From assembly GCA_945869165.1 (NCBI GenBank), contig CAMBNY010000012.1:1-52947 (forward strand): DNA of 52,947 nucleotides, written 5' to 3'. Positions 1-52,947 of the stretch are shown one piece after another; position 1 is the first letter of the stretch; each line of letters begins with the position of its first letter. Origin of the DNA: Comamonas sp. lk (lineage in GTDB: Bacteria > Pseudomonadota > Gammaproteobacteria > Burkholderiales > Burkholderiaceae_C). The notes beneath the pieces are model-generated. The model saw only the letters and a program-made list of their open reading frames with translations. It had not been told where the DNA came from and did no database searches. The translations under genes were made by a program, and so were the position numbers.

Positions 1-1124
1 TGGGCCAGGGCAAATTGTTTGGCGGCATCATCAATTTACGCACCGACACCATGACGGTGTTTGAAAGCGGTAGTGAACGCCTGCCGCAGGACTTTGACGC
101 TATTGCCCTGTCGCATCCCGAGGCCTTGCAACAACGCTTTGGCAGCGAATGGACCAGCGCTGTCGAGAGTATGGAGCTGGCCACGGGTGCATCCCCCGCC
201 TGGGACCACGCCGCCTTTTTGGCGGGCAAGCAAACGCCGGTGTTTTTTGGCTCGGGTGTGAATAACTTTGGTGTGATGGAAGTGCTGGACGCTTTGGTGG
301 ACCTGGCACCCTCGCCGCAAAGCCGCACCAGCACGGTGCAGGTCAACCGCCAGCCGGTGGTGCAGGAAGTGCAGCCCGAAGACAAGGCCTTTAGCGGCGT
401 GGTCTTCAAGGTGCAGGCCAATATGGACGCCAACCACCGCGACCGCATCGCCTTTGTGCGCATGGCTTCGGGCAAGTACACGCCAGGCATGAAGCTCAAG
501 GTAATGCGCACCGCCAAAGAGTTGCGCCCCACCAGCGTGGTAACTTTTATGAGCCAGCGCCGCGAAGCAGTGGAAGAGGCTTATGCCGGTGACATTGTGG
601 GCTTTACCACCCACGGCGGGGTGCAATTGGGCGACACGATTACCGACGGCACGATCAACCTGCAATACACCGGCCTGCCGTTTTTTGCGCCCGAAATGTT
701 TATGACCGTGGTGCTGAAAAATCCGCTGCGTACCAAGCAATTGCAGCAAGGCCTGGCGCAACTAGGCGAAGAAGGTGCGATCCAAGTGTTTAAGCCCGAG
801 ATGGGCGGCAATATGCTCTTGGGCGCAGTGGGGCAATTGCAGTTTGAAGTGGTGCAGCACCGCTTGAAGGGCGAATACGATGCCGATATCCGCTTAGAAG
901 GCAGCCAATATACCGGCGCGCGCTGGATCAGCGCCGACAGCCCGGCTGAGTTGCGTGGGTTTGTGAATGCCTATCCCCAGCGCATGGCCAAAGACGCAGC
1001 CGATACCCTGGCCTTTTTATGCACCAGCCCCTATGACGTGCGCTTGGCGCAAGAGCGTTTTCCGAAAATTCATTTTCACCCCTTGCGCGAACATGCCGGC
1101 CTGAGCCTGGGCAGCGCGGGCTAG
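1..1124 (+). CDS. prfC: Peptide chain release factor 3, C-terminal part (5' end outside window)
   Basis: The reading frame is open from the left edge (first complete codon at base 3) to a TAG at 1122-1124, so about 373 residues of a roughly 530-residue protein are present. RF3 is a translational GTPase that recycles RF1/RF2 from the ribosome after termination, in the cytoplasm. The N-terminal G domain motifs lie upstream of the window. What is visible begins at the G-Q-G-K-L-F-G-G stretch that follows the G domain and includes the FFGSGVNNFGV segment and domains II and III, with QLQFEVVQHRLKGEYD typical of RF3. It ends only 10 bp before the MFS gene on the same strand. The family assignment is secure; the first ATG inside the window is not the real start. 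Confidence 0.95.
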   Translation, partial: GQGKLFGGIINLRTDTMTVFESGSERLPQDFDAIALSHPEALQQRFGSEWTSAVESMELATGASPAWDHAAFLAGKQTPVFFGSGVNNFGVMEVLDALVDLAPSPQSRTSTVQVNRQPVVQEVQPEDKAFSGVVFKVQANMDANHRDRIAFVRMASGKYTPGMKLKVMRTAKELRPTSVVTFMSQRREAVEEAYAGDIVGFTTHGGVQLGDTITDGTINLQYTGLPFFAPEMFMTVVLKNPLRTKQLQQGLAQLGEEGAIQVFKPEMGGNMLLGAVGQLQFEVVQHRLKGEYDADIRLEGSQYTGARWISADSPAELRGFVNAYPQRMAKDAADTLAFLCTSPYDVRLAQERFPKIHFHPLREHAGLSLGSAG

Positions 1125-1134
1125 GGCCTGGGCA

Positions 1135-2310
1135 ATGGTGGCGCATCGCGGTCTGATCGCCGTTTTCGGCTCCACGTTGTTTCAGCTGTGCGGCGTGTTT
1201 ATGCTGCTGCCGCTGCTGCTTTTATTGCTAAAGCGCGCTGAGGTGTCTAACACCGTGGCCGGTCTGTTTGCTGCCACCGAATGGCTGGGTATTTTTATCG
1301 TGACGCCCTTTGCGTCGTCGATTACCCGCGCCATCGGGCGGCGCAATGCACTCTGGCTGGCCACGATAACGCCCTTACTGACCGCCTGCGGTTTTTTGTT
1401 CACCGACCAACTGGCTGCATGGTTTGTGCTGCTCTTGCTCGGCGCGATGGCCGGTGGCATGCGCTGGGTATTAGCAGAGGCATTCATCGCGGAGTTTTCA
1501 CCCCCACAGCATCGGGGCACTTTGATTGGCGCTTATGCCACCCTCATTGGCATGACCATGGTGGTCGGGCCCGCGCTACTGGCTTGGCTGGGCGCGGACG
1601 ACCCGGCTGCCCTGCGCATCGTCATCGGCTTTATGCTCATCGGCCTGGCTTGGACCGCCTTCATACCGCGCCTGCCGCGAGACCCCGACAGCGACAGCGC
1701 GCGCGTCGGCCTGGTCGGACTGTGGCATGCGGTGCGCGCCAACCCGGTGGTGATGCTGGCCGGTTTTGTCGGCGGTTTTTTTGAAATGGGTTTGAGCTCG
1801 GTGCTGCCCATTTACGGCCTGAGCCTGGGCTTGCCAGCGGGGCAAGCGGCCCTGCTGCTTTCCTTAAGCGGTCTGGGTGGCATGTTGTGCGCTATTCCTG
1901 CCGGTATGGTGGCAGACCGCTTTGCTTCGCCCATCTTGGGGAGGCGTCGACTGATGGTGCTTATGGCCGTGCTCTTACTTATTTCAGGCGCCATGGTCTT
2001 GGCCGTAGACCAAATCACCACATGGGTATGGGCGGTGGCGCTGCTCTGGGGCTCGGCGGGTGGCACCCTGTACACGCTCACCATGTTTGACATAGGCAGC
2101 CGCGAAACCGGCATCACCCTGGTCAACAGCACAGCGGTATTGGTGCTGACCTACACCCTGGGCGCGTTGGTGGCCTCCTCCGCTGCGGGACTGATGCTGG
2201 ACTGGTCGCCCAGTGTGGGCTTGTCGCTGATGCTGATGGTCGTGGCAGGTGGCGGTGTGTTTGCATTTGCGCGCAGTGCGCGGGCATTGGCGCAAGCGCA
2301 AAAAACTTAA
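1135..2310 (+). CDS. MFS transporter
   Basis: A 391-residue, very hydrophobic protein with about 12 predicted membrane helices, the usual size for a major facilitator. The A-motif region between helices 2 and 3 reads roughly SITRAIGRRNALW, and a second copy between helices 8 and 9 reads MVADRFASPILGRRR, which is typical of the two-fold MFS repeat. It is an inner-membrane secondary transporter. The substrate cannot be read from the sequence. The family resembles drug or sugar efflux MFS proteins (YcaD/Bcr-like), but this is only inference. The start at 1135 lies 10 bp after prfC, so the two genes may be co-transcribed. It converges with the amidohydrolase gene that follows. Confidence 0.85.
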   Translation: MVAHRGLIAVFGSTLFQLCGVFMLLPLLLLLLKRAEVSNTVAGLFAATEWLGIFIVTPFASSITRAIGRRNALWLATITPLLTACGFLFTDQLAAWFVLLLLGAMAGGMRWVLAEAFIAEFSPPQHRGTLIGAYATLIGMTMVVGPALLAWLGADDPAALRIVIGFMLIGLAWTAFIPRLPRDPDSDSARVGLVGLWHAVRANPVVMLAGFVGGFFEMGLSSVLPIYGLSLGLPAGQAALLLSLSGLGGMLCAIPAGMVADRFASPILGRRRLMVLMAVLLLISGAMVLAVDQITTWVWAVALLWGSAGGTLYTLTMFDIGSRETGITLVNSTAVLVLTYTLGALVASSAAGLMLDWSPSVGLSLMLMVVAGGGVFAFARSARALAQAQKT

Positions 2311-2340
2311 ATCGGCATCTAGCACTTGCCGCATCAAGTC

Positions 2341-3375
2341 TCATGCAAAAGCTTGCAACACATTCGCCACATTGACGCCCACCGCCTCCACCGCATAGCC
2401 GCCTTCAAACACCAGCACCGTAGGCAAACCTATGTGGGCGATGCGCTCGCCCATGCGCAGATAGTCGTCGCTTTGCAGCGCAAAGCCAGAGATAGGGTCG
2501 CCTGCAAAAGTATCCACGCCCAGCGACACCACCAGGGCTTGCGCGCCATAGTCGGCAATCGCTTGTAGGGCGAAGTCCAGTGCGCTAGACCAGCGCGCAT
2601 AGTCGCTACCGCGCGGCAATGGAAGATTGAGGTTGAACCCCCGTCCCGCGCCCTGGCCGCACTCATCGGCGTGGCCTAAATAAAACGGGTATTCCGTGCG
2701 CGGGTCGCCATGGATGCTGGCGAAAAACACATCGGCGCGTTCGTAAAAAATCGCCTGCGTGCCATTGCCGTGGTGGTAGTCCACGTCCAGCACGGCCACG
2801 CGCTCAAGGCCACTGTCACGCAAGTACTGCGCAGCCAGCGCCGCGTTATTCAAGAAACAGTAACCACCAAAAAAATCTGCGCCTGCGTGATGGCCCGGCG
2901 GGCGGCTCAGCGCAAACGCGGCGCGCCCGCCTTGGGCAATATGCGCTGCCGCACTGAGCGCGCAATCGGCCCCGCTACGCGCGGCCTGCCAGGTGCCTGC
3001 GGTCAAAGGCGTACCGGCATCAAAAGAATAAAGCCCCATGCGCGCGGCGAAATTGTCCGGCTCGATGTCGGTGCGAAAACTGCGCGTGGGCCAGACGCTG
3101 GGAATTGCGTCTAAAACGGCATTGGCCGGGTCCAGCGCAATCCATTGCTGCCAGGCGGTTTGCAAAAATTGCAGATAGCGCGGGCTATGGATGCGCGCAA
3201 GCAAGGCGTCGTCAAACGGGTGGGGCGTTTGCAGCGGCCCGAGCGCGCGCGCCTGCAATACGGTAGCTACTTGGTCCTGGCGCTGCGGCACTTCATGGCA
3301 GGGCACCATGCGGCCGCGGTACATCTCCAGCTTGCCTTGGTGGGCGGCGTGGTCGGGGTTATAAAAAATATGCAT
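2341..3375 (-). CDS. Histone deacetylase family protein (acetylpolyamine amidohydrolase-like)
   Basis: A 344-residue protein of the arginase/deacetylase fold. It carries the full set of class I/II HDAC residues: the charge-relay histidines in RPPGHHAG (H162/H163), the zinc ligands D199 and H201 in DVDYHHGNGT, and the third zinc ligand D288 in GVDTFAGDP. Bacterial members usually deacetylate small molecules such as acetylpolyamines. The FGGYCFLNNAA segment after the GHH motif is characteristic of this family. Cytoplasmic, with no signal peptide. It stands alone, convergent with the MFS gene. The exact substrate is not predictable. Confidence 0.93.
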   Translation of the reverse strand: MHIFYNPDHAAHQGKLEMYRGRMVPCHEVPQRQDQVATVLQARALGPLQTPHPFDDALLARIHSPRYLQFLQTAWQQWIALDPANAVLDAIPSVWPTRSFRTDIEPDNFAARMGLYSFDAGTPLTAGTWQAARSGADCALSAAAHIAQGGRAAFALSRPPGHHAGADFFGGYCFLNNAALAAQYLRDSGLERVAVLDVDYHHGNGTQAIFYERADVFFASIHGDPRTEYPFYLGHADECGQGAGRGFNLNLPLPRGSDYARWSSALDFALQAIADYGAQALVVSLGVDTFAGDPISGFALQSDDYLRMGERIAHIGLPTVLVFEGGYAVEAVGVNVANVLQAFA

Positions 3376-3429
3376 GGCGCTAGCCTACAGGAAGATGCCT
3401 AAAGTCCATCGCCGCTGCAGGCCTAGCGA

Positions 3430-3548
3430 GCGTCTGCATAAGTCCGTCATCGCAAGGCGCACCATTGCCGTCACTGCGAGGAGCGCTAGCGACGCGGCAG
3501 TCCATGAACCGATGGATTGCCACGGCCTGCGGCCTCGCAATGACGACC
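3430..3548. repeat. REP/MITE-like palindromic repeat, copy 1
   Basis: This intergenic stretch contains CTGCATAAGTCCGTCAT, then inverted modules of the type TGCGAGGAGCG...GCGACGCGGCAGTCCAT and GGATTGCCACGGCC...CCTCGCAATGACG. The same modules recur near 20.4, 21.7, 24.0, 42.9 and 44.5 kb. No gene is visible here. Confidence 0.8.
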
Positions 3549-3562
3549 CAATTATCTGCGGC

Positions 3563-3838
3563 CTAACGTAAGCGACTGCCCACGATCCCTAAGGTTAATG
3601 GGTGGAAAAAAAACTCACCCTCCTCGCCTTTTTCATTGGTCCCGACCACCACATAGCAACCGGCCATATCGCCGATGCGGCGTACTTTGTAGCCCTTGGT
3701 ATCCAGCAGCTTGGAGAGTTTGTCGGAGGCAACCCAAGCTGTTTTCGGGCCGGAGTTGCACTTGGGCGGCGATTGGGCGAAAGCCAGGGTGCCAAGCAGG
3801 CAACACAGTACGATCAAAACCTGACTCAGTTTGCGCAT
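3563..3838 (-). CDS. Small secreted PepSY-like domain protein
   Basis: A 91-residue protein starting at MRKLSQ. A Sec signal peptide (hydrophobic run VLIVLCCLLGTLAFA, cleavage after AFA) is followed by a mature part of about 70 residues. The pattern W-x-L..LL-x-x-GY-V...GDMAGCYVV.G....GE.EFFFHPLTLGIV matches the short PepSY/'PepSY-2' domain of periplasmic proteins, thought to modulate proteases or bind metal-related partners. The reading frame extends 13 codons further upstream, but the methionine directly before the positively charged signal-peptide n-region is preferred. It is divergent from the fucose operon, and the ~260 bp between them hold both promoters. The function is inferred from the fold only. 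Confidence 0.7.
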   Translation of the reverse strand: MRKLSQVLIVLCCLLGTLAFAQSPPKCNSGPKTAWVASDKLSKLLDTKGYKVRRIGDMAGCYVVVGTNEKGEEGEFFFHPLTLGIVGSRLR

Positions 3839-4040
3839 GGTGTTCAGAATGAAAAAAAGCAATGCGCCATTGTGCACCCTCGATCAAGCTGGGCACGCAA
3901 ATCAATGGCGGGCTTACGGTGTAGCGCATCGTCTCAAAGACTATGGACAACGCGCGCACATCCTTACGTTCGCGTGCCAAGGCGGTAGCGAAACCTAGGG
4001 AAAGCACTATGCGCTTTCGGCACAAAGTCCCGTATCATGA

Positions 4041-4092
4041 GAATTCATAAATGAATGATTTATTCATATTTGAATTAATTAAGGGAATTCAT
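4041..4092. promoter_or_regulatory. Putative operator/promoter region of the fucose operon
   Basis: An AT-rich patch in GC-rich surroundings directly before the first dehydrogenase gene. It holds a dyad ATGAAT-5-ATTCAT (4051-4067) flanked by two direct copies of GAATTCAT (4041-4048 and 4085-4092). AAGGGA at 4081-4086 is a plausible ribosome binding site for the ATG at 4097. By position this is the best candidate binding site for the IclR-type regulator encoded at the other end of the cluster. The link to that regulator is inference. Confidence 0.5.
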
Positions 4093-4096
4093 CAAT

Positions 4097-4858
4097 ATGT
4101 CGAGCGGGCGGCTTCAAGGCAAAACGATTTTTATCACTGCGGCCGGTCAAGGCATAGGGCGCGCCAGTGCGCTGGCCTGCGCTGCGCAAGGTGCCAAGGT
4201 GATTGCCACCGATATCAACAGCGCCTTGCTCGCATCCCTGGCCAAGGACAACGCGGCCATTCAAACCTTTGCACTCGATGTGCGCGACGCCGCTGCCGTG
4301 CAAGCACTGGCCGCCACCCTGCCCGCGCTAGATGCCTTGTTCAATTGCGCCGGTATGGTCGCCAATGGCAGCTTGCTCGATTGCAGCGAGGAAGACTGGG
4401 ACACCAGTTTTTCGCTGAACGTGAAAAGCATGTTTACCGTCACCCGCGCGTTTTTACCCGGCATGCTGGAACATGCGGCGAAGGACGGCGTCAGCGTCTC
4501 CATCATCAACATGGCCTCTATGGCCTCTAGCATCAAAGGCTTTGTCAATCGCTGCGCGTATGGCGCGACCAAAGCCGCCGTGATTGGCCTGACCAAATCG
4601 CTGGCGGCTGATTATGTGAAAGCCGGTTTGCGTGCCAATGCCTTATGCCCCGGCACCGTGGACACGCCCTCGCTGCGTGGACGCATCGCCAGTGCTGCCG
4701 ATCCGGTGCAGGCCGAAAAAGACTTTATTGCGCGCCAGCCCATGGGGCGCTTGGCGGTGGTGGACGACATCACGCCCATGGTGGTTTTTTTGGCCAGCGA
4801 CGAATCGCGCTTTGTCACCGGGCAAACCATGCTGGTGGACGGCGGTGTCACTATTTAA
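4097..4858 (+). CDS. SDR oxidoreductase, probable 2-keto-3-deoxy-L-fuconate dehydrogenase
   Basis: A 253-residue short-chain dehydrogenase. The cofactor loop is TAAGQGIG near residue 14, with A in place of the usual second G, as in the BDH2/DHRS6-type subgroup. An acidic D follows the second strand (ATDIN), indicating NAD preference. Then come NCAGM, the catalytic Ser in INMASMAS, and the Tyr/Lys pair in YGATK. The same subgroup contains the 2-keto-3-deoxy-L-fuconate 4-dehydrogenase of Xanthomonas-type L-fucose catabolism. It is the first gene of a cluster with a sugar ABC importer and fuconate dehydratase, which supports that role. Substrate assignment rests on context; the SDR fold is certain. 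Confidence 0.8.
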   Translation: MSSGRLQGKTIFITAAGQGIGRASALACAAQGAKVIATDINSALLASLAKDNAAIQTFALDVRDAAAVQALAATLPALDALFNCAGMVANGSLLDCSEEDWDTSFSLNVKSMFTVTRAFLPGMLEHAAKDGVSVSIINMASMASSIKGFVNRCAYGATKAAVIGLTKSLAADYVKAGLRANALCPGTVDTPSLRGRIASAADPVQAEKDFIARQPMGRLAVVDDITPMVVFLASDESRFVTGQTMLVDGGVTI

Positions 4859-4909
4859 AACACGCCCAGCTCGCCTCGTTTTGCACCGCACACGCTGATT
4901 ACGCACCGC

Positions 4910-6415
4910 ATGACCGCACTCATCTCGGTTAACAAACTTTGCAAATCCTTTCCGGGTGTGCGGGCGCTGCACGACGTGCAGTTTGATTTGCAAGCCGGTG
5001 AGGTGCATGCCCTGATGGGCGAGAACGGCGCGGGCAAATCCACACTCATGAAGATTCTGGCTGGCGTGTATCGCAAAGACAGTGGCGAAGTGCGTATGGA
5101 CGGCAAGGTGGTGGAGATTGACAGTCCGGCGCATGCGCAGTCCTTAGCCATTGGCATCATCCACCAAGAGCTGCATTTGATGAACCATCTCACGGCGGCA
5201 CAAAATATTTTTCTGGGCCGCGAGCCGCGCCGCCTGGGCGGCCTGTTTTTGGATGAAGACCAACTCAATTTAGACGCCACTGCGCTGTTTGAGCGCCTCA
5301 AGCTCAAGCTGGACCCGCGCACGCCCATTGGCGCTTTGACGGTAGCGCGCCAGCAAATGGTGGAAATTTCTAAAGCCTTGTCGTTTCGCTCGCGCGTGCT
5401 GATCATGGACGAGCCTACCGCTGCGCTGAACAACACCGAAATTGAGGAACTGTTTCGCATCATTCGCCAGCTCAAAAGCCAGGGCGTGGGCATTGTGTAC
5501 ATCTCGCACAAGATGGACGAAATCCAGCGAATCGCCGACCGCGTGACGGTGCTACGCGACGGCTGCTATATCGACACCGTGCCGGCCAGCACACCGATGG
5601 CGAGCATCATCACCATGATGGTGGGCCGCACCTTGGAGCAAAGCGAAAAATCCGTGCCGGATGTGTCGGCGCAGCCGGTGGTGCTGCAAGTGCGCGGCCT
5701 GCAACGCGGGCGCGCCATCCGTGACGTCAGCTTTGCATTGCGCAAAGGCGAGATTTTGGGCTTTGCCGGCCTAATGGGCGCGGGCCGCACCGAGGTGGCG
5801 CGCGCCATCTTCGGCGCTGACCTGCTGGAGGCGGGCGAGGTGCGCGTGCATGGCCAACGCATCGCACTGCGCTCGCCACAAGATGCGGTGCAGGCGGGCA
5901 TAGGCTATTTGTCCGAAGACCGCAAAAACTTTGGCCTGGCCACCGGCATGGATGTGGCGGCCAATGTCACCCTGCCTAGCCTGAGCCGGTTTTTGCGCTG
6001 GCACCTGTTCTTAGAAAAAACCGGCATCGCCCGTACCGCACAGCACATGATCGACACGCTGCGCATCAAAACCCCCTCGCTGCACCAGACTGCGCGCCTG
6101 CTCTCGGGGGGCAACCAGCAAAAAGTGGTGGTCGCCAAGTGGCTGGTGCGCGACTGCGACATTTTGATTTTTGACGAGCCCACACGCGGTATCGACGTAG
6201 GCGCCAAAAGCGAGATTTACAAACTGCTCAATGCCCTGGCCGAACAGGGCAAAGCCATCATCGTGATTTCTTCCGAGCTGCCCGAAGTGCTGCTGCTAAG
6301 CCACCGCATCTTGGTGATGTGCGAAGGCCGCATCACCGGCGAAGTGCGCGGCGACCTGGCCACCCAAGAGGGTTTAATGCAATTGGCTACCCAGCGCGAT
6401 GCACTGGCGGCCTGA
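4910..6415 (+). CDS. Sugar ABC transporter ATP-binding protein (RbsA/MglA type)
   Basis: A 501-residue protein with two fused nucleotide-binding domains, the normal architecture of carbohydrate-uptake CUT2 importers. The first domain has Walker [10 protein letters not shown] (residues 37-45) and Walker [11 protein letters not shown]. The second has the degenerate GLMGAGRTE loop, the signature LSGGNQQKV and Walker [12 protein letters not shown]. It energises import through the permease encoded 24 bp downstream. Given the neighbouring fuconate dehydratase, fucuronolactonase-like hydrolase and dehydrogenases, the likely cargo is L-fucose or a related 6-deoxy sugar. Cytoplasmic face of the inner membrane. 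Confidence 0.93.
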
Positions 6416-6439
6416 CCCCAATTGAAAGCCCCCACACCC

Positions 6440-7453
6440 ATGTCCACCGCTACCCGCCCCGCAGACACCCCGGCCCCGCCCGCCCCGCGCGCGGTGGACA
6501 GCCAGGCCAAGCAAATGCTGCTGGCCTTTGCCAGTCTGATTGCCTTGATCGTAATTTTCAGCGTCTTAAAGCCCGATGCGTTTTTTACCAGCGACAACCT
6601 CATTGGCATATTGCAATCGACCACCGTCATCGGCGTGTTGGCCATTGCCAGCACCTTCATCATCATTACCTCGGGCATCGACTTGTCGGTGGGCGTGCTG
6701 ATGACGTTTTGCGCTGTGATGGCCGGGGTCTTGATGGTCAACCTGGGTCTGCCGGTTTGGATAGGCGTGCCCGGCGCGATTGCCGTCGGTGCACTCTGCG
6801 GCACGGTGTCAGGGCTGGCGATTACCAAGCTGCGCGTTCCCCCTTTTATCGCCACCCTGGGCATGATGATGCTACTCAAAGGCGCCTCGCTCATCATCAC
6901 CCAAACCCGGCCCATTTATTTCAGTGATGTGCAAGGCTTTGACGCGATTTCACTAGGCTCGGTGTTGGGTGATGTGCTGCCCTTCTTGCCGATTCCGAAC
7001 GCCGTGATGATCATGTTTATCGTGGCAGTGCTCAGCGCCATCGTACTCAACAAAACCGCGCTAGGGCGCTATACCTTTGCGCTGGGCAGCAACGAAGAAG
7101 CGGTGCGCTTGTCCGGCGTGAACGTGGACCGCTGGAAAGTGATTATTTACGCCTTTAGCGGCGGCATTTGCGGCATCGCCGGCATCCTGATCGCCTCGCG
7201 CCTTAATTCTGCGCAACCGGCCTTGGGCCAGGGCTATGAGCTCGATGCGATTGCCGCCGTGGTGATTGGCGGCACCTCGCTGAGCGGCGGTGTCGGCACG
7301 ATTTTGGGCACCATCATCGGCGCTTTCATTATGAGTGTGCTGATCAATGGCTTGCGCATTATGTCGGTGGCCCAGGAATGGCAAATGGTGCTGACGGGGC
7401 TGATCATTATTTTGGCGGTGTACACCGATAACTTGCGCCGCAAAAAACAGTGA
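6440..7453 (+). CDS. Sugar ABC transporter permease (RbsC type)
   Basis: A 337-residue inner-membrane protein with a Pro/Ala-rich cytoplasmic N-terminus (about 25 residues) and around 9-10 hydrophobic segments. It includes the CUT2 permease hallmark ITSGIDLSVG and the late motif AVVIGGTSLSGGVGT. The ATG at 6440 is preferred over an in-frame TTG six codons upstream because the frame begins only 6 bp after the ATPase stop and the ATG is the first standard start. It partners with the ATPase and the periplasmic binding protein encoded on either side. Confidence 0.92.
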   Translation: MSTATRPADTPAPPAPRAVDSQAKQMLLAFASLIALIVIFSVLKPDAFFTSDNLIGILQSTTVIGVLAIASTFIIITSGIDLSVGVLMTFCAVMAGVLMVNLGLPVWIGVPGAIAVGALCGTVSGLAITKLRVPPFIATLGMMMLLKGASLIITQTRPIYFSDVQGFDAISLGSVLGDVLPFLPIPNAVMIMFIVAVLSAIVLNKTALGRYTFALGSNEEAVRLSGVNVDRWKVIIYAFSGGICGIAGILIASRLNSAQPALGQGYELDAIAAVVIGGTSLSGGVGTILGTIIGAFIMSVLINGLRIMSVAQEWQMVLTGLIIILAVYTDNLRRKKQ

Positions 7454-7590
7454 GCCCTTAACATTTTTCCCCCTGTTCAACCCGCCTAAAGGAGATGCAA
7501 CCGAAACCTGCGCCATGATTTGAGTGAGTGTTTGATGAGTTTTTTTCCCTTCCCGTCAACTTTGACATTTTTTTCCTTCTGGAGACACCT

Positions 7591-8538
7591 ATGAACGCAA
7601 AAAGAAAACTGCTGGCCCTAACCGCTGGCTTGGTACTGGCTGGCATGAGCAACCTGAGCATGGCCGCTGACGAGATTTATATTCCGCTGATTTCCAAAGG
7701 CTTTCAGCACCAGTTCTGGCTGGCAGTGAAATCGGGCGCGGACCAAGCGGCCAAAGAATTCAACGTCAAGGTCACTTTCGAAGGCCCCGAGACCGAGCAA
7801 ATGGTGGACAAGCAGATCGACATGCTGACCGCTGCGCTGGCCAAGAACCCCAAGGCCATCGGCTTTGCTGCCCTAGACAGCAAAGCAGCGATTCCGCTCT
7901 TGAAAAAAGCCCAGGCTGCCAAGATCCCCGTCATCGCGTTTGACTCCGGCGTGGACAGCGACATTGTGCTGACCACCGCGCAAACCAATAGCAAAGCGGC
8001 CGCTTCACTGGCGGCAGACATGATGGCCAAGGCCATCGGCGGCGCAGGCGATGTGGCTGTCATTGGCCATGACCAAACCAGCACCACCGGCGTAGACCGC
8101 CGCGACGGTTTTGTGAACCAGATCAAGGCCAAGTACCCTAAGATCAAGGTCGTGGACATCCAGTACGGCGGTGGCGACCACCTCAAGTCGGCTGAAATTG
8201 CCAAGACTTTGATGCAAGCCCACCCCAAACTCAAAGGCATCTTCGGCACCAACGAAGGCTCGGCCATTGGTGCGGGCAAGGGCATGAAAGAAGCCAAGAA
8301 GAGCGGCATCACCATCATTGGTTTTGACTCCGGCAAGGCCCAAAAAGAAATGATCATGGACGGCACCATGGCCGGCGCGATCACGCAAAACCCGGTCGGT
8401 ATCGGCTACCAGACGGTTAAGGCTGCGGTGATGGCGCTCAAGGGCGAGAAGCTGCCCAAGGTCATCGACACTGGCTTTTACTACTATGACAAAAACAATA
8501 TGAAAGACCCCAAGATCGCCGCAGTTCTTTACGATTGA
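7591..8538 (+). CDS. Periplasmic sugar-binding protein of the ABC importer
   Basis: A 315-residue protein with a Sec signal peptide (MNAKRK n-region, hydrophobic LLALTAGLVLAG, cleavage near SMA-A at residue 25) and a Peripla_BP_4/RbsB-type mature domain. Visible elements are the family motifs AAKEFNVKVTFEGPET, IPVIAFDSGVDSD, GVDRRDGF and IFGTNEGSAIGAGKGM. The start at 7591 is set by the CTGGAG ribosome binding site 9 bp upstream; an upstream extension would disrupt the signal peptide. A 137-bp leader separates it from the permease, and a strong terminator follows. Both are typical of a binding protein made in excess over its membrane partners. Confidence 0.93.
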   Translation: MNAKRKLLALTAGLVLAGMSNLSMAADEIYIPLISKGFQHQFWLAVKSGADQAAKEFNVKVTFEGPETEQMVDKQIDMLTAALAKNPKAIGFAALDSKAAIPLLKKAQAAKIPVIAFDSGVDSDIVLTTAQTNSKAAASLAADMMAKAIGGAGDVAVIGHDQTSTTGVDRRDGFVNQIKAKYPKIKVVDIQYGGGDHLKSAEIAKTLMQAHPKLKGIFGTNEGSAIGAGKGMKEAKKSGITIIGFDSGKAQKEMIMDGTMAGAITQNPVGIGYQTVKAAVMALKGEKLPKVIDTGFYYYDKNNMKDPKIAAVLYD

Positions 8539-8551
8539 TGCGCACTTGAGA

Positions 8552-8588
8552 GGGGCCTGCGTCAGCGTACGCAGGCCCTTTATTTTTT
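8552..8588 (+). terminator. Strong intrinsic terminator after the binding-protein gene
   Basis: A perfect 10-bp stem GGGCCTGCGT / ACGCAGGCCC (8553-8562 with 8569-8578), 6-nt loop, followed by TTTATTTTTT. It sits inside the cluster, 28 bp before fuconate dehydratase, so it should reduce rather than abolish transcription of the downstream enzymes unless they have their own promoter. Confidence 0.9.
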
Positions 8589-8615
8589 GAAGACAGAAAA
8601 AACAACAGGCTTGTC

Positions 8616-9896
8616 ATGAACAAAATTTGCAGCATGCGGGTGGTGGATGTACGTTTCCCCACCTCGCAGCACCTCGATGGCTCGGACGCCATGAACCCGG
8701 ACCCAGACTATTCCGCCGCCTACGTCATCTTGGAGACCGAGCAAGGCGGCGTGCAAGGCCATGGGCTCACCTTCACCATTGGTCGGGGTAATGAAATTTG
8801 CTGCGCTGCTATCGAAGCCATGCGCCACCTGGTAATCGGCCTGGACATGGATTGGGTGGCTGAGGATATGGGCCGCTTTTGGCGCTACATCACCTCCGAC
8901 AGCCAGCTGCGCTGGATTGGCCCGGACAAAGGCGCCATCCATTTGGCGACCGGCGCGGTGGTCAATGCGGTGTGGGATTTATGGGCCAAGCTCGAAGGCG
9001 TGCCGGTATGGAAACTGGTATCTCGCATGTCCCCCGAAGAGATCGTCAAGCTGATTGACTTTCGCTACATCACCGATTGCATCACGCCCGAAGAAGCCCT
9101 GGCGCTGCTGCAAGCGCAGGACGCGGGCAAGCAAGCGCGCTGGGCTACGCTAGAGCGCGAAGGCTACCCCTGCTACACCACTTCGGCCGGTTGGCTGGGC
9201 TACGGCGACGAGAAGCTGCGCCGCTTGTGCCAGGAAGCGATTGACGCTGGTTTTAACCACGTCAAGATGAAGGTCGGGCGCGACCTGCAAGACGATATCC
9301 GCCGCTTAACGATTGCCCGCGAAGTGCTGGGCCCAGACCGCCATTTAATGATCGATGCCAACCAGGTGTGGGAAGTAAGCCAGGCGATTGACTGGGTACA
9401 AAAACTGGCTTTTGTGAAGCCCTGGTTTATTGAAGAGCCGACCAGCCCAGACGATATCGAAGGCCACCGCGCCATCCGCGAAGGCGTGCACCCGGTGAAA
9501 GTTGCAACCGGTGAGATGTGCCAAAACCGCATCATCTTCAAGCAACTGATCATGCGCGGCGCTATCGACGTGGTGCAGGTCGATGCCTGCCGCTTGGGCG
9601 GGCTCAATGAATTGCTGGCAGTGCTGCTGATGGCCGCTAAATATAAATTGCCCGTCTGCCCGCATGCCGGGGGCGTGGGCTTGTGCGAATACGTGCAGCA
9701 TGCCTCCATGATCGACTACCTGTGCATCGCCGGTACGCGCGAAGGCCGGGTGATTGAATACGTGGACCATTTGCACGAGCATTTTGTCGATCCGTGCGTC
9801 ATCCACAACGCCGCCTATATGCCGCCGCAAGCGCCCGGCTTTTCGATTGAAATGAAGGCCGCCTCGTTGGTGGACTACCAATTCAAACCGGCGTAA
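8616..9896 (+). CDS. fucD: L-fuconate dehydratase
   Basis: A 426-residue enolase-superfamily enzyme, the length of the characterised Xanthomonas FucD. It dehydrates L-fuconate to 2-keto-3-deoxy-L-fuconate with Mg2+. Catalytic elements are in the expected places: the KxK pair K217/K219 (VKMKVG), metal ligands D247 (MIDANQ), E273 or E274 (FIEEP) and E300 (TGEMCQN), the D-x-x-R segment VDACRLGG, and the base H350 (CPHAGGVGL). The CPHAGGVGL and YTTSAGWLGY segments are characteristic of the fuconate dehydratase group. This is the most specific marker that the cluster degrades L-fucose by the oxidative, non-phosphorylated route. Confidence 0.93.
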   Translation: MNKICSMRVVDVRFPTSQHLDGSDAMNPDPDYSAAYVILETEQGGVQGHGLTFTIGRGNEICCAAIEAMRHLVIGLDMDWVAEDMGRFWRYITSDSQLRWIGPDKGAIHLATGAVVNAVWDLWAKLEGVPVWKLVSRMSPEEIVKLIDFRYITDCITPEEALALLQAQDAGKQARWATLEREGYPCYTTSAGWLGYGDEKLRRLCQEAIDAGFNHVKMKVGRDLQDDIRRLTIAREVLGPDRHLMIDANQVWEVSQAIDWVQKLAFVKPWFIEEPTSPDDIEGHRAIREGVHPVKVATGEMCQNRIIFKQLIMRGAIDVVQVDACRLGGLNELLAVLLMAAKYKLPVCPHAGGVGLCEYVQHASMIDYLCIAGTREGRVIEYVDHLHEHFVDPCVIHNAAYMPPQAPGFSIEMKAASLVDYQFKPA

Positions 9897-9907
9897 ATTT
9901 GCTTGCT

Positions 9908-12419
<2,512 letters not shown>

Positions 12420-12502
12420 GCGGATACCAAAATAAAGCGCCGGGGTCAGGCCCAGCCACCGCAAAGATTATCGGCGAGGCACTAGCTAGCCTTAAGGCCA
12501 AC

Positions 12503-13123
12503 TCAACCCGTCAACATCGGGTACAGCGATGCCAGCAAAGCCGCAGCCATGCTGCAGTTAAACACCCGCATCCGAAACGCGTCTTGCAAATAGCTGCGCA
12601 GCGCGCTGCCAAAGCCCACCCACACCGACGAACAGGGAAAACCCAACACCGCAAACATCAGGCCCAGCGGCGCAATTTGCAGCAGCCCAGCCCCCGGCGG
12701 CACATAGGCGCTCATGATGGTGACGGCCATGACCCAGGCTTTGGGGTTGACCCATTGAAATAAAACCGCGCCCCAAAAGCCTAAAGGTTGCGGCTCGTTT
12801 GGTGGACTTTGCTCCATCGCCGCTTGCTCCTGAACATGGGGCCTGGCACTGGCCAAACTCCAAGCCATCCAAACCATATAAGCCCCGCCCGCAAAACGCA
12901 CCACGTCATAAAAGGCCGGAAACTGCGATAACACCGCATGCAGGCCCAGGCCTACGGCGATCAGCATGAAGCCAAAGCCCAGCTGCACACCCATCAGGTG
13001 CGCCAGCGTGCGGCGGTAGCCAAAATGCACGCCCGAGGCCATGAGCATGGTGTTATTCGGGCCGGGGGTGATGGAGCTGACCAGCATAAACAAGGCCGCG
13101 CCCCACCATTGCTCTGGCGTCAA
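12503..13123 (-). CDS. LysE family exporter
   Basis: A 206-residue inner-membrane protein with about six hydrophobic segments and the LysE/RhtB hallmark SSITPGPNNTMLMASG in the first helix region; WVNPKAWVMAV is also conserved in the family. These proteins export amino acids or similar small molecules. It is the last of three exporter genes that overlap by 4 bp each on the minus strand, so it is translationally coupled to the EamA gene. Substrate unknown. Confidence 0.88.
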   Translation of the reverse strand: MTPEQWWGAALFMLVSSITPGPNNTMLMASGVHFGYRRTLAHLMGVQLGFGFMLIAVGLGLHAVLSQFPAFYDVVRFAGGAYMVWMAWSLASARPHVQEQAAMEQSPPNEPQPLGFWGAVLFQWVNPKAWVMAVTIMSAYVPPGAGLLQIAPLGLMFAVLGFPCSSVWVGFGSALRSYLQDAFRMRVFNCSMAAALLASLYPMLTG

Positions 13124-14091
13124 TCCGCCTTCTCCTGATCAGCGTTTACTTTTGCTTCTGCAATTGCCTCTGCGCCTGTGGGCACAGCAGGCACGGCCGG
13201 CATAGAAAAACGCTTGCCTGCAAACACCACCGCTACCACGGCCAGCGCAAAGCCCAGCGTCATCACTTCCAGCGACTCACCTAGCAAGGGCACGGCTACC
13301 AAAATCGAGAGAAAGGGTTGCAACAACTGCAACTGGCTAACCCGCAAAGGCCCGCCCATGGCCAAGCCCCGGAACCAGGCAAAAAACCCGGCCCACATCG
13401 AGAACACACCCACATAGCCCAGCGCCAGCCAGGAGCTGGTGTGGATCGGCTGCTGCGGCCAGTTCCACAAGGCGCCGGGCACGGTCAATGGCAAAGCCAT
13501 GACGCAGACCCAGCAAATCACCCGTTCTGCGCCCAGCGAGGGCGTCACCTGCGCGCCATAGACATAGCCCACTGCGGCCGAAAGCACCGCGCCCAGCAGC
13601 AGCAAGTCCGCCCACTCGGGCACAAAACCCGTGCCTTGCTGGTAGGCACGCAGCAAAGAAAACACCAGCACCAGCGAAGCGCCCAGCACCGCACACACCC
13701 AAAACGCCAAGCGCGCGCGCAAGTGCAGCACCCAGGCGGACATGGCCGCCGTCGCCAAGGGCAGCAAAGCGGTAAACACCGCCGCATGGCCGGAAGTGAC
13801 ATGGCGCAGGGCAAAGCCCAGCAGCAGCGGAAAACCAATCACATTGCCCAGCAGCGCAAAAAACAAAGGCTTGCGCTGGGCCTGCGTGGGCCAGGGTGAA
13901 CGGGTAATCAGCAAAAACGCGATCGACAAAGCCCCGGCCAGCGCGGCGCGGCCAAAAGTAATAAACCACGCGGAAAGTTGCGGGTCTTCGGCGCTGCCGG
14001 TAGCCAGGCGCGTCATGGGCAGCGTGACGGCAAACACCACAACCGCCAAGAAACCCAACCACATGCCCAGACTTTGCTCGCGTTGGTTCAT
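13120..14091 (-). CDS. EamA/DMT family transporter
   Basis: A 323-residue protein with ten predicted membrane helices formed by two EamA repeats (five plus five), the standard drug/metabolite transporter layout. The end of the second repeat reads FLSILVAVPLLGESL, the typical DMT terminal motif. The C-terminal ~30 residues are a polar tail. Start and stop overlap the neighbouring LysE genes by 4 bp (ATGA), which indicates translational coupling. Members export metabolites, often amino acids, consistent with the LysE neighbours. Substrate not predictable. Confidence 0.88.
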   Translation of the reverse strand: MNQREQSLGMWLGFLAVVVFAVTLPMTRLATGSAEDPQLSAWFITFGRAALAGALSIAFLLITRSPWPTQAQRKPLFFALLGNVIGFPLLLGFALRHVTSGHAAVFTALLPLATAAMSAWVLHLRARLAFWVCAVLGASLVLVFSLLRAYQQGTGFVPEWADLLLLGAVLSAAVGYVYGAQVTPSLGAERVICWVCVMALPLTVPGALWNWPQQPIHTSSWLALGYVGVFSMWAGFFAWFRGLAMGGPLRVSQLQLLQPFLSILVAVPLLGESLEVMTLGFALAVVAVVFAGKRFSMPAVPAVPTGAEAIAEAKVNADQEKAD

Positions 14092-14711
14092 ACGCGTGCC
14101 ATCCAGATTGCCGTCAGCACCAACAAAACGGCCATGAGGCGGTTAAACCATTGCAAGCGCAAACCGGTGTGCAGACCCTCGCGCACGGGGCCGCTCAGCC
14201 ATTGCCGCGCAAAAGAGCCGAGCACGGCATAAAACAAATTGCTAAAAAACCCAAAGGCCAGCATCAGCGGCAGGATCAGGGCAAAGCGCTCCAAGACATC
14301 CTCGCGCCCGGCCAGCCAGCCGCCCACTACGGTGAGCGCCAGCATCCAGGCCTTGATGTTCACAAACTGCAGGAGCACACCCTGGCGAAATCCCACGTCC
14401 AATGCCGCCGCATCGGCCTGCGCCAGGCTTTTGGTGTTCGCCAGTTTGAAGGCCAGCCACAGCAAATAGGCCATGCCCAGGCCTTGAATCGCCAAGCGCA
14501 ACATAGGCACAGCCAACACTACTGCGCCCAAACCGGCGGCGCACAGGCTGAACAATAGCCCCCAGCCGATAGGCACCGCACAGACGAACTGCATAGCGCG
14601 GCGCAGCCCGAAATTGGCGGCCATCGCAGTGGATACCGTGGTATTGGGTCCGGGGGTGAAGCTGGTGACGGTGGACAAGAGCAGCAAGGCCGTCAATTCG
14701 GAGAAAGGCAT
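14088..14711 (-). CDS. LysE family exporter
   Basis: A 207-residue LysE/RhtB-type protein: TSFTPGPNTTVSTAMAANFG in the first segment, about six hydrophobic stretches, and FVNIKAWMLALTVVGGWL in the middle. It is the first gene of the LysE-EamA-LysE set. It is only about 30% like the other LysE protein by eye, so this is not a recent tandem duplication. It probably exports an amino acid or derivative across the inner membrane. Confidence 0.88.
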   Translation of the reverse strand: MPFSELTALLLLSTVTSFTPGPNTTVSTAMAANFGLRRAMQFVCAVPIGWGLLFSLCAAGLGAVVLAVPMLRLAIQGLGMAYLLWLAFKLANTKSLAQADAAALDVGFRQGVLLQFVNIKAWMLALTVVGGWLAGREDVLERFALILPLMLAFGFFSNLFYAVLGSFARQWLSGPVREGLHTGLRLQWFNRLMAVLLVLTAIWMARV

Positions 14712-14731
14712 GGGGTGACTGTAACGGCAAG

Positions 14732-15439
14732 CTACCCCAACCGCCCATCGATCACTTCAATCGTCCTATCACAACGCGCTGATAGCTGCGGGTTATGCGT
14801 CACAAACAAAACAGCGGTTGCATGCTCTTTGCACACGCTGCGCAGCAAGGCAAAAACGCCGTCGGCGCTTTTGGAGTCTAGGTTGCCGGTGGGCTCGTCG
14901 GCCAAGATCAGCGCCGGCTGCATGGCCAGTGCGCGGGCCACGGCCACGCGTTGCTGCTGGCCGCCCGATAGGCGATTGGCTGGTGCGTCCAGCCAGGGGC
15001 GCATGCCCACACTGTCCAGTAATTGCGCCGCCCGCGCGCGCATGCTGGCATCCATCCAACCTTGGGCTGCGTACATGGGCATCATCACGTTTTCCAAGGC
15101 GCTAAAGGCGCTGAGCAAGTGGTGGTACTGAAACACAAAGCCGATGCTGTGCCCACGCAAATGCGTCAGTTGCGCGTCACTCAGTTGCGTGGTCTCCAGA
15201 CCGGTGATACGCAGGCTGCCGCTGCTGGGCCTATCCAAGAGGCCGACGGTATTGAGCAGTGTGCTTTTGCCCGAGCCCGAGGGGCCAACCACGGCACAAA
15301 AATCGCCGGTGTACAAACACAAGTCGATGCCGTGCAAGACTTCGATTTCATTGTCGGCACCCACATTAAAAGATTTGCGAATGCCGGCAAGCTCCAGCAC
15401 CGGTGCAGCATGGCTAAGCGGCAGGGACAGCTCAGGCAC
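14732..15439 (-). CDS. ABC transporter ATP-binding protein (MacB/LolD-like)
   Basis: A 235-residue single nucleotide-binding domain: Walker [11 protein letters not shown]-loop [18 protein letters not shown], signature [15 protein letters not shown], Walker [13 protein letters not shown] and H-loop VTHN. The Q-loop and signature context are typical of the LolD/MacB class, which drives export or lipoprotein release rather than import. It overlaps the permease gene by 8 bp and is the last gene of the six-gene minus-strand operon beginning with E1 alpha at 20232. Confidence 0.92.
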
Positions 15440-16664
15440 GGATCGCCACCACCGGGTCTAAACGCGCAGCGCGCAGCGCGGGGGCCAGGGCCGACAGCAA
15501 GCCGGTCAAACTGGCCAGCGCCAGCGCTTGCACAAACAGCGCGCCGTCCATCGCCATCGCAAACATGATGCTGCCATCGGCGTTGCGCATATAGCGCTGC
15601 CACAGCACCATGGCCAATGCGCCAATCAGCGCGCCGACCAAGGCACCGGCCAAGCCCAGCAAGCCGCCTTGCAATAAAAATACCCGCATCACCTGCGCCC
15701 GGCGTACGCCCATGGCACGCAAGATGCCGATCTCGCGCGAGCGTTGCACCACCGACACCACCAGCACGCTGGCAATGCCAAAGCCGACCGACAAGGCAAC
15801 AAAAAAGCGGATGGCGGTATTGGCCGTGGTCTGTGCGCGCACGGCGGTAAAAAACTGCTCGTTGGTTTTGATCCAGCTATCGGCCTGCAGACCGGTATGG
15901 CTTTGGATTTGCTGGGCCACGCTTTCGGCGGCATAAATATCGTGCAGCGTGAGGTCCAGGATAGAGGCGCCACCGGCCAAGCCGAACAGGCTTTGCGCGG
16001 TACGCATGGCCATGAACACATTGCGGCTGTTAGCGCCTTTGTTGCCCAGGTCAAAAATGCCAGCCAGCTTGAGCGTCATCACCGTACCGCCCACGGTGGC
16101 AATACGCAGCGGGTCGCCCGGCACCACGCCCAGGTCGGCGGCCAGTTCGATGCCTATCAGCAAGCTGTCGCTGCTGATGGAGGAACTACCCTGCACCATT
16201 TTGTCGGGCAAGGCGATGATTTGAAAATACAAGTCCGGCACCATGCCCACCACCGACACCGAACGGCTGGCCTCGCCCCGCGTGACCAGCGCCGCACCTA
16301 GCACTGCGGGCGAGACCAGTTTTACCTCCGGCATGGCCTGCAATTGCAGCAGTAGGCTTTGCCACTGGTCTATGCCTTTGACGCGCTGCAAGGGAATTTG
16401 CATATTCGCCATTTCTATCGCGCCGGGCTCCACGCCCTGCATGCGCGCCCGCTCTTTGGACCCCAGCACCTGGATGTGCGCTTGCCCGGTCAGCACCCGG
16501 TTCACAAAATTGGCCTGTAAGCCATTGAGCAGCGCCGACATAAAAATAATCACCGCCACGCCAATGGCAATACCAACCACGATAAACAAAGTCTGAATCC
16601 GCCCTTCGCGCAAAAAGCGCCAGGCCACCAGCACCTCGAAAGGCAGCCAGGCACTTTGCTTCAT
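15432..16664 (-). CDS. ABC transporter permease (MacB/FtsX type)
   Basis: A 410-residue protein with one N-terminal membrane helix ([20 protein letters not shown]), a large extracytoplasmic MacB_PCD domain (about residues 50-270) and three C-terminal helices of the FtsX domain, including [16 protein letters not shown] between helices 2 and 3. The domain order is that of MacB/LolC permeases with a separate ATPase. It starts inside the adaptor stop codon (ATGA at 16661-16664). Together with adaptor and ATPase it forms a mechanotransmission-type export system; the exported substrate is unknown. Confidence 0.9.
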
Positions 16665-17872
16665 GGCAGCGCCTGCCGAATGCGATCGCCCTCGTGGACA
16701 GCGCTTTGTGCCACCGGCACCAAGCGATCACCGGCCTGCAAGCCGGACACTATTTCCACCCGGCCCTGGGCTTGCAAACCCGGCACCACCGCCTGGCGCA
16801 GCGCGCGGCCGTCGCGTACCAGCAATACCCAGGGTGCAGCCTGGTTGGCGTCGTGTAAGGCCGCCAGGGGAATATGCAGGGCCTGCGGCTTGCGTGCTAC
16901 TTCAATGTCCACCGACACCGTCATGTCCTGGCGCAATTGCGCTATTACTTCGGTCACGTCCAGACGCACTTCGATAGCGCCGCGCTGCGGGTCCACCGCC
17001 GGGTTGATAAAGACCACCTGCGCGGCAAACTTTTGCTCGGCGAAGGCGTCCGCTGAGGCCAAAGCGTTTTGTCCCGCATGCAGCCATTTGAGGTTTTTTT
17101 CGTCGATTTGCAGTACCAGTTGCATCGCGCCTTGGGGCGACAGCACCAGCAGCACTTTGCCCGGTTGCACACCATCGCCAGCCTCCACATTGCGCGCCAT
17201 GACGATGCCATCGACCGGCGCGCTGATGCGGCTGTAACGCACGCGTGCCTGCGCAGTTTGGGTAGCCGCTTGCGCTTGGCGAAGCGCAGCTTGGGCACTG
17301 GCGGTTTCTGCGCCCAGAGACTGCAGGCTGGACCATTGTTGCGCTGCGATAGTGACCTGGGTGTGCGCCAGGTCTAAAGCGCGCTGCGCCTCTTCGGTAG
17401 CAGCGGCGCCATAAAAGCCTTGGGCATACAACTCTTGCGCGCGCGCCGCCGTGCGCTGCGCACCGCGCAGATGGAGCTGCGCCTGCGCCACGGCCTGGTC
17501 GGCCAGCGGTTGTTTCAGCTCGGACAGCAGACGCACATTACCCGCCGCCCATTGCTCGGCAGCAACAGCCTGTGCCAGATTGGCCTGCAACTCACTGCCG
17601 TCCATCTCCAACAGCAATTGCCCGCGCTTGACCGCCTGGCCTTCTGCCACCAAAACCGCGCGCACCGTTCCGGTAATTTGCGCGCCCAAGTTGATGCGGT
17701 GTGCCGTCTCCACGCGCCCACTGGCCACGATGGTGTGCACCAAAGTGCTTTGCACCACCGGCTCCAAGCTGATTTGCGGACCCAGCCATTGGGCGTAGCC
17801 AAAATAGGCCAACCCACCAAATGCCGATAAACCTGCGACCCACCAGCCCAGCGCCCGCATCTTCAGGGCCAT
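16661..17872 (-). CDS. Efflux periplasmic adaptor (HlyD/MacA type)
   Basis: A 403-residue membrane-fusion protein. One N-terminal anchor helix is followed by a lipoyl/barrel-sandwich half (INLGAQITGTVRAVLVAEGQAVKRGQ), a long alpha-helical hairpin (about residues 95-200, Ala/Gln-rich), the second half with ISAPVDGIVMARNVEAGD, and beta-barrel and membrane-proximal domains. The start at 17872 is chosen because a GAGG ribosome binding site lies about 8 bp upstream; an open extension upstream encodes a repetitive VCVSEVCVSEVC stretch made by a 15-bp DNA repeat. It should bridge the MacB-like permease to an outer-membrane channel not encoded here. Confidence 0.88.
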   Translation of the reverse strand: MALKMRALGWWVAGLSAFGGLAYFGYAQWLGPQISLEPVVQSTLVHTIVASGRVETAHRINLGAQITGTVRAVLVAEGQAVKRGQLLLEMDGSELQANLAQAVAAEQWAAGNVRLLSELKQPLADQAVAQAQLHLRGAQRTAARAQELYAQGFYGAAATEEAQRALDLAHTQVTIAAQQWSSLQSLGAETASAQAALRQAQAATQTAQARVRYSRISAPVDGIVMARNVEAGDGVQPGKVLLVLSPQGAMQLVLQIDEKNLKWLHAGQNALASADAFAEQKFAAQVVFINPAVDPQRGAIEVRLDVTEVIAQLRQDMTVSVDIEVARKPQALHIPLAALHDANQAAPWVLLVRDGRALRQAVVPGLQAQGRVEIVSGLQAGDRLVPVAQSAVHEGDRIRQALP

Positions 17873-17875
17873 GGC

Positions 17876-17914
17876 GCAAACCTCGCTAACGCAAACCTCG
17901 CTAACGCAAGCCTC
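17876..17914. repeat. 15-bp tandem repeat at the adaptor ribosome binding site
   Basis: GCAAACCTCGCTAAC is present twice in tandem (17876-17890, 17891-17905) plus a partial third copy (17906-17914). Read on the minus strand, each unit supplies a GAGG ribosome-binding-like motif, so the adaptor start codon is preceded by three of them. The last unit overlaps the stop codon of the lipoyl-domain gene. Confidence 0.85.
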
Positions 17915-18161
17915 ATGCAGCTTCAAAGCGCGCCAGCACCGTCCCCGCACCAAAGCTCTCGCCGTCCTGCACGGCTATCGCGGTGATATGCCCGTCCTCT
18001 GGCGCTTCCACGTCGATAGCGGCTTTGACTAGCACCACGGTCGCCAGCACCTGCCCTTTGCGCACCGGCACGCCGGGCGCCACCAGCCATTTGTCCAGCA
18101 GCGCATGGGCATCCTCCTGCCCGCCAGTCCACACAGAAGCAGGTAGTTGGATGTCCATCAT
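17913..18161 (-). CDS. Free-standing lipoyl/biotinyl-attachment domain protein
   Basis: An 82-residue protein that consists of little more than one lipoyl domain. It has PGVPVRKGQVLATVVLVKAAIDVEAPEDG with the probable modified lysine K46 in a V-K-A turn, followed by the mirror half GESFGAGTVLARFE. No peripheral-subunit-binding or acyltransferase domain follows. It overlaps the E1 beta stop by 4 bp (ATGA), so it is coupled to the E1 genes and probably carries the swinging arm for that enzyme. Acetoin-dehydrogenase operons sometimes contain such a separate lipoyl protein. Confidence 0.85.
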   Translation of the reverse strand: MMDIQLPASVWTGGQEDAHALLDKWLVAPGVPVRKGQVLATVVLVKAAIDVEAPEDGHITAIAVQDGESFGAGTVLARFEAA

Positions 18162-19198
18162 GCGGCCACCGCCCTGGCCAGCTTGCCCACCAGCAAGGCC
18201 CGCGCGGCTTGCACGATGTCGGCCACTTGCGGAATCACAAACTGCTCTAAAGGGCGGCTATAGGGAATCGGCACATTGGGCACCGCCAGGCGCATGACCG
18301 GCGCCTTGAGCGAGACAGTGTCCAGGTTCTCGGCGATCAGCGCCGCAATCTCGCCGCTCAAGCCAAAGCCCAGGTAGTCTTCATCGGCAATGAGTAAGCG
18401 GCCGGTTTTGCGCACCGACTTGAGAATCGCTTCTTTGTCCATAGGCACCAAGGTGCGCAAGTCGATTACTTCGGCATGGATGCTTTGGCCTTGCAGTTCG
18501 TGGGCCGCGAGCATGGCTTTTTGCACCATTTGGCTCAGGCTCACGATGGTCAGGTCTGCGCCCTCACGCATCACCTTGGCCTGTCCCAGGGGGATGGTGT
18601 AAGCCTCCTCGGGTACGGCATTGCTGCTGCCTTCCAGATACGACATCCAAGGCAAGCCCATGATGCCTTTGTGGTACATGAACATGACCGGGTTGTCATC
18701 GCGAATCGCCGCCGTCATCAAGCCTTTGGCGTCATAGGCATTGGATGGCACCACCACCTTGATACCCGGCATGTGGGCAAAGGTGGAATACAGACATTGG
18801 GAGTGCTGGGCGGCGTCGCCGTAACCGCCGCCAATAGCCGTGGTCAGCACCACCGGTAATTTCACATGGCCGCCGGACATATAAGTGTTCTTGGCCAGAT
18901 GGTTGTAAATCTGGTCCATGCACACGCCAAAAAAGTCCACAAACATCAGTTCGACGATAGGCCGCAAACCCGCCGCAGCCGCACCCGTGGCCGCGCCGAT
19001 GAAAGCAGTTTCCGAGATCGGTGTATCCATCACGCGCTGTGGCCCAAACTTGTCCAGCAAGCCACCGGTTGCGCCAAAAATGCCGCCATAGCTGCCGATG
19101 TCCTCGCCCATCACAAACACCGCTTCGTCGCGCGTCATTTCTTGCGCGATGGCTTCCGAAATGGCTTGCGCCATGGTCAATATGCGTTCTGTTTTCAT
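18158..19198 (-). CDS. Thiamine-dependent dehydrogenase E1, beta subunit (acetoin/2-oxoacid type)
   Basis: A 346-residue transketolase-like E1 beta subunit: MGEDIGSYGGIFGAT near residue 30, PISETAFIGAATGAA, the Pyr-domain segment VEVMFVDF-like IVELMFVDFFG, and the C-terminal EVIDLRTLVPMDKEAILKSVRKTGRL that defines the family. It pairs with E1 alpha to form the alpha2beta2 enzyme that decarboxylates acetoin or a 2-oxoacid using thiamine diphosphate. ATG overlaps the E1 alpha TGA. The product is most like AcoB/PdhB; acetoin is a reasonable but unproven substrate. Confidence 0.9.
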   Translation of the reverse strand: MKTERILTMAQAISEAIAQEMTRDEAVFVMGEDIGSYGGIFGATGGLLDKFGPQRVMDTPISETAFIGAATGAAAAGLRPIVELMFVDFFGVCMDQIYNHLAKNTYMSGGHVKLPVVLTTAIGGGYGDAAQHSQCLYSTFAHMPGIKVVVPSNAYDAKGLMTAAIRDDNPVMFMYHKGIMGLPWMSYLEGSSNAVPEEAYTIPLGQAKVMREGADLTIVSLSQMVQKAMLAAHELQGQSIHAEVIDLRTLVPMDKEAILKSVRKTGRLLIADEDYLGFGLSGEIAALIAENLDTVSLKAPVMRLAVPNVPIPYSRPLEQFVIPQVADIVQAARALLVGKLARAVAA

Positions 19199-20232
19199 AC
19201 TAATGCCCTCTTGGATGCGTGGTCTTGCACAAAGACATCGGCCAGCGCGTCCTGTGCATTGGGGTATGCGCTGTTGGCAGCGAAAGCAAAAGCGCGCGTC
19301 ACGCGCTGCTGTGCTTTTTCCACCACTGCGGCTTCCTCCTCGGGGCTCATCAAGCTACGCTCTTTCAGTAGCTTGGACAACAAGCCAATCGGGTCGCGCG
19401 CGCGCAGATGGGCCACTTCGTCTTGGGGTCGGTAACTCTCCGGGTCGCCCTGGAAATGCCCGAAATAGCGATCGGTACGTACTTCGATAAGCGTGGGGCC
19501 GTCACCGCGCCGCGCACGCGCGATCGCCGGGGCCATGGCTTCAAACACCGCTACTGCGTCGTTGTCCGCCACGCGGATGCCGGGTATGCCGTAGCCCGCT
19601 GCGCGGTCGGTCACCCATTGCACCGAGGTGGCTTTGGCCTTGGGCACCGAAATCGCCCATTGGTTGTCCTCGCACACAAATACCACCGGCAGCTTCCACA
19701 CCGCTGCCAAATTCAAGGACTCATGGAAAGCACCCTGGTTGGCTGCGCCTTCGCCAAAGAAGGCGATAGACACCCAGTTCTTTCCCATTTTTTTCGCGGC
19801 CAGTGCAGCGCCGCAGGCAATCGGCATGCTCGCGCCGACAATGCCGCTGCAACTGAATTTGTGCGCGTTGTCAAACAAATGCATATGCCCGCCCTTGCCT
19901 TTGCCCAAGCCGGTCACCTTGCCAAACATCTCAGCCGTCATGGCGTCCAGCGGCACGCCTTTGGCAATCGCAAAATGGTGCGGCCTATGCGTGCCCACCA
20001 CCGTGTCATCGTCACTCAAATGCGCGCAGACGCCCACGGCGACTGGCTCCTGTCCGGCGGCCAAATGCATCTCGCCCGGCACCGGTCCACCACCGATGTC
20101 AAAGGCCAAACCTTTTTGAATCGCGGGCGGTAACTTGCCCTCCATATACACCGCCGCCATGGTCTCTTCGTAGTAGCGGATCTCGACCATTTTTTCGTAC
20201 ATCCACATGAGCTTTTCTTTGCCGATTTGCAT
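19195..20232 (-). CDS. Thiamine-dependent dehydrogenase E1, alpha subunit (acetoin/2-oxoacid type)
   Basis: A 345-residue E1 alpha. The thiamine diphosphate motif starts at FFGEGAANQGAFHE and ends at CEDNQWAIS. The family segments RPHHFAIAKGV, GKGKGGHMHLF and SVPKAKAT are present. The start at 20232 (MQIGKEK) follows GGAGAG about 8 bp upstream; a 43-codon open extension is not conserved-looking and runs toward the repeat region. First gene of the E1 alpha-E1 beta-lipoyl-HlyD-permease-ATPase operon. No E2 acyltransferase or E3 gene is in the window. Confidence 0.9.
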   Translation of the reverse strand: MQIGKEKLMWMYEKMVEIRYYEETMAAVYMEGKLPPAIQKGLAFDIGGGPVPGEMHLAAGQEPVAVGVCAHLSDDDTVVGTHRPHHFAIAKGVPLDAMTAEMFGKVTGLGKGKGGHMHLFDNAHKFSCSGIVGASMPIACGAALAAKKMGKNWVSIAFFGEGAANQGAFHESLNLAAVWKLPVVFVCEDNQWAISVPKAKATSVQWVTDRAAGYGIPGIRVADNDAVAVFEAMAPAIARARRGDGPTLIEVRTDRYFGHFQGDPESYRPQDEVAHLRARDPIGLLSKLLKERSLMSPEEEAAVVEKAQQRVTRAFAFAANSAYPNAQDALADVFVQDHASKRALV

Positions 20233-20360
20233 GTTGACTCTCCAGAGTAAAAACCGTTCCTGCGTCGCGAAACCATCACGCTTCGTAGGCAACGCCGGGA
20301 ATAGCTTCATACTAGGGCGCTGGTCTTTGTGGCGCTTGATGTGGGTCAAGCTTTCACACA

Positions 20361-20556
20361 CACGTGGACTGCCGCGTCGCTAACGCTCCTCGCAGTGACG
20401 AAAGTTGCGAGGCCGTAGGCCGTGGCAAAGTGTCGTCATTGCGAGGCCGAAGACCACTATGTCGTCATTGCGAGGCCGAAAACCACTATGTCGTCATTGC
20501 GAGGCCGAAGACCACTATGTCGTCATTGCGAGGCCGCAGGCCGTGGCAATCCATGA
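20361..20556. repeat. REP/MITE-like repeat, copy 2, with a 29-bp tandem array
   Basis: This 349-bp gap between E1 alpha and the next gene holds REP modules (GACTGCCGCGTCGCTAACGC, TGCGAGGCCGTAGGCCGTGGCA). Within it is a tandem array with 29-bp period (TGTCGTCATTGCGAGGCCGA plus AGACCACTA) at 20431-20459, 20460-20488, 20489-20517 and a partial unit from 20518. Units differ by a single base. No gene is seen here. Confidence 0.88.
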
Positions 20557-20581
20557 CTTGCAAGCCGAGAGGTATTACGCC

Positions 20582-21079
20582 TCATGCGCGTGTAGATGGA
20601 TGGTTGGAATATTCACCCGTTTGCAACTGCCGCAGTGTTTCGAGCTTGGCATCAAAGTCAAAACCTTCGGGTTCTTCAAATTCGACATAAGGCACCGCGC
20701 TGGCTACTAGCGCTTGCTGTTTGTGCTGGTGCTTGATCGGACAAAAATAGGCTTCAGTCGCCTGGATGACCGCAGAGGAAAAAGCCGCCACACCCATGGC
20801 GTAAGCGCAGTAGCTGCAATGCGCTTTGGACACCCAATCGAGGTAACGCAGTTCCTGCCGGTCAAAGGTATTGAACTGCGCGCGGGCTATGCGCGGCAAT
20901 TTATAAATCGGAAAGCACACATACTGGTACACCCACACCGACAGGTCCAAAAAAACCAGCGGCACCGCCATGCCGTAAATCAAGGGGCCGGTGATGATGT
21001 TGATGGGGCGCAGGCGCCGCAGCAGCGCCCACAAGCCCAGCGCGTTATTGGCCGGTCGCTCCGGCACCTGCGCAGTCAT
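20582..21079 (-). CDS. Conserved hypothetical membrane-associated protein with Cys cluster
   Basis: A 165-residue protein with one or two hydrophobic segments (LIYGMAVPLVFLDLSVWVYQYV, about residues 33-56) and a cysteine-rich stretch: AHCSYCAYAMG (C88-x2-C91 by position) and, about 20 residues later, AYFCPIKHQHK. The C-x2-C plus C-P-x-x-H pattern looks like a metal or Fe-S site. The C-terminus is acidic. No enzyme family is recognised. It ends at the repeat region and lies 12 bp after a universal stress protein gene in the same direction, so the two may be co-transcribed. Confidence 0.75.
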   Translation of the reverse strand: MTAQVPERPANNALGLWALLRRLRPINIITGPLIYGMAVPLVFLDLSVWVYQYVCFPIYKLPRIARAQFNTFDRQELRYLDWVSKAHCSYCAYAMGVAAFSSAVIQATEAYFCPIKHQHKQQALVASAVPYVEFEEPEGFDFDAKLETLRQLQTGEYSNHPSTRA

Positions 21080-21091
21080 TGCGGCTAGCGC

Positions 21092-21517
21092 TTACTTAAT
21101 CAGCGTGACCGGCAACTTGCTGGCGCTGGCCACGCGCTGCGATACCGAGCCCAGCAAAAGGTCGCCAAAAGCAGAGCGCCCTTTGGCACCTAGCACGACC
21201 AAGTCATATTTGCCCGTCTTAGCCGCTTGAATGATTTCGGTGGCCACATGCCCGGTTTTGATAATCATGTCATGCGCCACCTCGGCCTTGTCCAGCAACT
21301 TGCGGGCTGCCTGCAAGTCTTTGTCACTCAGCTCGCGCAAATAGTCGGCCAGTGCGCCCTTGGGCGTGAACTTCTTCATGTGTTTGAAGCCCGTGTCGTC
21401 ATGCACCGAAATCAGCGTGATCTTGGACTTGGCACGCACCGCCGCCACCAATTGGGCCGCGTATTCGGTGGCACGCAAAGCGCTGGGGGAGCCGTCAACG
21501 GCGACGAGTATTTTCAT
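21092..21517 (-). CDS. Universal stress protein (UspA family)
   Basis: A 141-residue single Usp domain: N-terminal MKILVAVDGS (nucleotide-binding Asp/Gly loop), the middle VVLGAKGRSAFGDLLLGSVSQRVA, which fits the ATP-binding motif G-x2-G-x9-G-S/T, and C-terminal LPVTLIK. The motif is intact, so it is probably an ATP-binding Usp. Soluble, stress-related regulator of unspecified target. It is upstream of the Cys-cluster membrane protein gene. Confidence 0.93.
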   Translation of the reverse strand: MKILVAVDGSPSALRATEYAAQLVAAVRAKSKITLISVHDDTGFKHMKKFTPKGALADYLRELSDKDLQAARKLLDKAEVAHDMIIKTGHVATEIIQAAKTGKYDLVVLGAKGRSAFGDLLLGSVSQRVASASKLPVTLIK

Positions 21518-21619
21518 GGTGCTGTCCTTTAGTAAGCAGGGCCGAGCCTAAGCGCCAAGGGCCGCGCTATGGTTGCGCTAGATCAGACAATGGACACTTG
21601 GCTAGCCCAAATGGGTTGC

Positions 21620-21757
21620 TTAGGGAACCTCTGCATAAGTCAAAACCCGTCATTGCGAGCGCAGCGAAGCAATCCATTTTTGCTTGCCAATCAATCACTT
21701 ATGGATCGCCGCGTCGCTGCGCTCCTCGCGATGACGGACTTATGCAGACCTTCCCTA
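21620..21757. repeat. REP/MITE-like repeat, copy 3, with terminal inverted repeats
   Basis: About 138 bp bounded by inverted ends, TAGGGAACCTCTGCATAAGT at the left and ACTTATGCAGACCTTCCCTA at the right, almost perfect complements. Inside are the palindromic modules CGTCATTGCGAGCGCAGCGA and GTCGCTGCGCTCCTCGCGAT. This is the best-preserved copy and shows the element is a MITE-like unit. The rest of the 21518-21854 gap shows nothing else. Confidence 0.85.
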
Positions 21758-21854
21758 GCAAACCATATTGCTATCTTCAGATTGCAAATAGCCGATAGCT
21801 TTCTGTCACAAAAGCGTGGGGTACTTTGGCTGGCAAAAATGCCGCGCGTTTGCT

Positions 21855-22253
21855 TTAGTTAGCCCTTGCGCACGCAGAGGCCAGCGCCTCCAAGTCCGGC
21901 TCCACACCAATACCGGGTAGCGCGTCTAAAGTGATGCAGCCATCCCGCACTTGCGCTAGCGGCGGCGCCAACAGGCTGCGCAAGGCGTTGTCGTTGGCAT
22001 CGACTTCCAGCAAGCCATCGCCACCCGCAGCAGCCAGCACATGGGCCGAGGCCATGAGGCCGATGCCCGCACCCAAAAAATGCGGGCAATAGCGCAGGCC
22101 TTGCGCCCTTATGTTTTGGATGACCTGCCAAGCGCCGGAGATGCCGCCCCATTTGGCGATGTCGGGCTGAACCACGCCGAACGCGCCGCTGGCGATGCCT
22201 TGCGCAAAGGCTTGGCGGCCCAGCATATTTTCCCCAGCGGCCACCAATATCAC
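21855..22253 (-). pseudogene. C-terminal remnant of a mandelate racemase/muconate-lactonizing enzyme
   Basis: About 132 codons matching the C-terminal third of an enolase-superfamily enzyme: AAGEN (third metal-ligand region), VVQPDIAKWGGISGAWQ, CPHFLGAGIGL with the catalytic-type His, and LLEVDANDNALR. The full enzymes have around 370 residues, and the N-terminal capping domain and the KxK lysines are absent. A TAG stands in frame four codons before the first possible (GTG) start, and no matching sequence is seen upstream. The 159 bp before the next gene hold nothing recognisable. It is probably a decaying gene rather than a functional short protein. Confidence 0.75.
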
Positions 22254-22412
22254 TGACGGGCGCTACACCTACTTGCTTGAACCCCATTTGCGACACTGCG
22301 GTGGAGCAGCGCTTGATGACGCAGTTGGGGGCTATCATGGAAAAGAATGACGCGCCGCCCGAGGCCTTTTTGCGACTGGATTTACCCTTGCCAATAGGCA
22401 CTAGGATTTGAT

Positions 22413-23114
22413 ATGCGATTTAAAGCAGTGGTTTTCGATGCCTATGGCACCTTGTTCGACGTGTACTCGGTGCAGCATCTGGCCGAACAATTGTTTCCGG
22501 GGCAGGGCGCCGCATTGGCGCTGGCTTGGCGAGACAAGCAGATCGAGTACACGCGCCTCATCACCCAGTCGGACCCCAACCCATCCACGGGCAGCCGCTT
22601 TTACCAGTCGTTTTGGGACCTTACCCGCTTGTCGCTGCACTACTGCCTGGACCGGCTCAAGCTTGACCGCAGCCTAGGACAGGATGTGGCCTTGATGGGC
22701 CAGTACGCCAAGCTCAGCCCTTTCCCCGAAAACCTGGAAGTCTTGCGCCGCATCAAGCACCACGGCCTGACTACGGCGATCTTGTCGAATGGCAGCCCGC
22801 AAATGCTGGACTCTGCGGTACAAAGCGCCGGCATGGCCACCTTGCTAGACCATGTGATTTCGGTGGATGGTCTACGCCTATTTAAGACCGCGCCGCAGGC
22901 CTATGCGTTGGTGCAACAAACTATAGTGTTGCCGCTGGAGCAGATACTGTTTGTCTCCAGCAATGCGTGGGACGCGCTGGGCGCCAACTGGTATGGCTTG
23001 TGTACGCATTGGGTGAACCGGCAAGGTTTGCCTTTTGAAGCACTGGATCCGCGCCCGAATTTCACGGGGCCCGATTTGCGTTCGGTTTTACAGACTTTGG
23101 AACTTGAGGAATAA
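22413..23114 (+). CDS. (S)-2-haloacid dehalogenase (type II)
   Basis: A 233-residue HAD-superfamily hydrolase with the type II dehalogenase motifs: nucleophile Asp in VFDAYGTLFD (residues 8-17), LSNGSPQML, a lysine in LFKTAPQAY, and the diagnostic SSNAWDALGA. The enzyme replaces the halogen of short 2-haloalkanoates with inversion to give D-2-hydroxyacids. Length matches the family (220-235). It is followed 5 bp later by glyoxalase II, so the two form a small transcription unit; the start at 22413 is the ATG preceding the first beta strand. Confidence 0.92.
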   Translation: MRFKAVVFDAYGTLFDVYSVQHLAEQLFPGQGAALALAWRDKQIEYTRLITQSDPNPSTGSRFYQSFWDLTRLSLHYCLDRLKLDRSLGQDVALMGQYAKLSPFPENLEVLRRIKHHGLTTAILSNGSPQMLDSAVQSAGMATLLDHVISVDGLRLFKTAPQAYALVQQTIVLPLEQILFVSSNAWDALGANWYGLCTHWVNRQGLPFEALDPRPNFTGPDLRSVLQTLELEE

Positions 23115-23119
23115 GCACC

Positions 23120-23911
23120 ATGCTGGTCAAGCAAATTTGGACGGGAAACGACTACCGCAATTTCAACTACCTGGTGGCATGCCCCGAAACCGGCGAGGCC
23201 TTGGCGATTGATCCGCTCGATAGCCAAAAATGTCTGGACGCGGCCAAGGAGGCGGGCTGGGAAATCACCCAAATTCTCAACACGCACGAGCACCATGACC
23301 ACATCGACGGCAACCAGGCCATTGTGGATAAAACCGGGGCCGCCGTGCTGGCGCACCATAAAGCCAAGGACAGCATCCCCGGCATGGCACGCGGCTTGTC
23401 GGCGGGCGACATCATCAAAGTAGGCAAGACCGTGGAACTGGAGGCGCTGGACACACCGGGCCATACCATGTGCCATATCTGCCTGCGTTCACACACCGAG
23501 CAGCCAGCCTTGTTTTCTGGCGACACGATGTTTAACGCGGGCGTGGGCAACTGCCATAACGGCGGCGATCCTGCTACGCTGTACCAAACCTTTGCCCAAC
23601 AACTGCACGGTTTACCGGACAACACCCTGGTGTATCCGGGCCATGACTACATCGAAAACAATTTGCGCTTCACGCTGGACCGTGAACCGGGCAACACTGC
23701 GGCGCAAACCCTGCTGGACAAAGTGCAGGGCCAAAACCCGCAGCAGGCGTACGTCAGCCAACTGGCCGAGGAGCGCGAGGTCAACACGTTTTTCCGCTTG
23801 GGAAGCGCTGGCGTGGTCGCCCGTCTGCGCGAGGCTTATGCAGAATTACCGCCGAACCCGGATGCTATGACGGTGTTTTTGAAGTTGCGCGAATTGCGCA
23901 ACCGCTGGTAA
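23120..23911 (+). CDS. gloB: Hydroxyacylglutathione hydrolase (glyoxalase II)
   Basis: A 263-residue metallo-beta-lactamase-fold enzyme. The binuclear metal motif is THEHHDHIDG (H56, H58, D60, H61), followed by LDTPGHTMCHI (His), FSGDTMFNAGVGNC (bridging Asp) and YPGHDYIENN (last His). It hydrolyses S-D-lactoylglutathione to D-lactate and glutathione, the second step of methylglyoxal detoxification. The C-terminal helical domain typical of GloB, which contacts the glutathione, is present (REVNTFFRLG). Cytoplasmic. Confidence 0.93.
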   Translation: MLVKQIWTGNDYRNFNYLVACPETGEALAIDPLDSQKCLDAAKEAGWEITQILNTHEHHDHIDGNQAIVDKTGAAVLAHHKAKDSIPGMARGLSAGDIIKVGKTVELEALDTPGHTMCHICLRSHTEQPALFSGDTMFNAGVGNCHNGGDPATLYQTFAQQLHGLPDNTLVYPGHDYIENNLRFTLDREPGNTAAQTLLDKVQGQNPQQAYVSQLAEEREVNTFFRLGSAGVVARLREAYAELPPNPDAMTVFLKLRELRNRW

Positions 23912-23928
23912 GGCCCACAGACGCCGCC

Positions 23929-24094
23929 GAAGGAACCCCTGAAGCAGTCCAAGCCCGTCATTGCGAGGCCGCAAGCCGTGGCAATCCACGGCTTTATGCC
24001 TTCATGGACTGCCACGTCGCTGCGCTCCTCGCAGTGACAGGAGCCGCGTCGCTGCGCTCCTCGCGATGACGGACTTATGCAGACCTTCCTTAAG
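23929..24094. repeat. REP/MITE-like repeat, copy 4
   Basis: The right terminus ACTTATGCAGACCTTCCTTA is complementary to the left ends of the other copies. The left end (AAGGAACCCCTGAAGCAGTC) is diverged. The GTCGCTGCGCTCCTCGC module occurs twice. The right end overlaps the stop codon of the methyltransferase gene at 24090-24092. Confidence 0.8.
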
Positions 24095-24905
24095 GTTTTA
24101 CAAAGCGCAGCGTAAAGCGGTCGCTCTCGCCGATGGCGGCGTATTTTTCGCGGTCTTTGTCCTTCAAGCGGTAGCTGGGTGGCAGCGTCCACACGCCTTC
24201 GGGGTGGTCTTTGGTGTCCTTGGGATTGGCGTTGACTTCGGAGCTGGCTTGCAACTTAAAGCCCGCTTGTTCGATCAGCGCGATGGCCACGTCCTGGCGC
24301 ACATAGCCTGATGCAATTTGCTCTGCTTGGGTCTGGTCGGTGCGGCCCCGGTGGTCCACGATGCCCAAAATACCGCCGGGCTTTAAGGCCAGATAAAACG
24401 CCTTCAAGGATTCTTGCAGTTCGCCTTGTTCCATCCAGTTGTGCAAGTTGCGAAAACTGATCACTGCATCCGCGCTGCCCACAGGCGCGATGGCATGGCG
24501 GTCTGCGCGAAAGGGCGTTACCAATACCTTGCCGTACAAATCCGGCTCCTTGACCAGACGCTGCAGTAGCTTCGCATGGTCGGCTTGGTATTGCGGTTGC
24601 GAGCCATCGCGGTTGGCAGCGATATACAAACCCTTGTCCCTGAGCCAGGGCGCCAAAATTTCCATGTAGTAGCCACCGCTGCCGGGCAGGATTTCCACCA
24701 CCGTGTTATCGGGGCGGATGCCAAAAAACGCCAGCGTTTGGGCCGGGTGCCGGAAAGGGTCGCGCGCCACATTGCCCGGTGAGCGGTAGCTGGCGCCCAG
24801 CAGGGGTTGGAAGGTGTCGGCGGTGGTGGGCTGCGCAAAGGCAGAAGGCAAGAACGCCAGTAGCGCCAGGGACAAACCGATAAATGGTCGTTTAAAAGCA
24901 TGCAT
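24090..24905 (-). CDS. Exported class I SAM-dependent methyltransferase-like protein (COG4798 type)
   Basis: A 271-residue protein with a clear Sec signal peptide (FIGLSLALLAFLPSAFA, cleavage before QPTTA) and a Rossmann methyltransferase domain: VVEILPGSGGYYMEIL as the SAM loop (motif I, with P-G-S-G-G instead of D-x-G-x-G), DAVISFRNLHNWM and LKPGGILGIVDHR. Proteins of this group are repeatedly predicted to be exported, though SAM is a cytoplasmic cofactor, so the true activity is uncertain. The gene's 3' end is covered by a REP terminus, which supplies its stop codon. Alone on the minus strand. Confidence 0.8.
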   Translation of the reverse strand: MHAFKRPFIGLSLALLAFLPSAFAQPTTADTFQPLLGASYRSPGNVARDPFRHPAQTLAFFGIRPDNTVVEILPGSGGYYMEILAPWLRDKGLYIAANRDGSQPQYQADHAKLLQRLVKEPDLYGKVLVTPFRADRHAIAPVGSADAVISFRNLHNWMEQGELQESLKAFYLALKPGGILGIVDHRGRTDQTQAEQIASGYVRQDVAIALIEQAGFKLQASSEVNANPKDTKDHPEGVWTLPPSYRLKDKDREKYAAIGESDRFTLRFVKP

Positions 24906-24948
24906 CGAAAGTCCCCAAAGGCTAAATCGTCACGGCAGGATAGCGGCT

Positions 24949-25800
24949 CTAGGGCTTGCGGTCGAAGTCACTCGCGTCATGCCGCTCAGCCAATTGGTTG
25001 TTGGCATCGCCCCAGGTACGGTTGACTTTGCGTCCGCGCTGCACGGCAGGGCGCTTGGCGATCTCGTCCGCCCAGCGGATCACGTGCGTGTATTCCTGCA
25101 CTTGTAAAAACTCACCGGCTTCATAGAGCTGCCCTTTGGATAAGGCGCCATACCAAGGCCAGACCGCCATGTCGGCAATGCTGTATTCCTCGCCAGCCAG
25201 ATAAGGGCGTTCTGCGAGGTGCTTGTCCAGCACATCCATTTGGCGCTTGACTTCCATGGCAAAGCGGTTGATAGGGTATTCCATTTTGCTGGGCGCGTAG
25301 GCATAAAAATGGCCGAAGCCGCCGCCTAGAAAAGGCGTACTACCCATTTGCCAAAAAAGCCAGGACATGCATTCGGTCTGCAGGACAAAGTCCTTGGGCA
25401 TAAAGGCGTCAAATTTTTGCGCCAGGTACCACATGATGGCCGCCGACTCGAAGACCCGGACCGGTTCAGGCCCGCTGCGATCGAGCAAGGCGGGGATTTT
25501 GGAGTTGGGGTTGATGGCAACAAAGTCGCTGCCAAACTGCTGGCCCTCTTGGATGTTGATGAGCCAGGCGTCGTACTCAGCGCCGCTATGGCCTAAGGCC
25601 AGTAACTCTTCGAGCATCACCGTCACTTTGATGCCATTGGGCGTGCCCAATGAATACAGTTGCAGCGGGTGCTTGCCGACAGGCAGCGCCTTGTCGTGCG
25701 TGGCCCCGGCGATGGGCCGGTTGATATGGGCGAACTTACCGCCGCTGGCTTTGTCCCAGGTCCATACCTTGGGCGGTAGATATTCCGTGTTGTCGCTCAT
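24949..25800 (-). CDS. yghU: Glutathione S-transferase/disulfide oxidoreductase, YghU type
   Basis: A 283-residue GST of the nu class. The long N-terminal extension (NTEYLPPKVW...KFAHINRP) is followed by a thioredoxin-like domain starting LQLYSLGTPNGIKV, with T-P-N-G at the glutathione site, NPNSKIPAL (cis-Pro) and ESAAIMWYLA, then an alpha-helical domain (SIADMAVWPWYGAL). The length is close to E. coli YghU (288). It acts in the cytoplasm as a glutathione-dependent peroxidase/disulfide reductase. The gene directly abuts the enoyl-CoA hydratase gene (start codon ends at the base before that stop codon). Confidence 0.92.
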   Translation of the reverse strand: MSDNTEYLPPKVWTWDKASGGKFAHINRPIAGATHDKALPVGKHPLQLYSLGTPNGIKVTVMLEELLALGHSGAEYDAWLINIQEGQQFGSDFVAINPNSKIPALLDRSGPEPVRVFESAAIMWYLAQKFDAFMPKDFVLQTECMSWLFWQMGSTPFLGGGFGHFYAYAPSKMEYPINRFAMEVKRQMDVLDKHLAERPYLAGEEYSIADMAVWPWYGALSKGQLYEAGEFLQVQEYTHVIRWADEIAKRPAVQRGRKVNRTWGDANNQLAERHDASDFDRKP

Positions 25801-26598
25801 TTAGCATCCTTTAAATTGGGGTGCGCGCTTTTCTACAAAAGCCAGGGCCGCGCCTTTGTGGTCCTGGGTTTCAAAAGTGCGGATCATGTTGGGCGCTTCA
25901 GAGTCCAGTACGTCACCCAGCGAACCGCGTAGTGCGGTGTTGAGGTTTTGCTTCATATAGCCTACGGCGACCGTGGGCAGCGCGGCGAGTTCAGCAGCCC
26001 ATGTGTGCGCGACTTGCGCAAGTTGCTCTGGAGCTACGACCCGGTTGACCAAGCCAATACGCAGGGCTTCTTCGGTTTGCACCACTTGGGCGGTGAAATA
26101 CATCTCACGCGCCTTCGCCGCGCCGACCAGGAAATTGAGGAAATAGCTGCCACCAAAGTCGCCGGACAGCCCGATTTTGGAAAACGCGGTGGTGAATTTG
26201 GCATTGCTAGAAGCGATGCGCATATCGCAGGCCAGTGCCAAGGACAGGCCTGCACCCGCTGCCGGGCCAGGGATGACGGCTAGCGTGGGCTTGGGCATTT
26301 CATGCAGCCAGCGAGCGGACTCCATGATCATGCGCAGGCCTTGGGTGCGCTCTTCAAAGCTGACCGTCTCGCCTTGTCCCACGCTTTTGGCAAATCCTTT
26401 CACATCACCGCCAGCGCAAAAGGCATCTCCCGCGCCGGTCAGCACCACCAGACGCACACTGCGGTCGGCTGCCAGGCGGGCCAGGCTGCGCTCCAGGTTG
26501 ATCAACATGGAGCGCGTCATCGCGTTGCGGGCTTCGGGGCGGTTGATGGTCAGGGTGGCGATGCCGCCCTCGATGTGTTCCAGAAGTTCTTGGCTCAT
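25801..26598 (-). CDS. Enoyl-CoA hydratase/isomerase family protein
   Basis: A 265-residue crotonase-fold protein: LTGAGDAFCAGGDVKGF (first oxyanion loop), IPGPAAGAGLSLALACDM, and IGLSGDFGGSYFL. The position of the second catalytic Glu of classical hydratases is Asp or Gly here (SGDFGG), as in PaaG-like isomerases, so isomerase activity is more likely than hydration. Likely roles are in aromatic-CoA or fatty-acid degradation. Co-directional with yghU and the nitronate monooxygenase gene, but there is no obvious shared pathway. Confidence 0.88.
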   Translation of the reverse strand: MSQELLEHIEGGIATLTINRPEARNAMTRSMLINLERSLARLAADRSVRLVVLTGAGDAFCAGGDVKGFAKSVGQGETVSFEERTQGLRMIMESARWLHEMPKPTLAVIPGPAAGAGLSLALACDMRIASSNAKFTTAFSKIGLSGDFGGSYFLNFLVGAAKAREMYFTAQVVQTEEALRIGLVNRVVAPEQLAQVAHTWAAELAALPTVAVGYMKQNLNTALRGSLGDVLDSEAPNMIRTFETQDHKGAALAFVEKRAPQFKGC

Positions 26599-26665
26599 GG
26601 TCTTCCTTGGTCGGGGTTCAATGCAATAGAGGCTAGTCTGCGAAAGTGCTTCTAGGTGGGGGAGC

Positions 26666-27646
26666 TCAGGCCGCCAGCAAGGCAGCTTTGGCCTCTTGGT
26701 ATTCGCGTTTGAAGCGTGCCACCATCTCGCCCGCGGGCATCACTTCGCGGATCGCACCTATGCCTTGGCCGCAGCCCCAAATGTCTTTCCAGGCCTTGGC
26801 GGCGTTGGCGCCTTCACCACTGGCGAAGTTCATTTTGCTGGGGTCGCTCTGCGGCAAATGGTCGGGGTCCATACCGGCATTGCGGATACTGCCCTTGAGG
26901 TAATTGCCGTGGATCCCGGTGTAGAAGTTGCTGTACACAATATCGTCCGAATTGGACTCGGTAATCATCTGCTTGTAGCCTTCTACCGCGCGGGCCTCTT
27001 CGGTGGCAATAAATGCCGAGCCGATATAGGCAAAGTCCGCGCCCATGGCCTGGGCCGCCAGAATTGCACCACCCGAAGAAATAGCGCCGGAAAGTGCCAC
27101 CGGGCCGCCAAACCATTGCCGGATTTCGGCCACCATGGCAAATGGGCTTTTGACGCTGGCATGGCCGCCGGCGCCCGCCGCTACGGGGATCAGGCCATCG
27201 GCGCCTTTTTCTATGGCCTTGTGGGCAAACACATTGTTGATCACGTCGTGCAGTACCACACCGCCCCAGGACTGCACAGCGCGGTTGACGTCCTCGCGTG
27301 CGCCCAGGCTGGTAATCACGATGGGCACTTTATATTTTTCGCAGACCTGCATATCGTGGTCCAGGCGGTCATTGCTTTTGTGCACGATCTGGTTGATGGC
27401 AAAAGGTGCGGCCGGCGCGTCGGGGTGGGCTTTGTCGTGCGCGGCAAGCGCCTCGGTAATTTCGGCCAGCCATTCGTCCAACTGGGCGGCTGGCCGCGCA
27501 TTGAGGGCTGGCATAGAGCCGACCACCCCCGCTTTGCATTGGGCGATCACCAGCTTGGGGTTGCTGATGATGAAAAGGGGTGAGCCGATCACCGGGAAGG
27601 GTAGGTTTTTGAGTATGGGGGGCAGGTAGCGGGCGGGAGCGGTCAT
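26666..27646 (-). CDS. Nitronate monooxygenase
   Basis: A 326-residue FMN-dependent TIM-barrel protein of the 2-nitropropane dioxygenase family. Visible motifs are PVIGSPLFIISNPKLVIAQ at the N-terminus, the phosphate-binding loop VAAGAGGHAS with the active-site His, and ALSGAISSGGAILAAQAMGADFAYIGSAFI. It oxidises alkyl nitronates to carbonyl compounds and nitrite and protects against 3-nitropropionate-type toxins. The length is typical of class I enzymes. Upstream, 27647-27826 contains no gene; promoters for this and the divergent DUF2844 gene must lie there. Confidence 0.88.
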   Translation of the reverse strand: MTAPARYLPPILKNLPFPVIGSPLFIISNPKLVIAQCKAGVVGSMPALNARPAAQLDEWLAEITEALAAHDKAHPDAPAAPFAINQIVHKSNDRLDHDMQVCEKYKVPIVITSLGAREDVNRAVQSWGGVVLHDVINNVFAHKAIEKGADGLIPVAAGAGGHASVKSPFAMVAEIRQWFGGPVALSGAISSGGAILAAQAMGADFAYIGSAFIATEEARAVEGYKQMITESNSDDIVYSNFYTGIHGNYLKGSIRNAGMDPDHLPQSDPSKMNFASGEGANAAKAWKDIWGCGQGIGAIREVMPAGEMVARFKREYQEAKAALLAA

Positions 27647-27826
27647 GAATTTCTCAGAGATCTAGGGGTTTGTTGGACGGAAGGCTGCGTAGCATACGGT
27701 AAGGCGCAGCACCCAAATCTCACCAAGGTGACAGCATTGCGCGGACTTTGCCCTAGTTTTACCTGCGCTAAGCGCTTGCGCGCGCATGCCGTGGTAGCCT
27801 CGTTGCGTTTCCACATAAGCTGGTGA

Positions 27827-28303
27827 ATGATGAGGCTTCATTATTGGCAATTAGGGTGTATGGCGCTGGCATGTGCGATGCCGGTAAGCGTCGGCGCGGC
27901 GCTAGGCGAAGCGCCGTTCACGCCTGGTGTTTCTGAAGCGGTCGATGGCCGAGTCGCACGCTACGAGGCAGCCAAAGTGGCGCAGGGCTACCGGACTTAT
28001 ACGGTGGAGTTGAACAACGGCACGGTGGTACAGGAGTTCGTCAACTCTAACGGTCGTGTATTTGCATTGCGTTGGAGTGGTCCCGACCTTCCTGATATGG
28101 GTATGCTTTTGGGCTCCTACCTGCCTGTGTTCAAAGCCTCAGTGCAAGCGGCTCGGCAAGCGGGCAAACGTGGCGGGCCGGTGGTGGTGCAAGCCGGGGG
28201 CTTGGTTTTGGTGTCCACTGGCGCAATGCAGGCCTTCAGCGGCTACGCCTACCTGGAGCCGCTGCTGCCGGCGGGCTTGGACGTGCAGACGCTCCTCAAG
28301 TAG
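27827..28303 (+). CDS. DUF2844 domain secreted protein
   Basis: A 158-residue protein. The Sec signal peptide (LGCMALACAMPVSVGAAL, cleavage near GAA-L) is followed by a mature domain in which NGTVVQEFVNSNGRVFALRWSGPDLPDMGMLLGSYLP fits the DUF2844 pattern. DUF2844 has no known function. It is followed 10 bp later by DUF3443, a pairing seen in Burkholderiales, so the two proteins probably work together in the periplasm or envelope. Confidence 0.82.
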   Translation: MMRLHYWQLGCMALACAMPVSVGAALGEAPFTPGVSEAVDGRVARYEAAKVAQGYRTYTVELNNGTVVQEFVNSNGRVFALRWSGPDLPDMGMLLGSYLPVFKASVQAARQAGKRGGPVVVQAGGLVLVSTGAMQAFSGYAYLEPLLPAGLDVQTLLK

Positions 28304-28313
28304 TGTTTGCGAC

Positions 28314-29636
28314 ATGAAGCGCTTTTTTCTGATGCTCGTGTCGGCGCTGTGCTTGCAGGGCTGTGGTGGGGGCGCGGCCAATAACACGCCTGTGGCGACC
28401 GGTGCTGGCGCCGATACATTGATTTCGGGCAACGCCAGTGTGCAAAGTCAATTAGATGTAGGTTTCAATAGTAGCCCGTGGGCGGGCGAGGTTAATGTGG
28501 TAGACCTGGTCGTTGATAGCGGTCCTGACGGTCCGGGTGTCAACCGGCTCTATACCAGTGTCAAGATCTGCCAGCCCGGTAGTACAGCGGTTTGCAAAAC
28601 CATAAACCATGTGCTGGTGGACACCGGTTCAGTGGGACTGCGTTTGCTCGCCAGTGCGGTACCTGTGAATTTGCAGCTAAGCGCCGCCGGGAACCCCGGT
28701 GATAAGGTATTACTGGGTTGTGCCAATTTTTTGGATGGCTCCTTCGCCTGGGGCCCCTTGGTGCTCGCGGATGTGAAGCTCGCGGGATTAACCGCTAGCA
28801 ACACCACGGTGCAACTGGTCGGGCACTCCGACTATCGCCACGTGCAGGGTCAATGCTCCTCGGGTGACCCCATCGTGACTGCGACCGACTTGGGTGCAAA
28901 CGGCATCCTGGGTGTTGGTTTGAGTCAACAGGACTGCGGCAGTGCCTGTGATCCTCAAAGCCGCCGCAGCGCGCGCAATGGTAGATATTTCAGCTGTGTC
29001 GACGCCGCCTGCACCCAAGTTACAGGATCGGCTCTGGCGGTGGAAAAGCAGCTACAGCAAGTAGTCGCCCGATTTCCCACAGACAACAACGGGCTGGCTA
29101 TTCAAATGGATGGCGTGGCTTACCCTGGGGAGCCCGTGGCTCGCGGGAAAATGATTTTTGGACTGGGCACGCGCAGTAACAACCAGTTTGCGAGTGCGCA
29201 GGTTTTGGCGACGACAAATCAAGGTTTCTTGAACGGCGCCTTAAGCAGCACCAACGGCGTGAGCCTAGGTAATTTTTCAAGCACTTTCCTAGATACCGGC
29301 TCCAACGGAATTTATTTCGATTTCAATTTACCCAGTTGCGTCTACCCTTACGACAGTGGTTTTTACTGTCCTCTAGCGGATATGGCGTTTAACGTCGTTC
29401 TGTCGGGTGTCCGTTCCGGACAGGTTGGTGCAAGTTTCACCGTGTCCAACGCGGCGCAATTGCTAAGTAGAGGCAATTTTGCGCTACCTACTTTGGGAGG
29501 CTCCATCAGCATGGTGGGGGGTTTAGATTTGGGCTTGCCCTTTTTCTTTGGCAGAACCGTGGTTCTTGGCATCGATGGCATGTCTGCCATCGGTGTCGGT
29601 GCGGGTACCGTCACAGGGCCGTTCTATGCTTTATAG
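28314..29636 (+). CDS. DUF3443 lipoprotein with two DTGS motifs
   Basis: A 440-residue protein. The signal peptide ends in a lipobox (LQGC, Cys17), so it should be lipid-anchored. The mature part has two D-T-G-S motifs, D103 (VLVDTGSVGLR) and D327 (FLDTGSNGIYF), with GANGILGVGLS after the first and FFFGRTVVLGID near the end. This is the layout of a two-lobed pepsin-like aspartic protease, although the family is only known as DUF3443. The ATG at 28314 is chosen because it starts the lipoprotein signal; the frame is open further upstream inside the DUF2844 gene. Several Cys pairs in the insert suggest disulfides. Confidence 0.85.
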   Translation: MKRFFLMLVSALCLQGCGGGAANNTPVATGAGADTLISGNASVQSQLDVGFNSSPWAGEVNVVDLVVDSGPDGPGVNRLYTSVKICQPGSTAVCKTINHVLVDTGSVGLRLLASAVPVNLQLSAAGNPGDKVLLGCANFLDGSFAWGPLVLADVKLAGLTASNTTVQLVGHSDYRHVQGQCSSGDPIVTATDLGANGILGVGLSQQDCGSACDPQSRRSARNGRYFSCVDAACTQVTGSALAVEKQLQQVVARFPTDNNGLAIQMDGVAYPGEPVARGKMIFGLGTRSNNQFASAQVLATTNQGFLNGALSSTNGVSLGNFSSTFLDTGSNGIYFDFNLPSCVYPYDSGFYCPLADMAFNVVLSGVRSGQVGASFTVSNAAQLLSRGNFALPTLGGSISMVGGLDLGLPFFFGRTVVLGIDGMSAIGVGAGTVTGPFYAL

Positions 29637-29697
29637 CCAACTGAACGCTTGGCGTTTGCAATCAAACCCTGTGCTTATGGCCGTCTCGTCATGGGCA

Positions 29698-30777
29698 CTA
29701 GCGCTTGTTCGCCAGCGCGAGTGCCACGGCTTTAACCAGCGCCGGGCCTTGGTAAATCAGACCGGTGTAAATCTGCACCAAGTCGGCCCCTGCCTGGCGT
29801 TTTTCCAAAGCGTCTTGCGCATGCATGATGCCGCCTACGCCAATGATGGGATAGTGCGGCCCCAGAGCAGCGCGCAATTGGCGGATGACGGCATTGCTGG
29901 CCTCACGCACGGGCGCGCCGGACAAGCCGCCCGTTTCTTCCCCGTATGGAAGCCCACGCACCGCTTCGCGGCTGAGCGTGGTGTTGGTGGCAATTACCCC
30001 GTCTATCCCGTGGCGCAACAGGGTGGCGGCGATGACGCTGATTTGGGCCGGGTCCAGGTCCGGGGCGATTTTCAGGAAGATGGGGGTGCGCTTGGGCAAG
30101 GGGCCGCCCGCATCGTCGAACACGGTGTGGTGATGCGCCAGTTCTTCGCGCCGCTGGGCAATGGCCGAGAGCAAGGCGTCTAGGGCCGCATCACTTTGCA
30201 AGTCACGCAGGTTTTTGGTGTTCGGGCTGGAGATATTCACGGTCACGTAATCCGCGTGCCCGTAAACGCCGTCCAGGCAAGTCAGGTAGTCATCGGTAGC
30301 ACGTTCGATGGGCGTAGCCGCGTTTTTACCGATATTGAGGCCTAGCAAAAGGCCGGGGTGGCGTGCGCGGCGCAAACGCGAGGCCTGCACATTACTAACA
30401 AAAGCATCCAGGCCACCGTTGTTAAATCCCATGCGGTTAATCAGGGCCTGCGCCCCAGGGATTCGAAACATGCGCGGTTTGGGACTACCGCTTTGCGCCA
30501 GCGGCGTCACCGTGCCTACTTCTACAAAGCCAAAGCCCATGGCGCCTAGCGCGTCGATGCAACGGGCGTTCTTATCCAGACCTGCGGCCAAGCCTACGCG
30601 GTTGGGAAAGCGCAAGCCCGCCACGGTCACCGGGTCCGCTATTTGGGTCTGGGCATAAGCCAGTTGCAGGGGCGTGCCCTGGGTGCGGGCCAGCGCTTTT
30701 AAGGTGAAGTCGTGCGCAGCTTCGGCGTCCATGCCAAATAAAAAGGGGCGTACCAAGCCGTAGGGCACCAGAGACAT
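29698..30777 (-). CDS. pyrD: Dihydroorotate dehydrogenase (quinone), class 2
   Basis: A 359-residue protein: the N-terminal helical quinone-binding extension ([27 protein letters not shown]) typical of class 2, then the FMN barrel with [46 protein letters not shown] and IGVGGI. It oxidises dihydroorotate to orotate in pyrimidine synthesis, attached to the inner membrane face. The start at 30777 (MSLVPYG) is preferred over an upstream ATG adding 13 non-conserved residues. It is divergent from rpiA with only about 55 bp between. Confidence 0.95.
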
Positions 30778-30833
30778 TGGATAATTCCTGTTGATTACTA
30801 CTACACAATCTCGCATTGTCCCCGATGGTTTCT

Positions 30834-31547
30834 ATGTCCAATTCCCCAGCCCCCGCATCCTCCGATCAACGCCAGCGCACGCAAGACGAACTCAAAACGC
30901 TGGTCGGGCATGCCGCATTGGACTATGTGGTGCGTGGGCAATGGGTGGGTGTGGGCACGGGCTCGACGGTAAATAAATTTATCGAAGCGCTTGCAAGTAT
31001 CCGCCATGACATACCGGGCGCGGTCTCCAGTTCGCAAGCCAGCACCGAGCGTTTGCGCGCCCTAGGCATTGAGGTGCGCGATGCCAATGAGGTCGATCGG
31101 CTGGCGGTGTATATCGATGGCGCCGATGAGATTGACGGCAAGGGGTATATGGTCAAAGGCGGCGGCGCGGCCCTCACACGCGAAAAAATCGTGGCCGCCC
31201 AGTCGGATCAATTTGTCTGCATTGCCGATGGGTCCAAGCGGGTGCAGGTGTTGGGCGCTTTCCCGATTCCGGTGGAGGTCATCCCTATGGCGACAGCACG
31301 CATCATTCGCCAGTTCGCTGCGATGGGCGGACAGGCAGCTATCCGCATGGCAGGTGCAAAGCCGCTGGTAACTGACAACGGTCAGTATGTGCTGGATGTC
31401 AAAGGCCTGGCTATCTCCGATCCGCTTGGATTTGAAACCGCGGTCAGCCAGTGGCCCGGCGTCGTTACGGTGGGGGTATTTGCTTTTCAGCGCGCCACCA
31501 CCTGCTTATTGGCGACGGATGCGGGCGTGCAGACCTTGAGCTTCTAG
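30834..31547 (+). CDS. rpiA: Ribose-5-phosphate isomerase A
   Basis: A 237-residue RpiA with [13 protein letters not shown] (phosphate loop), [23 protein letters not shown] (catalytic Asp pair), [14 protein letters not shown] and the C-terminal domain. It interconverts ribose 5-phosphate and ribulose 5-phosphate in the pentose phosphate pathway. Start choice is uncertain among TTG 30816, ATG 30825 and ATG 30834; none has a clear ribosome binding site, and the ATG at 30834 leaves an N-terminus closest in length to the family. Confidence 0.94.
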
Positions 31548-31613
31548 TACCAGCAAGCCGGGCGCTGCGATTGCACGCCACGCCATGCCCAGCGTTTGCG
31601 ACTACCCGCAGCG

Positions 31614-32177
31614 CTACAGTTTCACGTTGGCAAACGTCGCGTGTTTATGGAGGTTCATGGCCACCACGACCCGTTTTCCCTGTGTAGCAGGCACTTCATG
31701 CGTGAGTATGCCGGGGAACATAACCAGCATATTGGGTTTTATTTGCAGCGGGTATTTCCCGGCAAAAACAATAGGGGCACTGTCATCGTGGGATTCCAGA
31801 TAAATAGAGCAACTGAAGTCGGACGGGAAATGGTTGTGAGGAATGGTGTAACTGGCTTGCTCGTAAATAATGCCCCAGCATTCGCTGACAATCATTTCCA
31901 TATTCAGCGCATCCAGGTTTGCAGACAGTAATTTGCTCGCCTCTTTGCTGACCTGGAGCACCACTTGCATCAGCGGACCGAATTTATCGGTGAGCAGGTG
32001 GCTGCGCCATGGGCTCATGTAGGTCGCTTTCACGTTAGATTCGGGCGATTGCGGGTGGCTCTCACGCAATTCATCGATAGCCAAGCGGGCCAATTGGAGT
32101 TGGGCTTGCAAAGGGCTTAGATCGGCGACGAAAACTGGTATGTCGGCATGGGCCATAAATGGCTGAACTGCAATCAT
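31614..32177 (-). CDS. 2OG-Fe(II) oxygenase-like protein
   Basis: A 187-residue protein whose C-terminal half shows the double-stranded beta-helix pattern of putative 2OG-Fe(II) oxygenases (PF13759-like): SYTIPHNHFPSDFSCSIYLE with the first His, a glycine turn, MFPGILTHEVPATQGKRVVVAMNL with the second His and the 2-oxoglutarate-binding Arg. The first metal site reads H-N-H...D rather than a simple HxD, so which residues bind Fe is open. The start at 32177 has an AGAGG site about 11 bp upstream. Substrate unknown; proteins of this type hydroxylate proteins or small metabolites. Confidence 0.65.
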   Translation of the reverse strand: MIAVQPFMAHADIPVFVADLSPLQAQLQLARLAIDELRESHPQSPESNVKATYMSPWRSHLLTDKFGPLMQVVLQVSKEASKLLSANLDALNMEMIVSECWGIIYEQASYTIPHNHFPSDFSCSIYLESHDDSAPIVFAGKYPLQIKPNMLVMFPGILTHEVPATQGKRVVVAMNLHKHATFANVKL

Positions 32178-32480
32178 GTGTATAAAACCTCTGCTCAACG
32201 AATAGGTAAACGCGATCCTCTGCCCCGCGTGTGCGCTTTAGCTATTTTTCCAAATAGTTACTAGAGCTCAGCCCCAACCTCGGAAGCTGGATCTAGATTC
32301 TGTTGCGCGCAGGTGGAAGGATTTTAGGGTTGTTTGTCCATACCACGGGTCTTCTGCTTGAGCTCGCCCAGTAGGGGCCTTGATGTAGCGCAAAGTATCG
32401 CACTGGCTTGGAACCGTCCCATCGAAGCCGATCTGCGCTGGCTCATAGTGTGCGCTGGGAATAAAGGAGACACAAATAAT
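32178..32480. other. Intergenic stretch without a recognisable gene
   Basis: Roughly 300 bp between the oxygenase-like gene and the terminator of the small secreted protein. No convincing coding frame, RNA gene or repeat is seen. It contains the upstream signals of the oxygenase-like gene (minus strand) at its left end. Confidence 0.5.
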
Positions 32481-32501
32481 CACGGCCCGAGAAGGGCCGT
32501 G
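32471..32501 (-). terminator. Intrinsic terminator of the small secreted protein gene
   Basis: An 8-bp perfect stem CACGGCCC / GGGCCGTG with 5-nt loop (32481-32501), followed on the minus strand by ATTATTTGTG. It lies 24 bp past the stop codon of the gene at 32525-32785. Confidence 0.75.
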
Positions 32502-32524
32502 ATGGGAGTTAAGTCTGGAAAATA

Positions 32525-32785
32525 TTATTTTTTTGGAGCCCGTCCACCGCTCTTGGTACATTCGTCCATAGTTTTGAACGCGGTGAAGTTCTTGGTTTGC
32601 TTGTAGCTGGGGCTGGTTTTGTCGTGGCAAATACCGGCGTTGGATTTTTTCACTTCAGGGTCTGCCTCCGCTTTGGGGGCGCTGGACGCTGGCTTTTCTG
32701 GCGTGGCGGCGGCAGTGGCCGTTTGCGCTTGTGCAGTGATCCCGGCCAAAGCGAATAAAGCGGCTATCAAAGTAGTTTTCAACAT
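32525..32785 (-). CDS. Small secreted protein with conserved CHDKTS...Y..TK motif
   Basis: An 86-residue protein: signal peptide (LKTTLIAALFALAGITAQA), an Ala/Pro/Lys-rich low-complexity linker, and a C-terminal ~38-residue module, C-H-D-K-T-S-P-S-Y-K-Q-T-K-N-F followed by TMDECTKSGGR, with two cysteines that could form a disulfide. This resembles short PsiF/YgdR-like secreted repeats but is not firmly any named family. The start at 32785 sits at the signal peptide n-region; an 11-codon extension is open upstream. It has its own terminator, so it is probably a single-gene unit. Confidence 0.7.
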   Translation of the reverse strand: MLKTTLIAALFALAGITAQAQTATAAATPEKPASSAPKAEADPEVKKSNAGICHDKTSPSYKQTKNFTAFKTMDECTKSGGRAPKK

Positions 32786-32899
32786 GGTTTCATTTCCAAA
32801 GCATGGCGAGCTTGCCACGCTATTACAACGCCTGGGCAGCGCTGTGGTTGACGCCGGACTGGACTTTACCGTCGGCTTACAAAGGCCCTTCGAAGCGTC

Positions 32900-33559
32900 T
32901 CACAGCCTTTGAATACTGCAAAACATGCCATCCGGCTCGGCGGAGTTAGCATAAAGACAGCCCGTGTCATAGCGCAACGCTTTGAGCAATCCACGCGCTT
33001 CAAATCGGGCTAACGCGTCCTTAAACCCAAAGCTTTCCCACACTTGCAGTTTGACGGTGAATGCAAAAGGCGCACCCGGTGCGAGCACGCGCAGGATTTC
33101 GTCTATGCAGTGGGCTCTCACGTGGCCGCTGGTGAAGGTGCCACAACAGATAGCAGCGCTATAACTGGCATCGGCCAAAGGCAGGCGGGCGTTCAAATCG
33201 GCACAGATCAATTCCCGGTAGCCTCCTTTTTGCCGGGCCACAGTCATCATCTCAGGGGAAATATCGATGCCGTCAATCGTGCCAAACCCGCGCGCCGCCA
33301 GTTCTCGTCCGACCAGCCCGGTGCCGCAGCCAATGTCTAACACGGCGCCTTGCCGCGCATCAAGCAGCGCCGCCAGCCGCTCGGCCACCAGCCTGGGCGA
33401 CTGGTATTGCAGCCCACCGAGCATGGTGTCGTCATAGGTCGTGGCCCAGTCCCGGTACAGCGCCTGCGATTCTTCGTCGCTGGACAATGCGTAGGCGCGG
33501 CGCAAAAGTTCCTGTTCGCTATGGGGCAGGGCAGGGCTGGAGGGGTCAGCGAGGCTCAT
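32900..33559 (-). CDS. Class I SAM-dependent methyltransferase
   Basis: A 219-residue cytoplasmic methyltransferase: motif I VLDIGCGTGLVGREL, the post-I acidic residue in IDGIDISPEMM, ICADLNARLPLADASY and ILRVLAPGAPFAFTVKL (motif III). A short N-terminal segment (DEESQALYRDWATTYDDTMLG) resembles the UbiE/Williams-Beuren-region type methyltransferases. Substrate unknown. It is transcribed away from the Bug binding-protein gene. Confidence 0.86.
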   Translation of the reverse strand: MSLADPSSPALPHSEQELLRRAYALSSDEESQALYRDWATTYDDTMLGGLQYQSPRLVAERLAALLDARQGAVLDIGCGTGLVGRELAARGFGTIDGIDISPEMMTVARQKGGYRELICADLNARLPLADASYSAAICCGTFTSGHVRAHCIDEILRVLAPGAPFAFTVKLQVWESFGFKDALARFEARGLLKALRYDTGCLYANSAEPDGMFCSIQRL

Positions 33560-33689
33560 GATTGGAAAGGCTCCCGGCTATCAAAAGGGTGATGGTTCCA
33601 GCACCGATAATCGCACACGATGCCGCGCCCAAAGCCCGCCAAGAGGCCCAAGCCCATCCTGTAGTTTGTCGATCCCCAAGGAATACCCC

Positions 33690-34661
33690 ATGAAACGACG
33701 CACTCTTTTGCAAAGCGCGAGCGCCCTTGCCATGTCTGGCGCACCTGCGTGGGCCGAGCCGGGCTTTCCGAGCAAGACTTTGCGCTACATCGTCCCCGTG
33801 GCTGCTGGCGGCGGCAGCGACATGGTGGGTCGCACCGTCACCGAGCGCTGGGGCCGCCTGTTGAAGCAAAGTTTTGTGGTGGACAACATTGGCGGTGGGG
33901 GCGGCGTGCTGGCCTGTCAGGCCACGATGCGCGCGCCAGCGGACGGCTACACCCTACTGCAAGGCTATGTCGCCACGCACGGCACCAGCCCGGCTACGCG
34001 CACGCTGCCCTATGACGCGATCAAAGACTTCACGCCCGTGGGCATGATTGGCGGCACGCCCAACGTGCTGGTGGTCAATGCCTCCTTGCCGGTCAAAAAC
34101 CTCAAAGAGTTTTTGGACTATGTGAAGAAAAATCCAGGCCGCCTCAGTTATGGCTCGGCGGGGCAGGGCTCATTGACGCACCTGACCATGGAATTGTTCA
34201 AACAGCAGATCGGCTCCTTCATGGTGCATATTCCTTACCGGGGTGTGGCGCCGGCCTTTACCGACCTGATTGGCGGCCAGACGCAGGCCATGTTTCCTGG
34301 TCTTGCGGCGGCCATGCCGCATATCCGCTCTGGGCGCGTCAAGCCTTTGGCAGTGACCGGGTCGAGTCGCCACTCGTTACTGAAAGACACGCCTACGTTA
34401 GATGAATCGGGCTTTAAGGGTTTTGACGCGCAGCAGTGGTACGGCGTGGTCGGCCCGGCGGGTCTGCCTACCGATGTGCTCAAGACCTTGAGCGACACCC
34501 TGACGCTGACCCTGCAAGCGCCGGATATGGCCGAAAAACTCTCGGTCGAGGCAATTGAGCCGCGCCCTATGTCGCCCGAGGCTTTTGGTAAATTTATCAA
34601 GGCCGATATTGCCCGTTGGACCCAATTGGCCAAAGAACGCAACATCCAGCTCGAAGGCTGA
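33690..34661 (+). CDS. Bug-family tripartite tricarboxylate transporter binding protein
   Basis: A 323-residue periplasmic binding protein with a Tat-like or Sec signal (MKRRTLLQSASALAMSGAPAWA) and the TctC fold: PVAAGGGSDMVGRTV near the N-terminus of the mature protein, VVDNIGGGGGVLACQATMRAPADGYTLLQG, GSAGQGSLTHLTMELFKQQ and YRGVAPAFTDLIGGQ. Bug proteins bind small carboxylates; the membrane partners TctA/TctB are often elsewhere. The next genes (MmgE/PrpD, 2-hydroxyacid dehydrogenase) suggest an organic-acid ligand. The start is fixed by the signal peptide; the frame upstream is open but unlike the family. Confidence 0.9.
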   Translation: MKRRTLLQSASALAMSGAPAWAEPGFPSKTLRYIVPVAAGGGSDMVGRTVTERWGRLLKQSFVVDNIGGGGGVLACQATMRAPADGYTLLQGYVATHGTSPATRTLPYDAIKDFTPVGMIGGTPNVLVVNASLPVKNLKEFLDYVKKNPGRLSYGSAGQGSLTHLTMELFKQQIGSFMVHIPYRGVAPAFTDLIGGQTQAMFPGLAAAMPHIRSGRVKPLAVTGSSRHSLLKDTPTLDESGFKGFDAQQWYGVVGPAGLPTDVLKTLSDTLTLTLQAPDMAEKLSVEAIEPRPMSPEAFGKFIKADIARWTQLAKERNIQLEG

Positions 34662-34701
34662 GCGCCCACCCCGTATCTAACCGCCTCTTAGAAAGTAAAC
34701 C

Positions 34702-36072
34702 ATGGCCCGCAATACCCAGGTTAGTGCCGACCACCACGCGCCCCCCATTACTCGAATGCTGGCCGAGTTGGTGGCCCAACATCCTTCGCGCGGCTGGTCC
34801 GACGCGGTGGGCCATGCGGCGCACCGCACATTCCTTAACTGGCTGGGTTGTGCTGTGGGTGCTGCACAGCACGAGTCGGTCAATGCAGCCCTGGCGGCAG
34901 TACAGATGCTGCAACCCGCCCCGCAAGCTAGCGTGCTTGGACGCACTGAAAAAGTAGATATGGCCAGCGCGGCCTTGGTCAACGGTATCGCCTCGCATAC
35001 TTTTGACTTTGACGACACCCATCTCAAAACCATCATCCACCCGGCTGGCCCCGTGGCCTCGGCCTTGCTGGCCTTGGCCGAGCACCAAGGCATCAGCGGG
35101 CGCGCGCTGATCGACGCGCTGGTGTTGGGTATCGATGTGTCCTGCCGCATCGGCAACGCCATGTACCCGGACCACTATGACCGGGGCTGGCACATCACCG
35201 GCTCTACCGGCAGCGTGGGCGCTGCGGCGGGCTGTGCGCGTTTGCTGGGCCTGAATGTGGACCAAACCGCCATGGCCCTGGGCATTGCAGCGTCGCAACC
35301 GATCGGCATGCGCGAGCAGTTTGGCAGCATGACCAAGCCCTTTCACCCGGGCGGCGCGGCGCGCGCCGGTTTGATGTCGGCGCTGCTGGCGCAGCAAGGC
35401 TTTACCGCCAGCCCGCGTGCCCTGGAAGCACCGCGCGGCATGATGCAAACCATCTCCACCAAAAACGACTGGTCAGAGATCACCTCCGAGTTGGGTCAGC
35501 GCTTTGAAATAGCGTTCAACACCTTCAAGCCTTTTGCCTGTGGCATCGTGGTGCATCCGGGTATTGATGGCTGTGCGCAACTGCGCACCCAAGGCGTGCT
35601 CCCGGAGCAGATTGCGTCTTTAGAAATCAAGGTGCATTCGCTGGTACTGGAACTTTGCGGCAAAAAAGAACCGGCCGACGGCTTGCAAGCCAAGTTCAGC
35701 ATTTACCACGGCTGCGCGGCTGGCTTGACCTTTGGCTGCGCTGGCGAGGACGAGTTTTCGGATGCCGTGGTCACCCGCGCTGACATGGTGGCCTTGCGCC
35801 GCAAAGTAGTCGCCACGGTGGATGACAGCATTGATGAAGCGGCGGCTGACATCACCGCCGTGATGCAAGACGGCAGCCGCCTGCATGTGCGTGTGGAGCA
35901 CGCGATTGGTTCCTTGCAAAACCCGATGACGGACGCGCAATTGGAGGCGAAGTTTCACGGTCTGTCGGACGCGGTCATTGGTGCAGCGCGCAGTTCGGAT
36001 TTGATCAAGGCGGCCTGGGCCTTGGGTGACGCACCCCAGGTGCAGACTTTGATCGCACAGGCACACGCTTAA
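34702..36072 (+). CDS. MmgE/PrpD family protein
   Basis: A 456-residue protein of the MmgE/PrpD family (2-methylcitrate dehydratase, cis-aconitate decarboxylase and related lyases). It has FDFDDTHLKTIIHPAGPV in the active-site region, DVSCRIGNAMYP, WHITGSTGSVGAAAGCARLLGL, and MTKPFHPGGAARAGL. Full length. The usual partners for the methylcitrate cycle (prpB, prpC) are absent, and the gene sits between a Bug binding protein and a D-2-hydroxyacid dehydrogenase. It is more likely a catabolic lyase or isomerase on another tricarboxylate-like acid than methylcitrate dehydratase. Confidence 0.88.
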   Translation: MARNTQVSADHHAPPITRMLAELVAQHPSRGWSDAVGHAAHRTFLNWLGCAVGAAQHESVNAALAAVQMLQPAPQASVLGRTEKVDMASAALVNGIASHTFDFDDTHLKTIIHPAGPVASALLALAEHQGISGRALIDALVLGIDVSCRIGNAMYPDHYDRGWHITGSTGSVGAAAGCARLLGLNVDQTAMALGIAASQPIGMREQFGSMTKPFHPGGAARAGLMSALLAQQGFTASPRALEAPRGMMQTISTKNDWSEITSELGQRFEIAFNTFKPFACGIVVHPGIDGCAQLRTQGVLPEQIASLEIKVHSLVLELCGKKEPADGLQAKFSIYHGCAAGLTFGCAGEDEFSDAVVTRADMVALRRKVVATVDDSIDEAAADITAVMQDGSRLHVRVEHAIGSLQNPMTDAQLEAKFHGLSDAVIGAARSSDLIKAAWALGDAPQVQTLIAQAHA

Positions 36073-36075
36073 GCC

Positions 36076-37068
36076 ATGACCGCTAATGAAAAACCGCATA
36101 TCGTGGTGCTGGGCGATGCCGAGCAAGCTTTGCGCCGCTTGGGCGACTGGAAGGCCATCGATCAAGCCGCCCACGTGAGCGTATACAGCCAGCCATTGCA
36201 AGGCGCTGCCTTGCTGCAAGCCATGCAAGAGGCCGATGTACTGGTACTGCTGCGCGACCGCATACCGCTAGATGCAGCGACGATTGCGCAACTGCCGCGC
36301 CTGCGTTACCTGGTGTTTACCGGCTCGCGTAACACCACGCTCGATGCGGCAGCTTTGGCGGCGCGGGGCATACCGGTTAGCCATACCGAATGGGGTCCAT
36401 CCAAAGAAAGTACTTGCGAACTGACTTGGGCGCTGATTTTGGCAGCCACGCGCCAACTAGCGGACTACAGCGCTTTGCTGGCACAAGGGCAGTGGCGCGC
36501 GGCGGCGCCGCAAGCCCTGCCTGGTGTGCTGCACGGCGAGGTTTTGGGCTTGGTGGGTCTGGGTGAAATTGGCAAGCGTGTGGCCCAGGTCGGCAAGGCT
36601 TTAGGTATGCAAGTGCTGACCTGGAGCCCGAATATGACACCCGAGCGCGCTAGCGCGCATGGCGTGCAGGCCGTGCCCTTGGACGAACTGCTGGCACGCG
36701 CCAAAGTGCTAAGCCTGCATCTGGTGCCATCGGCCACCACGCGCCACCTCATCAATGCCGAACGCTTGACTCTGATGCGGCCCGACAGTCTGCTGGTCAA
36801 CACCTCACGCGCGGCGCTGATAGACACGGCAGCATTGGTGGATGCCTTGCGCGTAGGGCGCATCGGTATGGCGGCTTTGGATGTGTTTGACACCGAGCCC
36901 CTGCCAGTGGACAGCGCCTTGCGCGATTGCCCGCGCCTTTTGCTCACGCCGCACTTAGGTTTTGTGGTGGAGCCGGTGTACCAAACCTTTACCGATGGCG
37001 TGCTGCAATGCTTGCACGCCTTTTTGACCGGGCAGCCTTTGCCCCGGCTTTTGAAAGCAGCACCATGA
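36076..37068 (+). CDS. D-2-hydroxyacid dehydrogenase family protein
   Basis: A 330-residue enzyme: substrate-binding N-lobe, Rossmann loop LGLVGLGEIGKRVAQVGKALGM (G-x-G-x2-G), catalytic Arg in NTSRAALIDTAAL, Glu in DVFDTEPLP and the His/Gly pair in LTPHLGFV. It would reduce a 2-oxoacid or oxidise a D-2-hydroxyacid with NAD(P). Starts 3 bp after the PrpD gene and its TGA overlaps the ATG of the downstream permease. The ligand is likely produced or used by the neighbouring PrpD-like enzyme, but is unknown. Confidence 0.9.
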   Translation: MTANEKPHIVVLGDAEQALRRLGDWKAIDQAAHVSVYSQPLQGAALLQAMQEADVLVLLRDRIPLDAATIAQLPRLRYLVFTGSRNTTLDAAALAARGIPVSHTEWGPSKESTCELTWALILAATRQLADYSALLAQGQWRAAAPQALPGVLHGEVLGLVGLGEIGKRVAQVGKALGMQVLTWSPNMTPERASAHGVQAVPLDELLARAKVLSLHLVPSATTRHLINAERLTLMRPDSLLVNTSRAALIDTAALVDALRVGRIGMAALDVFDTEPLPVDSALRDCPRLLLTPHLGFVVEPVYQTFTDGVLQCLHAFLTGQPLPRLLKAAP

Positions 37069-39695
37069 TGCAATCAATGTGGTCTTTGGGCTGGCGCACT
37101 TTGTGGCGCGATGTGCGCTCCGGCGAATTGCGCTTGCTGGTTTTGGCAGTCACCCTGGCTGTGGCCGCCCTGACGGCAGTGGGCTTTTTTGCCGACCGTT
37201 TGCAAGCCGGTTTGAAGCGCGACGCGCGCCAGTTACTAGGCGGCGATGCGGTTATCGCCAGCGACCGCCCCGCGCCCGCAGTATTTGCCGAACAAGCCCG
37301 CAGCCTAGGCCTGGCGATGGTGAACACCCAAAGCTTTCCCACCATGGCGCGTACCACGCAAGAGCAAGGCGGCAATAGCAAACTGGTGGCCTTGAAATCG
37401 GTAGAGCCGGGCTACCCCTTGCGCGGAACCCTGCGTATCGCCGATGCGCCCGGTGTGCCGGAGCGGCCTGCGCGCGGCATACCCGCGCCGGGCGCAGTGT
37501 GGGTGGACGCCCAATTGCTCGATGCGCTAGGCATTGGCGTGGGTGACAGCCTGCTACTGGGTGAACGCAGCTTGCGGGTAGCGGCCATCATCGTGATCGA
37601 GCCCGACCGGGGCGCTGGCTTTATGAATTTTTCGCCGCGTGTGATGCTCAACAGCCAAGACTTGGCCTCTACTGCCCTAGTGCAACCAGCCAGCCGCGTG
37701 AATTACCGTTTGGCAGTAGCGGGCGAGGATGCGCAAATCAAGCGTTTTATGGATTCGGCGACGCAGCGCATCAAGACTGGTCATGGGGCGAACGCGGATG
37801 ACACGAAGAAGGCTGTAACACCATCGCAAGCCAAGGCGTCCAACACCGAAGCACCGGTCATAGAAGCGGACAAAGACGCCGCCGCCAATGAGCCCTTGCG
37901 CGGAGTGCGCATCGAGTCCACGCAAACCGGCCGCCCCGAAATGGGCCAGACCTTGCAACGCGCAGAAAAATTTCTGTCGCTGGTAGCTTTGTTGGCTGCT
38001 TTGCTCAGCGCCGTAGCCGTGGCCCTGGCGGCGCGCTCGTTTGCAGCCAAGCATTTGGACGATTGCGCCATGCTTCGCGTGCTGGGCCAAAGCCAACGCA
38101 CGATTGCCGGAGCCTATGCCTGGGAGTTTGCGTTGGTGGGTTTGTTTGCCAGTGCGCTAGGGGTGTGCATTGGCTTTGGCGTGCATTATTTATTTGTGCT
38201 GCTGCTAGCCGGTTTGGTGGACGCGCAGCTGCCCCAACCCGGACTTGCGCCTGCCGCGCTGGGCATGGGCATGGGTTTGACGCTCTTGTTTGCGTTTGGG
38301 CTTCCACCCGTTTTGCAATTGGCGCAGGTGCCGCCCTTGCGGGTGATACGCCGTGACGTGGGTAATTTACGCCCCGCATCCCTGGGTGTGTTGGCGCTGG
38401 GGGTGACCGGTTTCGCCGCTTTGTTGTTGGTGGTCAGCAGCGACTTGAAACTGGGCCTGATTGCGGTGGCGGGATTTGCCGGTGCGGTGCTGCTTTTTGC
38501 GCTGCTTAGTTGGTTGGCCATCAAGCTCTTGCGCGCTAGCGTGAATGAAAGCAGTGCCCCGCGCGCGCTGGTGCTGGCAACGCGCCAAATCGCAGCGCGG
38601 CCTGCGTTTACCGTGGTGCAGGTCAGCGCCTTGTCGGTAGGCTTGCTGGCATTGGTGCTTTTGGTGCTGCTGCGCACCGATTTAATCGCCAGTTGGCGCA
38701 AAGCCACGCCGCCCGATGCGCCAAACCGCTTTGTCATCAACGTCAGCCCCGAGCAGTCGGCCGCGTTTGTGCAAAACCTGGAAGACGCGGGTGTGAAAAA
38801 GTACGACTGGTTCCCTATGATCCGTGGCCGCCTGGTGGCGATCAACGGTACCAGCGTATCGTCCGAAACCTATACCGAAGATTTTGCCAAGCGACTGGTG
38901 GATCGCGAATTCAACATCAGCTACAGCGCTAAGCAACCGGACAACAACCTGATCGTTGGCGGCCAATGGACCCCCGAAGAAGCCGGCGCTATCAGCATGG
39001 AAGAGGGTATTGCCACCACGCTGGGGCTGCAAGTGGGTGACACCTTGCGCTTTGATATGGCGGGGGTGGCAGTGGACTCCAAAATCACCTCGCTGCGCAA
39101 AGTGGACTGGGGCTCGATGCGAGCCAACTTTTATGCGCTCTATCCGGTGAGTACCTTGGAGGGTGTGCCCGCCACCTTTATGGGCTCTTTCAAAGCACCT
39201 TTGCAGGCAGGTTTTGATAATGCGCTGGTACGCCGCTTCCCCAATGTCACCAATGTCGATATGAGCGCCACCATCAACCAGGTGCAGCGGGTTTTGGATC
39301 AGGTGATACGCGCCGTAGAGTTTTTGTTTGGCTTTACCTTGGCGGCAGGTCTGGTGGTCTTGTTTGCAGCGGTCAGCGCGACGCGCGAAGAACGTGCGCG
39401 CGAGTTCGCCATCATGCGCGCGGTGGGCGCGCAAAACAGCTTGCTGCGCCAGGTGCAAAGGCTGGAGTTGGCGGGGGTTGGCTTGCTGGCGGGCTTTTTG
39501 GCCTCCATTGTTGCCAGTGCTTTGGGCTGGGCCTTGGCGCGCTATGTGTTTGAGTTTTCCTGGACCGTGTCCTTGTGGGTGCCGCTGCTGGGCGCACTGG
39601 CCGGCGCGGCGCTGGCCTTGATGGCGGGTTGGTGGGGCTTGCGCGAAGTGTTACGCCGCCCGGTGGTCGAAACGCTGCGTAAAGCAACAGCCTGA
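37065..39695 (+). CDS. Large FtsX-type ABC transporter permease
   Basis: An 876-residue permease of the YbbP family. An N-terminal helix (LRLLVLAVTLAVAALTAVGFF) is followed by a large periplasmic domain, a first FtsX block (LVALLAALLSAVAVALAARSF...), a second periplasmic domain and a C-terminal FtsX block with REFAIMRAVGAQNSLL. About ten membrane helices in total. No ATPase gene is adjacent in the window, although YbbP normally works with a YbbA-like ATPase. The start at 37065 overlaps the dehydrogenase stop (ATGA); the frame is open further upstream but runs through the dehydrogenase gene. Confidence 0.88.
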   Translation: MMQSMWSLGWRTLWRDVRSGELRLLVLAVTLAVAALTAVGFFADRLQAGLKRDARQLLGGDAVIASDRPAPAVFAEQARSLGLAMVNTQSFPTMARTTQEQGGNSKLVALKSVEPGYPLRGTLRIADAPGVPERPARGIPAPGAVWVDAQLLDALGIGVGDSLLLGERSLRVAAIIVIEPDRGAGFMNFSPRVMLNSQDLASTALVQPASRVNYRLAVAGEDAQIKRFMDSATQRIKTGHGANADDTKKAVTPSQAKASNTEAPVIEADKDAAANEPLRGVRIESTQTGRPEMGQTLQRAEKFLSLVALLAALLSAVAVALAARSFAAKHLDDCAMLRVLGQSQRTIAGAYAWEFALVGLFASALGVCIGFGVHYLFVLLLAGLVDAQLPQPGLAPAALGMGMGLTLLFAFGLPPVLQLAQVPPLRVIRRDVGNLRPASLGVLALGVTGFAALLLVVSSDLKLGLIAVAGFAGAVLLFALLSWLAIKLLRASVNESSAPRALVLATRQIAARPAFTVVQVSALSVGLLALVLLVLLRTDLIASWRKATPPDAPNRFVINVSPEQSAAFVQNLEDAGVKKYDWFPMIRGRLVAINGTSVSSETYTEDFAKRLVDREFNISYSAKQPDNNLIVGGQWTPEEAGAISMEEGIATTLGLQVGDTLRFDMAGVAVDSKITSLRKVDWGSMRANFYALYPVSTLEGVPATFMGSFKAPLQAGFDNALVRRFPNVTNVDMSATINQVQRVLDQVIRAVEFLFGFTLAAGLVVLFAAVSATREERAREFAIMRAVGAQNSLLRQVQRLELAGVGLLAGFLASIVASALGWALARYVFEFSWTVSLWVPLLGALAGAALALMAGWWGLREVLRRPVVETLRKATA

Positions 39696-39704
39696 AAGCG
39701 TCCC

Positions 39705-40112
39705 ATGGACGAAGACGATGCTCAAGCCCAAGCCCAGCGCGCCGCCGCCTTCGAAGCCCTGGGCGGCGAGCCGCAGGTAGAGGCGCTGGTGGAGCGTTTT
39801 TACGATTTGATGGAGCTAGACCCGGCCTACACCGCTTTGCGCGCCGTACATGGGCCGGACCTGGCGCAGGCGCGGCAAAAGCTCACCTGGTTTTTATGCG
39901 GCTGGCTGGGCGGGCCACAGCATTACACCGAGCGCTTTGGCCACCCGCGCTTGCGCATGCGGCACATGCCTTACACCATCGGCATTGTGGAGCGCGACCA
40001 ATGGCTGGCCTGCATGGACCAGGCCATGGCTGAAGTCGGTATGGCTGAGGCCGTGCGCCTGCGTTTGCGCGACTCTTTTTTCCAGACCGCCGACTGGATG
40101 CGTAACCGCTAA
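39705..40112 (+). CDS. Group II truncated haemoglobin
   Basis: A 135-residue 2-on-2 globin. It has Tyr at position B10 (Y33, ERFYDLME), the group II segment HPRLRMRHMPYTIG with the proximal His H87 (F8), and Trp at G8 (W100, DQWLACM). These are the hallmark residues of trHb2. It probably binds O2 or NO in a detoxification or redox role. The gene starts 9 bp after the permease gene, but a functional link is not evident. Confidence 0.92.
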   Translation: MDEDDAQAQAQRAAAFEALGGEPQVEALVERFYDLMELDPAYTALRAVHGPDLAQARQKLTWFLCGWLGGPQHYTERFGHPRLRMRHMPYTIGIVERDQWLACMDQAMAEVGMAEAVRLRLRDSFFQTADWMRNR

Positions 40113-40138
40113 GCCTTGGCTGATGGCCGTTGACCGGC

Positions 40139-41278
40139 TCAACTGATCTTTGCGCCCTTGGCCGCGCGTTTGTTTTTGGCGCGCGCAAAGTCCCACCAAG
40201 GCAGGACCTTGCGCAAGGCACGCACCTCGCCGCTGAGTTCGGGGGTGTAGCCGCTGAGCTGCGCCAACGCACCGGTCCAGGCGCTGCTTTGTAAGAGCTG
40301 GCGTAGGCTTTGCAAAGCAGGCGCTTCCAAGGCGGATTTCAGGCAGACCAGGTGGTAACTTTCTTGCACCAGTGGCAAAAAATGCAAGCCATGGGCCGCG
40401 GCTGCGGCGGCAATGCCCAAGCCGGCATCGGCACTGCCTGACGCTATAGCCTGCGCGACTGCGCTGTGGCTAGGTTCGGTACGCTGATAGCCCTTGATCG
40501 CATCGCTGGAGATGCCTGCTTGTTGGAGCAATTGGTCCAAGACGACGCGGGTGCCGGTTCCTAATGCACGGTTAAGGTAGCGTACGCTTGCGCGCTGCAC
40601 ATCGGCCAGGCTTGAAATTCCCAAGGGATTGCCAGGAGTCAGCATCAGCCCTTGCATACGAGTGGCAAAGCCGATAATTTTGTGCTTGCCCGGTTGTAAC
40701 AAGGGCTTGTAGGTACGCTCGGTGTGGGAGCCTGGCGCGGGCGTTTGGATGGTGTGAAACCCGGCCAGGGTGCAGCGCCCTTCGTTGAGGGCGCGAATCG
40801 CATCGACACTGCCGCAAAAGCGGATGTCCAGGTGCAGCCTCTCGCCTATGTCCTGGCCGATGGCCAGTGCCTGCTCGCGCAGCAAGGCCAGGCCGTCGTC
40901 ATGGCTGGCGTATAAGGTCAGCACTTGCGCGTGCGCATCAAAAGCGACTGCAAAGGCCGTTTCCAGGTCCGCCCGCAAAGCCTCTATCTGCGGTGCCAAA
41001 CGCGCCTGCGCTTGGCGCTCGGCCCACATTAGTTTTTCTCCAAAGCTGCTTAGACGCGCAGATTTGCCCTTATCCCACTGGAGCAATTCATTGCCCAATT
41101 CATTTTCCCAGCGCTTGAGTTCACCCCAGACATGCCGGTAGGACAGACCCAGTGCGCGTGCGGCCGCACTGATGGAGCCTTGGCTGGCTACCGCTTGCAG
41201 CAGTGCGATCAGCGCATTGCGCAATGGCTTTGTCTGCGCATCGCGGCTCAAGGTGTAATGAAAGGCTAGCCTATGCAC
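40139..41278 (-). CDS. ModE-like regulator with periplasmic-binding-protein-like sensor domain
   Basis: A 379-residue protein: the ModE-type winged helix (residues 20-90, SISAAARALGLSYRHVWGELKRWENELGNELLQ) is followed by a PBP-like domain (about 110-330) instead of the Mop/TOBE molybdate-binding domains of classical ModE. Segments TPGNPLGISSLAD and RYLNRALGTGTR are typical of the PBP_like (PF12727) fold. It is divergent from tupBCA with a 49-bp gap, so it should regulate tungstate or molybdate uptake. The ligand is inferred from that position. Confidence 0.85.
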   Translation of the reverse strand: MHRLAFHYTLSRDAQTKPLRNALIALLQAVASQGSISAAARALGLSYRHVWGELKRWENELGNELLQWDKGKSARLSSFGEKLMWAERQAQARLAPQIEALRADLETAFAVAFDAHAQVLTLYASHDDGLALLREQALAIGQDIGERLHLDIRFCGSVDAIRALNEGRCTLAGFHTIQTPAPGSHTERTYKPLLQPGKHKIIGFATRMQGLMLTPGNPLGISSLADVQRASVRYLNRALGTGTRVVLDQLLQQAGISSDAIKGYQRTEPSHSAVAQAIASGSADAGLGIAAAAAAHGLHFLPLVQESYHLVCLKSALEAPALQSLRQLLQSSAWTGALAQLSGYTPELSGEVRALRKVLPWWDFARAKNKRAAKGAKIS

Positions 41279-41327
41279 GGTGTTACATATCGCAAGGTAT
41301 TGGTCAACGCCCTACGATAACCGAGAT

Positions 41328-42062
41328 ATGCATTCATTTTCTGATAGTGCGCTTTTGGCATTGCAGCTACTGGTTTCACTGGACCCCTTGTTTTTGGCCA
41401 TTGTGGGCCGCTCGCTGGCGGTGAGCGCCTGCGCGTGCATGTTGGCCTGCAGCCTAGGCTTGGTGCTAGGTGCCTGGCTGGGCGTGGCCCGCTTTACGGG
41501 GCGAGGCTTGGTGTTGACGCTGCTCAATACTGCGCTGGCCGTGCCCTCGGTGGTGGTGGGTCTGGTGGTGTACTTGCTGCTCTCGCGCTCCGGGCCTTTG
41601 GGGTATTTGGGTTGGCTATTCAGTTTCAAAGCCATGGTGCTGGCGCAAGCGGTGTTGGTGCTGCCGGTGGCCACGGCACTGACGCGCCAGGTGGTGCAGG
41701 ACGCCGAACAGGCGCACGGCGAGCAATTGCAATCTTTGGGCGCGGGGCGCTGGATGCGCAGCGTATTGCTGGCCTGGGACGAGCGCCATGCTTTGCTGGT
41801 GGTGCTGCTGGCGGCTTTTGGGCGCGCGATTTCCGAAGTCGGCGCAGTGATGGTGGTGGGCGGCAATATCGAAGGCTTTACGCGGGTGATGACGACTGCC
41901 ATTGCGTTGGAGACGTCCAAGGGCGACCTGCCCTTGGCCCTGGCGCTGGGCTTTGCTCTGTTGATGGTGGTTTTGCTACTCAATGCGCTGGTAGCGCTGT
42001 TGCAGCGCTGGGGGCAGGGAGCGGGTATGCGCGTGGGTAGCTCGGGCGCGGTGGTGCTATGA
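41328..42062 (+). CDS. tupB: Tungstate ABC transporter permease
   Basis: A 244-residue permease with about six helices and the binding-protein-dependent transport (EAA-like) loop around DAEQAHGEQLQSLGAGRWM; FGRAISEVGAVMVVGGNIEGFTRVMTTAI is characteristic of TupB/WtpB permeases. With the ATPase and the TupA binding protein it imports tungstate, which many anaerobic or facultative enzymes need. The start at 41328 begins the first helix; an upstream frame extension lies in the regulator promoter. The promoter must fit in the 49 bp separating it from the divergent regulator. Confidence 0.9.
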   Translation: MHSFSDSALLALQLLVSLDPLFLAIVGRSLAVSACACMLACSLGLVLGAWLGVARFTGRGLVLTLLNTALAVPSVVVGLVVYLLLSRSGPLGYLGWLFSFKAMVLAQAVLVLPVATALTRQVVQDAEQAHGEQLQSLGAGRWMRSVLLAWDERHALLVVLLAAFGRAISEVGAVMVVGGNIEGFTRVMTTAIALETSKGDLPLALALGFALLMVVLLLNALVALLQRWGQGAGMRVGSSGAVVL

Positions 42063-42120
42063 AGGTATTTTTGCGCATCGTTATGGGCACAAGGCTGTTT
42101 CAAGCGAAAGCGCAGGCGTT

Positions 42121-42864
42121 GTGAGCGTCCAAGTCCAGACTCTGGAGGCAGGCGTTCAGTTCGGGCCGGATGGGCGCAGTCTTTCCCGCTGGCAGGCAGA
42201 GACGGTGGCGGCGTTGCGCGATGTTTCGCTGTCCATCGCCGCGGGCGAGCGCGTGGCCTTAGTCGGCGCTAATGGTGCGGGCAAAAGTACCTTGCTACGT
42301 TTGTTGCATGGTTTGCTGTTGCCCACTGGGGGCAGCGTGCAACTGCAAAGCGGTTTGCGCCAGGCCATGTTGTTTCAAAGACCGCACATGCTGCGCATGC
42401 GGGTAGACAGCCAATTGGCGCTGGGCTTGTGGCTGCGCGGCACGCCCTGGCAGCAGGCGCGCCAGCAGGCCATGGCGGCCTTGCAGCAATTTGAATTGCA
42501 TGAGTTGGCCGCGCGCAAAGCGCACAACTTGTCCGGTGGGCAGCAGCAGCGCGTGGCCATGGCGCAGGCCTGGGCCTTGGAGCCGCAGATGTTGTTGCTC
42601 GACGAACCGACAGCCAGCCTGGACCCGCATGCCAAGGCGGAAGTCGAAAGCCTCTTGCAGGCGTTTGCGCAGGCCCGACCAGAGGCCAGCCTGGTCTTTG
42701 CCAGCCACAACCTGGGCCAGGTCAAGCGATTGGCTACGCGCGTGCTCTATTTGGAACGTGGGCGATTGCTGGCCGATCTGCCTGTAAAGGATTTTTTTAA
42801 TGCACAGCGCTTGCAGGCGCTGTGTCCTACCGCTTATTTATTTGTAAAAGGGGAATTTTCATGA
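42121..42864 (+). CDS. tupC: Tungstate ABC transporter ATP-binding protein
   Basis: A 247-residue single nucleotide-binding domain with a GTG start: Walker A GANGAGKST, Q-loop LFQRPHML, signature [13 protein letters not shown], Walker B LLLDEPTASLD and H-loop FASHN. It partners TupB. Its TGA overlaps the ATG of tupA (ATGA at 42861-42864), which gives translational coupling. A 58-bp gap separates it from tupB. Confidence 0.9.
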   Translation: MSVQVQTLEAGVQFGPDGRSLSRWQAETVAALRDVSLSIAAGERVALVGANGAGKSTLLRLLHGLLLPTGGSVQLQSGLRQAMLFQRPHMLRMRVDSQLALGLWLRGTPWQQARQQAMAALQQFELHELAARKAHNLSGGQQQRVAMAQAWALEPQMLLLDEPTASLDPHAKAEVESLLQAFAQARPEASLVFASHNLGQVKRLATRVLYLERGRLLADLPVKDFFNAQRLQALCPTAYLFVKGEFS

Positions 42865-43760
42865 AATTTTTTGTATGGCTAAGGAATCTCCGTATCAGTC
42901 CAAACCCGTCATTGCGAGCGCAGCGAAGCAATCCATTTTTGCCGGGAAGTCAAACATCGGTGTATCGCCGTGTTGCTGCAATATGTGCCCTGTGTGTGTT
43001 GCCGGTACTGGCGCAGGCGCAGACCGCTATCGTGATGGCTTCAACGACTTCGACCGAGCAATCAGGTTTATTCGCGCATTTGCTGCCGGCCTTTAACAAG
43101 GCGACCGGTGTCGAGGTCAAGGTGGTGGCGCTAGGCACGGGTCAGGCCATCGATATGGGCCGTCGCGGTGATGCCGATGTATTGTTTGTACACGACCAAG
43201 CGGCAGAAGAAAAGTTTGTAGCCGAAGGCTTTGCGCTCAAACGCTTTGCAGTGATGTACAACGATTTTGTGCTGGTCGGACCTGCAGCAGATCCAGCCCG
43301 CACCAAAGGCGCGGACATTGTGCAAGCCCTGTCCAAAATCGCCGCTGCGAACAACGGCTTTGTGTCGCGCGGCGACAAGAGCGGCACACACGCCGCCGAA
43401 CTGCGCTTTTGGAAAATGACGCCCCATGCGGATGCCAAAGGCAGCGGCTACCGCGAGTGCGGCTGCGGCATGGGCCAGGCGCTCAATATGGCCGCCGCCA
43501 CCGGTGCCTATGCGTTAACCGACCGTGGCACCTGGTTGAGCTTCAAAAATCGCGCTGATTTGCAGGTGCTGGTACAGGGCGACCAGCGCTTGTTCAACCA
43601 ATACGGCGTGCTGGCGGTGAACCCGGCCAAGCACCCGCATGTCAAAGCCCTGGATGCGCAAAAATTTGTCGATTGGGTGCTGTCCCCCGCTGGCCAGGCG
43701 GTGATTGCGGCCTACCGGATTGATGGGCAGCAATTGTTTTTCCCGAACGCGGGGAAATAG
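42861..43760 (+). CDS. tupA: Tungstate-binding protein with REP-derived signal-peptide extension
   Basis: A 299-residue periplasmic tungstate-binding protein. The ligand-binding motif is ASTTSTEQSGL and the family segment RGDKSGTHAAELRFWK is present; VALGTGQAIDMGRRGDADVLFVHD is typical of TupA. The signal peptide is unusual: after MKFFVWL the coding sequence runs through a REP element, adding about 35 residues (the tell-tale SLRAQRSNPFL) before the hydrophobic core AAICALCVLPVLAQAQ. The frame is kept, so the protein may still be exported. Confidence 0.92.
   Translation: MKFFVWLRNLRISPNPSLRAQRSNPFLPGSQTSVYRRVAAICALCVLPVLAQAQTAIVMASTTSTEQSGLFAHLLPAFNKATGVEVKVVALGTGQAIDMGRRGDADVLFVHDQAAEEKFVAEGFALKRFAVMYNDFVLVGPAADPARTKGADIVQALSKIAAANNGFVSRGDKSGTHAAELRFWKMTPHADAKGSGYRECGCGMGQALNMAAATGAYALTDRGTWLSFKNRADLQVLVQGDQRLFNQYGVLAVNPAKHPHVKALDAQKFVDWVLSPAGQAVIAAYRIDGQQLFFPNAGK
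42879..42979. repeat. REP/MITE-like repeat, copy 5, inside the tupA coding region
   Basis: The left end CTAAGGAATCTCCGTATCAG resembles the diverged terminal repeat of other copies, then the module CGTCATTGCGAGCGCAGCGA followed by AGCAATCCATTTTTGCC, then ATCGCCGTGTTGCTGC as the start of the mirror half. The right terminus is not preserved, which suggests it has been remodelled into coding sequence. It lies wholly within tupA. Confidence 0.85.
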
Positions 43761-43776
43761 GCGAGGCGCCAATGAT

Positions 43777-44454
43777 CTAAGCGCGGCCGGCGTCTGCGGC
43801 CTTGGCGGTCCGCACCGGTGCCAGCAGTACTAGCACCGCGCCAGCGCCGCCTTTGTTGGGCGGCGCTTGCACAAAGGCGATGACCTCGGCCTTTTGCACC
43901 AGCCAGCGCAGCACCTTGTCTTTGAGCACCGGCGCCTTGCCCGGCGAACCCAGGCCTTTGCCGTGCACCACGCGCACGCAGCGCAGGCCTTGCTTGTGCG
44001 CGTCGCGGATAAAGCGGCCCATGGCCTCGCGCGCGTCGTCGCTGCGCAAGCCGTGTAAATCCACTTGGCGCTGGATACTCCATTGGCCTTTGCGCAGTTT
44101 TTGCACCACGTCCGCGCCTACGCCGGGGCGGCGAAAGCTCAGGTCTTGGTCGGTATCTAGCAAGCTGCTGACGTCAAACTCATCGCTTAGCGACTCTTGC
44201 AGCGCCGCTTGAGCGTCCAGCTCGTGTTGCAGCACGTTGGCTGGCGGGGCCGGGCGCTTCAGGTCAGCACGCGCCACGGTCGGCAGGCGCTGCACCTTGC
44301 CCACCGCGCTTTCAAACAAATTGCGCTCTTTCTCGGCCCGCTTGGCCGCAAGCAGGCGGGCCGCTTGCTCGGCTTTTTCTCTGGCTGCTTGCGCTTGCAG
44401 TTCTTGCTTAATTTTTTGAAGGTCTTCCAAGCCGGGCATGGCGCGATTGTCCAT
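43777..44454 (-). CDS. Smr domain protein
   Basis: A 225-residue protein: a coiled, Lys/Ala/Glu-rich N-terminal segment (about 1-60), a linker, and a C-terminal Smr domain with VDLHGLRSDDARE (LDxH motif) and VVHGKGLGS (HGxG motif). Stand-alone Smr proteins are nicking or RNA endonucleases related to the C-terminus of MutS2. Its end converges with tupA within 16 bp. The true substrate (DNA or RNA) is not known. Confidence 0.88.
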   Translation of the reverse strand: MDNRAMPGLEDLQKIKQELQAQAAREKAEQAARLLAAKRAEKERNLFESAVGKVQRLPTVARADLKRPAPPANVLQHELDAQAALQESLSDEFDVSSLLDTDQDLSFRRPGVGADVVQKLRKGQWSIQRQVDLHGLRSDDAREAMGRFIRDAHKQGLRCVRVVHGKGLGSPGKAPVLKDKVLRWLVQKAEVIAFVQAPPNKGGAGAVLVLLAPVRTAKAADAGRA

Positions 44455-44472
44455 GCAAGCGACGCAGATCCG

Positions 44473-44612
44473 CTAAGGAAGGTCTGCATAAGCCCGTCAT
44501 CGCGAGGAGCGAAGCGACGCGGCGATCCATAAGTGCCTGATTTGTAAGCCCGAGTGGATTGCTTCGCTGCGCTCGCAATGACGAATTTGGACTTATGCAG
44601 AGCTTCTCTAAG
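44473..44612. repeat. REP/MITE-like repeat, copy 6, with terminal inverted repeats
   Basis: Bounded by CTAAGGAAGGTCTGCATAAG and the near-complementary CTTATGCAGAGCTTCTCTAA. Internal modules are CGTCATCGCGAGGAGCGAAG and TTGCTTCGCTGCGCTCGCAA. About 140 bp, filling the gap between the Smr and RadC genes. Confidence 0.88.
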
Positions 44613-44617
44613 GCGCT

Positions 44618-45331
44618 TCACACCAGTCCTTGCTCCGCCATAGAAAAAGACTGGCCTTGCGCCACGATGATGTGGTCCAGCACGCGCACGTCGATCAGCG
44701 CCAGCGCGGATTTCAGGGTGTGTGTCAGCATCTCGTCCGCCCGCGATGGCTGTACCGAGCCGCTGGGGTGGTTGTGCGCCAGCACTACGGCGCTGGCCTG
44801 GTGGTGCAAAGCGCGTATCACCACTTCGCGCGGATAGACACTGGCCTGGTTGACCGTGCCTTTGAACATCTCTTCCACGGCCAGCATGCGGTTTTGTACG
44901 TCCAAAAACATGACGGCAAACACTTCATGGGGCAGGGCAGACAAGCGTAACTGAAAGTACTGGCGCACCGCTTGCGGCGAGTCCAGCACCGTGCGCTCTT
45001 GCAGGCGCTGGGCCATGGCGCGGCGGGCCAACTCCAGCACTGCAATGATTTCAGCGCGCTTGGCCGGTCCCAGGCCTTTGACCTGGGCTAATTCTTTGGG
45101 GTCGGTATGCAGCAAGCCAGCGATACCGCCAAAGCCTTTGGCCTGGGTGCCGTTTTCGGCTACCCAGTGCGGGGTGCGCAGCAGCTCGTCCGCCAGTTGC
45201 AACACGTCTTTGCCGGGTATGCCGGTGCGCAGCAGGATGGCCAGGAGTTCGGTGTCGCTGAGCGCAGCGGGGCCGCGTTGCAGTAGCTTTTCGCGTGGAC
45301 GGGCGTCCACAGGCATATGGTCCAGGGGCAT
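44618..45331 (-). CDS. radC: DNA repair protein RadC homologue (JAB/MPN domain)
   Basis: A 237-residue protein from the preferred ATG at 45331. It has a UPF0758/helix-hairpin-helix N-terminal part ([50 protein letters not shown]) and a C-terminal JAB metalloprotease-like domain with EVFAVMFLD and the zinc motif [14 protein letters not shown]. Other in-frame ATGs at 45391 and 45316 are possible; none has a good ribosome binding site. RadC's cellular role is unclear despite its name. It is divergent from slpA. Confidence 0.9.
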
Positions 45332-45439
45332 GGCGGCAGTGGGTGTGACAGCGTTGATCGGCAGGGTCGGGGCGCTATTGCTGCGGTACATAGCCGCTGC
45401 CCCGTATCCATACAATAGTCGCAGATTATCTACAGCACT

Positions 45440-45922
45440 ATGACCCACGACCTGCCTCGTATCCAAGCCGCTTCGTTTTTAACGCTGCACTACCGTCTGG
45501 CCGGCCCGGCGGGCGAGGTGATCAACACATTTGGCGGCAAACCCGCCACCCTCAGCTTGGGCACTGGTGAGTTATCCCCCGAAGTAGAGCGCTGCCTGCT
45601 GGGCCTGGAAGAGGGCGCGCACCGCAGCTTTGAATTAGCCGCCGGCGTGGCCTTTGGTCCGCGCAACCCGGATATGCAGCAGTGGGTTGCGGCCAGTTTG
45701 CTGCGCGACATGGGCGATCCGCAAGAGCGCTATGCGCCTGGCGATGTGGTGCAGTTCCCCACGCCGGACGGGCAAAGCAGCTATGCCGGTGCGGTGGTCG
45801 CGGTCAAGGGCGATGCCAGCGGCCAGGGCGCGCAGGGCGAAGGTGCGGTACTGTTCGATTTCAACCACCCGCTGGCCGGTCAGCCTGTCAGCTTTGAAGT
45901 GAAAGTGATTGCTGTTTTATGA
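45440..45922 (+). CDS. slpA: FKBP-type peptidyl-prolyl isomerase, SlpA type
   Basis: A 160-residue cytoplasmic FKBP with an insert-in-flap domain. The FKBP part is [45 protein letters not shown], and the inserted flap follows with [13 protein letters not shown]. SlpA-type proteins fold newly made proteins, and some are linked to metal handling. It overlaps ispH by 4 bp (ATGA at 45919-45922), the standard slpA-ispH arrangement in betaproteobacteria. Confidence 0.9.
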
Positions 45923-46914
45923 ACCCTCATGGCAACCAGTCCAGCGATATTTTGAGCGGCAGCGAAATCCTGTTGGCCGAGCCACGTGGCTTTTGCGCCG
46001 GGGTGGACAGGGCGATTGAAATTGTGGAGCGCGCGCTCTCCAAATTCGGCGCGCCGATTTATGTGCGCCATGAGATCGTGCATAACACCTTTGTGGTGAA
46101 CGATCTCAAGTCCAAGGGCGCCATCTTTATCGAAGACCTGGCCGATGTGCCGCCGGACGCGACCCTGGTGTTTTCGGCCCACGGCGTGAGTAAGGCAATT
46201 CAGGACGAGGCGCAGCGGCGCGGCTTTAAGGTGTTTGATGCCACCTGCCCGCTGGTAACCAAAGTGCATGTGGAAGTGGCCAAGCTGCACAAAGAGGGCT
46301 ACGAGTTCATTATGATCGGCCACAAGGGGCACCCGGAAGTGGAGGGCACCATGGGGCAGTTGGACAGTGGCATCCACTTGGTAGAAGACGTGGCCGATGT
46401 GGCCCGTGTGCAACCCGGGCAGTCGGCCAAGCTGGCGCTCGTCACGCAAACCACGCTGAGCATGGACGACGCGGCCGATATTGCGGCAGCCGTCAAAGCG
46501 CGCTTTCCGCAAGTGCGCGAGCCCAAGCAGCAAGACATTTGCTATGCCACCCAAAATCGCCAGGACGCCATCAAAATCATGAGCCCGCAGGTGGATATCG
46601 TGATCGTGGTGGGCAGCCCTACCAGCTCCAATAGCAACCGCTTGCGCGAAGTGGCGCAAAAACTGGGTACCGTCAGCTATATGGTGGACCACGCCAACGA
46701 GCTGGACCCGGCCTGGTTTGTAGGCCGCGGCCGCGTAGGCCTGACGGCGGGCGCCTCGGCCCCAGAGATATTGGTGCAAGCCGTCATCTCGCGCCTGCGT
46801 TCGCTGGGTGCCCTCTCGGTGCGGCGCATGGACGGCGTGGTGGAAACCATCAAGTTCCCGCTGCCCAAGGGTTTGAAGCCGGAAACGGACGGTCACGGCG
46901 CCCCGACGCCCTAA
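45919..46914 (+). CDS. ispH: 4-hydroxy-3-methylbut-2-enyl diphosphate reductase
   Basis: A 331-residue IspH (LytB). The Fe-S cluster cysteines are visible in ILLAEPRGFCAGVDRA, DATCPLVTKVH and QQDICYATQNRQ; substrate-binding HEIVHN, SAHGVS and GHKGHPEVEGT are also present. It performs the last step of the MEP isoprenoid pathway, making IPP and DMAPP. Translationally coupled to slpA. The following 90 bp contain the promoter or leader of serS. Confidence 0.96.
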   Translation: MNPHGNQSSDILSGSEILLAEPRGFCAGVDRAIEIVERALSKFGAPIYVRHEIVHNTFVVNDLKSKGAIFIEDLADVPPDATLVFSAHGVSKAIQDEAQRRGFKVFDATCPLVTKVHVEVAKLHKEGYEFIMIGHKGHPEVEGTMGQLDSGIHLVEDVADVARVQPGQSAKLALVTQTTLSMDDAADIAAAVKARFPQVREPKQQDICYATQNRQDAIKIMSPQVDIVIVVGSPTSSNSNRLREVAQKLGTVSYMVDHANELDPAWFVGRGRVGLTAGASAPEILVQAVISRLRSLGALSVRRMDGVVETIKFPLPKGLKPETDGHGAPTP

Positions 46915-48324
<1,410 letters not shown>

Positions 48325-48354
48325 TAGAATCGCCATCCGCTACGACAGCGACCC

Positions 48355-48394
48355 GGAGAGATGGCAGAGTGGTCGAATGTACCTGACTCGAAAT
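48355..48394 (+). pseudogene. 5' half of the host tRNA-Ser(CGA), interrupted in the anticodon loop
   Basis: From GGAGAGATGG the sequence follows the acceptor, D-arm and 5' anticodon strand of tRNA-Ser and stops inside the anticodon loop after ACTCGAAAT. The following bases are element DNA and provide no variable arm, T-arm or 3' acceptor strand. The missing 3' half is at 52356-52403; joining the two gives an 88-nt tRNA-Ser(CGA) with fully paired stems. By itself this half cannot yield a tRNA. Confidence 0.93.
48386..48394 (+). other. attL core of the element
   Basis: ACTCGAAAT, the anticodon-loop sequence of tRNA-Ser(CGA), identical to the copy at 52347-52355. On the element side it continues ACAGG, close to the native CAGG of the anticodon stem but with one extra base. 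Confidence 0.85.
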
Positions 48395-48400
48395 ACAGGT

Positions 48401-48437
48401 AAAAACCTCTGTAAGCCCCGTAAATGCTAGGTTTTTT
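48401..48437 (+). terminator. Hairpin with T-run just inside attL
   Basis: AAAAACCT (48401-48408) pairs with AGGTTTTT (48429-48436), 20-nt loop, and six T in a row follow the AGG. It would stop transcription coming from serS or the broken tRNA gene before the integrase. Confidence 0.6.
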
Positions 48438-48450
48438 ATGTTTTTAGCTG

Positions 48451-48478
48451 CTACACAAAGCCTACACAATCAACACAA
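48451..48478 (+). repeat. Left arm-type repeats
   Basis: CTACACAA at 48451-48458, CTACACAA at 48462-48469 and a variant CAACACAA at 48471-48478, all in the same orientation and spaced 9-11 bp apart. They lie 57-84 bp inside the left core and match repeats at the other end, as expected for integrase arm-binding sites. Confidence 0.7.
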
Positions 48479-48514
48479 ACGGTAGTATCATTTTCAGCAC
48501 GAAACGGCTGAAAC

Positions 48515-49705
48515 ATGACCAACACACAAACACTACCGACTCACTCAATTCTTGAGGGAAAACTTCATGTGTTCATGCGTGTTGGGTCGCCGTTTTGGTG
48601 GTGTGGATTTCACTTCGGTGGGAAATATATTCGGGCTTCCACCAAGCAAAAGAATCTTGACGCAGCGAAAGTCATCGCTCAGCAGTGGTACTTTCAGCAA
48701 CGCAATGAAATTGAAAACGGCACAGTTTCATCGGCAAAACATGCGTTCGGAAAGTTAGCTGACGCAGCACTTGAGAACTACCAGAAGATGCTCGTTGATC
48801 GCGGCATGCGTAGTCAGAAAACCTATGATGGCATCGAGAGCATCATGCTCTCTCGAGTCAAAGATTACTTCAAGAAAGTGCCAGTTCAAGCCATCGATAA
48901 CACGATGTGGCACAAGTACAAAGAAGACATGATTACGAAATATCCCAACATCAAGCGTGGGACACTTCATCAATACAAAAATGCGATCCGTGTGGTTTTG
49001 AATTATGCGTACAAGATTGGCTACCTAAAACAGTTACCCATCTTTAAAGATGAGTACACAACGCAGAAAAATGTAAGTAGTCGACCATGGTTCAATTCCG
49101 CTGAGTACTCAAAACTTCACCGTACCATTGACGCACACGCTAAGCGACTTCAGAAAATAGATAAGCGTCAATACGATCATGCTTTAGAGTTGTATGACTT
49201 TGTGATCTTCGGCGCAAATACGGGTATGCGTATCGGCGAGCTCCGCAACTGTAAAGTCTCTGATGTCAAGATCAAGAAAGAAAAACTCACGGGCAAGGAG
49301 ATACTGATCGTCAGCAACATTGATGGCAAGCGCGGCGAAGGGACTTGTCAGAGTTTTTATGGCGCAGTTGCTGCTTATCGGCGAATCATCAAACGGCGAA
49401 AAATTCGCTACCCATCAAAGTGTAATGAAAAGTTGTTTTTGATTCATCACCGTGAGATGTTCAATGTAATACTGAAAAAATCAAAACTAAAGTTCACAAA
49501 ATCAACACCACCGATTAAGCGTGACTTTGTTTCGCTACGAGCGACTTACATTTGCTTTAGATTGCTAAATGGGGTGCCGATCTATGAGATTGCGAATAAC
49601 TGCCGAACTTCTGTCGCGGTGATTCAAGAACACTATGCGAAACCACTTGGTGGCATGTTGATGAAGAACATCAACAGAACGAACATTGAGGGCTGGGATT
49701 ATTAG
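48515..49705 (+). CDS. Tyrosine integrase of the element
   Basis: A 396-residue site-specific recombinase: a beta-rich N-terminal arm-binding segment (about 12-70, with FWWCGFHFGGKYIRASTK), a SAM-like core-binding domain (about 75-185) and a catalytic domain. Catalytic residues that can be read: R239 (TGMRIGEL), K272 (DGKRGEG), R342 (VSLRATY) and the nucleophile Y374 (QEHYAKP). The usual His of the HxxR box is Val339 and the last His is replaced by Thr365, a variation seen in some integrases related to SXT/phage types. Codon use and GC are unlike the flanks. It should catalyse integration into and excision from tRNA-Ser. Confidence 0.9.
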   Translation: MTNTQTLPTHSILEGKLHVFMRVGSPFWWCGFHFGGKYIRASTKQKNLDAAKVIAQQWYFQQRNEIENGTVSSAKHAFGKLADAALENYQKMLVDRGMRSQKTYDGIESIMLSRVKDYFKKVPVQAIDNTMWHKYKEDMITKYPNIKRGTLHQYKNAIRVVLNYAYKIGYLKQLPIFKDEYTTQKNVSSRPWFNSAEYSKLHRTIDAHAKRLQKIDKRQYDHALELYDFVIFGANTGMRIGELRNCKVSDVKIKKEKLTGKEILIVSNIDGKRGEGTCQSFYGAVAAYRRIIKRRKIRYPSKCNEKLFLIHHREMFNVILKKSKLKFTKSTPPIKRDFVSLRATYICFRLLNGVPIYEIANNCRTSVAVIQEHYAKPLGGMLMKNINRTNIEGWDY

Positions 49706-49727
49706 CGCATCTCACGCTGTAGAGACA

Positions 49728-49747
49728 GTCCATTCTTTGCGATGGAC
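49728..49747 (-). terminator. Hairpin between integrase and the element tRNA
   Basis: GTCCAT / ATGGAC, 6-bp stem with 8-nt loop. On the minus strand the tRNA 3' end is followed first by TTTTT and then by this hairpin, so it probably marks the end of the tRNA transcript. The stem is short; low confidence. Confidence 0.35.
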
Positions 49748-49758
49748 AGGGGAAAAAG

Positions 49759-49846
49759 TGGCGGAGAAGGTGGGATTCGAACCCACGGTACCTTGCGGTA
49801 CGCTTGATTTCGAGTCAAGTACATTCGACCACTCTGCCACTTCTCC
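49759..49846 (-). tRNA. tRNA-Ser (anticodon CGA) carried by the element
   Basis: A complete 88-nt serine tRNA with encoded CCA on the minus strand: acceptor GGAGAAG / CTTCTCC, anticodon stem CTTGA / TCAAG around the loop CTCGAAA (anticodon CGA), long variable arm, and T-arm GTGGGTTCGAATCCCAC. Compared with the host tRNA rebuilt from its two halves, it differs at six positions, which fall into three base pairs (acceptor pairs 6 and 7, one anticodon stem pair) that all stay Watson-Crick. This argues for selection on function. It can read UCG and replace the tRNA broken by integration. Confidence 0.96.
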
Positions 49847-50027
49847 GTCGAGCATATTGTAGCGTGTTCGTTGGATCTTTCTTGGCTAGTGATCGATGCT
49901 GTAATCGACCGATTTGGCAATGAACTTAGCGAAATTTCGCTTAAATCGCCCTAAATATATTAGTATGTTAGGCGTGCTTTTTGCCTCAAGCGTCTCTTAA
50001 CAAGACGCTCATCTCAGACGAAAAGTG
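49847..50027. other. Intergenic region upstream of the element tRNA
   Basis: 181 bp with no gene. It holds a perfect 14-bp palindrome AGCGAAATTTCGCT (49928-49941), an AT-rich TACTAATATA on the minus strand that could serve as the tRNA promoter -10 region, and a hairpin AGCGTCT-7-AGACGCT just before the recombinase 3' end. The stretch from 49847 to 49918 loosely resembles the 74-bp repeats at 50665 and 52093 (shared GTCG start and CTAGTGAT), but too weakly to be called a copy. Confidence 0.5.
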
Positions 50028-50627
50028 TCAGAGCAACTCAACAGCACTACGCATGATGTTGGGATTCACATCAATGTATTTCTGTGTGACTGCCATTGAT
50101 GAATGCCCAACCAGTTCCATCAACACACGAACAGACACGCCTTTGTTAGCCAAGTTCGTAATGAACCCACGACGCCCACTATGTGAACTCGCTCCATCAA
50201 TTCCCACTCTCGCATAAAGCGTTGTGAAGAATTGCGCCATAGTATTTGCCGAAAATCCACGATGTGGATTTTTCTGATTCGTGAACAATGCTCGTGTCGT
50301 GTCTGTCAATGTCACAGCAAGCAAATCTTTCAACTTGAAGCGTGAACACAGATAGCTGTGAAGTTCTTCTTGAATCTTCTCTGACAAGATCACCGTCCGC
50401 CCCTTGCTACCCTTCGTCTGTTCTGCCCTCAGATAAACAGATTCACGAATCTTGCCCTCACTCGTCAACACATCGCACAATCTGAGCGCAGCGACTTCAC
50501 CAACTCGCATCCCACAATTCGTAGTCATCAGAAACATCGCACGATTGCGAGTGGGATGTTTGTGCGCTGCGATGTAGAGCAATACACGACGCACATCTTT
50601 CTCAGTCAGAACTTTCGCTTGAGCCAT
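50028..50627 (-). CDS. Catalytic-domain-only tyrosine recombinase
   Basis: A 199-residue recombinase with the complete catalytic set R41 (CGMRVGEV), K75 (TKGSKGRT), H149 and R152 (SSHSGRRGF), H175 (LVGHSS) and Y184 (TQKYIDV). It lacks the SAM-like core-binding domain found in XerC/D or phage integrases and starts almost at the catalytic fold. The ATG at 50627 is preferred because GAGG lies about 7 bp upstream; an ATG 10 codons further upstream is open. It is transcribed opposite to the main integrase and sits beside one of the 74-bp repeats, which could be its recombination sites. Confidence 0.88.
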   Translation of the reverse strand: MAQAKVLTEKDVRRVLLYIAAHKHPTRNRAMFLMTTNCGMRVGEVAALRLCDVLTSEGKIRESVYLRAEQTKGSKGRTVILSEKIQEELHSYLCSRFKLKDLLAVTLTDTTRALFTNQKNPHRGFSANTMAQFFTTLYARVGIDGASSHSGRRGFITNLANKGVSVRVLMELVGHSSMAVTQKYIDVNPNIMRSAVELL

Positions 50628-50664
50628 CAAATACCTCGTTCTGAGCGTGTGATTCACAATCCCA

Positions 50665-50738
50665 ACTCAGTCGCCAACATTCAGCGTCAGCTTGATCCGC
50701 TTGCTTCTAGTGATGTTGTGAAGCGATTGACGAGTTGA
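50665..50738 (+). repeat. 74-bp imperfect direct repeat, copy A
   Basis: Runs from ACTCAGTCGCC to GACGAGTTGA and matches copy B (52093-52166) without gaps at about 62 of 74 positions. It has internal dyad symmetry: CAACTC...GAGTTG at the outer ends, CAACAT...ATGTTG inside. It lies 38 bp upstream of the short recombinase gene. The ends resemble, but do not satisfy, the integron attC consensus. Confidence 0.8.
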
Positions 50739-50757
50739 TTCTTGCGATGGACCTAAA

Positions 50758-51222
50758 TCAGCTGTTCAATCTATCTGTAGCTGATTTCAATCCACCCTTA
50801 GCTTCAACCAAAACCCCAGCTTTACCCAATCCAAACGCTGGCATATTTGCGTAGACATTTTCGTAAGCACCTTGACCAACTTTGTAAGTCTCGTGCCAAA
50901 TGCCAACACTACCATCTGTGCCAACAGCTTTGTTGAATGCTTGCCACGCTGGCAAATGCGCTGAATCTTTGCTCTTTGCGTAATCAATGAGTTGCTCCAT
51001 TGAACGCCAGTATTGAACCAAAATGATCGTTCGGGAAAACCACATCTCGTGGTGAATGAATCCCAAATCAGGTTTTGTATAAAGCTCCGTCAACATCTTG
51101 GGCATCGCATTTAGCACAGGCAAATACTTGTGAACTGCCAATGGCTTGTTGATCCGCATCCCAATTAGGAAGACAACGAAATCGCCATCCATTCGTGCTG
51201 TCATTCGGTCTTTGTAAATCAT
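50758..51222 (-). CDS. DUF4188-like protein
   Basis: A 154-residue protein. RMTARMDGDFVVFLIGMRINKPLAVHKYLPVLNAMPKML followed by HHEMWFSRTIILVQYWRSMEQLIDYAKSKDSAHLPAWQAF matches the monooxygenase-like dimeric alpha/beta barrel described as DUF4188; the aromatic and His residues would line a pocket. Members are often linked to aldoxime or haem-type chemistry, but the activity here is unknown. The gene has AT-rich composition and is cargo of the element. The start at 51222 has AGGAGG 5-6 bp upstream. Confidence 0.78.
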   Translation of the reverse strand: MIYKDRMTARMDGDFVVFLIGMRINKPLAVHKYLPVLNAMPKMLTELYTKPDLGFIHHEMWFSRTIILVQYWRSMEQLIDYAKSKDSAHLPAWQAFNKAVGTDGSVGIWHETYKVGQGAYENVYANMPAFGLGKAGVLVEAKGGLKSATDRLNS

Positions 51223-51361
51223 ATGTCCTCCTTTTGAGATACCAACATTACTACATTTAGAAACCTAGCTTAGATAACCTTAATACCTCAAACATCCTTC
51301 TAGACCCCAAACTTTATTCAAAAGTTTTGAGAATCTAATCCTTGCTCAAAAATTAAGCAGG

Positions 51362-51577
51362 TTGCATTGGGGCGGCTTAGTCAATGCAGAGATGAAAGAT
51401 TTGATGCTGTCGCATGCATTCAATTGGGCAAAGCGAGTTTGGTTTCATATTGGCATTGACAATATACGCTCTCAAAAGGCAATGGAGAAAATTGGTGGAA
51501 AGCTGTCTCACACAGCACCCAGAACTTTGAATGGAACCCCAGTGATGCATTGCTATTACTACATCGATGCTGATTGA
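51362..51577 (+). pseudogene. C-terminal half of a GNAT acetyltransferase
   Basis: 71 codons corresponding to the second half of a RimJ/RimL-type N-acetyltransferase: HWGGLVNAEMKDLMLSHAF, VWFHIGIDNIRSQKAMEKIG (acetyl-CoA region ending in the S-x-x-A-x-x-K-I-G helix) and a terminal beta strand. Full enzymes have 170-190 residues. The upstream 130 bp are open in part but lack the R/Q-x-x-G-x-G/A loop, so the gene has lost its 5' half. Only a TTG could start it. Probably a relic of cargo. Confidence 0.75.
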
Positions 51578-51582
51578 TGTGC

Positions 51583-51972
51583 TTAGATTTGATCTGCATT
51601 CAATCGGTTCATAGCGTAAGCAACAGCACCCACAACCAAGCAAATAACCGCCACTTTGTCGGCAATCACGACCCTATTGACTTGTTCGTTGAAACTTCCA
51701 ACAGCTGCAGCCAAATAGAGAAACGAAACCACGCTGGCAAAACCCGCCACCAATGCAGCAAGTTGCAAGGTGGGCAAGAATGCAGCAGCAATCAAAAAAG
51801 CACCTAACAAGCCAAAGAGCACAGCTCTGTGGCGCATCAATATTTCCAAGTTGGGATCTTCAATGGCAATGCCATAAAGCATCTGCAATCGGTTGGCACT
51901 CAAAACACCTGACAATGGCAAGAGATGAATGATGCCCACAATCAGCAACATGGCTGGAAGAATAAAACGCAT
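51583..51972 (-). CDS. Small four-helix membrane protein
   Basis: A 129-residue protein with four hydrophobic segments: ILPAMLLIVGIIHLLPLSGVL, AVLFGLLGAFLIAAAFLPTLQLAALVAGF (two helices) and VAVICLVVGAVAYAM, with a short loop containing MLYGIAIEDPNLEILMRHRA. The pattern matches a family of small inner-membrane proteins without known function, sometimes misannotated as phosphopantetheine adenylyltransferase. It ends 5 bp from the acetyltransferase relic. Cargo of the element. Confidence 0.72.
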   Translation of the reverse strand: MRFILPAMLLIVGIIHLLPLSGVLSANRLQMLYGIAIEDPNLEILMRHRAVLFGLLGAFLIAAAFLPTLQLAALVAGFASVVSFLYLAAAVGSFNEQVNRVVIADKVAVICLVVGAVAYAMNRLNADQI

Positions 51973-52092
51973 TCTTTGCTCCTTGATATTTTGCTGATGA
52001 ATATACAGAAATTAAACGGTCACTGACACCTGTAAAGCTCCCCCTCAAATCCCCCACGCCAGTCTCGCTATAATTTGCGACTCGGCGCTTTA

Positions 52093-52166
52093 GCTTAGTC
52101 GCCAGCATTCAGCTACAACTTGTCCCACTTGCTTCTAGTGATGTCTTCAAGCGATTGACGAGTTGA
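52093..52166 (+). repeat. 74-bp imperfect direct repeat, copy B
   Basis: GCTTAGTCGCCAGCATTCAG... to GACGAGTTGA, same length and orientation as copy A. The internal palindrome is weaker here (outer CAACTC partner lost). Copies A and B bracket the DUF4188, acetyltransferase relic and membrane protein genes. Confidence 0.8.
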
Positions 52167-52218
52167 CCTGTTCCAAATTGAACTGACTCGTGCGACTGAA
52201 CCAAGTCTGAAATTTGTC

Positions 52219-52242
52219 GTCTAACTATACTTTTATAGTTAA
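52219..52242. repeat. AT-rich inverted repeat near attR
   Basis: TAACTATA-CTTT-TATAGTTA, a perfect 8-bp dyad with 4-nt spacer, in a region with no gene. It could bind a recombination directionality factor or a regulator; no direct evidence. Confidence 0.5.
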
Positions 52243-52270
52243 GTATGGCAAAATTTCAGCGAATATAGTC

Positions 52271-52289
52271 TTACACAATCGCTACACAA
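52271..52289 (+). repeat. Right arm-type repeats
   Basis: TTACACAA (52271-52278) and CTACACAA (52282-52289), same orientation and 11-bp period as the left set, 58-76 bp inside the right core. TACACAATC is identical at both ends of the element. Confidence 0.7.
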
Positions 52290-52346
52290 AAAATGTCTGC
52301 TGCGCGGCGAGTTAATGAATTCGGGGGCTGTGACACATGCTCCATT

Positions 52347-52355
52347 ACTCGAAAT
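52347..52355 (+). other. attR core of the element
   Basis: ACTCGAAAT, identical to the attL core. It is followed immediately by the host tRNA 3' half; the bases before it (CTCCATT) are element DNA and do not restore the 5' strand of the anticodon stem. Confidence 0.85.
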
Positions 52356-52403
52356 CAGGCGTACCGCAAGGTACCGTGGGTTCGAATCCCACTCTCTCCG
52401 CCA
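52356..52403 (+). pseudogene. 3' half of the host tRNA-Ser(CGA)
   Basis: CAGG (3' anticodon strand), long variable arm CGTACCGCAAGGTACCG, T-arm GTGGGTTCGAATCCCAC and acceptor strand TCTCTCC plus GCCA. It complements the 5' half at 48355-48394 base for base. Without a 5' half it is not a gene. Confidence 0.93.
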
Positions 52404-52691
52404 GCGACTTCTTTCAATATTTCAATCCTTTAAACGCCTGTTTGTAAGCTGTTGATCTGATTGAATTTTTCCTTCTCAAGCTTTCCCCGATCTTGAAGAA
52501 AGTCACGCTTTGATCGGGTGTTCGAACTGTTCAGACGGTAATTTGCTCAAAACCTCTTGACTTAGCAAGTTCAAAACCCAAATTTGAACCGTACCGATTG
52601 CATGCGGTTTTTTTGGTGATCGTGTCCCGCCGTTTTAGTTGGCGCTTTGGGGGTACTGGCGGTGCATTATGGGGACAGTTGTTAAAATCAC
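52404..52691. other. Host intergenic region after the element
   Basis: About 290 bp with no recognised gene. It contains an inverted repeat CCCGATC (52486-52492) / GATCGGG (52512-52518) and a weak hairpin AACCG / CGGTT followed by TTTTTT (52587-52614) that may be a terminator. Confidence 0.45.
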
Positions 52692-52720
52692 TTGTCAGGA
52701 CGCTGTCCGGACATTATGAT
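52692..52720 (+). promoter_or_regulatory. Antitoxin promoter with overlapping operator palindrome
   Basis: A -35 box TTGTCA (52692-52697) and -10 box TATGAT (52715-52720) are separated by 17 bp. An almost perfect palindrome, TGTCAGGAC-3-GTCCGGACA (52693-52713; 8 of 9 pairs), fills the spacer. This is the classical layout for autorepression by an antitoxin. Confidence 0.8.
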
Positions 52721-52747
52721 GGAGCAACTTTACAAAAAAGGGTTGCC

Positions 52748-52947
52748 ATGACCGTAGTCACTCATTCCAAATCTGAGCGCATCGATGTGCGCGCCACCAT
52801 GCCCGTGAAGCAATTGCTTCAGGAAGCGGCGCGGGTGGCGCACAAAAATGTGAGTGAGTTTCTACTCGACGCGGGCATCATCGCGGCCAATCAGACCCTA
52901 GCTGACCGCACCCGTTTCGAGCTGAGTGACGAGCAGTGGCTGGCGTT
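52748..52947 (+). CDS. DUF1778 (TacA-like) antitoxin, 5' part (runs off the window)
   Basis: The first 66 codons of a ribbon-helix-helix antitoxin: SERIDVRATMPVKQLLQEAA is the DNA-binding ribbon and helix, VSEFLLDAGIIAANQTL the second helix, and the beginning of a C-terminal toxin-binding tail (RTRFELSDEQW) follows. The full protein should be about 90-100 residues. In this family the next gene normally encodes a GNAT toxin that acetylates charged tRNA; it would lie beyond the window. The ATG at 52748 follows the promoter and operator by 28 bp. Confidence 0.88.
   Translation, partial: MTVVTHSKSERIDVRATMPVKQLLQEAARVAHKNVSEFLLDAGIIAANQTLADRTRFELSDEQWLA

Follow-up and report, generated by a model that had tools for sequence, protein, structure and literature searches.

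A small genomic island within the window (the whole stretch of 52,947 nucleotides that was analysed) most probably breaks the serS-linked gene for tRNA-Ser(CGA) and compensates for this in trans by means of a full tRNA located behind its integrase; we put the probability of this reading at about 0.88. The window belongs to a Burkholderiales draft genome of 2.64 Mb (81 contigs, 84% complete). The element measures 3.96 kb, lies within the anticodon loop of the tRNA-Ser(CGA) gene downstream of serS and has a GC content of 0.447, versus 0.597 in the part of the window that precedes it. The relevant features are as follows.

47005..48324, plus strand: serS (seryl-tRNA synthetase; Pfam PF00587, PF02403), the host gene directly 5' of the target tRNA
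48355..48394, plus strand: 5' half of the host tRNA-Ser(CGA), attL side (the joined gene matches 8 same-genus loci 88/88)
48386..48394, plus strand: crossover core ACTCGAAAT at attL, the longest string common to both junctions
48452..48468, plus strand: two putative arm-type sites of the integrase, TACACA at 48452 and 48463 (function suggested by conserved offsets)
48515..49705, plus strand: tyrosine integrase, 396 aa (PF13102; phrog_1 and phrog_216, integrase)
49759..49846, minus strand: complete cargo tRNA-Ser(CGA) containing the core ACTCGAAAT (ARAGORN; Rfam tRNA match, 61.4 bits)
49856..49861, minus strand: possible -10 box (TACAAT) located 9 nt ahead of the cargo tRNA (found by eye; putative promoter role)
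50028..50657, minus strand: a further tyrosine recombinase, small (209 aa) and with a catalytic domain only (PF00589)
50758..51222, minus strand: cargo ORF, 154 aa (PF13826, Monooxy_af470-like)
51362..51577, plus strand: cargo ORF, 71 aa, fragmentary GNAT acetyltransferase end (Pfam match under the cut-off)
51583..51972, minus strand: cargo ORF, 129 aa, without Pfam match
52272..52288, plus strand: putative arm-type sites of the right end, TACACA at 52272 and 52283
52347..52355, plus strand: crossover core ACTCGAAAT at attR, shared with attL
52356..52403, plus strand: 3' half of the host tRNA-Ser(CGA) (junction comparison, joined-halves test)

A sequence-only reading of this DNA had proposed that the tRNA gene is broken in its anticodon loop and restored at neither end. 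Consistently, the halves lie as it described, and ARAGORN detects no tRNA in the attL or the attR junction region when each is given alone. Joining the halves, in turn, yields an 88-nt tRNA-Ser(CGA) with all acceptor (7/7) and anticodon-stem (5/5) pairs intact. The core ACTCGAAAT is 9 bp long and present at both junctions of the element, and on sequence grounds the predicted attB overlaps the host tRNA gene. Across the window, ARAGORN reports exactly one tRNA, the tRNA-Ser(CGA) at 49759-49846 on the minus strand, in agreement with the earlier proposal that a full stand-in is carried inside the element. This cargo tRNA, whose presence and cloverleaf are directly observed, adjoins the 3' end of the integrase gene in inverse orientation to the host halves. 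It differs from the joined host tRNA at 6/88 positions (6, 7, 29, 43, 78 and 79), which form both sides of the pairs 6-79, 7-78 and 29-43, all of them paired in either version; the three compensated stem pairs noted before are thereby confirmed.

How widespread is this arrangement? The joined host gene occurs uninterrupted after serS in relatives, as had been anticipated: an intact tRNA follows serS in 24 of the 29 related loci examined, and at 8 of the 29, all from the same genus, it is identical to the joined halves of the window over 88/88 positions (serS identity 96-99% in five of these eight). Four more genomes carry the integrase (G399-G402), and in each of them the integrase gene has a 5' half of tRNA-Ser(CGA) ahead of its start and a single intact tRNA-Ser(CGA) at its 3' end. 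Both host halves could be located in two of the four, G400 and G401, where they form perfect tRNAs when joined and share cores of 11 and 12 bp, respectively; a 3' host half was found neither in G399, where the contig ends, nor in G402, whose intact tRNA-Ser(CGA) is the serS-linked one rather than an internal cargo. In three other genomes as in the window, the cargo tRNA sits inverted at one and the same place. At the distance of the possible -10 box, TAGAAT precedes the cargo tRNA in G399, G400 and G401 (by eye). In 5/5 elements compared, the left-end TACACA pair has identical offsets relative to the tRNA start (98 and 109), and G400 and G401 have one exact TACACA copy each near the right end. 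The integrase is rare, occurring in 1/399 genomes of the family, 2/103 of the genus, 3/90 of the genus of G401, 1/399 of the order and 6/398 of the phylum, counts that include the window's own genome where it was drawn. Chance is not a serious option as the origin of a layout that is seen again in other genomes and whose joined host gene stands uninterrupted in relatives.

The integrase matches phrog_1 (integrase) with an E value of 7.7e-20 and has 175 homologous proteins; residues R239, R342 and Y374, which we take to be catalytic, are invariant in the 99-residue region of alignment A1. A sequence search of the PDB with the integrase profile gave no matches. Its distant relatives appear to apply the same plan to tRNA-Leu genes. 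In G1218 (100% complete), 111,153 bases of a single contig separate the halves of tRNA-Leu(CAA), which give a tRNA-Leu(CAA) when joined at TCAAAA, and the sole Leu(CAA) tRNA found is behind the integrase. Likewise, G1316 (100% complete) has the halves of tRNA-Leu(UAG) on two contigs and the sole Leu(UAG) tRNA found behind the integrase. G452, whose integrase contig (L095/L134) holds a Leu(UAG) cargo and a 3' half, was set aside as proof: another intact tRNA-Leu(UAG) is present on a different contig, no 5' half of tRNA-Leu(UAG) was found in this genome, and the integrase contig may be contamination. Met-type relatives (L118, L119, L120, L123 and L127) have a full tRNA-Met just upstream of the integrase, with no distal tRNA piece found. 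In an integrase tree of 21 rows, separate supported groups are formed by the types for Ser, for Leu(UAG) and for Leu(CAA), while the deep forks would be compatible with different numbers of origins.

Might the cargo tRNA instead have a different role, for instance in supplying codons to the island's genes or in evading host anticodon nucleases, its match to the broken gene being incidental? Both roles have been proposed for phage tRNAs (PMC10264068, PMC10865867, as described there). However, the cargo isoacceptor is that of the broken gene wherever a half was found, namely Ser(CGA) in 5/5 genomes, Leu(UAG) in G1316 and G452 and Leu(CAA) in G1218, and a single cargo tRNA stands beside the integrase rather than an array, which renders this explanation quite unlikely. 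We give slightly less credence to decay, by which a conventional island would have lost its restored tRNA end while the internal tRNA remained from a previous or tandem insertion. Islands inserted in tandem at tRNA genes are on record (PMC4383910, in the account given there), and the distant relatives with an upstream tRNA-Met resemble conventional islands. Against this stand the clean junctions, whose host halves pair perfectly when joined, and the inverse orientation of the cargo at its recurrent place, since the leftover of a direct tandem would share the orientation of the host gene.

An assembly artefact, by which two strains or repeats were joined, is conceivable given that all but one of the genomes with the integrase are metagenome or draft assemblies and that host and cargo tRNA have a 34-base identical stretch in common. 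The layout is nevertheless shared by four genomes, two of them with contigs of about 0.9-1.0 Mb, and the record of one of the four, Limnohabitans sp. Rim11 (G401), is not marked as a metagenome assembly; moreover, the two 5' halves in the window differ at 3 positions, which makes misjoining unlikely. We consider such an artefact highly improbable. Least credible of all is that both host halves are transcribed and joined in the manner of archaeal split tRNA genes. The break does fall inside the anticodon loop and the halves still pair perfectly, but an intact copy makes their joining needless, and bacteria are not known to trans-splice tRNA halves.

How might trans compensation by the island work? 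We envision an attP with no more of the tRNA than the short core ACTCGAAAT; the integrase would recombine it with the serS-linked tRNA-Ser(CGA) gene at the anticodon loop. As the remaining tRNA sequence would be missing from this attP, the host gene is destroyed upon insertion, a destruction that is evident at the junctions. The complete tRNA-Ser(CGA) directly behind the integrase would then be expressed and charged and rescue the host in trans. Integrase and putatively rescuing tRNA constitute a conserved module in an island family of freshwater Burkholderiales. An alteration of the cargo tRNA to escape the integrase was considered and rejected, because the full core is kept in 4/4 Ser elements of the standard layout, unlike in the Leu cargo.

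To what extent does the host depend on the cargo tRNA? Among 29 tRNA matches in the whole draft genome (84% complete), the element copy is the sole tRNA-Ser(CGA) found, and a second intact copy, whose presence would speak against the sequence-only reading, was found neither here nor in any of G399, G400, G401 and G402. A second tRNA-Ser(CGA) could reside in the part missing from the draft. The other tRNA-Ser species of the window genome are UGA, GCU and GGA, and tRNA-Ser(UGA) may read UCG by wobble. In addition, a full tRNA-Ser(CGA) was not found in 5/5 near-complete drafts of the same genus (among 20 re-searched), reflecting either assembly gaps or dispensability of this tRNA. To claim that the cell needs the cargo tRNA to decode UCG is therefore too strong, and rescue may be helpful rather than essential. 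The related suggestion that the element is costly to lose holds for partial loss only, since the host gene would be rebuilt if the element were excised precisely at its 9-bp cores.

Rescue of a broken tRNA in trans is an already published principle. tRNA-dependent lysogeny has been described and genetically tested in actinophages (Fionnbharth, cluster L and others; Guerrero-Bustamante and Hatfull, mBio 2024, PMC10865867, as reported there), and the island shares several of its hallmarks: a tyrosine-family integrase, an attB in a host tRNA gene, a short core, no tRNA at attL or attR, and an element tRNA of the disrupted isotype. To judge from its genes, however, the element does not appear to be a temperate phage. 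The window integrase gave no match in a tblastn search of 50,697 phage records, its search of viral contigs returned only one distant locus (38%), and a scan of viral contigs for the predicted attP junction had 0 matches. No structural-gene candidate is present among the ORFs of the window element, and 18 proteins from the G401 and G400 elements, a part of their ORFs, had PHROG matches of unknown function only. We suggest that islands without recognised phage genes operate like tRNA-dependent lysogeny. Whereas the actinophage systems are temperate phages of Actinobacteria with genetic proof, as presented in PMC10865867, the present ones are known from sequence alone in Pseudomonadota; they are islands that span 4 to 13 kb, or 111 kb in one distant relative, and show no recognised phage structural genes, the tRNA is placed directly behind the integrase, and the target is tRNA-Ser(CGA).

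Further phage precedents are, by their published descriptions, the Rhizobium phage vTRX32-1 group (PMC8631192) and Sinorhizobium prophages breaking tRNA-Leu(UAG) (PMC11476347). These prophages interrupt tRNA-Leu and carry a full tRNA-Leu of their own, and their core region as given there, GATTTAGGTT, equals that of the distant relatives in G1316 and G452. They are described as phages with no att motif in their tRNA-Leu, in contrast to the island, where the complete core is retained in the cargo tRNA-Ser. Prophage Lj965 of Lactobacillus johnsonii likewise encodes a cognate tRNA without rebuilding the interrupted one and, as presented in PMC10865867, is a phage of Firmicutes, unlike the islands here. 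Islander islands (PMC4383910) resemble the present element in their tyrosine integrase and an attB in the tRNA anticodon loop; by that account they restore the gene at one junction, whereas no tRNA is regenerated at either junction here, so that the element does not belong to the restoring class. Tycheposons (PMC10872708), described as aquatic cargo islands with a tyrosine recombinase and a tRNA, start with a border tRNA, whereas the borders here are half tRNAs and the complete tRNA is internal, so that this assignment was discarded as well.

What is new, then, is the occurrence in Pseudomonadota of islands without recognised phage genes that bear a fixed integrase-tRNA module. The reach of trans rescue would thereby grow beyond phages and Actinobacteria to include such islands and Pseudomonadota, and within a single integrase superfamily three tRNAs are targeted. 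According to the Discussion of PMC10865867, how prevalent the strategy is beyond actinophages needs study; the present survey offers a direct answer for this superfamily. It also provides a search rule, namely an integrase flanked by a half tRNA at its start and, at its end, by a complete tRNA for that isoacceptor. Such elements would be missed by programs that seek a same-orientation tRNA restored at a junction; the Islander filters (full tRNA plus fragment in the same orientation, as given in PMC4383910) would pass over this layout. A mobile element can, in consequence, supply a genome's only copy of a tRNA gene.

A more tentative idea, which we consider possible but doubtful, is that the integrase segment represents an invertible module that flips by recombination between the attL core and the cargo core. 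As the cargo tRNA is inverted and retains the full core, such recombination would flip the integrase and swap the tRNA halves. Each orientation would then keep exactly one intact tRNA and one half, the tRNA would be a replacement gene and a recombination site at once, and whether the flipped tRNA is functional would hinge on the paired stem changes. One contig of G402 shows serS, the intact tRNA and the integrase end, and another shows a half tRNA with a cargo-like promoter box (by eye) followed by the integrase start. G402 would be the flipped state of the segment, with misassembly as the alternative.

A 463-aa protein of the G401 element had nothing significant in a structure search (best E 0.48). 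Homologues of the small recombinase occur in the elements of G399 (72%), G400 (50%) and G401 (49%). PADLOC assigns one protein of the G399 element to PDC-S18 and otherwise reports one weak Cas5-like match.

Within its 52,947 bases, the window holds a single tRNA identified by ARAGORN, a complete tRNA-Ser(CGA) that lies inside an island flanked by two halves of another gene of the same kind:

47005-48324, serS, upstream of the broken tRNA-Ser(CGA)
48355-48394, 5' half of the host tRNA-Ser(CGA), starting 31 bases past the serS stop codon and ending in ACTCGAAAT
48515-49705, plus strand, tyrosine integrase of the island, 396 aa
49759-49846, minus strand, complete tRNA-Ser(CGA), here called the cargo tRNA
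50028-50657, second small recombinase, 209 aa, PF00589
52347-52403, ACTCGAAAT followed by the 3' half of the host tRNA-Ser(CGA)

The sequence-only reading, in which the host gene is broken with neither junction restoring it, is correct: joined in silico, the halves form an 88-nt tRNA-Ser(CGA) with perfect acceptor and anticodon stems, and neither junction region forms a tRNA on its own. It also described the internal tRNA accurately as complete and as differing from the joined host tRNA at six positions that make up three compensated stem pairs. Core to core, the element measures 3,961 bases. Its source is contig 12 of a draft genome (2.64 Mb, 81 contigs, 84% complete), and a search of this draft for another tRNA-Ser(CGA), as that reading had proposed, returned only the copy of the element among 29 tRNA matches, all of them typed. 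Outside the element, 39 long window ORFs chosen greedily (13,417 codons) use UCG for 154 of their 350 UCN codons. By analogy with tRNA-dependent lysogeny, it is very likely that the cargo tRNA rescues the broken tRNA-Ser(CGA) in trans; we infer that the cargo tRNA is expressed, charged and needed, and that the island is mobile.

The empty site is found in relatives. With the cargo tRNA as query (cut-off E 1e-12), 81 of 120 relatives gave a match, a single one in 76 of the 81. At 24 of 29 further loci from this search (L066-L094), serS is followed 34-80 bases on, on the same strand, by an intact tRNA-Ser(CGA); four show no serS, and one (L078) has a broken half between serS and the tRNA. Eight loci (L080-L087) are identical to the joined halves at 88/88 positions, and in five of these the preceding serS is 96-99% identical as well. 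Because uninterrupted identical genes follow serS in relatives, the two halves in the window were once one gene, and their expected contiguity in related genomes is thereby confirmed. Counting against this, no match was obtained at E 1e-12 in 39 of the 120 relatives; in 20 of these, searched again at 1e-4, no full tRNA-Ser(CGA) turned up, although five of the 20 are near-complete genomes. In G428, a contig stops inside the tRNA, 35 bases in. Draft gaps are the likely explanation for relatives without a full copy, and it is possible that tRNA-Ser(CGA) is dispensable in them. In a genome of the same genus (G415:C62, L066), the serS-linked host tRNA-Ser(CGA) is 98% identical to the cargo tRNA of the window, a hint that cargo tRNAs may be taken from hosts; this genome carries another tRNA-Ser(CGA) copy and is 7% contaminated.

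Scanning genome contigs for the integrase yielded four loci:

L032, genome G399, Comamonadaceae MAG
L033, genome G400, Burkholderiales MAG
L034, genome G401, Limnohabitans sp. Rim11, record without a MAG mark
L035, genome G402, Comamonadaceae MAG

All four have a tRNA-Ser(CGA) 5' half about 130 bases ahead of the integrase start, and the cargo tRNA is conserved in that L032-L034 carry a complete tRNA-Ser(CGA) behind the integrase on the opposite strand. G401 and G400 also have the 3' half, so that their elements measure 12.9 kb and 11.0 kb, respectively; it was looked for and not found in G399, where the contig ends, and in G402. Each of the five genomes, the source genome included, shows one intact tRNA-Ser(CGA). 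The acceptor versions GGAGAAG and GGAGAGA swap host and cargo roles between the window and G400/G401, so neither version is the element's own. The pairing of a broken tRNA with a cargo tRNA is general within an integrase family. G423 (L149, 2562-6015) also looks island-like at this site: serS is followed by a 5' half and, 160 bases on, by an intact tRNA-Ser(CGA) facing the same way, and a protein farther on is 46% identical to one from the G401 element. This may be a further island, or a degraded one, with its tRNA now standing in for the broken gene.

The principle of these islands is already known. In actinophages, tRNA-dependent lysogeny involves a short core, a tRNA that is not rebuilt and a phage tRNA of the same isotype required for lysogeny (PMC10865867); all structural features of the Ser(CGA) islands are present there, plus genetics. 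Rhizobial phages are described with the same arrangement on tRNA-Leu (PMC8631192, PMC11476347), and Islander states the conventional rule for tRNA-targeting islands (PMC4383910). What seems new is the island form without recognised phage genes: in searches of the open-licence literature we recognised no description of trans rescue by a non-phage island. Among 50,697 phage records none matched the integrase; eight plasmid records did, all below 60% identity, and viral contigs gave one match, at 38%. Eighteen proteins from the G401 and G400 elements (part of their ORFs) hit only PHROGs of unknown function, and a weak similarity to rolling-circle Rep (PF23343, E 0.0065, under its cut-off) was seen for one protein of G400.

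Sweeps with the integrase alignment, thresholds in brackets, gave these yields: family, 1 of 399 genomes (1e-60); genus, 2 of 103 (1e-30); genus of G401, 3 of 90 (1e-30); order, 1 of 399 (1e-40); phylum, 6 of 398 (1e-40). In G1316 (100% complete), a tRNA-Leu(UAG) 3' half, a distant integrase and a tRNA-Leu(UAG) follow one another; the 5' half is on a different contig, the joined halves form tRNA-Leu(UAG), and no intact copy was found in this genome beyond the one behind the integrase. In G1218 (100% complete), a tRNA-Leu(CAA) 5' half precedes integrase genes and an intact tRNA-Leu(CAA) comes after them, the only intact copy found in the genome; the 3' half lies 111,153 bases off on the same contig and strand, and the joined halves form tRNA-Leu(CAA). 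The span contains at least two such integrases and would represent the same arrangement at the size of an ICE. The case covers L133 (G1218:C46, 8655-12003) and L155; its two integrases stand in tandem, and the cargo Leu tRNA has a different acceptor stem. G452 is similar but, with a second intact tRNA-Leu(UAG) on another contig and no 5' half found, does not make a conclusive case. At L118, L119, L120 and L123 (two-plus-one genomes) and plasmid locus L127, a tRNA-Met lies upstream of the integrase instead, as expected of a conventional island; three other plasmid loci (L125, L126, L128) have no tRNA nearby.

How might the different layout of G402 have arisen? On one contig (L064, G402:C103, 142-2888), serS and an intact tRNA-Ser(CGA) are followed by the integrase 3' end, pointing towards the tRNA; on another (L065, G402:C94, 9700-10485), a 5' half precedes the integrase start without serS, with TACAAT 13 bases before the half. 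Both contigs show the integrase interrupted close to residue 140, the break being flanked by GTACC (by eye), as by an insertion sequence. A possible reading is a turn: the G402 layout is what would result if the segment between the two inverted cores of the standard layout, in which 5' half, integrase and inverted cargo tRNA follow one another, had been inverted. Turned tRNAs would have two mismatched stem pairs in the window, one in each of the other three standard elements and none in G402, and all still score as tRNAs in ARAGORN. Misassembly in G402, where the identical 5' halves form a 40-base repeat, would look the same as such a turn, as would ordinary homologous recombination.

In all five elements TACACA occurs at positions 98 and 109, counted from the start of the tRNA. 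It occurs again near the right end, as a second pair in the window and one exact copy each in G400 and G401; further copies are scattered elsewhere. These repeats may be arm-type sites flanking a short core. In the window and in G399, G400 and G401, a TACAAT or TAGAAT box lies 9 bases ahead of the cargo tRNA (by eye). The same four of the five elements share the second small recombinase (L063 14703-15302 in G399; L062 6654-7262 in G400; L061 6851-7459 in G401); neither of the two contigs of G402 shows it. At about 200 aa it is about as long as FimB-type invertases, and it weakly matches a tyrosine-type DNA invertase model, far under the cut-off; conceivably, it could be a flipping or excision partner.

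The remaining cargo varies between elements. In the window, two 73-nt direct repeats of 85% identity (50666-50738 and 52094-52166) flank three small cargo ORFs and look like cassette edges; the other elements compared hold no copy. Neighbouring proteins of ~460 and ~560 aa are common to the G401 and G400 elements (L061 9502-13173, L062 7893-10944) and have no significant Pfam or PADLOC match; the shorter contains GDSGGFQ, which we take to be reminiscent of tRNA-guanine transglycosylase-like enzymes. In G399, a protein (L063 17173-18135) matches PDC-S18, a candidate family of anti-phage defence proteins (E 5.4e-88), its gene lying 5.4-6.4 kb into the stretch that starts with the broken tRNA.
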